A stretch of 64,000 nt of DNA from Apostichopus japonicus (lineage: Eukaryota; Echinodermata; Holothuroidea; Aspidochirotida; Stichopodidae): contig NC_092579.1 of the NCBI RefSeq assembly GCF_037975245.1, positions 20,342,666 to 20,406,665 on the forward strand, written 5' to 3'. Made by a program: the position numbers and the translations under genes. Numbering within the stretch: position 1 is the first letter of the stretch; every line of letters starts with the position of its first letter. Positions 1 through 64,000 of this stretch are shown one piece after another. The notes below the pieces were generated by a model that saw nothing but the letters and a program-made list of their open reading frames with translations, did not search any database and was not told where the DNA came from.

Positions 1-268
1 TACAAAGGATTTGCTTCTCATGTTAAATCACCATTATTGGATACTTGTTTTTCCTCGTTTTAAAAGAAGAAAGATTTCTATAAAGAATATCTCTCTGTTT
101 ATTTCCACTTCTAGCTGGATACCTACCACAATAAACTAGCCATGGAATGGAATGCTAACAAACCACAGAGCACATTGCCAACAACTTGAAAGTGTCTAGA
201 GGCTTCGATTTTGAAGATTGAGTAGCCGTTGATGTGTGCATGTGTGTGTGTATGTATATATATATATG

Positions 269-319
<51 letters not shown>

Positions 320-1987
320 TAAACTGTATATAAGGTAAAACTATGGTAACACTGTACATATGGTAAACTGTAGGGGGGTCAGAAATACACAGAGCTACTT
401 TTCAATGATCTTTGCAATGGATATTGGTATGGGTCAAAAGGAAAGCTCAAACAGTGGGCAAAATATTACATTTAACCAAAGCAATTCTTTCTGCTGAAAG
501 CAATCATACTTTACAACCTTGTTACAAACCACAAAATCAAAGTTTTTCATTAAAAACTACATGTGGTGACTTTTATTCATTTGCATATCCTGGGGTTTTT
601 AAGCTGGAATTAACAGTTGCCTGGTACCACAAAAGTGCATCATACTTTTATATAGGTCCACGAAGAGCTGACAAGTATCCTAGTCAATAAAACAGAAGTG
701 CATGTAGTATTTAAAACCAGCCGAGCGATTTAACTTCTCGTTGACGCAGGATCGTAAATTTTTTGCTAGATCTGATGGTATCGGGCTTGATCAGTGCTTA
801 AAGCAGCATTTTCAGTCGGTTTTGAAAAAGGTTGCAGCAATCAGTGGAAAGCTATTCTGTGGAAAGCTATTCGTGAAGGTGAAATGTTGAAAATTGTCCG
901 ACCGTCACGATTGCTCACTCCGAAAGCTGCTTTTAAAGTATCAGTATCATTCATTATGATACCTTCAATCAGAATATTTCATCTCTCACTGGATTGGCTT
1001 ATGATAATTAAACTGTGAACTTTGTGAAGATGTTTGTTAGGGCTCGATATGGTATAACTTGATCATAACTCGGTATAACAAAATGGTATTATTTTGATCA
1101 AAATTAGAATTTGCAGGCATTCAGCAGTAAGTGTTCCTTCCCCTCCCTCTGATATTGATTTGTACATTACAAATGGTCTTGTAAGTATCACTGCAATAAA
1201 GGTGTAAAATAAACCTTGGGACTTTAACTTGAAATTGTTATCTTTAACGTTGTTTTTCTTGGTATAATAAAGAATGTTACCATTTTTCATGAAAACTTTA
1301 TATAAAATGTAATGGTAGGGCAGCTATCAGAAATTGGACATGAACATGAAATTTATGTCAAGAATTGGATAAGAATGCAGCTGATGAATTGTCAAAATAA
1401 AGTAACTTTCATCTGCCACAGCATGACTGCATAGAACAAAGGCTTCAAGAATATTGCCTTGTCATATAGGATGAAGGAGGGGGGTGGAAGAGGGGGTGGA
1501 AGGGGGTTTAAAGATGGGTTGGGCAGCAACATGATATTGCTCATCAGGGAATAATTTATCCAGGATCGCATCACGAAATGCTATACAGAATGGTCAATTT
1601 TGTTTATACATGTTCAAATATGTATACGTAGTAGTCTTGTACAGGTGAACCATTGAAATTTCAGAGAAAACTTTCACAGCCTTCAAAACTAGTACACAAA
1701 TTTGAACACCAAACTATTTTGTGCTGATGGCTGCCATATCTTGATGGTTCCAATAATATGTTGACAACTTACAGTGCTACCATTGAAAACAAAACAATAG
1801 AAAACATGGTTGTAAGAGCCACATTTTTCACAATTAATGTATAATTATATATTGTCTTCAAGAATTTGCATAATTTCATACCGCAGGTCAATTTGAAGAG
1901 CTGATATTTCGGTACCTATTGTAAATGGCACCACCGATATGTGTGCCAAATTAGTGGGTTTCCCCACTTTTCATTCCTTGTACAGTT
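1..1987. other. ERI2 3' flank, no gene recognised
   Basis: AT-rich sequence with one TA/TG microsatellite. Short open frames (412-690, 794-1018) show no recognisable domain or splice context. Part is presumably the ERI2 3' UTR. Confidence 0.6.
239..318. repeat. (TG)n/(TA)n microsatellite
   Basis: About 80 bp of TG then TA dinucleotides. The open frame across it on the minus strand is an artefact. Confidence 0.97.
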
Positions 1988-4900
1988 TTATACGCTATAA
2001 GTTCCTTCAGGTTTAATAAATGTACTCCCTACTGACGATTTGGCTGTCTTCAAGTCTTTTATTATCAAAGACTCCCACTTGAAAAAGTTACACCCCCCCT
2101 GATAATTGGTAACGTCCCTCAGTCCAAACCGTCCACTCTGCCTTCTTCCGCAACAGGAATAGTACGGCCTGCCTTGATTCGGACCTGGTGAAAACACGGT
2201 CTTACGGCGCGTTCTTTTTCCACAGTTGCACAACGGGGGTGTGATTCTTGCAAACTGAATATCTTTGGAACGTTTCAGTGGAGTTTGAAATGAACTCGGA
2301 GAAACTCCTTTTGTGTATGCAGCTTTCCCCATTTCATTCTCTGAAACATAAACGGAAGTCGGGGTTGTACTCGCAGATTTACAATTCCGTAGATTTGGAG
2401 TGTGTTTTTTAGTTCTTGTAAATGGGACGGAACGAGTCATTCCTTGTCGACTCCCCTGGTGACCTTTCACCTCTGGGGTTTTGAAAGTAGATTTATCGCT
2501 ACCATCTACATGTGTCTTTATGTTAACCACTCTCGTGCCTCTTTCTTGATTTGTCAGAGCCGGTGAACATTTTGACGATGTTCGCTGAAACTGCACAAAC
2601 TGAGTTCGTTTCAAAGGTACCTCTGGGGTTGTGAATGCCGTACGACTTGTGTTCACAGTCTTTATCCCAAGGTCCTTGCTCCTTTTGGTAAATTGATGTA
2701 AGCTACTCTCTGTATAGTTTTTAACCCCATCATATTGTGCATTGACATTATCCTGTTCTTTATTGAGAGGCCATGACTCTATCATCTGTGTCTTCTTGTC
2801 AATCGCATCTTTAAACTCTACAGCTTTGAACTGTTGAATATTCATAGCTGCATCTGTAGGAAGTACTTTGTTCTCAGGTGTTCTCATCCCACAGTCAGAC
2901 TTGGTATAGTCACTGCTAAGAGAGGACCTTGAGTTGCTTCCGTGTTCCAGAGGGCACTGGTTATCCATCTTTGTTACTTTCTTTGCCTTCTTATCGTCTC
3001 CCTTGGAACTCTGGAATGATAAGAAAATTTACAGATTGTCTGTTAATAATTTAAGACTTAGTTCAGAGTGCTGTATGTTTCCAAAAGTTCCTACTAAACG
3101 TATTCAAATTTATGTTCCTGAAAGGTTTTGAAAGAATTTTGCAGATGTTAAGAATGGTCAAAGTTGAAACATGTTGAATTGATGAGAATTACAATACGTG
3201 AGATGAGGGGGAGGGTGTGTTGGGAGGGGGGGGGGGTTGTTCGGAGGTGGCAGCAGTGAAGTAAATGATAAATTTATGGAAGAGTGTATTTCATTTGTTT
3301 GTTCATCCAGTGGGCTACTTTCTATTTCACTGGGTGTGCAACACTGGATTTTTTTCTTATATTTTTCGATTGTGTGGTACCGATAAATAAAACGTGCAAT
3401 ACCGATCAATCAAATATGCGGTACTGAACAATCGAATGTGCATTACCGATCAATCGAATGTGCGGTACCGATAAATCGAATGTGCGATACCGATCAATCA
3501 AAAGTGTGGTACCGATAAAACGAATGTGCGGTACCAATCAATCGAATGTGCGGTACCGATGATGCGAATGTGCTATACCGAACAATCAAATGTGCGGTAC
3601 CAATGATTCGAATGTGTGATACCGAACAATCGAATGTGCGGTACAGATAAATCGAAAGTGCGATACCGAACAATCGAAAGTGCCGTACCGAACAATCGAA
3701 TGTGCGGGACCGATCAATTGAATATGCTGTACCGATCAATCGAATGTGCAAAACCGATCAATCGAATGTGCGGTACCTATCAATGGAATGTGCGGTACCA
3801 ATAAAATTGAATGTGCGGTACCCATCAATCGAATTTGCATTCATGCAATTATTTCATAATGAATTCCACAAGGTTGAACAAACTACTTCTTATACCATTT
3901 TTTATGGAATACAAAATTAAATAAACTTGCAGGGTGTATTCAAACTTATTTTTTACATTTCAAATCCAGGATATACCATACATAAGCCAGTTTTCAACTT
4001 CACTCAACTGTTTAAGATTTTTTGAGATGTAATATTATAAGCTTATGAGTAATTCTCAAACTTTATGAAAATGATAATTTGTGGGCGATATCAGTCACTG
4101 ACTGAGCAAATTAATTTACTCGGTGTGCAAACTAATTTACTTGGTAGGCAAGATAAGGTGTTTTTTTTTTTTATACTTTCCTTGAGGTGGTAGTGCCAGG
4201 AGTTTTTCAGTGGTGTTGAAATTGCTGTGACAATCATTCCTTCAAATTTATTGATGGGAGAGCCATCTTGAATTTGAGGATAGATGATGATTGCTGTTAT
4301 TCCTAGCTTATCTTTATCAATAAAGTGACTCCATATCAGAGGAAGTATAACAGCATCGCCGTTATTTATTGCTACATATATTTGAAGAAACGACACTGAT
4401 GCTTGGAGGATAGCATGGTACTGTTTCACTGAAACATATATAGTCCATTGTAGGATATATTCACTGTTCTATTATGATGGCACACTGCTTGGGGTAATAG
4501 TATAAATGTTCCTTGTTTTGAAGGGGTTACAATACATCAGTAAATTGCAACATGACAATTCAGAAACGCAAACCCCAAATGGAGCCGGGAGGGTTGCTGA
4601 GCCTGTATAAGATATGAAGGAGGCTCCTCTTTGACAATTCTAACTTTACAGAAATAGAAATATTAGGCTTCAGGGTGTATTAACTAAATAATTTTAGTTG
4701 GCATAGTATAATCATTTTGACGCAGCCCCTATTTTTTGATGGTGATCCTGGAAATTATTCAAGTGAAATACACATGTCGCCAGAGATCCTAAGTCTCGGC
4801 GTTTTGTGTGGAATACAGCAGATAACCAATAATAGGCACTAGCTTAAAAGTTAAATAACGTATTGAAGGCAGAATTTAAGTCGTGATATGCCATAGACCC

Positions 4901-7900
4901 CCCCCCCCTCCCCAAAAAAGTTGAGTGCTAGCGATGTTTCTATAGCTGTTCTGGTTCTCAACATATTCAGCTTTAAAATATCATAATTTCTGGAATGCTG
5001 CCTTCAAGGCTAAATTGGTGATGACTTAAGTCCATCAGGGCAGACATGACCTACATTAACACATTGTTTTGAAATATTGTAAGAACTTGTACTATTCAAG
5101 CAATGTCCTTTTCAAGTTCATGAAAACAAGAGAGCACCCTCGGATGACTTTCTTCATCATTTGTCCTTGACACATTTGTAATGCAATTTAAAAGTGTCTT
5201 TTTCAACAACAAAAAGGAGTTTACCCCTGCTCGACCTCACAAGAGGTCCTACGGGGGATAATATTATAGTTTTATAGAAAAGACACTATTCTTGTATTTT
5301 GTGTTGGTCTGTGCATTAGGCTGAACAGTTCAGCCACTTAATTAGTGTGCCACAGAATGTCAAAAGGTTCATTTCTCCAAAATGATAAAGTGGTGTAGAA
5401 ATACTGAAAGAAAGGATTTTAAGTCTAAAATAAACCAAAATTAATATTTTTGCCAAAAAGTAATCCTTTTTTAAACAAACACATATTGCTGCCACACTTA
5501 AAAAATATTAAGTTTTCAAAGTTACAAATAGATTTTAGAAAGTTCAAAAAGTTTTCGAAATTATGGAAAAACCATTTTGTGATTTTGAAAACTTTTTTCT
5601 TTCATATTTGTTGAGCAGCAATATACTGCCATACATTTGCTCACGCAGGAGCCCAATAATACCTTGAACTGACCCTGTGTTGATAAAAATTGGACAACTT
5701 ATTATATTTATATACTTATATTTGTGTGAATTTGTAATTTTCTTTGTTCTCTGCAAATTGGCCAAATTTTGGCACAAAGTTACATCATCATGATTGTGAT
5801 TATAAACTCACAAAATTATAAGGTTACAGACTGGTACGTTCCTGTTTATAATGGAATGCATAATGAAACTTTAATTGATGATGCAAAAACATGTCTGTGA
5901 GCTTTTATTAAAATGATAGTTGTCCACTCGAGGAAATTTTTATTTTGGCTTGGTTAAAGAAGTGAACTTTGCATTCAATTCCTACGTATCGTTTTGGAGA
6001 TCTACATTTGAAGTTGACGTTTTTTTTTTGTACCAAAGGTGAACTTGAAGCAAACAGGTGTGGAGTAAACATACACTCACAATTTTGTTTATTATTCCTT
6101 TCTTTATAAATCTTAATCTGATTTACTTCAAAATTGGGATACATTGACAACATTAACACTACAGTGATTGAGGCTATCGATACTTTCACATCTCCTATAG
6201 CAAAGTTGGAACCCGATCGAAGGTAAAAACAAAAAGTGGGAAAGTAGAGGGAAATCAAAACAATTTGCTGTCAGTGCGCAACTATGACATCCTGTTGCTT
6301 CGATGACCCTTTATTGTACAAACTAGTGCGACAACTTCAACTATCAATATCTCGAAAATGCAACGTAGGAGTTACATGGGAATGCCTTCCTTTCCCAGTG
6401 TGTGTTCTTTCATTTACTTAGAAATAGTATTTTCTCCTAACTATCCTTTTGAAGCTGACCTAGCCTTGTAGTACCTTTTTTGCAATGTACTGGGTTCCAT
6501 AGTTAAAATATGCTTATTTATCCCTCATAGCTGATTTGTTCAGTCTGGTGGCATCATGCTTGAAAGTCAAAAGAAAGTTGTAACTAACAAAAAAACTTTT
6601 TTTGAAAGTTTAATTTACTGCAAAACAGCACCATGACTGATGTTATCAGGGATAAACCTTGACTGGTTCAGTGAATAACCAGCCCTGTAATGTCTACTAT
6701 TTTTCACATAAAGTGAAGGTTAGGGACCAAGTCATAAAACCTTTACACAGCTGAACCAATAATAAAATCTCGCCCACACAAGTAATCACTGTATGGTGAG
6801 TAAAGTACCAGGAAAATTTAGGCTGCGTGACTACACAAGGTTAGGTCAAAATCAACGATCTAAGAAAAGAAAAATTCAACTTTGAAACAATGCATCAGCA
6901 GAGAAATTAAGTAGAGTTGAACGTGAATGGTGATTGGGTCTGAATTAGAGCAGAGCGGATTAAAAGTGTCCCTTTAAATTGTCCCTGGATTTCATGTACT
7001 GTCACTGATCATTCTCAAAAAGGCCAGGATTAATGATGTAAATTTGCACCCCTAAAAAAAAATGCCTGTTTCAAGAGAATCTATTCCAGACAACATATGG
7101 CATTTGAAAGTTCTTGAAACATAGCACCAATCTAAAAATTCCACTCAATCCCTCAAAACATATAGTGTAGATAACATTTGATGTCAATAGGGGAAGGGGG
7201 GGAGGGTCAACATAAAGTATAATTTTCCCAGAATTTTCATCAAAATTTCTAGTCACCTTATTTTGGAGTGGACTTGTGAAAGTTTTTGCGATTCGAAAAT
7301 ACAAATACTATGTGCATCATTGCCATTATTTTTTTGAGGATACAGAATTACCTCAAGGCCTAGATTATGTGAACCTGTTTTTATCCTACTGTACTGTATG
7401 TTTTAGCCCCAATGATATGACCTGTCCTACCAGTAATGTAAATTATGTATTACTGTACTTCATGGAAATCAATAACTGATAAAAAGTCACATCAGGAATT
7501 ATGAAATAGTTTTGCTCCAACTTCAAAGGATAGCAAATGAGCAAATAAAACAATACATAAATTATGTGCTACACAAACAATTTTTGTAGAGGTAGAAGGA
7601 GAGGGTTCAATTGGGGGCAGGGGAATTGCAGAGAGGGGGGAAACAAACTTTGAAGTGCAATTGGACTAGTGACTTTGATTTGAGGGGTATTCCACAAAAT
7701 CACAGAACAGAATCACATCCCTAAAACTTGGACCTGTGCATTCTTTGCTACAAATTCCAGCATTTTAATGTTTTTTTAACAAAATGTAATTTTCATAACT
7801 ACTATTTTGTTTTCTTATTATCTAATTCTGTACTCTTCCTTACTAAAATGTAAAAGGAAAAGGAGCGTTCTATTAACCAAAATTACACACCTAATTTGTG

Positions 7901-10900
7901 AAATGTGTGTTTTGCACATAACTGTAGGACATGAGTTTTTTTTAACCAATTTAATATTGATTTAGTAAATGAATGAATTTACATTTGAACTCAAATTTAT
8001 ATGCATAATTTTAGGAGGGAAATTCATATGGATATTTAAAAAATATCAATTGAGGTATTGACTTCTCTTGAATCATTTTAGGATGGGCTCTAAGAAAGGC
8101 AAATAAGAAGACCTTTGACCCTGTGTACTTTCACCAACAGCCTAAACTCTGCGGGACAACTTTGGTTTTCTTGACCAAGACAAGAATAGACAAACATGTG
8201 AATGCACTTGTGACTACTTACAATTATTTGAGACAGTTTATGAAACTCCTTAAAACATGCAGAATTATACTTAAATACATAATATATTCAGAAGATACAG
8301 TTGGGATTGCAGTGCTACTGATCTATAGAAATGTGACACCTATAATTCAGAGTGACCCTACATATATATATGTGTGTATATATATGTTTATATATATATG
8401 TATATATATAAATATGTATATATATATTTATATATATAAAAATAGTAGTGGTCCATACTGATAATATAAAAGATAAACAAGCAAATATTTTTAACAACGA
8501 CATACTGCTATATTTCGGAGTGGTCACCACTCCATCGTCAGGCAAAAGTACAAGATCAATTAAATACAAGGGCTTATATACATCCAAGGACGCCAATAGT
8601 GATAAGCATGAGTGATTTTTAAACTAGGAAGAAACTTTTAAACTTAGAACAACCAGCAAAAAAAAAAAAATTTTTAGTGAATATTTTTAACTTAGGGATG
8701 AATAGAACAACCAGCAATAAAAAGTAAATAGGGATTAGAATAGCTCCAACCCGTAGCTCGCTACATTTCTATTTAGGTCAGCATTTAAGTCTTTTATTAG
8801 GAGACTCTCTTTAATCTTCCTCCTGAACCACTGGGGTTCATTACCAATAGTGGCACAATGGTCAACAAAAGTGGGCAGATGATGTTTATGCGCAGTACAA
8901 TGAAGGTTAATAGCGCCTTTCTGACCACCAAAGGAGCTCATTAGATGTTCGTTGAACCTATCCTTAAGCCGTCTATTAGTTTCTCCGACATAAAAGGAAT
9001 CACAGTCTGGACAGTTAATCCTATAAACAACATTGTTGGCATAATCTAACTTATAAGCATCCTTAAAATTGAACAGAGCAGAGATTTTCTTTTGCAGAAA
9101 AATTATTTTGATATGTATATTGTCATTACACAACCCCTTAATGTAACTACCTAAACTCTTAGTGAGTTTATCACTGCTAGGGCCACAATATGCCAACAAT
9201 GTTGTTTATAGGATTAACTGTCCAGACTGTGATTCCTTTACTATCACTATTGGCGTCCTTGGATGTATATAAGCCCTTGTTATTTAATTGATCTTGTACT
9301 TTTGCCTGATGATGGAGTGGTGACCACTCCGAAATATAGCAGTATGTCGTTGTTAAAAATATTCGCTTGTTTATCTTTTATATTATTTATATATATATAT
9401 ATTTATATATATATATATATATATACATATATCTATCTATATCTATATATATATATATATCTGTGTTTATGGGATGGAATGGATATAAGAACCGCAGATT
9501 CAGAGGATCCTACTGTAGGTAATGCAACAGGACAATGTGGCATTAACGGGGAGCACCCACCGGTAACAGACCGTTCTTCGTGATCTTCATCAGGCAGCCG
9601 TCTCTTATCATCCTCCAAGCTAGATGAGCTGTATTTCTGGCATCATCCAACCCTGGATGGTGTCATAAAAAAGATTTTGATATAAATGAAGACAAATGGA
9701 AGAAGGATTCTATATCACATTGGATATAAGATTGCATTAATTGTTAGGACAATCAATCCTTGAGAGGAAGCTCTCGTTGAAAGTTAGATGACATGGATTC
9801 AGATTTGATCTCAATTTCATATTATCTGCTAGCTGTTTATGTTGTCAGCTCATCAACTGTTAAACAAAACACAATAGGTAAACATGAGACTTTTTTGGCT
9901 TAAAATGAATAAGTTTGCATTACCAGAGTGTTGTCTTCCTTCAAACTTTATGCCCAGGTCTTTTAGAGCGCCCTCAAGACCCTTGGGTATCCTTTGATAA
10001 AATTTCTGCAAAAAACCAATGATGTTGTAAAGTGTCAGTGTCAGCAAGAATGAGGAAGAAGAAGGGGGGGAAAAGGGGAGGGGGATGGGTATATTCAAAG
10101 TTAATTATTACAAATCCTTTTATAATTGAATCTTCAGTTAATTGGATTGTAACATAAAAGAGCTGCATAGGGTGGTAGTATGGCTTTAAAAAGTTGTCCT
10201 GAGTGGTTGGAATGGAACCGCGAACGGAACTGTTCGATTTGAAGTTCTGCGGTATTGTGACATGAAATCACCACCTATAAAAAATATCGTCCAATTGGAT
10301 GGCGATCCACACTACATCGTGAATATTCATTTAGTAGAATGCCACAACAATAGCACATGTGTTTTGTTTGCTCTTCACTGTTTTAGGCTGACTGGTCTAT
10401 AATTTGATATATATATGACAAGAATAGAAAGGAAAGTTTTCATAATCTGAATTATAGCAAGATTTAGCTCATGAGATCTATATAACAGAATCAATTCTTG
10501 TCTCAAATAAAGTATCGTTCTTTAATAACATTTTAACATGCAAAGATGGCAAACCTACTTTTTCTTGGCAATATGAAAAAATTTCAATATCTTTTACCCT
10601 ATAGGTAGCTCTTAAATCTATCCAACATCTTAGGGCATCTGGCGGGATCAGTTGCTTTCTGCGAGATTCATAGTGTAGACAAATACCTAGATCCCAATCT
10701 GAGAGGAGGGCAGACAGAAGAAAGAAATTCTCTAAAAGGCATTGAAGACTCGCCCCAAACCGCGCTCTGATAAAGTTAACTTTCCATTGCTTGCAAATGA
10801 CGTTCTTGTCGCTACAAAATGCAGACAGTAATGAAACGCGATACCTTGTTATCTTTTATCTAGACCTTTTGTTTTATACTGACAGGCCAATATCTCAAGA

Positions 10901-13900
10901 AGGGAAGCTTGGGCAGACCTCATGTTTGGAGGGTAGAAGTACCATATTGAGTACAAGAAGCCTAATGTTTTTGGTGGAGGTCAAAGGTCATTTTAGGGCC
11001 ATCGGAGGTCAAATTGTTAAAACCTTGTAAACATGATATCTCAATATTTTAAGCTTGGGCAGATCTCATACTTGGTATGAAGGTGTATATCGTTGAGTAC
11101 AAGAAACCTATTGATTTTGGTGGAGGTCAAAGGTCATTGCGGTACAACTGGTCAAATCGTGAAAGCCTTGTACTGTAAACATGATATTGCAAGAAGGGAA
11201 CCTTGGAAAGATCTCATATTTGGGTTGTAGATGTACCATGTCAAATTTAAGGTGCCCTTTATTGCTTTTGGTGGAGGTCATTTGAAGTCAATAAATGCCA
11301 AACATTTACTTTGCACCCTTCTTACCTTTCTCTCTACACTAACACACCTTCCTAAACATATCATGGCAAGGGAAGCTTGGACAGATCGCATATTTTGTAT
11401 GTTATTGTACCACATTGAGTACAACAAGGCTAATGTTGTGGGCGGAGGTCAATGGTTGTATCACCAGGGGTCAAATTGTGAAAACCATGTTTTACACAAT
11501 ATTTCAACAAGGACAGATGTCATATTTAGTATGTTGATGTATCTATCACATTTAGTGCAAGAAACCTGTTGTTGAGGTCAATGGTCATTTCAGAACAGCC
11601 TGTTTCATTTTGAATTTATTGTTTGTCATATTGCACTGCTTTTCACTGTATTACTTAGAGATGAAGTATGTTGTACACTACACCCTCACTAAACATTACG
11701 TCAGATTCATGAAGAAAACTGCTCATGTTGCATCATCGAAAGCACAATGCAGTTTTGCATTCTGGTTTATCTTGGTAACAATAATTGAACGCGTCCACAT
11801 AGTAAATGGATCAAAGGAGATACCAGGGCATAGTTTATCGAGTATATTTGCACTGCACAGTGGTCATGCTCAGCTATTAAACTTCAAGGATACATTGCAT
11901 TTTTGTACACAGGAACATACCTTGTTTTTCTAAGAGACCAAATTCTGTAGCTTTCAAAACTGTTGCACAAAATTCGAATACTACAGTATACCCTAGAATA
12001 ATCATAATTCTGGGATGAACAGGAAATAATGTATACTGTATCTCATCCCAATATTCTATATGCAAAATGGTAAAATAGCTAGTATTCAAGTCCAAAGATG
12101 TGCTTAGGGTTTTTTTTTTTACACACAGGAACACAGAATATTTTCTGAGAGACAAAATTCAGAGCCTCCTTCAAAAGTGCAACACAAAATTTTGAAGACT
12201 AAATATATATTCCCTGATATACTGATCAGCTACATGGCTAGAATTATATCTGTGTTCACTGGTTGACAATGTCAGATACAAAAAACAAAATTTTCACTTT
12301 TCCTGTTTCGTCTCCTCGTCACTCACCCGACCATGTTACAAATGTACACAGCTGCTTCTCCTTGTCACTGCTGCTATTGTATGCAATGTTCTTCTCAGCC
12401 TCCAACTTCTGTAACCATCTAGAAAACTTCTTAAGACAGAGAAAAAGTGGAATCCCACTTTCAACTTGTTCCTACACAAAAAAAAAAATGGAAGAGAAAT
12501 AAAAGTGTTATCTGTGTGTTTTATCTAGAGCAACTATAATTTGTTTGACTCATGTTGAGAAGTTAATTGGCCTTGAAGCATATCTTCAAAGGCTGAGGTG
12601 GGCAACCTACGGCCCGCGGGCCACATGCGGCCCCCAGTAATTTTTTTGTGATGTCTCAAGAAAAAGAACAAAAATCAATCTATTTTACATCATCACAAAA
12701 AACCAGCTAGCTGCTTAGAATTTATTGGCACTAATGATGCTGTCAGGTAGGCCTGTTATCCCCATTAATTATCAAAGGTACTATATTGACATCATGTTTT
12801 TGTGAATACAGATTAAGTACACACACCTGTTACTTGAAAGTCCTCGGAATGAAAGATTTGAAATCAACAGCAGGTCGTTGGTTAGGTGCGGCCCAATCAA
12901 TTTTTCACACCTTATATCTGGCCTATTCATTCAAAAAGGTTGCTCACCCCTGTTCAAAGGCATACCATTTCCAAACTTGACACATGAGTTGCAGATAAAT
13001 TTTCCAACGTCTGCAGAAAATGCTCGGATAAATTTTTGGTTGACCCACTGTTGGGGCACACCTCATAGTTTTGTGGACCTATGCTCCACAAATTTACTTG
13101 AGTAAGTCCTGTTAACTCTGTTCAGAATGTACATAATGGTTTAGGACGGAGTTACTACCAACAAGTCCCCTATGTCTCTGTTTTTGCGACCCACATTTGG
13201 GTCAAGTTGCCCATAGCTTGTGGACCGTGGATGTACATATTTACCTGAGTTATTCCAGTCAACTCTGTGCAAAATTCACTTAGTGTTGGATACTCCTCTG
13301 GCAAACAGTAGGTGTGGTATTCTGACTCAATTTTTCCCGTGGAAGTGTTGATCAAAACAGCAGGAAATTCAACTAAAGGAATTCAAGATCAAATATGAAT
13401 TAATTTTGCTGCATTGAGTTAAAATGAATCGATGAATCTTAAGTGAAACAAGCAAACAAGCAAGCCAAGTTTTAGCATATTAAATATATGTGGACATAAT
13501 TTATGTTGATACTATAAAAGGGACTTCCGGTGGCTTGAGACGATTGTTTTTATATCAAAACATAAATGCAGGAAATTTACTGCATCTTTAGGTCAAAGCC
13601 ACATGCTTGTTGCATTTAGTGTCGCAGAAGAGGAAGGAAGTTTTGAAAAGTCCAGTGGTATTTTGTTAAAGCATCTGGTATTAGCAGAGTGACTAATGAC
13701 ATCATGGCAATTCTGCTGAAAATTGCTTTTGGTTTTCTTTTATTCAACTCACTTATCCAAATGAAATTCTAACTTAAGAGAAAATTTGACAGTTTATAAA
13801 ACACTCCAATTGTATCAGGTTCCAAGGACAAATTGACTACGATAATATAGCAGCAAAGTGAAGCTTGTAAAGACCATTTGTTGGTATCCCATCACAGACC

Positions 13901-15583
13901 ACTTAAATACAGTAAGTAGGCTTGCACGGTAAACCGGTTTTAGTACCGAAACCAGTTTACCGTGCAAGCTTAACAGTAAGTACTGTGAAAACCCTTCCAG
14001 GGAAGTATTAAGAGTTTAACTGGTCAAAATACAGTAAGTTCCATTCAATTAACCATATCTTGAGATATTGAGATATAAAATCTGAGATATAAAATCTTGA
14101 GATATAAAATCTGGGAGTTTCCACCTCCCAGTCTCCCAGAGTGGAATGCTTTTCTTTATCATGTAAGTGTCACATACAGTAACACAAAATACTCACTAAT
14201 CTCTTGGTCTGAGTTTCTCTTATCTCTCCAACAAGTTGACTCAAAATCAATAACAATTAAGTAGGAAAACTGTTGACCTGAAAGAAGGAAATAGAACAAT
14301 AATCTGCTTTCTTTTCTGAGAGGAGTATGAAGTTTTTTATCAGCTATGTAAATGCTGCTTGCTTTGCTCCATTCAGAAATATTTCTGTCACTGAGACAGC
14401 CGCCCACTTTTGGTACCAGAGTTAAGTGTATTTTATCTGAAATAAGAGTACAAGTCGTAATGGCCTGGTGGTAAGTTCTTCATTGGTTTCTCTGAAATGG
14501 GTTATCAAGAAACCATTACCAGATTTGTTTAAATTATAAGATCAGAACCGTTACTGTTGACAACTGTTTGCTTGTCTTTCTGTCACAGCAGACGTTTTCC
14601 AAAATGTAACTTTTACAACTTTGTTTGAACTTATTAATAATTTGGAGATATGTTCCAAATTTTGGAAAACCCTTAATACATAAAATAATATGATAATATT
14701 TAATTTAATACAAAAAAGTAGGGGGTTTGCCTTACCCGAAGATTTCCCATTATTTTTTCCAAGCGATGTTTGGTTGAATGTCCTTTTTCTGATAAGTCCA
14801 AGTTCCCTAAAGAGATGAGAAAAACTTGAATCAATTAATCCCTTAAAAGGTGAAAATTTTGAAATGTTGGGCATAGTGGTGGCCTTTGTAATTATTAGTC
14901 ACAGAGAAAGTCATTAAGTAGACCATTCTAATATTAATGACAGGCCCCCTAAAAGAACATACAACCTACCTTATGTGCTCTTTGAATTGCAAAGTTACCA
15001 CATAGCATAATAAGCCTACCAATGCCATCATTACACCAGCTTTGGAACAGCTCATCTGATTGTCAGGTAATATGTAATTATCCAAGGCCTATAGGCTTTA
15101 ATTGATAGAATGTTACTCCTATTAGCATAAGTAGGTTAGTATTACTGTAGCCTAGGCCAGGCTGCTACAGTAAAAAATACTACTTAGCTTGCCCTTCTCT
15201 TTGCACTAATCTCAACTGATCTTTAATATTTCACACAAACCATTTTTAGGTACATCAAACAGAGGGTTAGCAATAGCCTAACACCTGTGTATGGTAAACA
15301 GGCCTACTGTGGGAATTGCACAATTGGAAGTAGGTGTAAAGGTATACCTAGTCCTAGTAAGTATTATAAGGCTATAGCCTAACGTTAGGACTATGCTAGC
15401 ACAAATGTACCTCAAGTGTTCAGTGGCAGTTTCAACCCAGATACGCGAAAATTAGGTTGCTAGCAGTTGACAGGCCTAGCTAGGTTATTATAGGCTTAAT
15501 GTTAGTCTATGATCACCATTTCTTTAATAGGTTCAACTGAATGAAAAAAGCGCTCACCCAGCTAACTGCTTCGCTGTTTTCAT
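1988..15583 (-). CDS. ERI2: ERI1 exoribonuclease 2 (ERI2), nine coding exons
   Basis: Predicted 582-aa DEDDh-family 3'-5' exonuclease with a C-terminal GRF zinc finger. Coding exons, read on the minus strand: 15583-15558, 14806-14736, 14277-14197, 13372-13245, 12471-12327, 10698-10598, 10005-9924, 9652-9561, 3010-1988. Every junction is AG/GT and every phase matches. Exon 1 gives MKTAKQLAG, which joins to ELGLIRKR, as in the N terminus of vertebrate ERI2. Visible catalytic motifs are VIDFEST (exon 3), TWSDWDLG (exons 5-6), RQHSG (exon 7) and LDDARN (exon 8), which supply D, E, D, H and D. EIIEFPAVLINTSTG spans exons 3-4. The last exon begins SSKGDDKKAKK and encodes a long polar linker. It then carries a GRF finger starting ITPPLCNCGKRTRR and ending FFKWE, with C-x-C and later C and F/W residues. 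The domain order equals human ERI2. Family knowledge: ERI-type nucleases trim RNA 3' ends, while the cellular role of ERI2 is poorly defined. No AATAAA was found within 900 nt downstream. Gene identity is secure; the 5' UTR is not defined. Confidence 0.95.
3366..3840. repeat. 22-bp tandem satellite, about 21 copies
   Basis: Successive units read accgatcaatcgaatgtgcg with variants, 22 bp each, from an incomplete unit at 3366 to 3840. Units differ by 1-5 bases and one is 23 bp. The array lies in ERI2 intron 8. Because 22 is not a multiple of 3, open frames run through it on both strands with a 22-residue peptide period; these are not genes. Confidence 0.95.
8359..8440. repeat. (TA)n microsatellite beside PLE arm
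   Basis: Imperfect TA/TG dinucleotide run directly adjoining the left PLE arm. A similar TA run adjoins the right arm. Confidence 0.95.
8458..8602 (-). repeat. PLE terminal repeat with hammerhead-like motif, left arm
   Basis: On the minus strand this ~145-bp arm carries CTGACGA (8541-8535), a GGAGTGG/CCACTCC stem with a short loop, then GAAA and a GTC at 8501-8499. These are the conserved boxes of a hammerhead ribozyme (CUGANGA ... GAAA). It lies just 3' of the GIY-YIG fragment, as Penelope-like terminal repeats do. One unpaired base between the first box and stem II makes catalytic activity uncertain. Confidence 0.7.
8735..9199 (-). pseudogene. Penelope-like retroelement 3' fragment with GIY-YIG endonuclease
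   Basis: An open stretch of 154 codons contains VVYRINCPDCDSFYVGETNR followed by RLKDRFNEHL, the GIY-YIG nuclease signature with the Cys pair typical of Penelope-like elements, and the downstream conserved His-rich segment. The reverse transcriptase domain is missing, so this is a 5'-truncated copy inserted in ERI2 intron 8. Upstream it abuts an inverted duplicate: plus-strand 9194-9235 repeats the segment encoding NNVVYRINCPDC. It is probably non-functional as an element. Confidence 0.85.
9194..9387 (+). repeat. Second PLE remnant, inverted, with hammerhead-like motif
   Basis: The plus strand first copies ~42 bp of the GIY-YIG coding region (9194-9235) and then jumps to the terminal repeat (from 9242), which is nearly identical to the reverse complement of 8458-8602. 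Box CTGATGA is at 9306-9312, the stem II hairpin follows, GAAA is at 9331-9334 and GTC at 9346-9348. A 4-bp stem III with a 6-nt loop can be drawn between GAAA and GTC. This is a second element with an internal deletion, facing away from the first. Confidence 0.7.
9384..9461. repeat. (TA)n microsatellite beside PLE arm
   Basis: Imperfect TA dinucleotides with ctat interruptions, starting where the right PLE arm ends and ending about 100 bp before ERI2 exon 8. Confidence 0.95.
10739..10838 (+). repeat. Dispersed ~100-bp repeat, copy 1
   Basis: This segment (gcattgaagactcgcc ... cagtaatgaaacg) is matched in inverse orientation at 63306-63417 with about 80-90% identity by eye. It lies in ERI2 intron 5, 40 bp upstream of exon 6. 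No terminal repeats or target duplication were seen, and its class is unknown. Confidence 0.75.
10883..11590. repeat. Tandem array of ~150-bp units, about five diverged copies
   Basis: Repeated landmarks recur in order: caagaagggaagcttgg, cagatctcatatttgg, accatattgagtacaag, gtggaggtcaaaggtcat, then aaaccttgtaaacatgata. Units start near 10889, 11038, 11186, about 11365 and 11500. The third unit holds an unrelated insertion of about 50 bp. It is intronic in ERI2 (intron 5). Confidence 0.8.
12593..12952. mobile_element. Non-autonomous hAT-like element, family A
   Basis: A 360-bp element with terminal inverted repeats ctgaggtgggcaacc / ggttgctcacccctg, flanked by a perfect 8-bp target duplication ttcaaagg (12585-12592 and 12953-12960). 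It has no coding capacity. It sits in ERI2 intron 4, and a second copy is at 20810-21170. Confidence 0.92.
13920..13969. repeat. 50-bp perfect-arm hairpin
   Basis: Arms of 21 bp (gcttgcacggtaaac + c/t + ggttt) pair with one mismatch around an 8-nt loop. The decamer acagtaagta occurs just left (13909-13918) and again three bases right of the hairpin (13973-13982). It may be a very short palindromic insertion in ERI2 intron 3. Confidence 0.75.
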
Positions 15584-16936
15584 AATTCTTCCGGTTAAGA
15601 AGCCTATTATTATTATTATTATATTTTGTATGGTACTAGCCTAAGCTTCAGACTAATCATCTAGGCCTATGTAATAATTCACTGGATACAGCTGTTCCGT
15701 AAATGAAAAAACCGCTAAGAAAACACTACGGATAACAATTGTAGCCATGCGAAATTATTTTACTAGCTATACTCAAAATAAACCAAACCCATACCAAGCA
15801 AAACGAGTTCTCTTCGAAGTAAAAGAAAGTGTTCGCCTTTTCGAAAATTAGTCTATCAATTCGGGAATTAGTTTGAAGGCTCATTTCGAAAATGCTTGAG
15901 CAATTTTCACATCTAAAAGGCTTCCATTTAAATTCTGAAAAGTGCCAACTTGCTTTCGTACCTATTAGGACACACATGTGAATAAGAAGAAGACGGAGAG
16001 TGGTCGTAAACCGACAACAACCATTATAAGGTAGCATACGCCCATTAAAAGCCCCATTGACTTACACACTAAATCACAAAAGTAATGTGGTCTCTAAGTC
16101 TAGATAGAAGTTTTCACTAGCTTAACGCTACCCATCACCGGATAGCTGACAAGTTGGCCTTTCATGGCACCATCAATTTTCCGTACCATGACCGTGAAAA
16201 TTTTTTGCTATCCGAGCCGGAAGTTTTCGTCACTTGTAAACAAACCTCTTCACTCAGTGGTAAACAAATTTCCTACGCTGCTCCTGGGAAGCCTAAAGGG
16301 GTCTAAAATTGCCTCAATTGACCCAATTTTTTCACCACATGTACTTCCATTCATGCTCTTCAACATGAAAGCCACAAAAAACTAGATTATGATTGATAAC
16401 AGGTCACAAAAGATGTCCTCCTGTTGCTTTTTGGCACTTTTCCTGAAGGAGAACAATCGAGCGGATTGATATAGACTCTAATAGGAGTATGCCACCTTAA
16501 CGTTGATATAGACACAAGGACTCAGTGCCAATCACGTTTTACCCAGATGATTGACATATGTCCTCGGCTTTTGTAAGTTTTTTGGGCAACGCTCACACGC
16601 TTATTCCCGTGTCACGTGGGATCTTCCGTAGATGTTTTTGCATCTTCCTTATAGTGTAAAGGCTTTGCTTCACCCAAATTCGCACGATAGCTAACGGGAA
16701 AAGGTGTAATATACGATTAAAAGTAAAGCAAATAGTGAACTGCCTTTCAATTGCTACATCATCACCTATTTCTATTAATATCTATTATAGTAAATCTACG
16801 TTCTAGTAGTTGTTGTCTTTAGGATAAAATACTCAAGCCAAAGTTGTTATTACCTTGCAGGCTCAATCGTGATTGGGCACGCTTGCTTCGTATCACAAGT
16901 GCACTGAAATATGGGTTTTATAGACAGAAAAAATAT

Positions 16937-17023
16937 AATTAATATTATATATTATAATATATTATATATTAATTATAATATAAAATAATAATAATATATT
17001 AATATAATATAATATAATTATAA
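16937..17023. repeat. A/T-only low-complexity tract
   Basis: About 85 bases of only A and T (taatattatata, aatataatataa types), self-complementary, upstream of ERI2. Confidence 0.9.
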
Positions 17024-17681
17024 ACAGTAAAAATCTTGGGACGTTTTTAAATGTCGGGGGGGGGGGTGCTACACTAACCAGCAATATGATGATAAACAAT
17101 ACCAGGGCAGTCGCAGTCCCTGGGGAAAAGCAAGAAAAAACATCCTAGTAAACAGGGAGACGTGGAGTCGCCAAAACAAGGTTACAATTAGTTTAAATGA
17201 ACAAAAAATTCCCCAAAAAATCATATTTATGCAGGTATCAATTTGTCCGTTATGGATCATATCCTTTATTGAGTTTTGATATGATATTCCCATTTGTGGA
17301 GCTACGCACCGATGTATGACATCCTCAGCTTATATCGTTATATCCTCTTTATAGTGAAGTGGCGAATGCTTTAGTCAAATTTGCTACTTTTTTGTTAAGG
17401 TATGTGGCAACTGCACAATGAATGATATGATCAAGACAATTTTTTTTTTTTTTTGTATAATATTTGAATAATTTGTCCACAGAGAGAAATGAAACAGGTC
17501 AGTGTCTTTGTTTGATGAAATTCTAACGGTTGAGACCATTGTCAGATCAATAAGCATTCCAAATGTGGCACATGTCAGGAATAAAATCAACAATAAAATG
17601 ATAATAGGAAAACTAAAGCCTTTAAAGAACATCTCCCGTGATTACAAAACAGAACACCTACCATGATAGCAGTAAAAAATA

Positions 17682-17768
17682 CTTCCTACAATACATCCTA
17701 AAATGCTTCCTAAAATGCTTGTTGTTATACGTCCTAAAATGCGTCCTAAAAGGCGTCCTAAATTACGA
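17682..17768. repeat. Short tandem repeat of cctaaaatgc-type units
   Basis: Seven or so imperfect 10-14-bp units (cctaaaatgcttcctaaa, gtcctaaaatgcgtcctaaa, ggcgtcctaaa) follow one another in the gap between ERI2 and the EF-hand gene. Confidence 0.75.
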
Positions 17769-18770
17769 CCCCTGCATCCATTTTAATACTTGTGATCATC
17801 CAAGTTCCTGAAGTGTTGAACTGAACTCATGATATATTTGATTGAATGTCACCTTAATTTACCAGATAAACTCTTCCGTTCTCCAGGAAGTGGATAACCA
17901 TTAGGAAATGTGGTCTGTGACGTCATCATAGCAGAATGTTCTTCAAAAGCTTTTATATTCCTTTTATAATAGTGTTGTTTTTTTAGCCTCCAAATATATG
18001 CTGCATTTGTCATGTTGGTTAACTTGCCAATGTTCACTGCATTTACTATTTTTTCAAGAGTTATATGTTGAGAATGCCCCTCTGGAAGCCCGCAGGCACT
18101 CGTTTTTTTTTTTGTTTTTTTTTTTGTTTTTTTTTTTTAGGCGGGTCCGTCTCCTGTTTTTCGGGCCGTATCGGAAGCCTTCGTTTTAGCTTACATGTAA
18201 GAGTAGTATATAGGTATTTATGATATTTATAAAAGTATACTTGTTAAAGTATATATAGGCCTAGGTATTTCTATAAATATAAAAGTATACGTGTATTAGT
18301 ATATTTTTTGTAAAGCAACAGAAATAAATTTCAGTAACTATACAAAATCTGAACGTGAGGTATCAAAAAGCCATATGTTACTTTTTGGTTCCACGCCCCA
18401 ATCGTGATTATTGTGGGAAGTTCTATATACTCTTGTTGGCGCTAATAGGCCTTTACTGTATAGAGCATGCACGAAAGTAGAAAATATAGCAAAAAGAAAT
18501 AGAAAAAAAAGAAGAAAAAAGAAATGAAACTCAGCATGAGTTGGCTTAATTGTTTCTCTCGCTACGTCAATTTATATTGTGCCGGTAAAGTAATACTGTT
18601 GTCAGCTGTTACTATAAACTTGGTGCAAAATTTGCTGTTTTCAGCCAGGTCATCATTTTAATTCCTCCCACCCATCAAGGATTGCTGTGTCGTTCCCGTC
18701 AAACGACTGTCATTAACTATATATGAATATTCATGACAAGTGATCCAGAACATGCAGGTATGTGGATGGA

Positions 18771-18778
18771 TATAAATA
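18771..18778 (+). promoter_or_regulatory. TATA box of the EF-hand gene
   Basis: TATAAATA lies 77 bp before the first ATG (18848). A TCAG initiator-like site at 18797-18800 is at the expected distance, which would give a 5' UTR of about 50 nt without an intron. Confidence 0.6.
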
Positions 18779-18847
18779 CTGTTGACGAGCATGGTATCAG
18801 GTTACTTTTCAACCAAGATCTGTTTGAAGACTGCACTTACCAGAATC

Positions 18848-21800
18848 ATGATGAAGTTGATCGTTCTCCTTTTCGCTGTATTTACAGTTGGCCGAGCTCA
18901 GGTAAAAGAAACTTTGATTTCTCTAAACTGATTTCAATTTTAATATTATTTTGCGATTTCATAATCACAAAGAAGCTTTTTTTTTCAAATAGCTCTTTAA
19001 TTTTTTTTAAGTATACAATGTAAATCAATGGGTTACTAATTTTCGACTGACTCTCTGAAATGTGTTTTTGTTTTGTTAGTTTGCCCGATACAGGAGTAAT
19101 ATTCTTGATACTGTTTTGTTTAACTCACAAAGTTATTTTGTAATCGAAACAATTTCAGGTTTACTTAATAAGGCGCCCATAATCGTTTCTCTCATGTTGC
19201 AGTATTTCCATATTCCGATTGTCTGGCGGCGCAACAGCTTAGGCTAATATGTATGCTCATGTTACACCCTCGGAGCTATACAATCTGGTATTAACTTTCA
19301 CTTCGCCAGGGACTTGTAAATTATCCTAGCAGCTCATAGTGTAATATTTCGCACTTTGCTTATTTTAATCGTTCTCTATTATTCGGGCTAGCAAAGCACG
19401 CATTCATGTATCTGACTTAATTATTCAGTTCTCATACAGCTATACCTCAGGGCAATTTTCCATATATCAGCGAGGGAACAAGTTAAAGCACGCTAAAGAA
19501 GTGTAGAATTCATGAATGTCAAAGAAAAAGCTTAGTTATGACGTGTTAGCATAATTAACGTTGGTTGCAAAGATTTCTAGACAGTTTTACCGTTCTTCGA
19601 TAGTCTCATGTAAATCTACTTCACACTTAAGTCTCTTATAGTAATGTTGTCTTATAACTTTTCTAGTCCGTGTTTCATTTTAACTTTAATAAAGGGAAAG
19701 TTTAAACTTCTCCGATATATATATATGCATGTTATTGATACGCCAAAATAATTAAAACTGTAGCGATTGATAAATTAAAGCGACTGGACTATATAGTCTA
19801 ATACACAGACCATTTTCTCCAGTTCCTTATATATTTAGATACTACTGTATTTCATTTTTTCAATAAAAGGAGACTTTCTAATTACCGGTTGCTTAATTTC
19901 TTAACAAAAGTGAGTGTCTAGCATGAATGGCAATTGCTGCATTGTGGTTGCGGCAACTTTATGTAGTTTAAACGAACTTTCAGTCAACTCTTAAAGATAC
20001 ACACTGTATAGACAAAGAGAAGTTGTCATTGTGGAAATTTTGTAAAACAAAATGAATAAAGTACCGCGAATGAGATAATATTAATCAGCGTTATGTTATT
20101 TTGCTTGGCCACTATAACATGAAATAAAAAATAGCCTATACATTGAACTCTTCCGTAGGCGCAACTTTCCGTTTTTCTTTATTTGATATATCATATTTCA
20201 TGTCAAATAGTGAAAAAATAGTGGGAATTTTCCAGTTTGACTTAAAAAGGATTTTGACTGATATGTATAGGCTATGAAAAAAGTGTCACAATGACAAAAT
20301 GTTAAACGTCAGTAAATCAAATTCATTTATTACTCAACCTAACTTTTCCTTCATTTATTAAAAGGACGAAAACACTTTTTGTCAACGTATATGATCAATT
20401 GCAAATTCATTTTGAATTATATAATTGGATAGTTTGGTAAAGGTATAGACTTCTCCCGTTTCAAAGACTGAAAATCACGTCTTTATATTTCTCAATATCT
20501 TTAATTATTTCTCTATTTTTCTTTTCTTTCTATTTTCTTTGACTGAAGTATGATGCTGAGACGGTAAGCCTGCATTTTTTTCTTAATAATTTTAGGTTAT
20601 ATTGGTTCCTATCTTATATTGTGAAAGTTGCTTATAAACCGTTTGCATCAGTGAAGCTATACACTCCTCACTGTTAAACCTCTAAATAACTTGTTATCAC
20701 CTTGCATGTATATTACCATCTCCTTACCAGAAAGACATTTACTCTGTTTGTTTGTTAAATTAGCCAAAACAACTCTGATTGATATGCACCCTGCGTACCC
20801 TCTATATAACTGGGGTGGGTAACCTACGGCCCGCGGGCCACATTCGGCGCGCCAGTGATATTTTTTTTGCGGCCCGTGAGATGTCTCAAGAAAAAGGGGA
20901 AAAAATAATATAATTTTACATCATCACAAAAAACGAGCTAGCTGCTTAGAATTTATCATCACCAATGATGCTGTCAGGTAGGCCTATTATCAACTGTACT
21001 GTATTGACATTATGTTTTTGTGAATACAGATTAAATACACACACCTATTGCTTGAAAGTCCTCGGAATAAAAGCTTTAAAATCAACAGCAGGTCGTTCGT
21101 TAGGTGCGGCCCAGTCAATTTTTCACTCCTTATATCTGGCCCATTCATTGAAAAAGGTTGCCCACTCATGCTCTATAACAATGATATATATATACAATTA
21201 CTATACTTCATTTCATGTAAGCTTACTTATATGAGATCCAAACACAACTTTGTTGCTGTTGTGTACAAGTGTTTTCTGTTCGAACTGAATACAATCCATA
21301 CCACTGCTACTGTGTCCAGTGTAATATTTCTTATTGTAATACAAACAAATCAAACGTTGATTCTCATGTATATTCGTGTATCTGAATCCACTCTAAACAA
21401 CCTATAAACGGTGACCTTCTTATAAGGCAAGTCTCAAATACAGATTGAAAGAAAACAATGGATGAGTATAGGATAATTCAGATGCATGGGGGTTCTGTCT
21501 TCTAATCCCACTTCTGACACCATGAAACTTTCCTTGTTATAAGTAAGACTAAAATATCATGGATGGGTAGGAATGATCCATATATATATTGTGATCTGTC
21601 TGCTAATCCCACCTCTGACACCATGTAACGTTCCTTGTTATAAGTAAGACTAAAATATCATGGATGGGTAGGACTGATCCATATATATTGTGATCTGTCT
21701 TCTAATCCCACTTCTGACACCATGTAACGTTCCATGCTATAAGGCAAAACTCAAATAAATGAGTCAACTAGATTTATATATATGGGTATCAGATCGACCC

Positions 21801-22372
21801 TGTGATCAAGAGGGAGCATACATCTACAATACGTGTAAATACGAACATTAATAGTGATTATTGTTGTACATGAGTTGTTGCAGTATATAAATTACACTTA
21901 GCCAACATCACATGCTGCATCAAACCCATGGCCCGTGGATAAAATCGCCATTTTCCTCTTCTTATTTTACAGGCTTTCATGTTTGCTGACGCCGACCAAG
22001 ATGGGGAAATAAGCGACCAAGAATTTGTGGTATGTTTGTTTTAATTCTTTTGTAATTTCAAGATAAATTTCATACATTAATCTTTGTTGAAGGTGTGAAG
22101 TTAGAGTTAATAGTAGATGCAGAAATAGTGGTACAAAGGACAAAAACAGGCAAGAAGGCGTAACTGTTACTTGATACATAAATTGGTGGTTCTCAAATGT
22201 ACTTAAGTTTATGTTTGAAGCACCTTAATAAGCAATTCGGTTAATTACCAGCAGCAGCCGCGATATATGCGGGAAAAAAACATTGTTATGTTAGATGAAA
22301 ACATATAGGCACAGGTTAATACCATATCAAATAGTGGTCCAGAGTTGTCGCGATGATGTACCAGCAATGTAA

Positions 22373-22441
<69 letters not shown>

Positions 22442-25429
22442 TTGTGTGGGTGAATGTATAGATATAAATTGAGATGTAAGAGTAGCATATATATTAGTAA
22501 GTATATAAGAGAAACTACTTATGTTTTGTTTTGTTAATTTTCTTCACAGCACTATGCCGCAGCTGTAGCTGACTATCAGAAACCCGGCGCGGTAAGATCA
22601 GTTTAAAAGATGACTTTTGGCACAGAATTCATTTTGATATATTGTAGATATTAAAAAACGTTTCTATCCGGCCCATATTTGATTACCAAAATTTTACTTT
22701 TTGAGAAATGACCCTTTAAATAGGTACAGATGATCAATTAAAATGGCCGGACTGTGTAGTCTAATACACATACCCTGAGATTAGTTCCCTCAGATGCAAC
22801 GCAAAACTCCATGGGGAAAACATGGGGCTGTCATGGTCTCAAATGACCAGGGGCGTCGGAGCCGGTACGGCAGGTCCGGCGAACGCCGGACCAATCTTCA
22901 CGGCGCAAAAAAAAAAAAAGAAGGAATAAGAAAACAAAAAATGGCAAAAAATAATCTGGGAGGTATATTTTTCAATTATTTTCATAATAATGATGACGGC
23001 AAGTAGGCTAAATGTGACTACTCTGGCATGGCAGGGGCCGGTCTTGTTTTCAAGCTCGGGAAGTGCCATTTCCTGCAATCTGGGAGGTATTTTTTCCAAA
23101 TTTTCTCCATTACGCTACGCGCCAACCATGGTGGCGCGTAGCGTAGTTTGACCTACTAAACGTCCTCCGATAATTATGATAGATGGCCACACTCTGATCT
23201 GCCGTACCAATTCAAAATAGCTTCCGACGCCCCTGATGACATGTTAACGATGTAGCACAAATTTGTCAGGGACAATCGAAGTGTGTTGAATGTCATCCAA
23301 ATGTGCTATGTTGTTTATATGACGTTAAAAAGGAACATGTCTTGATTGAGTTATTAGAATGTAAAAGGCAATGGATTAACATTAACATTTAGGCTAAGTT
23401 ACACTGAGGAGCAACCTTCGTTATGCATCAGTTTAGGCTTTGAAGGAGCATTCCTGCAGAGGAATTTATCATAGTTTAAATGTGGGTGTCTTGATAACCA
23501 GAATAGCTGTTGAAACATTGCCGGCAGTTTTGTCCTCTTTTATTGGACTATTACATACTAATTCTAAAATTCTGTCAAAAGTCATGCGTGATGCCCTGTT
23601 TGAAGTTATAGTTTCTTGATAATCAAGACTTCACTTATCATCTCTCAGCAAGGGCGTAGAAACCGGGGGGGGCTGGGGACGCCAGCCCCCCAGTGAAAAA
23701 TGTGGAGGGGCGGAAGTATCATTCCGCCCCCCCACTTCGCAAGTCAAAAAACCCCTTTTTCATTTCCAAATGAGAAAAAAAATCTCATTTGGAGCACCAA
23801 ATTGCATCTAAGGCCAGGTGAAAATACAAAATTTAGTTTACAAAATGGAGTGGGTGTTGAAGTGTGCTATATTGCACCAAATTGCATCTGAGGCCACCTG
23901 CAAATGCAAAAAAAATCCAAAGAGGAGGGGGGCACCCCCTCCCCTTAGACCCCTCCCCCAAGCCGGCCATCAGTCTTCAGCCCCCCACTCAAAAGTAACA
24001 TCCTACGCCACTGTCTCTCAGTTCAGTTTAAAAGAGACAATAAAATCCGATTTTCACCACGAATGTATGGAAGAGAAGGACATCAAATCTAAGAAAGTTC
24101 AACTCTGGTAGTACAATGATGTAACACATTGTCAAGTAACTATCTAACTTGGCCCCTAAAATGTCTCAAAAAAAATGGAACAAACCAATTTTTGTTGCTG
24201 TTCGGGGTAGATCATGTTCATTTTAAGTATCTCGTCGTGTCAGGTAAGGTTAAAGGTTGACTTTTTTTTTCTTCTTTGTGATTTTTTTTTAGTACAGTAT
24301 AAGCTTGAGTAAAATAGGTCTTTAAAAAGCAAGAACCAAAAAACAGTGTCCCTTTTAGGAAGCTGTTACTTTGAAGTATATGTCATGATTGAGCAGGGTG
24401 ACATTTGGGAGGGAGGGGGTGGCTCAGAGTTAGTAGAAGGGCAGAGGATGGGGGAATTTTGTCTCCCGTGTCACCGCTCACAAACATCATATAGAGGTAA
24501 AACAATGGATACTTGTAGAACAAATTTGTCCGCTACAAGGGGGAAATTGGAACCCTTACCACGAACCATTTGGTTTCGCGTGTTACCTTTTTCTTCTTCT
24601 TCTTTTTCTTCAACGTACATTCATTACAACCTTTGTCATACTTCAGGACACTCTCACAAATCGATATTCATTTTGCAGGTATTCGCTTTCACCGGTGATA
24701 TATCTGTCTCAACCATGCATGACGTTTTGTCTTCACTGGCAAGTCCCTCAGATGCCGTAAGTTACCAATCAGGTGTCTCACAAAAGGAAGAAATAGTATG
24801 GGCAAGAAATGATAGAATTTCGACGGGTATATAGGTCTAACAATTTTGATGATGATTACTATTATTATTGTTACTATAATTATTATTAGTTTATTGATAT
24901 GATTATTATTATTATTATTAAAACATCAGTAAAAAAATCTTCCATAGTGTGACATCAAATTGACCATGACCTTCTCTAGAGTTGTTTACGAATTTTCGTA
25001 TAAAGTTCGTGTATTTATGGCATTTCTAAAAGGGTTATATCATGCAGGAGAAATACGCAGGCGGGGACCGTCCAGAATTGATTGGCAAGGGTCGTATCTC
25101 AATTCATGTTTTCTTATACGTTCACTTTGACACTTTGATAGCCTAAGTTGTAAGCTATCCAAAAACTCAGATATTCATTTGAGAATTCGAGTTTGATGCT
25201 GAAAGGACTCAAATGTTTCAGTTTTTATAAATTTTGTTTATTAATTGTCGTGGTCAAATGCATCTATCTATGAAGTCAACCTCCACATATATTAATATTA
25301 AAGTTTTCTATAAGTTTTTGCAGTCAATCCAAGTTCTTAGATTCTTATTTGAATTCCACTCCATTTAATTATTTGTATAATTTCTCATTTCTTCTTCATG
25401 TAGTTCTCAGTGGATGACGTGAGTAAACA

Positions 25430-25496
<67 letters not shown>

Positions 25497-27526
25497 TATA
25501 CATATATTTTCTATCTCTTTGTAATGTAATCACACACTTTGGATATTGCTCCAACTTTACATATATACAACAAAACAAATTTATAATTTAATCTCGTTTC
25601 TTCACACCAAATGTTATTTTCTCATTCCTTTCATTTTTATTCCTTATTCTTTAACTTATTTAACATTAACTTATTCATTCCTATTTCAAACACTTGTAAC
25701 AGGTGACTATTCCAAAGCCTTAGATTTTAAAGTGGCAAACCCCTTACGCATATATACATGTAGGACAGAATTACACGTATTTATTATAATAGCTATATTT
25801 CCATGCGCATGCGCATGCGTATTTTCTTTTCACATGACAGGCCGTGGCTTTTGCCGACAGTAACGACGACGGTTCCATTGACGGACCTGAATTTTACGTA
25901 AGTCCTGTTTGAAATTAATTTACGAGAGTTTTCCATAAACAATAACAATTCGTGTGGAACGGGGGAGTGGGGGGGGGGTTAGTAAGGGTATAGTGGGAGG
26001 GTTACGTAGGGTAGGATTTTGGGAGAGTTCGTTTAAGAACGCTATACAATTTAACATGTTACAAATAACGACTTATTCTCTCTTCACAATTGCTATTGGT
26101 ACTAAAAATAACGTATGTTGTGTATAATTGTTGAATCAACGTTTTGTTATTTCAATATTTAATGAGAATGATAGACTAATTCAACGATGTATAGTAGTAT
26201 TCATCAAATAGTAAAAAATTTGCTCATTTTAAACTGATTTTATAACATATAAATTTACAACTGGCTGACGCTCTGTCATTGTACTCTTCCGAATGATCAA
26301 AAGTTATAATTGTTACCAACCTAGTATGGTACCAACCCTTGATATTCAAACTGGGGGCGGGCGGCGGGGAGAGGGGGTATATACATTTCTCATCAGAGGG
26401 GCGGAGATGATTCCTACATGCATCTCCTTCCGCATCCCACAACATCTGCCTCTGCCCTGATCAAGTTGAAAAGTTAGGTCACCAAGCCAAAAAAGTTTGA
26501 GTACCAGGGGGAGGGAGGCGGGGGGGGGGGAGGGGGTCATAGTGTGATAATGATTGGAAAATGATCGCATTAAGTCAAGTGTCAACTCAGAATATAAGAT
26601 CAGCTATTCCACTATTGTGATATATATTGTATGAAACATCTCACACACGGCGGGAGATTGTCATATTGCTTTAGTCTCTCGTGATAGGTTTAGGTCTACT
26701 TGAATGATTCATTTCCCGTGATAATGTTCACGTATTGCTACCTATTGAATCCATATAATGAATAAAATATATATTAGTACGCTTAATTTTCTTCTCTTCT
26801 TTCAATTCTCAGCATTACTATCAGACTATGAAGTATTTCAAGGAGGCTACTGGGGTAAGGGCATATAAAGAACAGCCGACCGAGTTCATGCACTGCGTGG
26901 CTGAAATTCATCTGTGTTGTCGCCACTCCGCCTTGACAAATTTCAGTCCAACAATTATAAGTTCAAACATTACACTGTTCTCTCCCCCCCCCTCCATTTT
27001 TCATATACCTTCTTTCATTAAATGAAACCTTTAAAATGTTTCACCGCGACTAAAGCTGCAGTGTAGGGCTATCAAATAGGAAATGTTTTCCCTTTTCATA
27101 GAAATTTGGAGAAAAGGCCGACAAGCACGCTTTCATGTAGTGATGAAAATGTTCCTATAATCGGGTCGGGGAGACAGCGTATTCCCACCGTTTTATTCCA
27201 GCATTATACTCCTTCTCGGTAAGAAGAAAAAAAACCCGGATCGAGTTATTTATACTAAAACGGGATGATGATTATGTTTAGTATGCATTAATACTACAAT
27301 AGACAAATTATTGAAAATGTCTTTTTCTTCCTTCCTTTCTTTCTCTTTTTACCTTTAAAGGGACATCTTGAAGATATGGTTCCGTTGGTGAGAGTTTTTT
27401 CTTATTTATTTGTTATTGTATATGAAGCCGCTATGATGTTGAATTTCTATCTTAATTGAGCTGACAGAACTAACATATATTCATTTATCTGTGTCGGGAT
27501 GTGAAGCAATGTGAAACATAAAAAGA

Positions 27527-27624
<98 letters not shown>

Positions 27625-30600
27625 ATATGTTTACATACCTTGCCAGCTTCCTTTTAAATTATATTCCATCGTTGTCTTTTCACAGATATATCGTTTCACT
27701 GGGGAAATTAGTGTCGAAGAATTCCAATCCAAATTGGAGGAATATGAACAAGAAAACCCAACCCAGAGTGGGGTAAGCATGTTAATTGTTACATTTCGAT
27801 AATTAAGGTCTTCTGTTGGTATATTGACGTCATCAACGTCATCAAATAAAGTTACTTAACTGGGGGTGGGGCGGGGGGGGGTGAACAATTACACCCAGAC
27901 TTGAGACAGTGTTCATTGGTCGTATGGGATAGAACTTTGTGCCAAGCCTGACGAGAGGGGAGGGGGTTTGGTAGGGAGAAGGGCGATAAAGCCCCGCTGC
28001 CCGGGACAATAAGGGGGGAACGGGGAATAGGATGAGGGAGGTGAGGGAAAATGAGATAAAGAATAGACTACTCACTTTTAAATAATAGGCTATATTAAGT
28101 TAAGAAATATGAAGGCTGGGTGACTTAATTGTCACAGTGGGCCAACTTGGGTCGTTGAACCTGTGAGTGGTATACGTGTATTAAAGTAGTTGTTGTATAT
28201 TTATTTCGATGCTTGAAGTTAAAGGGGCGCATAACAGGTCTGCAGGGCTGGTGGACGTTATAAGAGCACTCCCGTAATACGTTTCATTTTGAAGGTCATC
28301 TGTGCTGGTCCCAAAACAATTCCTGAACTTTATTGTCCTGTATAGACATTAGAAAGTAGTAATTTGAAATTAGTATAGCCAAATAGGTGCTGGTTAACAT
28401 ACTCGAAGTTAAATTAACGATGAAATGAGCCAAGTAACATTCAAAGGTGAAATTCTCTACCAAAAAACTTCCTAACTAGAGTAATCCAAATGGTTTTAAC
28501 TAAGTGATAGTTTCGCCCGAGGCTGCAAGTTTACCATATAATATGTGGATATTATGTATGAAGTGGTAAGAAAGATAAAACAAACGTTTACAAAACCTAA
28601 CGCAAAGTAAAACTTTAAGCGGCTGTTGATGATATCTTGATTTAATCAGAAAGCATTGTATCAGAAAAGAAATTAAAGAAAAAGAAAAATCACATAGAAA
28701 ATATGAGGTATATTCTGTTAAAGCAATCAGATTTATATCATTATTTTTTATTTTACATTTACAAGGTATAGTTACGTTAAGATAGTTATTTCACCAGGGA
28801 GAAAATAGGGAATAGCATAACTCATCCAATTTTTCTTCCTTTTATTTTAACATTTCAGTACACTGTCGAGCAAGTGAGTATACACTTTCGGTTTTCTTTT
28901 TGAAAATTATTAATACTAGTCGCAAAAAGCGAGGAACTCTTAGATCAAATATTAAGTATTTTTCATTCATACATCACGGCATGGAATGTTTTCCGGGAAA
29001 GATGTTTACAATACAAAACAAAACCGTGAGAATATTAAATTAAGATCTAAATTGGAAATTTTAAGTTTTAATTGGTCAATACATCTTCAGTTGGAAGTGT
29101 TGTAACCATGCGTGTTGAAACTGAAGAAAGTTATTAATGATAACGACTGAGTAGATGAAACTAGCTGATTGGCTGAGTGAACAATATTATATAATCGAAG
29201 CGACTGATGGACTTATGAAGTAATGAGTGGTTCACTGACTAAATGACTAGACGAAATTAATGAATTGCTGAATAGACAAGAACAACTGGGTAAATGAAAT
29301 GAGCAAGTGATTGATTGACTGGATAAATAGTTCATTTATGAACTAAGTGAATAAACAGATGAAAAGATGAATGAATAAATAAATGAATGAATGAATGAAA
29401 TATGAATGAATGAACCAATGTCTAAATAATGACTGAATGATAGCATGAGTGAATAGTGAATAAAGGAATGAACTGACGAAAAGAATGAACGGATGAATGT
29501 ATATAAATGAACGGACGAACGAACGAACAAATTAAGAACAGATTAATTAAGTATGAGTGTGTCGGAGTGAACAAAATATTTTCATGGTCATGCGACTTTA
29601 TAGATTTCAGTGATTTTAGATATTCTAGGTGGTGATATCAGAATAAATAAACGAATGAAGTATGAGTGAAGAGGCATAACTTCTCTTGAACTGTACATTG
29701 TTGGGATACTGGATGGAATGATAATTAATAAAAAAAATAACGCCTCTTGACAATTTAATAATTTACAAGTTTCCAATTTCTCGAATTAGGCTGTCGCTTC
29801 CGCTAACACAGACGGGGATGGCTTCATCAGTGCCACAGAATTCGAAGTAAGATTTTCGTTAACACAACCTTATACTTTTTTAAACTAAGACGTTAAAAGG
29901 AATTGATTTTTCATAATAAAGATTGTGTTTTTTTTATTTAACCTGATTGGTAATTTATTTCAAACATTATTGTTCTATACCTGAGCCTTATCTAAAGAAC
30001 CGAACATATTTGAATATGTTACTTATTATTCAAATGTGATAACTATCCCTATTTGATCTTCCTTTGTCAGAATTGGTACAATAACGTCAACCACTGGAAG
30101 AACGAGCAACTGGTGAGTGAGATGGTTTGGTATTGCTTGTCATTTTGTCCGTACAAATTGAGGCACAGAATCTTCAGTTTTTCTATAATTCTTCGAAAAG
30201 TTGATATGAATATCTTTTTGTTGTTGTTGTATGTTTTGTTAGTAACTCAATTATTTCTAACTCTTTAACTATAATGGATATATTCTGAAGTTTCAAGGGA
30301 GGGGCGGGGAGGCTCGGGAGGGGCGGGCGGGGTTTTCATAGCAGTGGATAATGTGTAAGGGAGGAAGTGAATGTATGTGTGTGTTGGGAAGGGGGGGGCG
30401 GGGGTGTACACAGGAACTCGCGAAAAAGCCTCATTGGCTTATCAAAGCCGCAAGCTGACCAAAGTCAATCTCTTAGATTCATATTTTAACGTCCATGATT
30501 ATGAATTGTCAATTGTCAACAACTCTGTAACTTGATGACATATATACATTAATCTTGGAATGACTCGAACTTATAGCTTAAGTTTATAGCATAAATATGC

Positions 30601-31028
30601 CTCATAATGCACCACTTGATGTCTCAAAATTGAATTCATCCCGGAGTCCCCCCCCCTTCACCAAACCCAAGTTTAATAGGAGGGAGACGACTTCACCTCC
30701 ATGGTTCATATACCTCTTCTTTATTTAAAATACTGGTACGTACCACCAGTGTTGCCGTTTTGGTTTATTTACAACGTTTCTCCTCGTTGTGCACCACTGT
30801 GCAGGCGCAAAATGATATTTAAAAAGTTGCCTGAAATAGTCATATTGATATCAACTATTCTGAACAATTAGCTTAAAATTGTATTATTACATTCTATGAG
30901 TGCAGTCGATTTTTTAATTTTGTTGTCTCTCTCTCTTTCAGAAAGCTCATATGGCTGGTGATGATGGCGTCATCTCGAAAGCTGAGTTCATTGGTGTCCT
31001 CAATTACATTTCTGCGAATTACAGCTAG
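18848..31028 (+). CDS. Secreted six-EF-hand calcium-binding protein, 14 coding exons
   Basis: Predicted 224-aa protein. Exons: 18848-18901, 20549-20563, 21973-22029, 22550-22591, 24679-24756, 25404-25418, 25841-25897, 26813-26854, 27361-27387, 27686-27772, 28859-28873, 29790-29846, 30071-30112, 30942-31028. All introns are phase 0 with AG/GT borders. Exon 1 is a signal peptide (MMKLIVLLFAVFTVGRAQ). There follow three repeats of a cassette: a 15-nt exon (YDAET, FSVDD, YTVEQ), a 57-nt exon with an EF-hand loop (DADQDGEISDQE, DSNDDGSIDGPE, NTDGDGFISATE), a 42-nt helix exon, and a 78-87-nt exon with a second, decayed EF-hand (FTGDISV, FTGEISV, GDDGVISKAEF). The first loop of each pair keeps the Ca2+ ligands at positions 1, 3, 5 and 12 (N replaces D at position 1 in the third). 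The even hands lack the early acidic residues. The 27-nt exon at 27361 (GHLEDMVPL) has no counterpart in the other cassettes and is the least certain. I do not recognise a named orthologue; a secreted or ER-lumen calcium binder is inferred. Confidence 0.9.
20810..21170. mobile_element. Non-autonomous hAT-like element, family A, second copy
   Basis: Same sequence along its length as 12593-12952 in the same orientation. Ends are ctggggtgggtaacc / ggttgcccactcatg. The 8-bp duplication is ctatataa versus ctctataa, with one mismatch. It lies in intron 2 of the EF-hand gene. Confidence 0.88.
21420..21765. repeat. ~103-bp tandem repeat, about three copies
   Basis: The landmark series tctgtcttctaatcccac, ctgacaccatg, ccttgttataagtaagac, atcatggatgggtagga recurs near 21495, 21596 and 21694. 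A more diverged unit precedes them. It is in intron 2 of the EF-hand gene. Confidence 0.85.
22376..22446. repeat. (TA)n/(TG)n microsatellite
   Basis: About 50 bp of pure TA followed by a short TG run in intron 3 of the EF-hand gene. Confidence 0.97.
22848..23235. mobile_element. Non-autonomous DNA element with CAGGGGCGTCGGAGC ends
   Basis: A 388-bp element with terminal inverted repeats caggggcgtcggagc / gcttccgacgcccctg and a flanking 5-bp duplication atgac. It contains the core gggaagtgccatttcc ... atctgggaggtatttt and the hairpin gcgccaaccatggtggcgc, shared with differently ended elements at 31637, 35373, 56154 and 62072. It is in intron 4 of the EF-hand gene. Confidence 0.82.
23649..24013 (+). 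mobile_element. Non-autonomous hAT-like element, family B, copy 1
   Basis: A 365-bp element with ends caagggcgtag / ctacgccactg and an exact 8-bp duplication tctctcag (23641-23648 and 24014-24021). G/C-rich ends surround an internal duplication (gcaccaaattgcatct twice). It is in EF-hand gene intron 4. Open frames inside recur in all copies but belong to the repeat. Confidence 0.93.
25431..25506. repeat. (TA)n microsatellite
   Basis: TA run with one tatg interruption starting 12 bp after the 15-nt exon at 25404-25418 of the EF-hand gene. Confidence 0.97.
27530..27622. repeat. (TA)n microsatellite
   Basis: About 90 bp of TA dinucleotides, one phase break, in the EF-hand gene intron before the exon at 27686. 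Confidence 0.97.
29199..29530. repeat. Degenerate (GAAT)n tract
   Basis: A 330-bp stretch of imperfect gaat/tgaa/gact tetramers, purest at 29375-29412, in the EF-hand gene intron before exon 29790. Open frames here on the minus strand (Ser/His/Phe-rich) are artefacts. Confidence 0.85.
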
Positions 31029-31359
31029 ACCTCTATTTATAGTGTGTCTTAATATCGTATTGGCAACAATTCTTATGTTTACCTCTCCTAACACCTCTTC
31101 CTTTACTCTATTTCTTCCTTTATGGTACTTTTCCCAAATCAATCCCAGAAAAGCATGAAGTGATTCGTTACAAATATTTTGATTAACTGTTTTTAAAGCA
31201 CGGTCTTGTAACAGATCAAAGAATGAAACGTACACCTCGGCCCATTCTCTTTTAAATTGCTTTCTCTTCCTATATATACCATGTATATGCGACTAGCTCT
31301 CATTAGTCATCTTAAATAATTAACAATTTGTTAATTAACCCCTGCTTCATGAAATCAAT

Positions 31360-31365
31360 AATAAA
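31360..31365 (+). terminator. PolyA signal of the EF-hand gene
   Basis: AATAAA, 332 nt after the TAG stop at 31026-31028, and the first such hexamer found downstream. Confidence 0.6.
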
Positions 31366-31384
31366 CATTGAAACACGTAACCTA

Positions 31385-31386
<2 letters not shown>

Positions 31387-31479
<93 letters not shown>
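31387..31479. repeat. (TTA)n microsatellite, about 31 units
   Basis: About 93 bp of nearly pure tta triplets shortly after the polyA signal of the EF-hand gene. It reads as poly-Leu or poly-Asn but is not coding. Confidence 0.98.
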
Positions 31480-31482
<3 letters not shown>

Positions 31483-31636
31483 TAAAAGTTCCTCTGTCTG
31501 TAGACCCATATATAATTACGAAAGAACACGATGAAAAGGGTGAATAGCGTCCCTTTCTTAAGATTGAAATCAATCATTCCAGTTAGATTTTCTCAAATGT
31601 CCTGCATCGCCCTCTGACTGCATCAGTCACGCAGAC

Positions 31637-31903
31637 CAGGCGCGTAGCGAAGGGGGGGGGGGCGAAGGGGAACCCCCCTTGAGCATATTTTGTTTTATGA
31701 TATCGATAGTAATTTCAAAATAGAAACTGCTTAGATGTAACTTACAAGGCCTGGGAAGTGCCATTTCCAGAGATCTGGGAGGAATTTTCGGCCACAATTT
31801 TCGTGTGCGCTTCGCGCTAACTCACGGTGGCGCTTCGCTTAGATAGTTTGCGTACAGGCTTCGATCGCCCCTCCCTTGGGAAATTCCTCGCTATACGCGC
31901 CTG
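31637..31903. mobile_element. Non-autonomous hAT-like element, CAGGCGCGTAGC family
   Basis: A 267-bp element with ends caggcgcgtagcg / ctatacgcgcctg and an exact 8-bp duplication acgcagac (31629-31636 and 31904-31911). It has the same interior as 56154-56449. Confidence 0.93.
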
Positions 31904-33430
31904 ACGCAGACGCCATAAGATCTAGTTTCCATGCACACATCCAACCAACTTCGAAGTCCATTGGGCTTCGGAGATATCAATACACTGTTGTGTCCACGCA
32001 AACACACTCACAGATTTGACTTATGGGCCCCTACACACCCCTCCCCTCCAATATGACATGTTCACCCCATGTTAATTGTGTTAACAATGGGTACCCCATT
32101 AATGCACACAGTTTCAGTGTCACACGTGATGTGAAGTGGGGCAATAATTTTAGTATAGTATTTCATATACACATTGGCGATAGAGTACAATATCCCATTC
32201 CCAGACATGCAGGGGGGAACGATAGTGGGGGGGGGGGGGACTGACACCTAAAAGAATAATTTGAGTTTGATATTAGTCTCTCGATACTTGAAGTATCGTT
32301 TTTGAAAACAATAGGAGAAGGGGTTATTATTGGTTGGTGTGGAACGCGAAGAAGTTTGCCAAGAAATGTTAACAATAAAAGTCTTGAAGGCCTCCTTACC
32401 ACAGCAAAACTCTTCTATATAGTGGCTGTATTGCAGGGTGAGTAGAGGGGTGTTAGTATAGGGGTGGGGTGGCAGGGTAATATTTATAAAAACCATATAC
32501 TTCATGTTAATAGTGAATTCAGCATATTGATGAACGGACGATGGCATAGTGTTGTCAAATGCCCACATGGTGTCACGGTGTGATAGGATTCTATACATTT
32601 CAGGCGGAGGTTGGGTGATTGAATGGGAGGAGGCGTTGTCGAGACCGATTCACAATTTTTGAGAACAACGGAAGTGGGTTATAGGCCTATATCGAGCACC
32701 CACGTGGAAACAGAGATGAGATTAACAAGATTTGATGAAAGCATTTCAATTGTAAACGCACTCAAAATGACCAGGCAGTTGCGACGCGGGTTGTAAATGT
32801 TTAGTACACTAGACCGATGCCTTCCATAATGAAAGAACATAACAAAGAAATATCTTTTAGCCTACATTTCATAAAATTGGACGGATTTACTTTCAATCCA
32901 CTGTACATGTCGCGTTATGGAAAATATTTCATCGAGGTGGGGTTTTCGACCAACAGTTGTAGAAACATTTTCTCCACAAAGTAAGTGTCACGTTTTCTGC
33001 CATCTAAACATCCCTTTAACATTTTCCCGTCAGTTTAGTTTAAAGGCAAAGTAATTGAAGACATGGTTTCTTAATTTTGGTGAATTTTCTTATCGGTATT
33101 ACTCAGTTTTTTGTTACATTTCCTTAACAATTTTGTTATTTTTCTTGCTACTCTATTTTAATAGATCTGATAAATCCATTCTTATGAATACCTTGTCCTA
33201 ACAATAGGAATACTAGGAATTAAACATGATAAAATTTGTCTTGTTTTCATCTACCTCATAAGACTTCTATTGTCTTTCTCGAATTTCAACGAAAAAAGGC
33301 AAGTTTTTACGTTTCAACGTAAAGCTTACAAAAGTTACTAATTTGGACTCAAATCTAGTCGAACATGTTTAATATCCTATTTTGTCATCAGTAGCATCTA
33401 CATGACTAAATTTATTTTTGTGTAAAAGTA

Positions 33431-33910
33431 AGTTGGCCGACGTTTCGATCCTATAGCAGGATCTTCTTCAGAGGCTAAATGACAACAGTAACAGAAGGGA
33501 CATAAACACGCACATAATACAGACAGGTTAATGAGCATGGTGAACACAAAGAGATAGATGTATAAGGGGATTAGTAGACAAGGGATGGAGAGAAGAAAGC
33601 AACAGGGAAAGAGGAGAGGTAGGAGATAAACAGTGGAAGAGAGCTGTAAGAAGAGGAGTGATGTGGGTGAGGGGGGGGGGGCAGGTTAATGTGTCTTTGT
33701 CCTTCTCCAGTTTATTCCATACCCCCTTCTCTTAATCCTCTCTCTGTCCCTCCACTGTTTATCTCCTACCTCTCCTCACGGATTTTATCTATGTGTTCAC
33801 CATGCTCATTAACCTGTCTGTATTCTGTGCGTGTTTTTGTCCCTTCTGTTACTGTTACTTGTCATTTAGCCTTTGAAGAAGATCCTGCTAGGATCGAAAC
33901 GTCAGGCCAA
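33431..33910. repeat. Imperfect ~480-bp palindrome of PLE-type terminal repeats
   Basis: The left arm (33431-33560) and right arm (33787-33909) are near-perfect inverted copies, and parts of the centre also pair (gtaggagataaacagtgg against ccactgtttatctcctac). Each arm has a hammerhead-like module: CTGAAGA, a GATCC/GGATC stem and GAAACGTC on the minus strand at 33471-33439, and the plus-strand counterpart at 33873-33903, where the first base is T. GAAACGTC has the almost loopless helix III described for Penelope-like ribozymes. No coding region remains. Confidence 0.65.
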
Positions 33911-35101
33911 CACATTCCATAACACATGCTCTCTGCAGGTGGATAAGCAGTTTGCTAACAGTTTTATTTTTTTTAAATTCTTCTCTATAAAACACGGGAC
34001 ATTATCTTATCTTCTGTCCCTCACGTTTTTATAACATCTGTATACGCCACATTGAATTATTTCGTCTCAATGCAACTGGTGTTAATATCTGCTAATTAAC
34101 ATATTGTTGGTACGTATTCGATTATTCAACTGGTAAGCACCCCTGCTTGGTTTTTCTCTTTAATTATTCTCACCCCACCCGCCCCCCTCCACCCCACCCC
34201 CAATAAGGTCATTGCGTAGTTAAACTAACATACCAAGCCTGCTATCCTTTGTATACACGAAATCGATGGTAGCTATCAGCGGAGATTGATTACTATAGTT
34301 TACTTAACGTTCAAGCTTTCAAGAGAATAAGAGGTATCTTTAACCTTTGTTCTTATTTACCTATTGACAATTAAGCTTTCAAAATCAATTGTTTGAACTC
34401 AAGAGTGTAAATGTTAAGTATCAAATTAGCCATCTCTCAACGCGACGGATGCCAACAACGTGAGAGATTAGATGATGATTGTGTATAATAAGGCTCGAGG
34501 ATCTACAAATAAAATGAATAGTATACCGATATAAACGGTATGTTAAACGTTTCCACGCCCTTCCGATCTGATACAAAGTGCACCTAGTTTTAAACTAGAG
34601 TTATTTTTTTTTATTAATAACTTACTATATATTCTTTCAGATAAGTCGTACATCTTGCCATGTTAGTGAATTCCATAAAAAAAAATATTGTTATATTAAA
34701 TTAGTGAACGTAACTGTCTTCTTCGAATCGGATAATGTACATGTATACGGATCTTGCTGACGAGATTTAATTTGTTTTCCTGTACTAAAGTCATCTGGTT
34801 ATAAATTTACCAGTTTCTAAGACCTTGAAAACTGCAGAAGTTTCCACTGACTTTGACTGGAGGAACAAGATTCTTTTGACTTCCGATTTAGAGTGTTTAA
34901 AGTTCTTTTATGGAATTAAAAACTTTCTCTTGGCATACCTCAAGAAAAATGTTGAGCAATATTTTGACGAATTGAGCTATATGCCCGCAAGTATCCATTT
35001 GTCATTGTAATTATAGAATTATGACTATTATAAACTCAAATGGTGAATGACTTTGAAACAAAGTGCAGGTATCTTCATCCCAAACTTCAACAGCTGACGA
35101 T

Positions 35102-38100
35102 ATGTCTCGGGACCCTCTTCATGTTTTTCTTATTCTCTTTTCTCTTCTCGTAACATTATTCTCTGTGGTGCTTTGCTCGTTAGCATATTTCGCAGACAAC
35201 AGTGAATCCAGTAAGTATATTAGTATACCATAATTAACAAATATAGCCTACACCCTGTGTTGTGTACCTTTCCCTATATGCAAACTTACTATAGGTCGTT
35301 GCTATAGAAAGTATGTCTTTGTTAACATCCGCTGTTACAGCTTCCAAAACTGTACTATTATAAGAAGAAGCTCAGTGGCGGAGCTAGGGGTATTGGTCAG
35401 GGGGGGGGGCAAGAATGGTCTGTAGGGGCGCTTTCAACACTATCTAAGCGGAGCGCCACCACAGGTTGGCGCGGAGCGTACAGAAAATTTTTGAGTAAAG
35501 ATACTCCCTAGATCGCTGGAAATGACCCTTTCCGGGCCTTGCTAATTTGCAGATAAACAAAGAATAAATAGGTGTCATCGCCATTTTGTCAGAAAATTAC
35601 ACCAACAGAATATGACAAATGTCAATAGGTAGACGAGAGCGCAATAAAAAGTCAATAATCGCGAATAAGTAAAAAGTAGTAAAAAGCTGAAAAGGGCGCA
35701 AGCAGTCCATTTGAGTCCGTCAGGGGGGGGGGGCATTCGCCCCCCTGACTGTATGGACGCTCCGCCACTGAAGAAGCTGAATTGCTACAAGTGCCATGTA
35801 ATCATGACGTTGCTATCCGTCATGGATTATCTTATGGCAAATATCTTTATGAAGATCACATGTATTTATTGTCGACTTCTCGTGCAGGCGATGTTCAAAT
35901 TAAATGGACCACTAATCAATGGGCTTTCAACTTTTGAAAACAAAGATAAAATGGTGAATTGTGAAAAAGTGTGCATATTTCTGAATAATTTATCCCTTTT
36001 AAAAATCATGGGAATTGATATTGCATACTTATTGTATTATACTTTCACCATGCAATGGGTACTTAAGATGCAATGAAGACTTCTGGCAATTTCAGAGGTA
36101 GTGGAAATCATTAACATCATTAAAACTAAGGATATTCAACAGTTAAACTTATATGCATAACATTTTTATACAGGGCATTTTCTAACAGAATGTTTAACAG
36201 TTGCTTTCAATTTCTTGATCCTCCCAAAAGACCGCCTCCTGTCCCTAACCTGCCTCTAGTCTACTTCCCTCTTCCAGTCACAATCCCTCGTCCAGTTCAT
36301 GTCCCCCCTCAGTCCCCTCACCGCCTAGACCCTTTCCGTCAATCCATCCACCCACGCTCTAACCGCCCCCCCCCCTTCCCTCAGCTTCAGTCCCTGTCCC
36401 GTCGTCCAGCCCACCATCTAACAAAATGAATGAAGCCGTCTTATTATAATACGGCATTTCGTTGTAAATTACCTGGTATTTAGAAGTAAGAAAAATCGAT
36501 ATAGATGAGCCCGAAGAAAATCAGTGCAGTTTGTACAATCATAATTATATTCCGCTATTATGGATGCCATTAATCATAGAACTATCTGCGTTGTAATATT
36601 TCATATATTCACTTATTACTGCAAGAACATTTCTGAAAATATCCGAACATTTTACACTTCCAGTGAAATGGTCATTATGATGTTATTTTTCTTTACAAAA
36701 AAACAACAACAACAATTATCAACCTTTCAACAGCCTGGTTCAAGAACAACAAGCAGGATGTGGCGTCTGTCTACCACACAGTAATAACACCATCAGCCTG
36801 GGTAAATGGTCTATGGGGACTGATCTACCTCTGGCAGGTTACATGGATTCTTCATCATTTATATACCATCTGCAAGAAACAAGCTGACGGTTACAATGAA
36901 GCAATATCAACGGGACTTGTAGCTACTTACACACTGGCGATTAGCATACTTAATTCGGCATTCTTCTGCTACGACCGGTACTATTTTATCGTTTATTTAC
37001 CATTGCTCTGCATCACCAGTTTATTGTTTCTAACGTGCCTTGGAATACACGTATACAACGTTTCTAAACTCAGAAGAGAGTTTTTTCAAACTTTCAGGTA
37101 AGATGCTGCATATTTTGTCCACTGTTAATTAGATATATGTTATTATATTTGGGTGGTGGTTATACATATCCAAAGTTGCGCCTGCGCACTATGCATGGGA
37201 TGTTATGGCATTGTCTGTAAATGAATGGGAGTCATGTGTGTTTGCTCAGTTACTCACACAAACTCAACTGTGGCTTTAATCACTGACACTAAAGTGGAAG
37301 TCACTGAAATATACCAAACTTTCATAATAGATCATGAAAAATAACACAGTTAATGTGAACGGATCCAGATACGATTTCTCAATTGTCGTTCCATCGAAAG
37401 CAGGGCGCCTTGAAGGTGGTAAAGCTGTGATATATTGACCATTGTTTCAACGCATCAGGCTCATAACGAAAGACTAATCACGCTATCAATAATTAAACAC
37501 CTTGCATTTAAAACAAAGCAAGTGTTCTAACATTATGATACCATACACAGTATACTAAATAAGTGAATAACGGCGTCAGATAACATTTCAAACGTTGAGT
37601 TGATCTTTAGTGTCTGTAATCATCAAATTAAATAAACAATAACATAGAAACGAGATTATACATTTGGTTCAAAGATCGTATTTTGATGATACGATTAAAT
37701 ATATGTGCATATAGACAAACTATGTCTGTTTGTTAACATAGACAATGTGTGACAATTATTAACACAGAGGAAGTCTTCAAGCACGAAAAGTCCAAATTGG
37801 GTTCATGTTTGTGCATATAAATTATGTTACCTACTTCAGGTAGAAAAGAGTGTAATTTACCACCTTCCTCCATCTCCATCTCCCTCTTCTACAAATCCCA
37901 CTTATAGTTCTCAGGAAATAATCTTTGGGATAACGTTAATCTCAAGCAAGAGATTTCAATGCCCTACAACTTTCCAATCCACAGTAATAATTAGCACACC
38001 ATTGTTTACAAGCCTAATCAATATCTTAACCATGCCTCAGAATGCACCAAGTCATGTTTTTCCTTCTGACGAAGAACCCCCTGCAATGGAGTCAGCTTCA

Positions 38101-39137
38101 ACGAACTCAGGGCCACAACTCCTTCTCATTCGAACCGACCTTGCCTTGAACACACGGGCGTAGGAACCGGGGGCTAGGGCGCCAGTCCCCCCAGTGAAAA
38201 ATATGGAGGGGGCGGAAGTATCATTCCGCCCCCCCACTTCGCAAGTCAGGAAACCCCTTTTTCATTTCCAAATGAGAAAAAAATCTCATTTGGAGCACCA
38301 ATTTGCATCTAAGGCCAGGTGAAAATGCAAAATTATATACAAAATGGAGTGGGTGGGTTGGTGTGTGCTATATTGCACCAAATTGCATCTGAGGCCACCT
38401 GGAAATGCAAAAAAAAATCCAAAGGGGAGGGGGAAACCCCTCCCTTTACACCCCTCCCCCAGGCCGGTCATCAGTCTTCAGCCCCCCCCCCCCTCCCCAC
38501 TTAAAAGTACCTTCCTACGCCACTGCTTTGAACAATATTATGTTAGGATCAAAGCCAACAGTTCAGAAGTTACCATGATCTTTATATATTGAAATACTGT
38601 CATCTCCTTAATTTTCTAACACTCATCTTCAAATTGATTCGTTACAGGAGCAATTTCGTCCGGAGGCATGTCTTCTTCCAAAACGGAATGGCATTTATCT
38701 TTGCCTGGAGTGGTCTGGAAGCACTATTGTCTTTGGCGGTGATACTTGTGTACCAGACAGGACAAACTCAAAATGTATCTGGTGTTGTCAGTCTGAGTTT
38801 GCTCGTATTCTTCATGCTTATATCAGTGCTCGTTGAAAACAGTTTCCACGAAAAATTTGCAACCTACATCTTCGCGCACTGGTTGGTTGTCATCTGGCTT
38901 CTGATTGGTTGCCTGACTGAAAACTGGGATACTAGTTCCGCGACATGCATTGCTGTTATAGTAATCCTTTGTTTTTCTGTTGTTTATTTCTTGAGCAAGT
39001 CTTACCTTGCAATGCAACGGTACAGACGGATCAAAATTCCACACAGGAGCGCAACAGTTGCCCAAAAATATCCATCCAAAAATACCATGAGAGGAAATGA
39101 AAAAAGCGTTAAGCTAAGACAGCAGTTACAGTTTTGA
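35102..39137 (+). CDS. Multi-pass membrane protein, TspO/MBR-like, paralogue 1
   Basis: Predicted 320-aa protein from three exons: 35102-35210, 36734-37097 and 38648-39137 (introns in phases 1 and 2). Exon 1 starts MSRDPLHVFLILF and is a hydrophobic leader or first membrane helix. Exon 2 carries VITPSAWVNGLWGLIYLWQ and ends at LRREFFQTF. Exon 3 carries FAHWLVVIWLLIGCL and a basic, polar tail. About eight hydrophobic segments are visible. The T-P-x-x-W-x-x-x-x-W-G-L-I-Y-x-W pattern and the later W-L-V-V-I-W-x-L-x-G pattern resemble long forms of TspO/MBR (tryptophan-rich sensory) proteins; this family assignment is from memory of motifs, not a search. An acceptor AG at 35092-35093, nine bases before the ATG, implies a non-coding 5' exon upstream. 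The start was chosen because exon 1 is then 109 nt, exactly as in the paralogue downstream. A possible AATAAA lies at 40057. Transposon copies sit in intron 2 and just 3' of the gene. Confidence 0.88.
35373..35770. mobile_element. Non-autonomous hAT-like element with CAGTGGCGGAGC ends
   Basis: A 398-bp element with ends cagtggcggagct / acgctccgccactg and an exact 8-bp duplication aagaagct (35365-35372 and 35771-35778). It is in intron 1 of the first TspO-like gene. The interior shares the ctatctaagcggagcgccacc segment with 62072 onward. Confidence 0.93.
38153..38525 (+). mobile_element. Non-autonomous hAT-like element, family B, copy 2
   Basis: Same element as 23649-24013, inserted in intron 2 of the first TspO-like gene. 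The duplication is imprecise: ttgaaca occurs immediately left and two bases from the right end. The ~55 bp to its left (38097-38152) also occur inside the copy at 44398-44875. Confidence 0.85.
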
Positions 39138-39262
39138 AAAAAATAACTTGACGCCGACCGACAAAAACTTTCAAAATGTCATCATCTAATATCGTGCATG
39201 TAGACTGCTCTCATAAGTAGTAATCATTAGTTTATTTAGGTAGTGTAAACCCTTATGACAAC

Positions 39263-39634
39263 CAAGGGCGTAGGAACCGGGGGGCTGGGGGCGCCAGCCC
39301 CCCCCCCCCCCCCAGTGAAAAATGTGGAGGGGCGGAAGTATCATTCCGCCCCCCCGCTTCGCAAGTCAGAAAACCCCTTTTTCATTTCCAAATGAGAAAA
39401 AAAAACTCATTTGGAGCACCAAATTGCATCTAAGGCCTGGTGAAAATACAAAATTAAGTTTACAAAATGGAGTGGGTGTTGAAGTGTGCTATATTGCACC
39501 AAATTGCATCTGAGGCCACCTGGAAATGCAAAAAAATCCAAAGGGGAGGGGGACACCCCCTCCCCTTAGACCCCTCCCCCAGGCCGGCCATCAGTCTTCA
39601 GCCCCCCACTCAAAAGTACCTTCCTACGCCACTG
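39263..39634 (+). mobile_element. Non-autonomous hAT-like element, family B, copy 3
   Basis: A 372-bp copy with ends caagggcgtagg / cctacgccactg and an exact 8-bp duplication atgacaac (39255-39262 and 39635-39642). It lies 125 bp after the stop codon of the first TspO-like gene, so probably in its 3' UTR. Confidence 0.94.
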
Positions 39635-39642
39635 ATGACAAC

Positions 39643-42600
39643 AATGAAGTATGCAATTTAATTCAACATGTATACATTTAAAATATATGAAGGCCTGCGT
39701 ATGATGTAATGTGGCGGTTTGTGTTTGCATCATATGGTTTGCATCAATCTGCCTTCTCCCGGACACTACATCAGGACTAGCTCATATGCTTTTTGAATGA
39801 TTTTGTATTCATTTGTTTTATAACCTATATGGCTTTAAATTGATCTATAATGTAATTTCACTTCTCCAATCGCCTTACTCACTTTCGCGTTCGACAGTTT
39901 GTCCCGAAATGAAAGACTTCAATGTTTCGTCTCCTTATTCGAAGTTTTCATGTGTTATGTAAAATCATGTTTCTGATATTGTATACCTCAGCTTTCCTTT
40001 ATTCAATCTTGCAAATGTATATATTTGATAATTGTTTTGGCTTATAACAGTAAACTAATAAACAACGGTTTTAATTGTTGATTTTCTGGACACAATGAAT
40101 TGCATGTACTTTTATTCACCAACGTGGACGAAATAAGTAAAAAGCCAAGAGTTTTTAAAGTAATCTATACGTGCAAATTGCGTATAACGACAGATTCAGG
40201 GATATGGGTGGCGCCGACCCACCATCCCCAACCTCCCATTCCCCTGTCCCCCTTTCCGTGGGGAGGAGCCATGGTTTTTAAAAGAAGGGTTATGACCATG
40301 AGGTCGTTGAAACCGACTCCCATGTAGCACTTGATATGGTGCATTTTGAGGTACACTTAGTCTATAAATTAGGTAATTATTTTTACACCCAAGGGTTGTG
40401 TAAAAATACACTATATCTAATATTTATCTACAGGGGGGGTGTCAGTATTGAAAGGGGGAACTGGTGTGTACACTCCCTACCCTCTAGCCCTGGATCGGCA
40501 TCTGATCCCTTTGTTTATAGTCAGATGATCTTACCGATACGATATAGGCAGGGTTATGTGTAAGTATAGGTAACACCTCCCTGTTACAGCAAGTTAATCA
40601 ACTCATCGCTCAAATTAAGAGGGCGCTGATACAGAAATGACAGGGAACTAATAAACTGTTACTTTATCTCCACAGTGACGCACAACTGTATATACCCTTC
40701 AAGCGCAATTTTCAAACGACGCAATGTAAGTTTATTTTTCGTCGGTTTTGCAACAAGTTCTGACTAATTTACGTGTTTGCTTTTCTATACGGTACACTAG
40801 CAGTCTAAATCAGAAATAGATATGGTTCCACATCACTGGAACTAAAGGCTTATGTAAACAAGAGTCTATACCGATGCAGTTTGAGAATTTCAGAAATTTC
40901 TCCAAGAGAATAAATTATTAACAGAGCCTTAGGTTGCAGGTCCCCAGTTCCCCCCACAAATAACATTTCTATATGATGGCGCGATTCCAATTTTAAAGAT
41001 GCCCCTTTCGTTCGAAGACGTGTGCAATCTAAAACACGTGAGGAATAACTCACATGGCAGGTTGGATAGTAAGATGCATTTAATTATTTACAAAATAAAG
41101 TCAACTTAACCGATCGTTATCACAGTTAACCACATACACTGTGAAATATTTCAACAGTTTAAGAGTATCTTTGGGGTCAGGTATTGCCTAACAATGCAAC
41201 TGTGCTACAATTTAGTTACCGGTAGTCAATGGTATCCTGCAATATCAGATATTCAGAGCGGGGATTGGCCGGGGGGGGGCTGGGTTCTTTGCGTTAGCGA
41301 CATTGCAACATACATTAAAATACCTTGTAGCGAGCTTACTCAAAATATTATTGAGTGGAATATGATCAAACAAAGAGAACTTGGCAGTCAAGTTATTTTT
41401 CAGAAATGATCCGTTAAATTTCCACAAACACACAGAAAAAGGAGAAAATAGTACGAATGACCTGGACAATTTATGAATGGGGAGACTAAACTATGTTATT
41501 TACCTCATCTCTAGAAAAAAAGGGAAATAATTTTCATATAGGTCGAGGCACGGATGTCTGAAGCAAAATATATACGTGTCTCCGATTTCCCCCTCCCCAT
41601 CATAAATAAATACTATATTTATATAACTATGTATATATAACTGTTCATACATTCCATCTGATTGGTCCGTTAACTATTATTTTCAACTTTTTACGCTGGA
41701 CATTAGTTGTTACGTGTTAATGTCCACTATCAGCATCCGTATGGTAATATATTTGCATAAGTGCTACTAAGCTTAAAATGGTCGTTATCATCTTCCGTAT
41801 GGTGATATAATTGTGTCGGTTGGGTGATTTTTGTTGCCCCAAAATTATACAAGCTGAACAGTATAGTTTCATTGTTTAAGTTTATTGACCAGACTAGAGG
41901 TGTGCCGCGAACAGTAAACCACAACATATAGGCCTACATATACAGACTACCCGGTTATAACACGGTAAGTTGGAAAACCATATCTCTCTTAAGTTTTCTT
42001 GCCAAGGGTGAACTGTATTTTATGACGTAATTGATAACGTATGCACCTCAGGATGTACTGCGAAAACTCCTGGAAGTATACTGCAGGGATGGAATTTCAA
42101 TAGCAGATTATATCGTGTTTGCATATCATATTTAAACGGCAAAGGATATCAGACTATATACAACTTGCTATAATGCTAATACCACTCTTCACTGCAGTAC
42201 TCTCATATCATGCTTCGAAGCACTCGTACTGACAGTATGTTCGTAAGATATCTCTAAGTAATAGACACAGGATGGTGCATTGCTTATATAGATACCACAA
42301 TTACAGTTATGTTCATCCGATCTAAAAGAAAGACATCACATGACCTAATGTAAAAGCTTGTTTTGGCATATTCATTTAATTGGCGAAAAGTCAAACTACA
42401 AAATGCATACGAGGGAAAATCTGGGCAGAAACTGATGTACTAGGGTGTTGGTGAAACAGTGACATCCGATATTTCAAGTAAAGTTATATACCTGAAAGCA
42501 TGAAGTGTGCAAACATTTTTAATTTTATGCCGTAATGTTGTTACAATGTGACAATTAAGGTAATTTTTTTCAACTGACTATTGTACATCCGTCTCACATC

Positions 42601-42674
42601 ACTATGACTTGAACTTACCATATACGTTACGTAGTTACACAAGCCTATTAGCAAAGAATCACGTGGTACCTTGT
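39643..42674. other. Region between the two TspO-like genes
   Basis: Mostly unique AT-rich DNA. AATAAA at 40057 may end the first gene. A 49-base segment at 40678-40726 has acceptor and donor consensus but no recognisable coding content. Confidence 0.5.
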
Positions 42675-42682
42675 TATAAAAG
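42675..42682 (+). promoter_or_regulatory. TATA box of the second TspO-like gene
   Basis: TATAAAAG, about 318 bp before the ATG. A possible donor (aag|gtatag) at 42783 and an acceptor at 42977-42978 would form a 5' UTR intron between it and the start codon. Confidence 0.5.
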
Positions 42683-42992
42683 CCTTAAGTTCACAGACTA
42701 TATATAATAATGATGACTTTGACCAAGTTATCAGTGTGATAGGACACGGAACCCTAAGTTCTTACAAAACAATGACAAATAAGGTATAGTGTGTTATTGG
42801 GCACAGTATTAAGTATATTGATATTAGGATAGCTTATCAATTTGTGAATGATTAAACAGTTTGCAATGGTTTGAAATTATTCACGGTTTTCGACACACAG
42901 TAATAAATTTCCCGATATTGTTAATCACACATATTAGTTTCATTTCATCAAGAGTCGTTGTTAATATTTTCTTCCCAGCAGATATAGTAGCC

Positions 42993-45900
42993 ATGGCTCA
43001 AGACTTCCGTTTCGTTGCGTTATCTGTGGGCATCTTGTTGTTATTTGCCCTAACATTATTTGTAAACTACCTTGCTGGTGCTGGAGAGGAAGCCATAATT
43101 CGTAAGTAAATATTTGACATGTCTATTTAATAGACCTTAATGCCTCTCTCGTTTCTCATGAGAAAACTTGAAAAAAAAACTTGAAAAACAAATAGTTAAC
43201 ATGAAGAGAGTATTTGACCAGGAATGGGCACGGAATCTGATCCAGCTGGCCCACTGAGAAACTATTTAACAAATTAACGAACCCCAACGCTTTAGATTAT
43301 ATATATCATATTCCTGTGGTCATTAAAATGGAAATCAAACATAAGAAATTAACCCATGCGAATTGTCCATCTGTTATGTTCAATTATCCTATCTCAATAG
43401 CCTCTACAATGATGACAACTCCCTTGAAAGTACGAATAAGCTTTCATGTTTTACTGTGATATACGCTTCCGCGGACCGCAATGTATGGACTTTCAAAATC
43501 TCGCCGGTCTCAGAGAGTGCACGGGCTCGAGGATAGGAAAGTGCTACTGCTGTTATATCCCCCCCCCCCCCCACCCACCGCGCCCCCTTTCTACATACGC
43601 TTAAGGCCGGGTCATATCTGCGCGATTCAACACGCGATTCAACTCGCAACTAAAATCACGCGAATCAGAGAAGTTGCTTCTGAGAAGTTGCACTGATTAG
43701 GACATTGCTCTATATTGCAAATCAACCCAAATCGACGGCGCAACTTTTATTGCGCAACAAGTTGATACCCGTGTCTAACTACGCGATTCAACCTTCAATT
43801 GTATTGCGAGTTGAATCGCGCATATGTGACCCGGGCTTTAGAGGCCAGGCGATCACAGGAGAATCATGCAAAGGCGCAATCACACGCTAACGAATAGCTC
43901 ATAGCGTGGTGAATAGCAAGGATCGACCCAGCGCGTTTGGCAAAGAAAACTTGGCCTTAACAAAGGCTAGATCGAGGACCGCATACGGTCCGCTGGCGGT
44001 ACCATGCCCACTTGTGTCATATAGAGTTTAATACATTTTGCTTTCAAATTGGTAAAGTAAAGAATTGTTGATGGATTGTCCATGCTCATACGATGTGGCC
44101 GGATTTAAACACGCGTGTCACGTTGTTGGTAATAATAAGCGACAGATTATGCAGATACGAGACCAGTAATAATAGTCTTGTGTAAGCATCAGACTCGTTC
44201 TGTTCTATGTGTACAAGTGATGGAAATGTTGATAACAGATGTAACGCTTTCTAATGATTAACCTGCAGTCTTCTAAAGCGAAAGAAAATTCCGGCAGTGG
44301 ATTTTAATTGAACTAGATTAAGAAGAAGAACTTGGCTTAAAGTTGTTGTTGAGTCTACTACAGTACTTTGTTTGTATAATCAGGACTATCTGTAATGCAG
44401 TGGCGTAGGAAGGTACTTCTGAGTGGGGGGGGGGGCTGAAGACTGATGGCCGGCCTGGGGGAGGGGTCTAAGGGGAGGGGGATTTTTTTTTGCATTTCCA
44501 GGTGGCCTCAGATGCAATTTGGTGCAATATAGCACACTTCAACACCCACTCCATTTTGTAAACTTAATTTTGTATTTTCACCTGGCCTCAGATGCAATTT
44601 GGTGCTCCAAATGAGATTTTTTTTCTCATTTGGAAATGAAAAAGGGGTTTTCTGACTTGCGAGGCGGGGGGGGGGGCGGAATGATACTTCCGCCCCCATA
44701 TTTTTCACTGGGGGGACTGGCGCCCCAGCCCCCCGGTTCCTACGCCCGTGTGTTCAAGGCAAGGTCGGTTCGAATGAGAAGGAGTTGTGGCCCTGAGTTC
44801 GTTGAACGAAGCGGGGGCGGAATGATACTTCCGCCCCTCCACATTTGTCACTGCCCCCCGGTTCCTACGCCCTTGCTGTAATGTAATGTTGTGATTAACA
44901 AAAACAATGGGATCTATAACGTAGTTTAAAACAGCTGTGACGAAATATGACACCGTGTGTTGTAGGCCTAATTAGTTATAATGATGAGTGATTGCTTCAA
45001 TTATAGAGTACCGTATAGTATGGCAATGATATAAATAATGTTCTACGATGGTAATATTTTTGTCACAATGAATTCTACTTATGTTGCATGCTTCTTTTAA
45101 TACTTTAAATACTTCATTACGTGTAATTTTTAATGCGATATATTTAAGTGAATTGTCTGATGTTGGCTATGATTTAGTATCTAAATTTTGATTTGTATTA
45201 ATACCCTTTATTAATCGGCTACTTTTTGGTGATTGTGCATGTCTGTCCTTCATCGGGATATCTTTTTGGCTATTACGGGTTTCTTGCATATTGCACATCT
45301 CATTTTTTTCATATATTGCCCGTTTGAAAAGTTAGCAAAATTCGTTTGTCCAATCACGTTATCCAGGAGCTGTTCATGCTTAGTAGAAAATGGTCCAATG
45401 GTCTTCTTTGCTATACCGATGTGACAAATGTCTCCCATTTCCCTGCAGCACATAGCATCATAAATTTGTCAGTGGGTGACGATTAGTATAAATCATCTCG
45501 AGGGTGGGCTTGGGGGTGTCAGGCGGCTACAGTCCCTGGGACCGGTGTGATTTTGGGGACCCGGGAAAATATACGATAAAGTGTAAACTACTCTAATTTT
45601 CGTATTATACCCTATAAAGGAAAGGTCGCACGTACTACTGCGGGGATTAGGTAGACCTTAAGTAAAAGGAGGAAAGAGACAGAGAGCGAAATAGGCCCGA
45701 TGATGTAATTGTCCCCTGGCCCGACTTGGCGCTAGGCAGCCCGGGTAAAATGAAGACGAAAGAATAATGGAGTCACTGCGGTATATAGTGAACAATTCAC
45801 ATTATACTGTTGTTTGATTTTGTCTCTCTTATTTTATATTTACAGCAATCTTTGAGACATCGATTGGTGAAGTGTCCGATAAATACACAACTCCAGTGAC

Positions 45901-47317
45901 TCCAGCTAACTGGACATTCGCCATCTGGGGTTTAATTTATACTTGGCAGCTGGTACTTATAGCCTATGTCTTGTCAACGATTTGCCGAAATAATGACAAC
46001 GATGAACCTCTGTACAAATATCCACCTGTGATAACGTATGGATTCCTGGTGGCCTATACCTTAAATCTCATTACCAATGCAGGCTGGTGTTTCTTCTTCT
46101 GTAACCAGAAGATGGTTTACGCACTCGTTATTATAGTTCTCTCGGCGGTGACGCTTTACGTAGCGCTCATCAATAACAGCATCCGGGTATTCAAGTTCTA
46201 CGGAGACCTATACAAGACATACAGGTAAAATATGCCAGTTAATGTCCTTCTTAGCGACAAAGGTATAGTAAGCTTGTCAAGGGTGCACTCATCTATACTA
46301 CATGCTGTGGGTGGGGGGGGGGGGGGCTTCCATTTGCAGTGAGAATATTACCAAAATCCTAGTGTACTGTATATGTATATATATTTATTTGCGGTACAAC
46401 TTGAAAAGTCGAAACCTCTTCCACATTGCTTCAAAACCTGCAAAATATAGCACCATTTTGCGTCTCAGCATCCTCTATTTCACCAAATTGCTCAACGGGA
46501 GGGTCTCCCCCTTCCTTAAACCCCTCACCATTGACGACATGACGTCTTAGTCCTCCTGCCCCCTCCTAACCGCACCGCTCAAGATATGGTGGTTGGTAAA
46601 CCAAACCCAGCTTGAGATTTTTGAAGCAATATGCCTAGACTATGTATTTAACTGTAAATTACATAAATATACGAAGATCGTGGTATGTACTATTTAGCCT
46701 GGTGAGCCACATTGGGATTATCTAGGAACGAAAAACACGCCATTGATAATTAAAAAGTTTGTCATGTACAAGTTGCTGGTGGCGGAGTTACAAAACAGTT
46801 TTCAGGGAATGTAAAATATGTCTCCCCTATAATGACGATCTTAGATTGAATTGATTGATTTGAATGGGTTTGATTTTGTTTCTTCAGGGGAGATCTGATT
46901 GCCAACTACGTGATTATTCAGAATGGAATCTCTCTCTATTGTACCTGGTTAACCATTGCGTCACTGATCAGTCTCTCTATTGTACAAATATACCTCCTTG
47001 GCGTCGACGTAAAGACATCGGGTACCATCTGTTTCACCGTCCTCGCAGTGGTGATAGTACTACTCGCAATCCTGGAGAATACGCTGCTGGAACCATATCT
47101 TGCAAACGTATACACTTCTTGGCTGGTCGTGATCTGGGCTCTCTCTGGTAACCTTTCAGCCCACTGGAATCCATCGGACCTTAATGCCATATTCGCGGTA
47201 GTCTTACTCGCGGTAGCAGTCGTTGCCTTGGCGACCAAAATTGGTTTAAGGATATTCAAAAAATCATATGGTTCAAATTTTAAGACTACAGGCGTTGAAT
47301 ACAAATCTTTCTACTAG
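42993..47317 (+). CDS. Multi-pass membrane protein, TspO/MBR-like, paralogue 2
   Basis: Predicted 305-aa protein from three exons: 42993-43101, 45846-46224 and 46888-47317. Intron phases (1, 2) and the exon-1 length (109 nt) are identical to those of the neighbour 3.9 kb upstream, so the two are a tandem duplication. Exon 1 encodes MAQDFRFVALSVGILLLFAL, a membrane helix. Exon 2 encodes PVTPANWTFAIWGLIYTWQ followed by two or three more helices. Exon 3 encodes SWLVVIWALSGNLSAHW and a last helix with a short polar tail. Conservation with paralogue 1 is strongest around the TP..W....WGLIY.W segment and the WLVVIW.L segment, which also mark TspO/MBR-like proteins (cholesterol/porphyrin-binding family); a ligand cannot be inferred. 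An in-frame upstream ATG at 42861 exists, but an acceptor at 42977-42978 places it in an intron. A TATA box lies at 42675 and a polyA signal at 47435. Confidence 0.9.
43604..43837. mobile_element. PIF/Harbinger-type MITE
   Basis: A 234-bp element with inverted ends aggccgggtcatat...gcgcgattcaac / gttgaatcgcgcatatgtga + cccgggct, flanked by TTA on both sides (43601-43603 and 43838-43840). A TTA duplication and no coding capacity fit a Harbinger-derived MITE. It is in intron 1 of the second TspO-like gene. Confidence 0.85.
44398..44875 (-). mobile_element. Family B element, composite 478-bp copy with captured flank
   Basis: Flanked by an exact 8-bp duplication ctgtaatg (44390-44397 and 44876-44883), with ends cagtggcgtagg / cctacgcccttg, so it inserted as one unit. 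Inside are a full family B copy, then ~57 bp (44749-44806) matching the flank of the copy at 38153, then a second ~68-bp element end. It is in intron 1 of the second TspO-like gene. Confidence 0.88.
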
Positions 47318-47434
47318 TCTAAATGGTTGTTAACATTAAGCAGTTAATTTGGTATCACGGTTAATTTTAGTGCACATTGATTGTTTGTTTTTTAGTTTTG
47401 TGTATAAACTCGTAAGCTTATGAGAATGAACCAT

Positions 47435-47440
47435 AATAAA
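47435..47440 (+). terminator. PolyA signal of the second TspO-like gene
   Basis: AATAAA, 118 nt after the stop codon. Confidence 0.65.
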
Positions 47441-49775
47441 TATCTTTGATAGACCATAAGGACCAGCATTAAGGCGATCTTTGTTATGTTGGCATGATAG
47501 TACAAAGCCTTATATACAATGGAAGTTAACATATTAATTACGCCAGCTTATCAAATTGCATAATTGAAATCAAATTGTATATTTCCTTACCATATCTTGT
47601 CGTATCGGTTATACTCATAAATCTACACTTAGTCTTTTCCATAGCAGCTGAAGCTACATTTTGGCTTGTTTTAAAATGTATAGGCTACATGTTTGTTTGG
47701 AAAGTGAAACCCCTGAATTCAGGTCGACTTGACCTGTCGTTTTCATATTGTCATACGTGTCATATCACGTGCATAAGTCGCATTGGACCAGTCGTTGCTT
47801 CATCCAGGAATCTGATTTTAACGACGATAATTGTTCATTGTCCAAAGAGTTTTAAATTAACATATAATTGATATTCATAATAAAGCAAGAGAGGCAATTG
47901 CATTTCATTTTTTTTTTTTTTAGAAACGACAGGCTGGCTTTATCAATCATATTTTTTATCGTGCAGCCTTCATATATGATTGCACTATGTAAAAGCATAT
48001 ACCGTGAGCAATTGCTTCATTGTGGTATCGAAAATTATAGTTAATTGGACAGTTTTGCAAGTGTCTGTTAATGTTATTATCTTCCTTTTGATGGATAATA
48101 TATAATGATTGATGACTGAGCATATAAAGTAATCTTAAGCTTGTGTATCCGCAGTTTTTCTTTTCCGTATTTTTATGTATGCCGGCCAGTCTTTGTACGA
48201 ATGCTTTCTTCTCAGTTGAGTAAAAGGATTGTTTTTGCAGAAATGTTAGCAGTTATTTTCTTTCTATTTGCAGAGCAGTATCAACTTCACAATTCACTCG
48301 AATACAGAAGCTCTAATGTCTCTCCACCTTTCGCAATTCGTGTATATAATCGCAACTTCAAACAAGACCGAAATCCAGGAAGTTCCGTATCTCATTGCTA
48401 CACCACTTTAATGAATAATTACTTATGACTTTTTAACTACTTATACCTGCAAAGGTTATAATGTCAATTCAATATTTTTCTATGAAGTTATGGCTCGAAA
48501 TTACTTTCACTTAATTTGGCTTTTGACCTCTGACCTTCGAACTTAAGAAGATTTTTTGACATAACATTGTTGATGTAACAAAGAAACTCAAACTGACAGT
48601 TTTGTTTTACCCCTTTTCGCAGACATGGACCTCCATGGTCACCCCATCGTGAATGACCCCCTATAGAATCGCTATTAAGGAACGTTACCTATTACCATGA
48701 CAACCGTTGTCAAAGTATTGCATTACACTGGAGGAGACATTGCGTCGAAACATACAAGGTACACTACACAGTGCAAAAGTCAGTTGGAACAGATATATTT
48801 AACACGTTTCGGTTTTTCAAACCCTTCAACAAATTATAGCTATACATACAACTGCATCAACTTAATGAGATACTTACTACTGATAAAGAAGTGTTTTCAG
48901 TACATTCAAGGAAGAAAAAGAAAGAATTAATCAAGTACAAAGTACACGTATAGAAACAAAGCGAAATCTACATAACATCCTATCGAATAACATCATCTCG
49001 TCGGAATCCTCGGACAATTTGAATAAACGCAAATTTGAAAGCTCGAACCATATTTATTGGCAACTGTGACAGATTTGCATCACAAGATAGATTGATTTCG
49101 CTCGCTAACAATCTTGACGGATCACCACCCCCCCCCCCCCCCACCACGGATCACCACCCCAATGCCAGACCGATGTTAACTAATTTTCACGTAAACATTT
49201 GTTCTCTAAGGGTGACCAACTTTGCAGGTAATCCACATATGACTTTTGCTTAAATTACCTATCAAAGAATGTAATGTTCTGAACATAACTTAAAAAATAA
49301 ACAACTTAAAACATTTCTACTATAGAAAGGATGTTGCAGTACATTTTTTTATGTGTATGTACTTATTGTAACAAGAAGCTGAAGAAGAAAAAAACAGTCA
49401 TCTATATTTTTTCTTTAATTTGCTCAAAATGTACAGTTAATTCTGGAATATTAATTTAATATCCACTTTAACTTCTTCGTATTATACGAAAAATTGCCGA
49501 CCTTTGACTCTATTTAAAAAACTCAGGCATAATTTTAAAAAAAACTAGGAACAAAAGCTTGATCTATATATTCCTCTAGTTTGTTAAAGATTTGGAAAGA
49601 AAACGTTACCGTAAAACTCATGGATATTTGACTGATGATAATAGGAAGAATCATGGTTAAATAACGTCAGAATGCGTATAGAGAACAGAAAGCTGAGGAA
49701 ATGTTTAAAAAAGTTACGGGAAAGGTGTCAGTGTAGGAAACTAGCCGTCGTATAGATCGTTAACCGAATTTAGCT
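47441..49775. other. Intergenic, nothing recognised
   Basis: AT-rich region where the second TspO-like gene and the first GBP gene converge. Open frames up to 98 codons show no domain, and no clear element ends were seen. Confidence 0.55.
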
Positions 49776-49781
49776 TTTATT
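49776..49781 (-). terminator. PolyA signal of the membrane-anchored GBP gene
   Basis: AATAAA on the minus strand, 139 nt after the stop codon at 49920. Confidence 0.6.
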
Positions 49782-49919
49782 TTGCCTTCCGATTTAATAC
49801 CTAACTCAATATCATCTGCTTCTATCGTGTGGTTCAAATGTCCATCTTTCAGATCAAAGGGAGCATCTAAACGTGAACGTTACTATGTATGTATTATTAA
49901 CACAACAAGTAAATTATTG

Positions 49920-52448
49920 CTAATATTTTCTCGGAGATGATCGTCGTGAGGTTTTCCTTTCTTTATCATCATCTGATGTTTCGAACAACTTACTGACACC
50001 ATATGCAAACAAACCAACAGCTATGGCACCGCCAGTCCATAATAGTTGATTCACATCTTCATCTTCCTTCCTACATTGTGCCTGAGTTTGTTGGTACCTA
50101 CTCTTTGTCTCTTCGTAAAATTCATCGACGCCCACACCCCTGGCCGACTGTTTGAACTCTCTCAAGATTTGGGAATGAATTCTTTTAACACTGTCTTCGC
50201 TTCTCTGTGATGAATTTTGGAGTGTGTCATCAAGACGGTAGTCTCTTTCAAGCCGTACTATCTGCTTTCTATGATCCTCTCTTGATATTGCATGAATTTC
50301 AAAAATTCGTGTATCAAATATGCCTTTCAATTTCCACGTTAACGTCTGCAGTGATTTTTCACACACTTCGGACGGACATCCTGTGCAGTAAAACTTAAAT
50401 CGTTCCTTTGCCTGACCAAGACAGGTTCTGTCAGTTCTGTACAAATATTCCTCCGAACAAGGCAACGGTAAATTATATAACTGTTGAGTGTAAAACTCTT
50501 TTGCCTTGTGCATTCCTCTCTGAATAAGTGTTCGTTGACTCTCTTCAATCAATGTTTCAACATCTTCAACTGCCTTCTTCCGTACATAGTGTGACCTGGG
50601 TCCAACCGCCCCACTGTCGTAGTGGTTGAGAACTCGTTCAAATCCGTCCTTTAAATCTTGAATGTTGCTCCCAGTTCCTAAGTTATCGATGATTGGTTTC
50701 AAGTGTTCATTTCTCAGTGACCGCATTAGGTCGTCACATGACTCCTGTGAGAGCCGGCTGTTATTATCAGCAATTATAGACTTCTCATTCTCAATTTCAG
50801 TTAAAAGTTGTGATCGTCTATCAGATATAAGACGATTTCCATCATTTCCAATCATGTTAGTGTAGAAGCTTTCCGCTTTCGAACAAGCAGATCTATGCAA
50901 TTTATTAAGCTGTCGGTTTGAACATGGTACTTTCAACTTACGTATTTCATCTCTGTATAAAGAAACGGCCTGTTCGAAGAACTTTTCAGACAATATATTT
51001 CCAGCGCGTTCTTCAAACTCGGATACTAATGATTCTAGTTCGTTCAACATAACCATTTTTGCGGGTCCTCTCGCGGATTTCTGGTACTCTTGAAGAGCCC
51101 CCTGCCTTGCTTTTTTTACATCTTTCAAGTCAGCTACATTGGTCTGTTGAAGATATTTCGTTTTCATTTTCTTTTTTATCTTCTTACACAGGGAACGCGA
51201 TAGTTCTTCATTCTTCACATGGCATGACCGGAGCTTTTCCTTTATCTGCGCGTTAAACTTTGCCGTGTAAAATTCGATGTCTGACGCAGAACATTTACCA
51301 GTTTTTGAAGATATAAGAGTCAATGTTTTATCTGTTGCGATTAAATGACATGCATCGACTTGCTCTTCCTCACAGGGCATTTGTATAGCTCTCATTTCAT
51401 TAGCATAAAGCCTTTCGGCTTCCTTGGCAGCTGTAAGACAATCCCAGGCACTTTCCACATCGATGATACCGTTAGGAGTGTTGAGAACGTTCACGTATGC
51501 TTGCAGTAGATCAGCTAAGTCTCGTCCCTTCAACACTTTGCCCACTTCCCTTTTCACTTTTGCAGACTTGTTGATCTTTGTAGTAATATGCTGCATAGCA
51601 TCATTGAATGTCGGATCGAGGTTTGAAATACCTTCAGGTGAATCTAGAGTTTTAATCACGACTGGATCAATGGACGGAAACGGCAAAGATTCAGCATCAA
51701 TTTCACCAAATGTGTCAACCATTGACTTTCTGATCTGATTTCTTTGATCCGGTGAACTCGCGTTTCTATTTTGCAATATCGTTTCTTTAATGTAATTCGA
51801 CCAAGTACAAGGCTTATTTTTGAGCTCTGGTTGAAGAATTGCATCCCTAATGAGCCAGAGAAAGTCGGGTAATGACGTGTTGGATTGGTGGGGCGTAGGC
51901 CGACCACTACGTTGTGGCAGTTTAGCCTTCTTAACAAATTCACTGAAACTGGCCAAGAATCCCAGCTTTAATAGATCATCGTAAGAAGGTGTACCTTGGC
52001 TATTGAAGATGAAATATGAACTTAGCAATAGACTCAGTGCCAGCAATTTTCTTTCCCATGTGTTATCTTCGTTACCGTCTGAAGTGTTAAGAGAACCAAG
52101 ACCCTCCGTATCTAAGAAAATCAGTCTGGCTGGATGTCCGTTTCTCATCACAGTACATTCGGGAGAAGCAATCCATATGCCAGTGGTCTTTGATGTTGTC
52201 CCGTGGTGGACGTCGAATCTACCGCCATTTTGTATTTGTGATAGCAAAAAGGATTTACCGCTTCTGACTGGACCAGTTATGCAGACTACCACGACAGAGT
52301 GGTCAATACTTTTAATAATATTCAGACCTTCTTCACAGAGCTGTAGTTTGTTTCGAGGAGCTCCTTCATTTATGTGGATGCATTGTTCTTCCGCATCCCA
52401 TGTTTGGTTGTCAGGGAGACACAGAGGAACGGCTTTATCTACAGCCAT
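49920..52448 (-). CDS. Guanylate-binding protein (GBP) family GTPase with C-terminal membrane anchor
   Basis: Single-exon ORF of 842 aa. The N-terminal third is a GBP-type large GTPase domain: P-loop GPVRSGKS (residues 59-66), TTGIW switch I, LDTEGLGS with the G3 DTEG at 112-115, and the GBP-specific LWLIRDAIL with RD at 200-201 in place of NKxD. The C-terminal part is helical. Three Y/F-x(3)-A-x-G-P/V sites near residues 452, 605 and 761 mark tandem ~153-residue repeats, and conserved PC motifs recur. Vertebrate GBPs are about 590 aa with one such unit, so this protein is extended. Residues ~802-822 (LLWTGGAIAVGLFAYGVSKLF) look like a transmembrane helix followed by a basic, polar 20-residue tail. 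An AG acceptor at 52478-52477 gives a 28-nt 5' UTR in this exon, with a non-coding exon upstream. Vertebrate GBPs act in interferon-induced defence; defence here is inference. It lies head to head with a second GBP gene. Confidence 0.95.
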   Translation of the reverse strand: MAVDKAVPLCLPDNQTWDAEEQCIHINEGAPRNKLQLCEEGLNIIKSIDHSVVVVCITGPVRSGKSFLLSQIQNGGRFDVHHGTTSKTTGIWIASPECTVMRNGHPARLIFLDTEGLGSLNTSDGNEDNTWERKLLALSLLLSSYFIFNSQGTPSYDDLLKLGFLASFSEFVKKAKLPQRSGRPTPHQSNTSLPDFLWLIRDAILQPELKNKPCTWSNYIKETILQNRNASSPDQRNQIRKSMVDTFGEIDAESLPFPSIDPVVIKTLDSPEGISNLDPTFNDAMQHITTKINKSAKVKREVGKVLKGRDLADLLQAYVNVLNTPNGIIDVESAWDCLTAAKEAERLYANEMRAIQMPCEEEQVDACHLIATDKTLTLISSKTGKCSASDIEFYTAKFNAQIKEKLRSCHVKNEELSRSLCKKIKKKMKTKYLQQTNVADLKDVKKARQGALQEYQKSARGPAKMVMLNELESLVSEFEERAGNILSEKFFEQAVSLYRDEIRKLKVPCSNRQLNKLHRSACSKAESFYTNMIGNDGNRLISDRRSQLLTEIENEKSIIADNNSRLSQESCDDLMRSLRNEHLKPIIDNLGTGSNIQDLKDGFERVLNHYDSGAVGPRSHYVRKKAVEDVETLIEESQRTLIQRGMHKAKEFYTQQLYNLPLPCSEEYLYRTDRTCLGQAKERFKFYCTGCPSEVCEKSLQTLTWKLKGIFDTRIFEIHAISREDHRKQIVRLERDYRLDDTLQNSSQRSEDSVKRIHSQILREFKQSARGVGVDEFYEETKSRYQQTQAQCRKEDEDVNQLLWTGGAIAVGLFAYGVSKLFETSDDDKERKTSRRSSPRKY

Positions 52449-53810
52449 GATTACAAATCTTGACTTGTTCCAGAACCTGAAAAAAATAAAATATGGTATC
52501 GGTAAATATTCCCATTAAATTATATATAAATATACGTTGGTACATCACTTATGCGTTTGGACTGCAAATTTATCGTTATGACGTGTTAACTTTAAAAACG
52601 TGTTGTAAAGGGACTAACACATTGATATGATCTTCGAACAATCTTGTTTACCTTTCATGAGGTATAAGGGAATAAATTTGACACAACGAGTAAGCCAGCC
52701 GCTTTAACCTAAACATGTACTTCGTGACTAGATTTTGAAACCACATTAAAAAATAGATTTAAAAAATGTATGGACCGATGTGTAGAATAAGGTTACGTTC
52801 TCATAAACCTTAGGACTATCTCATAATGACACCAAAGTACCGTAATATGTCAACGCTATACAAACATTCACAGTTAGCGATAACACAACGGGGGTGATAA
52901 TCCAGCATGAATAGTGAACTTTCCTTTACTATTATTTGACGCTTGGGTGAAGTATCAATTAAGGTTGCTGTGAAGTTTAGAATATACCGAGTCTATGCAA
53001 TCAACGAGTGAATCGTCACTTGATTTGGTTTAGGCTTCATATTCATAGGTCGTTGTAACAACAAAGGAAGATTATAAAATAAAGGCGAAAAGGCTTTAAT
53101 TCATAATTAGAAACAATTAGTCAATAGTCAGATGATAAAAGAGACAAGAATGAATGGTGAAAACATCCTCTACGTACACTAAGCCTTGTAACGCTGATAT
53201 CAACTGCAAGAGTTAATTACCTTTAATGACACTTTTAACTGTAAGGTATGACAGGCAACGCAAACTACGTATCATTTTCATTGATATAGTCTTCTCTGTA
53301 AGTTGAATATCATCTACTAAAATGTCAGTTGTTTCATGACAATGGTAGACATAAGAATTAGGTCATTGCAGCTTCCACACAAGTCCACACAAATATGAAG
53401 TGTACAGGTTTGCTATACCACGTACGCTAAGCAGATACTCAGTGCTGTGTGAATACAGTCCTACATCATGAGAGCTGGGGCGTAGCTACGTGATTTATGA
53501 ATGTGATATCCGCCATTTTATCGACCATAAGTGGTCAAATGTTTATCAAAAGTACCATGTTTGCGTAGGCCCATCATCGTGATTAAAAGAGGCAACCTTC
53601 AGTACGCACAAAATAACACTGCAGTTTTCACACCATTTAAAAAAATGTCTGCATATTTTGTCATCGATATCATGAATTCTACTTTGTAGAATCTACAGTT
53701 GTATTAGATTCAACAGTACTGAAAATTAAGTTTAACCATAGCTATACTACAAAACGTTTCATTGTACTGTTCGTTACGTGATGTATACAGTATTGCGATG
53801 CTCGGAACAC

Positions 53811-54046
53811 TGCAAAGTTCGGACACCCGTAAGAAATACACGATTTCACCATGACAACCTATAGCAACAGCCAATTTTACGAAAAACTACAAAGCTACAT
53901 TTATTTTCTCTCCAAAATGACCCGTGTGCAAAGTTGTCAATAAAATGACGGAGATCTATGAAGTCTGCTATAATTACTGAAAGCGCAACTCCGCCACCAA
54001 TTTTATCACCAGCGCCACACTGTGGGTTGGGTGTCCGAACTTTGCA
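53811..54046. repeat. Pair of perfect 18-bp inverted repeats
   Basis: TGCAAAGTTCGGACACCC at 53811-53828 is exactly inverted at 54029-54046. A partial third copy (ggtgtccgaactt) is at 54231. No target duplication was found, so it may be a degenerate MITE. Confidence 0.65.
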
Positions 54047-56153
54047 ATACTCTAGCAAAGAAAAAGCAGTTGCACAATCACGAAGAAACTTCTTGGAAAG
54101 AAACGTGAAAACAGTTTGCAGGAAAGAAAGTTTGGCCGTGTATCGTAATATTATACACTTCTCCCACCATATCAAGTATATTTTCCAGTGATTAAGACCA
54201 GAGGATATAGTTTTGGCGTGTTTTAAGGCTTAGGTGTCCGAACTTCGAAGTGTCCATGCTACATGTACTCGGTGCTCCTACTTATTTGCGGCTACTTTGA
54301 TTATACAGAAGGTCTTTCGTGATAAAATTCAAAAATAAAACGAACTGAGTACTTTATTTTCCATTCGACGGTTTCAAACTGAATAAAGCAAACTTTTACT
54401 CACCTGATAATCCGTCTTGAAGAAAATGAATTCTATGCGTCAAACTGAACCCAAAACGTGTAGTCAATGTAGCCTAGGCCTATGTATATCTCTCACATCT
54501 GGTATTTCTATAAGGTTGATGTGTTAGTTCTTATAATGATACCAAGATTTACACAGGAATAGATTTACAAAAAGGAAACAACGTTGCATCCGTACAGACA
54601 GCAATTCCTGTCACTTCCGGTAGATACGACGCAAATAAACTTGTAGCTGAATTGAAATTGAAGCTTTGACCAAGACTCCCGCTACGTGTATAGTATAGGT
54701 GTGTTATATTAACAGCACAGCTTACGCATAATTTCTCGTATCTGATATTATTCAAAAATATATCACTACGCACCTTGCCACCACCTCTACACTAGCCAGC
54801 TGGTTGGAAATACCCAATATTATTTAAAGAAGTATACGGCGCATGGTTCTATCATCATAGCGTGCAATAGAGCGGATTTTGCATACAATCGACGAGCAAT
54901 TGACCAATCAAATGGCCGGAATATAATTAGGTGTTGTATAATTGGAAATACCCAACATTACTTTAATCGGGACAAATCTATGGCAACTTTAAGATGGCGT
55001 TGATATTACGGTATGCAGTAATCAACTTCTTTATAATGAACAGTTAAGGTATATTCGACGGCACCTTAGCCTTTCCGTACATATGTTCATACTGCGCGTA
55101 TGTGAACGACACGCAGACTCTTTACATGACGATAAGTGATGAATACAGTATATATCAATTTGAATGAATAGCTATTACATACCAGTTGTACAATAGGAAG
55201 GTTACACTATATACTCATTTAGCTTTTGAAACTAGGCTTGTCTCAAAACCTGATCTGTGAGCCTGTACTCGGACTTAATATTAGTTTTTGTTTACACGAA
55301 CTGCATTTGAGGCGCTACACGTACAGTTCGGGGGGGGGGGGGGTTCAGTCGGGAGATATGCTTTGGCTAGAAATATACCATCATCATGTGTGTACCCCAC
55401 CCCTCCCCCACCTTTTCTTACTTTTAGAGCTACTTATAACGAACTGATTTATAGCCTAAATGAGTATCAGAATGCACAATAATTGACTTCTACTTTTGTC
55501 TGGAGGAAGAGAGACCAGACCACCCCCCCCCCCGCCCCTGACAGGAGTGTCGGCTTCATTGAACTCGGGGACGCATTCCACCGCTTTGATAAAAACCCTT
55601 TTTTCGCAACTGGCACTTCCATAAAGGTTCAAAACCCTATATAAATCAGTCTGATGAAGTCACCTTTTACTATCCTGTGCATTCAAGTGATACAGTTTTC
55701 ATATTTGTACGTTTCTGTTGCACTATACAGGAAAACAGTTATATAGTAGTAATAATTATATAGTCAAATAATATAGTTGTATATTAACGTTTGCTTTTAA
55801 AGAAATACACATTTTTATTTACCACAAAATAAAGGTTCAGTTTGTGTATTATGATGTGTGCCTGCCGATATGTGCCTATAATACACCTGTACATATCATA
55901 GCTATACAAAAAAATAAGATAAACACACTTCATGTTTTAAGATAAAGTTATGTTTTTGATTAATACTTCGTTTGAATGTTAAAAAGGTGCCTGTAGACGA
56001 TTCCCGAAATGACTGTATTAAGACATGTTAAGAGCTTTAATATTTTGGATTCAGCATTTGCAAGACGAATCCCCATAACAGAAAATAAGGATTGGAATTT
56101 TTAAGAAAACCAGATAAAACATTGTAGCACATAATGGTTCCATGATGTCATAT

Positions 56154-56449
56154 CATGCGCGTAGCCAAGGGGGGCGAAGGGGGCAGCCGCCCCCCCCCCC
56201 TCCCTTGAGCATATTTTTACATTTTTTTAAAAATGTTTCTATGATATCTCTAGTATTTTCAAAAGAGAAAATGCTAAGATGCAACTTACAAGGCCTGGGA
56301 AGTGCCTTTTCCAGCGATCTGGGAGGCATTTTCAGCCAAAATTTTCTTGTGCGCTTCGCGCCAACCATGGTGGCGCTACGCTTAGATAGTTTGCAATGCC
56401 AAATCTACAGTTTCGCCCCTCCCTTGGCAAATTCCTGGCTACGCGCCTG
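56154..56449. mobile_element. Non-autonomous hAT-like element, CAGGCGCGTAGC family, copy 2
   Basis: A 296-bp element with ends catgcgcgtagcc / ggctacgcgcctg and an exact 8-bp duplication tgtcatat (56146-56153 and 56450-56457). It lies in the region between the two GBP genes. Confidence 0.93.
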
Positions 56450-57476
56450 TGTCATATTTACAGTTACTCTGGTCTTCAGCTTATTTTGTCTGAGGGGACA
56501 TGCGCATGCGTTATCTCTATAAAGGAATAAGATTTTAAATTTTGTTTGAGGAAGTTGTTCATCCCGTTTAACAATGATTGAGTTTGCGTCTGCTTTAATG
56601 CAGCAACTACATCTTTAAATACAGTTAAATGTGTGATTGTGTTCCATTGTTACGCTGCAATAAAAATCACAAAAGATGATCTTGAAATGCTCTCATTAAT
56701 CACAGATTGATGCTTAAGACAGTAGGCCTAAAGTTTGTCATTAATTATGACCTTTGGAACCATTATCGCTATTGTTTGTCCTAGCTTACACTGCCACCTG
56801 CTATTTAAATTAATGTAAATATTTGACCAAGATATAAAAAAAAGGCTGATAATGATATGGCGAGATGAGATATCTAAACGATGATGACACGTTCAAGTGG
56901 TATCATGTATGGAGATAAAAGATGTATTATATATATACTAGATAGCTGAAGTTACTGCCTTTGCAACACAACAAGGGTGAAACGTAATATATGTTGCAAC
57001 AGGTGTATAGTCTGAGTTCACAAAGTGCTTCCCATTGCTGTTTTGTTCAAATGTACTGACTGTTCGATCAATTTGTTTGCACACCAGAGCTTTAGTAGTT
57101 TTCTGCATATAGTTTCAGTTCATGCGTAAACGTCCACAGGAACGTGATTTTGTATATGTTACTATGAACAAATTATTAATAACAAATAAGAAATTGTCGA
57201 TACATCATACTATCAAACGAACCTGTATTGAAAAGAAGGTTACCATCTTAAACATCTTCACAAGTTCATTATGGCAATCGTACCAGATACCTAAACACAA
57301 ATTCATCGAGCAATTCCTTTTAGAACATGCTAATTAAGTATGATAAACCTGGCTACTAGGCCTACTATATGATATTTTATGTGTATGGTATAACTATTAA
57401 CATAGAAGCCTTCTTCTATTACTATTCACAGTTTATCGGCTTGTTGATCTTCTAAAAGAGAGAGAGAGAGAGAACT

Positions 57477-60038
57477 ATGGAATCTCGGACATCCGTTCCA
57501 CTATGTCTACCAAGCAACTTCAGGTGGAACCAAAGGAACGCAGCAATCGAGGTGCAGGAAAATGAACCACGCGGTAACATAACCGTATGTCCCGAAGGAT
57601 TAAAGCTACTTCAAAGCATTCAGGAGGACAATGTCGTGGTAGTATGCATTACAGGCCCAGCCCGTACCGGAAAGTCGTACTTTTTGTCACAAATCGAAGA
57701 AGGAGCTTCCTTTAAAGTTAGCCATACTACAACAGCAGAAACCACGGGAATCTGGATTTCCGTAGCACCAACTTTGTTAACAGTGAACGGAAAAGTCGCC
57801 CGACTTGTACTTTTGGACGCCGAGGGTTTAGGGTCAACCTCCACCGTTGATCAAGATGGAAGCACAGAAAAGTGGGACATGAAAGTGTTTACACTCTGTG
57901 CTTTGTTCAGTTCATATTTGATATACAACAGTCGAAATGTTCCTACCGTCGATGATTTGGACAAACTTGGTTTCATTGCGCAATTTAGATCATTTATATA
58001 TGGTCACTCAGCACCGACAACTGTGGAAGGGAGCCCGGAAGATATACAAGTTGACATCGCTCCATATTTTATGTGGTTGATAAGGGACACACTACTTCAA
58101 CCACAGGTGGACGGCAAGGATTGCTCCTGGGAGAAGTACATCACTTCCTCTGTGCTCTCTGTGAACGATGATGGAGTTAAGAACCGCCGAAACGCCATCA
58201 AGAAGGCAATCTGCACGACCTTTCGACATTTTGATGCATATGGCTTACCACCTCCTTCTGTTAAGCTGGAAGTAGTGCGGAATTTATCATTACCCGAGTA
58301 CAGGGCAGAAATCAATCCGGAGTTTTTGAAAGGGATCCAGGATGTGAAGGAAAAAGTTCTTTCACTTTCGCAAGTAAAGAAGATTTTAGGTTGTTACCCT
58401 ACCGGTGATCAACTTGCTACGTACGTGTCTGAGTGTGTAAAATCAGTGAATAAAGGGTTAGATAAGTTGTCAGTACCAAACACATTGGATTCTCTCATTG
58501 AATTACGGCTGAATGATAGTTTCCACCAAGCAACACAAAAATATGATAAATGTATCCAAAAATTAAAGCTCCCTGTATTGACTCGTGTAGCGAAACGCTT
58601 TCACCATGACGCATCTAAAGAGGCACAGGAAGAGCTTTTCCAATTATTATCACCTACTTTTGATGACGACACAAGGGCAATATGGTCTGAAAAACTCACT
58701 ACTGCCCTCGAGAAGAAATATGATAATTTAAAAGAGAAGAATTTGAGCGAATCTCGTAAACAGTGTGAAAATGTAGCGGCTGAGTTAACTAAAACTTACT
58801 TGACTGCGAAGACTGACACATTAAAGAAAAATTGTTTTAAAGATGTTGTGAAAGCTAAAGAAGCTATCCTCAGAGAGTACTCAAGTAAAGCTAAAGGACC
58901 ACTTGTTAATGAAGTAAAGGCAAAGTTGAAAGAAAGAATACAGCACAGAATAAACGACGTAAGCAGTGCTATCATACAAGCATCTCTAAAAACTGTTGAT
59001 GAAATGTATGCGCGAGGAGAGAACAAAGTTAAACGTGAAATGCCGTTTGAAGAACACATTCTAGAAGCAAAATATAAGCAAATTGTTACTTCCTGTTCAA
59101 ATCTCTTCATCCGAAAATGCGAGGGTTGCTATCAATTCCATGAAAAGCTTTCCTGTCTAAAAAAGGATTTGAGAGATCGATTTGACACACTCCAGAATCA
59201 TAATGATACTTGCTCACAAGATGAGTGCGAAAAAAACATGAAGGCTTTGAAAATGAAGGATTTCGATACGATATTGAACATGGCAAAAGATGCATCTTAT
59301 TCCCATTTAATAGATGCTAAAGAAAAGGTCATAACAAAATACGACCAGGCTGCAGTTGGACCAGCGAAAGATAAAGTAAAGAGAAACTATATGGAGAATA
59401 TTGACGAACAGTTGAGTCGTGCGCAAGGAATCATCTCTTTGGCAGCTTTTGAGGAAGCAGAGAAAGAATTAAAGGAATACCTAGATCTGGTAGAAAAACG
59501 AGACCCTCTTGAAACTGAAAAAGAAACATCGCAATATGAAACAAAATGTACTAATATAAGGAAAACCTATGAAGGGAGATGTTGCGGAATAGACACAACT
59601 GTTGCTTCTGTGTATAAAACCAAACTAAGTAAACTTGAGGGGAGAAATAGGACCAAATTTGTCACACTGCAGAAACGACGATCGGAAGATTTTTGTAGAA
59701 AGTTAATGGAAAAGCTTATCCGTGAAAACTTAACACCCTTATTAGATGACGTTCAATTCCTTGCTGACTTTACGAAAGCGAAAGAACACATTTTAAAACT
59801 TTACAATGAGCAAGCTAAAGGTCCTAGTAGTGAAGACATACAACAGGAATACCTTGTAAAGATAGACAGAGACATCGACATAGGTCAACAACAACGTGTG
59901 TTAAAAGGATGCAAGCTAGCAGCTGATGCAGCTTTGGAACTTGCCAAATTGTCTTCACAGTTTGGAGGCAATCCTGCTAAGATAGCCGCCGGTTCTGCGG
60001 CCTTCATACAATTAGCTAAGGATGCAATGAACAAATAA
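57477..60038 (+). CDS. Guanylate-binding protein (GBP) family GTPase without membrane anchor
   Basis: Single-exon ORF of 853 aa, paralogous to the GBP gene at 49920-52448. The N termini align closely (VPLCLP..., VVVVCITGP). P-loop GPARTGKS ends at residue 67. Switch I is TTGIW. The G3 motif is DAEG (114-117), where most GBPs, including the neighbour, have DTEG. The RD motif in MWLIRDTLL is at 203-204. Three repeats marked REYSSKAKGP (~467), TKYDQAAVGP (~620) and KLYNEQAKGP (~773) give a 153-residue period, the same as in the neighbour. The C terminus (AADAALELAKLSSQFGG...) is Ala-rich and lacks a clear membrane helix or CaaX box. The ATG follows a short (GA)n run and an AG acceptor at 57430-57431, so a non-coding first exon is expected. 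The start is supported by alignment of the first residues with the neighbour. GTPase function is likely; the effect of DAEG on hydrolysis is unknown. Confidence 0.95.
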   Translation: MESRTSVPLCLPSNFRWNQRNAAIEVQENEPRGNITVCPEGLKLLQSIQEDNVVVVCITGPARTGKSYFLSQIEEGASFKVSHTTTAETTGIWISVAPTLLTVNGKVARLVLLDAEGLGSTSTVDQDGSTEKWDMKVFTLCALFSSYLIYNSRNVPTVDDLDKLGFIAQFRSFIYGHSAPTTVEGSPEDIQVDIAPYFMWLIRDTLLQPQVDGKDCSWEKYITSSVLSVNDDGVKNRRNAIKKAICTTFRHFDAYGLPPPSVKLEVVRNLSLPEYRAEINPEFLKGIQDVKEKVLSLSQVKKILGCYPTGDQLATYVSECVKSVNKGLDKLSVPNTLDSLIELRLNDSFHQATQKYDKCIQKLKLPVLTRVAKRFHHDASKEAQEELFQLLSPTFDDDTRAIWSEKLTTALEKKYDNLKEKNLSESRKQCENVAAELTKTYLTAKTDTLKKNCFKDVVKAKEAILREYSSKAKGPLVNEVKAKLKERIQHRINDVSSAIIQASLKTVDEMYARGENKVKREMPFEEHILEAKYKQIVTSCSNLFIRKCEGCYQFHEKLSCLKKDLRDRFDTLQNHNDTCSQDECEKNMKALKMKDFDTILNMAKDASYSHLIDAKEKVITKYDQAAVGPAKDKVKRNYMENIDEQLSRAQGIISLAAFEEAEKELKEYLDLVEKRDPLETEKETSQYETKCTNIRKTYEGRCCGIDTTVASVYKTKLSKLEGRNRTKFVTLQKRRSEDFCRKLMEKLIRENLTPLLDDVQFLADFTKAKEHILKLYNEQAKGPSSEDIQQEYLVKIDRDIDIGQQQRVLKGCKLAADAALELAKLSSQFGGNPAKIAAGSAAFIQLAKDAMNK

Positions 60039-63000
60039 CATTTAGGGTTTAGTTTCAAGATAGCGAATTAGGCCCATAATTAATCCTTTTCAAAAAAAGG
60101 CCTAATTCCCAGACAACAACAGGCAACGGCATATGAAGGAATCATGGAAGTATATACATGTGACTTCTTATTGTCTATAATATTATAAGAAGGGCAATTG
60201 TACGAGTCCGTCGTTTTTCGAAAAGATCGGTTTTATTACCACTACACTGACATTAATATTATACTTGATTTAATTAACGAAGCTTTAGCTGTTTGTTATG
60301 TTTGATCTTGTTATACGTTTAATATTATTCTGTATAATTCAAATTTCAACTTGTTTGGTACAATAGAATACTAATCATATTAAAAGTAACAAAAAGATGT
60401 CACTAATGTTACTTACTATGCTTTACAAATGTAACAATGCTGTCGCGATAACATCGAGGTATAATTTGTTAAACACTTCCTTACTTGAGGTACGTAGTGT
60501 GAGTTAACATTTAGTCGAAGAGAGACAAGTAAAGACCATTAATATGATAATCGGTTACACCTTAATTTAGAGCTCCATCTTAAATATGCGTTATTGGTTT
60601 ACTTTACCACAGAGCTATTTATCTTCATTTCTTTGTTTTGGAAAAGTCTAACAATTTAAGCATAATCCACTGTTTAATGTAAATTTTCGTTTTGAAAAGC
60701 ATGTATTTTTTACCCGGTAGTTTATAATGACAGGTATTATATATTTACCCACAAACTTGCCTCTCTGATTCATGGTGAGCCATGGACATGAACAGCTCTC
60801 ACACATCGGGATCCCCACTTCATGGAATAACCATAAACATAACGCACGGAACATTAAAGATATATTGAAGTACATGTTATCGTTTTAGAAGCTCCAACGT
60901 TGAGAATAAGAACTCAGAAACAACCTTATTATAATTTTTTATTTGTATTGTATTATCATTAGTTCATGATAAAGTCATAATTTATTTTAGATCATCTTTG
61001 CCCGCCAACCTTATACTCCTTATGTAATAGTGCTATACCTGACACCGTGACGTACATATTCGTTATACTTAACGGTCACCAGTACCAACCCCCCCCCCAC
61101 ACCCCTCCCACACACACACCTCAAATTCCTGGAAATTCGGATCATTGTCACCCATTGTAAATGTCATGAAGCTTGATTAGCAGTTAAGAATATCATTATG
61201 ACATAATGAAGTAGTACATACCTGACAATGGAAAAATCTAAAAATAGGGTAATTGCTGCAACCTAATGGGGAGAACAAGGAGAACAAGAGAAAAGCGTTC
61301 ACGTAAATAGTCCACCACCTACCGTATTGGGTGCGATTTATGATGCGATTGAACAATAATAAACATTGTTACATCTACAGTTTTTTTAATTTAATATATA
61401 TCTTGTTATGAGAAGTCGTTATGCGCTAGTATGTGTTGTTTTACAGGAAGCAAGGGTATTCCAATATGATGGTGCAATTTACATTATAGGTAGAATATTT
61501 TTTTATCTGTATTATTCCTTTTTCAAGGAGTCAAATTTCACGAACCCCTCCTTCCTCGTTTCCGACCCACTCGCTCACTCCTTATACAGTGCCTGGTAGA
61601 AGATACCCCTGGTATATTTTTGAAACTACCACGCTTGATGGCGGCACAGGATTTATAGACCTATACCGTCAAGTCAACAAAACAGCGATTAATTCTACCG
61701 GTGTAAAAACACGGATCGAATGGTGACTAATTTTGTATCATATCAAAATTCCTTGTTATCTCCAGGCTATTTTGTTACTATATAAAATAGCGATTACTGC
61801 AGGGAAAATTGTTAAATATTTTGATCAATACCAATTACAATACTGAATTAATTAGTCAAGCAAACCCGAGTGGTGGAAAGTATATACAGGTCATTGAAAC
61901 AACTGCCTAGTTACATTTAATAATACCATTTGGTTGCAGATATTCTGCAAGAAAAGGCTCATTAAAGGAATAACGAAGGCAGGATTCATAGACAATTGAT
62001 ATTGTTCAATAACCCCAAAACTATCTAATATTCGATTTTTAAGTTAACCGCTTTCCGTTGGACTGAATTCAGGCGCGTATCCAGGATTTTCTAACCCGGG
62101 GGCGCGAATTACTATCTAAGCGGAGCGCCACCATCGGTTGGCGCGGAGCGTACAAGAAAATTTCTGGTTTTGATACCCCCCAGATCACCGGAAATGGCAC
62201 TTCTCGGGCTTGAAAATGACCAACCAGATGTACACTTTTGCCTGAGAACCAAGTATTTCCCAATAGTTTTTTTTTCCATCCATAACATTTTTGAAGATTG
62301 TCACCAGTCACACATCATGTTCGACCTCATTGCATGTCCTGTGGATCATTGCTTTTGTAGGTGATTCTACGTCACGGCCCACAATATCCGAAAGCCCCAC
62401 ATTTCATGGTTTTAAGCCCATTATTTGTTCAGAATTTGAAAATTCACATTTCTCGTGAATAAAATCACTTCAAAACATACCCATAATGTTGCACAAAATT
62501 CAATCTATGGACAACCAATATAGAAAAACCCCCTTCAACCACTAACAGACAGGTCAAAATTGCACGAGTAGAGGGAAGTATGATGAAGAATGTTGGTCAG
62601 GAAAATTTCGAAAATTCAGACACAGTTAATTTATTGGTGTAGAAATATTAAAACCTGTTATAACGGCTATTATAAAACTTGGTTGAAGGAAATGAAAAAT
62701 AGCAGATATTCCCGATATCAGATAACCGAACACTACACACATAGGCGTAGGAGGCGGGGCTGCAGCCCCCCCCCCCCACCACCACCAGATTTTTTCCCCT
62801 GAAAATTCGGGCAATATGCTGAGAATTTTTCGGGCACCTACGGTACTGAAAGAAAACTTAATAGCAATGGTGTAGCTTAAGGAAATGAATAGTTTAAAAA
62901 TTATCTCCTTGGTAATTAAAATAAAGTTGTAAGCTTGGCCGACTAATTCGCCATTACCACATTACCAGCGGTATTAAGAACTCCTTAGTGATAATGAACG

Positions 63001-63305
63001 ACATCCGTGGCCACGCAAGGAACATTCCATGTGAATTGGATATGTAGTAAGTCTATGTCTGGCAAGGCATTCTGTATGCAGTGAAGACTCGCACACAAAG
63101 AAACGTCTGGTGCCGGTAATCTGACCTAGTTTCGAATGAGGTGTAACAGAAGTGTTAGACACCACCATTGATCCCAGAAAATACACACACAGCTTGCTAC
63201 CGTCGGTAATAAGACACTAGCGTACAGTCAGTACACACAAACTGCGGTTAATACCCACAACACCGTGTACATATAGCAGCGATGGACATGCTCAGGTCCA
63301 GCTCA
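60039..63305. other. 3' flank of the second GBP gene, repeats only
   Basis: AT-rich, with a truncated element at 62072, another G/C-rich element end near 62744 (cataggcgtaggaggcgggg), and no recognised exons. Confidence 0.55.
62072..62230. mobile_element. Truncated element with CAGGCGCGTATCC end
   Basis: Only one end is visible (caggcgcgtatccagg), followed by the shared core ctatctaagcggagcgccacc ... ggaaatggcacttctcgggc. No matching second end was found in the next 600 bp. Confidence 0.65.
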
Positions 63306-63417
63306 CGTTTCATTACTGTCTGCATTTTGTAGCGACAAGAAAAAAATGTCACTTGCAAGCAACGGAAAGTTAGCTTTTTCTCAGGGCGGCACGCGGTTTG
63401 GGGCGAGTCTTCAATGC
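63306..63417 (-). repeat. Dispersed ~110-bp repeat, copy 2
   Basis: Inverse copy of 10739-10838. The ends are similar (cgtttcattactg ... gtcttcaatgc) and the middle is slightly longer. The flanks differ from those of copy 1, so only this core is shared. Confidence 0.75.
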
Positions 63418-64000
63418 ATTTAACATTACAGTCAGCCTACATTGTTACTGTTACACTAGGCCTAGCTGCAGTGTGCTCGTTATGCGTAGCCTATGCCTTC
63501 TTTTTAAACGAAAATTTTTAGAAAAGAGAACTCGTAACTATGACCTTCAGGTGCCTCGTTAATATTTTAAACTACGTTGTGCTTATAGGAAATTGCAAGC
63601 CCTTCTAAAGTTCTAGCCCTAGCAACAAGAGCTGAATATTGTTCACGGGGAGTCTACCACACGGTAAAAGACTTTGTTATGAGAGTTTTTCCTCCCTGAC
63701 GTCATCAAGGTGGAATTTCAGGCTTATTGCATAATCAATGGCGGCTTACTGTGCATTGTGGTTAGGCCTTAAGAGGCAATTTTTCAAGGCGAGCGTATTC
63801 AGTCAAACAGAAAGCGTTTAACTTAAAAATCGAATATTACATAGTTTTGAGGTTACTGAACAATATAGGTTGTCTTTAATGCCTGCCTTCGTTATTCCTT
63901 AAATATAGTGGCTGAACTATTCATGTTCACCTAAGGTACAATAGATTAACATTAGATGTTGTCTCAAAGTCATCATTTCCATTTCTCTTAGAGGAGAAAG

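Follow-up and report, generated by a model that had tools for sequence, protein, structure and literature searches.

Human-type GBPs are the closest described relatives of the genes analysed here. GBP1, GBP2 and GBP5 (PDB 6k2d, 7e58 and 7e59) consist of a GBP-type large GTPase, one middle domain (alpha7-alpha11) and a GED (alpha12-alpha13), about 590 aa in total. The known GBP coats come from vertebrates, whose GBPs have a single middle domain each, and the parallel crossover of the GBP1 middle domains is described as required for coat formation (PMC11746146). Open GBP1 measures about 270-280 Å and is anchored to the membrane at its C-terminus (PMC12091997). According to a review, the CaaX box occurs in GBP1, GBP2 and GBP5 and not across the family (PMC12489281). 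Long C-terminal extensions (1000-1100 aa) or TM segments without a CaaX box are also found in the plant GBPL1/3 and GBPL2 clades. These extensions are described as coiled coil, disordered region and NLS, or as TM helices, and the available sections describe no repeated middle domains (PMC12489281).

GBPs of non-vertebrate animals have been reported from amphioxus and other invertebrates, and the amphioxus proteins are upregulated in immune tissues (PMC9005921). In this 2022 review both what GBPs do in invertebrates and where they are present were called unclear, and its available sections mention no domain repetition (PMC9005921).

In Apostichopus japonicus (Echinodermata; Holothuroidea) we found GBP genes that likewise encode a large GTPase and a middle domain, the latter in 2 to 8 or 9 units instead of one. 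Two of them lie in the window, which is the whole stretch of 64,000 nucleotides of contig C19 that was analysed. Tandem middle domains are a variant on an otherwise known GBP architecture and apparently unreported, as far as a search of the open-access literature, a weak test of absence, returned no report of them. The natural series of unit numbers would offer a direct probe of how the middle domain contributes to signalling, to the geometry of coats and to membrane reach, and would add to the poorly known invertebrate GBPs.

Two head-to-head GBP genes in the window

The preliminary description had proposed two GBP genes in head-to-head orientation. Both parts of this proposal are borne out by the strands of the two ORFs and by their Pfam E-values (Table 1). 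PF02263 scores reach 120.5 bits in the left and 114.5 bits in the right protein at a cut-off of 21.1, and both proteins contain the P-loop, the switch I Thr, DxEGLG and RD, the four motifs expected of the GTPase. The right protein was in addition matched by the Pfam family GBP_C. The two proteins share 30% identity over 653 aligned positions.

Table 1. Features of the two GBP genes in the window.
Feature	Position in window	Strand	Remarks
Left GBP gene	49920..52448	-	uninterrupted single ORF, 842 aa
Left GTPase domain, residues 33-300	51549..52352	-	Pfam GBP 9.1e-35; GPVRSGKS, TTGIWI, DTEGLG, LIRD
Left middle-domain unit 1, residues 332-481	51006..51455	-	HMM; 49.8 bits, own lineage left out
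Left middle-domain unit 2, residues 482-636	50541..51005	-	HMM; 75.3 bits, own lineage left out
Left middle-domain unit 3, residues 637-791	50076..50540	-	HMM; 39.4 bits, own lineage left out
Left C-terminal hydrophobic stretch, residues 802-822	49983..50045	-	candidate membrane anchor, then basic tail
Spacer between both gene starts, 5.0 kb	52449..57476		blastn against spacer of the other pair
Right GBP gene	57477..60038	+	uninterrupted single ORF, 853 aa
Right GTPase domain, residues 35-302	57579..58382	+	Pfam GBP 6.1e-33; GTPase motifs
Right middle-domain unit 1, residues 341-494	58497..58958	+	HMM; Pfam GBP_C 3e-12, best stretch 309-527
Right middle-domain unit 2, residues 495-648	58959..59420	+	HMM
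Right middle-domain unit 3, residues 649-802	59421..59882	+	HMM
Right C-terminal tail, residues 803-853	59883..60035	+	Ala-rich, without CaaX, best hydropathy 0.78

Searches of the PDB gave GBP1, GBP2 and GBP5 as the strongest matches for both proteins. All 13 chains matched by the right protein are GBPs; among the 16 matched by the left one, three are atlastin-like and much weaker. Atlastins share a related GTPase and a helical middle region, which is a single short helical bundle, and carry paired TM segments. They match weakly here: the left protein hits GBP at 2e-23 and the atlastin 3x1d at 8.4e-6, and a profile of the six window units scores 13.4 bits against atlastin (E 0.56). An identity as atlastins is ruled out by the far stronger GBP matches and by the lack of a paired TM hairpin at a hydropathy cut-off of 1.5; no protein of the family has more than one hydrophobic stretch at this cut-off.

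In the window proteins the last unit is followed by some 50 residues. The best 19-residue hydropathy in the left tail is 1.25, under the anchor cut-off, compared with 2.09 in the paralogue left2 of a neighbouring gene pair. In the whole family the cut-off is reached by two of ten GBPs, left2 and the gene on contig C13. A CaaX cysteine (position -4) is absent from all ten ORF ends, where a further 3' exon is possible. In contrast to GBP1, GBP2 and GBP5 with their CaaX boxes, the A. japonicus family shows long single exons and a short tail, which in the window GBPs appears to replace a recognisable GED with CaaX box.

The spacers of 5.0 kb in the window and 2.3 kb in the duplicated pair gave no blastn match to each other at E<1e-3. 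A bidirectional promoter common to both pairs is ruled out by this lack of similarity.

The repeated unit is a GBP middle domain

C-terminal to the GTPase domain, each window protein carries three copies of a helical unit of about 154 aa. Each protein contains exactly three matches to the landmark [YF]x3AxG, at offsets of 155/155 (left) and 154/154 (right), a pattern that none of 20,000 shuffles per protein reproduced. The triplication proposed in the preliminary description is thereby confirmed. In all six units a Pro close to the start and an AxG close to the end are invariant.

The units were recovered when proteins and whole lineages were left out of HMM training; with leave-lineage-out HMMs, every unit of left, left2, right, right2 and the C13 gene was kept. 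Reversed, shuffled and other-ORF sequences served as controls. The HMM built from 51 units gave one match to a reversed sequence (10.3 bits, iE 3.8e-4), while the 54 accepted matches all scored at least 40.7 bits with the self-trained HMM. These controls rule out that the units share mere generic helical similarity.

For comparison with known structures, a profile was built from 27 of the 37 non-first units, taken from eight of the ten GBP genes and including no first unit. Its best PDB matches are GBP5 326-463 (E 3.4e-4) and GBP1 329-467 (E 1.4e-3), which cover nearly the whole unit; the next chain is unrelated (E 0.054). The first-unit profile matches GBP1 329-413 (2.7e-5) and GBP5 326-413 (3.8e-5), and hhalign joins the first-unit and extra-unit profiles over 143 columns with a probability of 99.5 and E 8.8e-23. 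With the six-unit profile a designed repeat protein comes first, through a match of 22 residues, and GBP1 ranks next (5.5e-5). When single units were scanned against Pfam at E<=1, GBP_C was the commonest family for both kinds of unit: it was matched by nine of the 27 extra units (best 1.9e-4) and, among the ten first units, by four (best 7e-8). Many one-off families at chance level also appeared. Because both extra and first units match GBP1 and GBP5 in this way, the repeated unit is, by profile comparison, the GBP middle domain. The unit had earlier been equated with the middle plus effector region, which does not hold, since the profile matches the middle domain instead. When the right protein is aligned by phmmer, the landmark falls on GBP2 residues at about 445-453, inside the middle domain; across unit 2 the alignments of this protein extend weakly into the GBP2 GED.

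A single continuous coiled coil is disfavoured as the sole description, since the unit matches the multi-helix middle domain of GBPs and the Pro and AxG positions are invariant in the six window units. The sequence thus shows a large GTPase domain at the N-terminus, then middle domains in tandem and a short tail.

The GBP gene family in the genome

The genome (671.6 Mb, 35 contigs) was searched for further members. The protein searches scored the best candidates, so that all counts are lower bounds. At least ten near-full-length GBP domains were found, four on C19, one on C13 and five on C15. The C19 genes form two head-to-head pairs in tandem at 20.39-20.41 Mb, the second pair lying just outside the window, and the five C15 genes are located at 5.04-5.27 Mb. 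A tree of the GTPase domains shows three groups, namely left with left2, right with right2 and the C13 gene, and the C15 genes. By pattern, the P-loop GKS is found in 10/10 GBPs, switch I in 6/10, DxEGxG in 9/10 and RD at the expected place in 6/10.

With the iterated HMM two full units were counted in the C13 gene, three in each C19 gene and 5, 6, 6, 7 and 9 in the C15 genes (n=10), where the seven-unit gene has an additional half unit. With an HMM trained without C15, the last unit scored 5.5, 5.7, 11.8 and 10.2 bits in four C15 genes out of five. These units are doubtful, as their scores lie near the 10.3-bit reversed match, and without them the conservative C15 counts are 5, 5, 5, 6 and 8. 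All five C15 ORFs reach a conserved acceptor-like AG without a start methionine there; the C15 genes therefore probably have an upstream first exon, and a search for this coding exon identified none.

Two further ORFs on C19 consist largely of units and have no GTPase match. They lie in tandem at C19:30461997-30463475 (L050, 512 aa) and C19:30469071-30470528 (L051, 498 aa), are 91% identical and contain two full units and a half unit each. They were missed by the GBP-domain search, and their scanned parts show no Pfam match at 0.01. Both begin with a stretch that resembles a signal peptide as judged by eye, and it is possible that they encode secreted GBP-stalk proteins.

At C1:17416654-17417174 (L048, L049) a GBP fragment with 67-69% identity to the right protein contains stop codons and represents a decayed copy. 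Beyond the ten GBPs, the two unit-rich ORFs and this fragment, the best candidates of three protein searches gave no further locus. Weak GBP-domain matches were seen at 15 places (L022-L036) with open frames of 371-1986 aa, 11 of them at C1:3.05-3.44 Mb and the others on C9, C3, C7 and C20. L023, the one place scanned, encodes a GTPase of the URGCP/VLIG type (URGCP_GTPase 1e-87), and on this basis the URGCP/VLIG-type family may be expanded in the genome too.

Proposed function of the tandem middle domains

On balance we lean towards GBPs with tandem middle domains and a prolonged stalk, likely acting as a cell-autonomous defence coat or tether. Once GTP is bound, the GTPase domains would dimerise and the middle domains would exit in a parallel arrangement like that of human GBP1. 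Added in series, the extra middle domains would lengthen the stalk and move the GTPase head and the tail further apart, or would provide more contacts. We infer an extended stalk from their presence. The tail, with a hydrophobic anchor in some members, would contact the target membrane, and the unit number would set the thickness or reach of the coat or tether. The defence role is likely, by analogy with other members of the GBP family. Hydropathy values of only 1.25 and 0.78 in the window proteins speak against the tail-anchor step, and the stalk reading is weakened by the option that the units pack back on each other, for example as a substitute for the GED.

Such packing is the basis of an alternative that we regard as unlikely, in which the extra middle domains form an autoinhibitory lid that replaces the GED and is released by GTP. 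The lid would rest on the first middle domain and the GTPase domain, giving a compact resting molecule in which reach is not the selected trait. It would resemble human GBP1, whose GED folds onto the LG domain and MD (PMC12091997, PMC11746146). The short sequence past the last unit in the window proteins and the lack of the CaaX cysteine at all ORF ends would also fit, but a single lid needs no copy-number range from 2 to 8 or 9.

Evolution of the units

Selection on the units bears on the stalk reading as well. Between left and left2 (C19:20406996-20409488), dN/dS is 0.35, 0.22 and 0.29 for units 1, 2 and 3. From these values all three left-gene units seem to be under constraint; dS approaches saturation in unit 2 (1.83) and unit 3 (1.20). 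Divergence is much lower in the GTPase part, where a dS of 0.25 suggests gene conversion or exchange between the two copies. Identity is 87-97% over the first 180 residues and 32-78% beyond. For right2 and the C13 gene, a unit-1 dN/dS of 1.295 was discarded because the alignment fails where the C13 gene lacks one unit.

Three C15 pairs have dN/dS values of 0.76-0.78 for the units, indicating weak constraint on them, and of 0.71-0.72 for the GTPase part; the end of one pair shows 1.71 at very low dS. Fast-changing C15 units would be expected if each unit bound a host or pathogen ligand and the copy number provided avidity or breadth, not length, and the signal-peptide-like starts of the two unit-rich ORFs would agree with a recognition module used alone. 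We consider such a binding surface quite unlikely: the left-gene units are constrained, the C15 GTPase regions change nearly as fast, so that the speed is not unit-specific, and the units are not known to bind a ligand.

The longest C15 gene contains two almost identical units, u6 and u7, and in its DNA, blocks at a distance of 699 bp show 90% identity over 1.6 kb. As judged from this identity, an in-frame tandem duplication of about 700 bp inside the long exon of this relative is recent. In the 2054-aa ORF (L054) a spacer of about 85 aa occurs four times between residues 1128 and 1904, alternating with the later units. That these spacers are degraded units is ruled out (hhalign probability 0.4). 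The near-identical u6/u7 blocks, the two-unit C13 gene and the decayed-looking last units of four C15 genes would also be produced if unequal crossing-over in one long exon added and removed units with little functional effect, but such drift is very unlikely in view of a reading frame kept intact through up to 2054 codons, the low dN/dS (0.22-0.35) over all three units of the left pair and the three-unit state common to the four C19 genes.

The repeat had been described as older than the split of the left and right genes. In the best unit tree right u2 joins right u1 and C13 u1 (95/96), and left u2 joins the C15 u1 clade (95/89), with long branches flagged. AU tests reject neither positional unit clades (p 0.161, 0.0502 and 0.105) nor lineage-specific clades (p 0.0816 and 0.188) and are thus compatible with either order of events.

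Starting from the prolonged stalk, a wider reading is possible and put forward tentatively. The genes would form an immune-GTPase family in which stalk length or valency is evolvable, with 2 to 8 or 9 copies of the middle domain arising by in-frame duplication within a single exon, together with secreted middle-domain arrays without a GTPase. The long intronless exons expanding in frame suggest a route for domain growth.

Other open reading frames in the window

An exon-like ORF at 45818-46228 of the window matches TspO/MBR (6.3e-7). Similar-looking membrane ORFs are located at 36667-37101, 38547-39137 and 46874-47317; two of these three were scanned and gave no match. Together these ORFs suggest tandem genes. 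The ORF at 8735-9205 matches a GIY-YIG nuclease (2.6e-5) and is perhaps a remnant of a Penelope-like retroelement. A GRF zinc finger (2.6e-8) is encoded by the ORF at 1988-3028.
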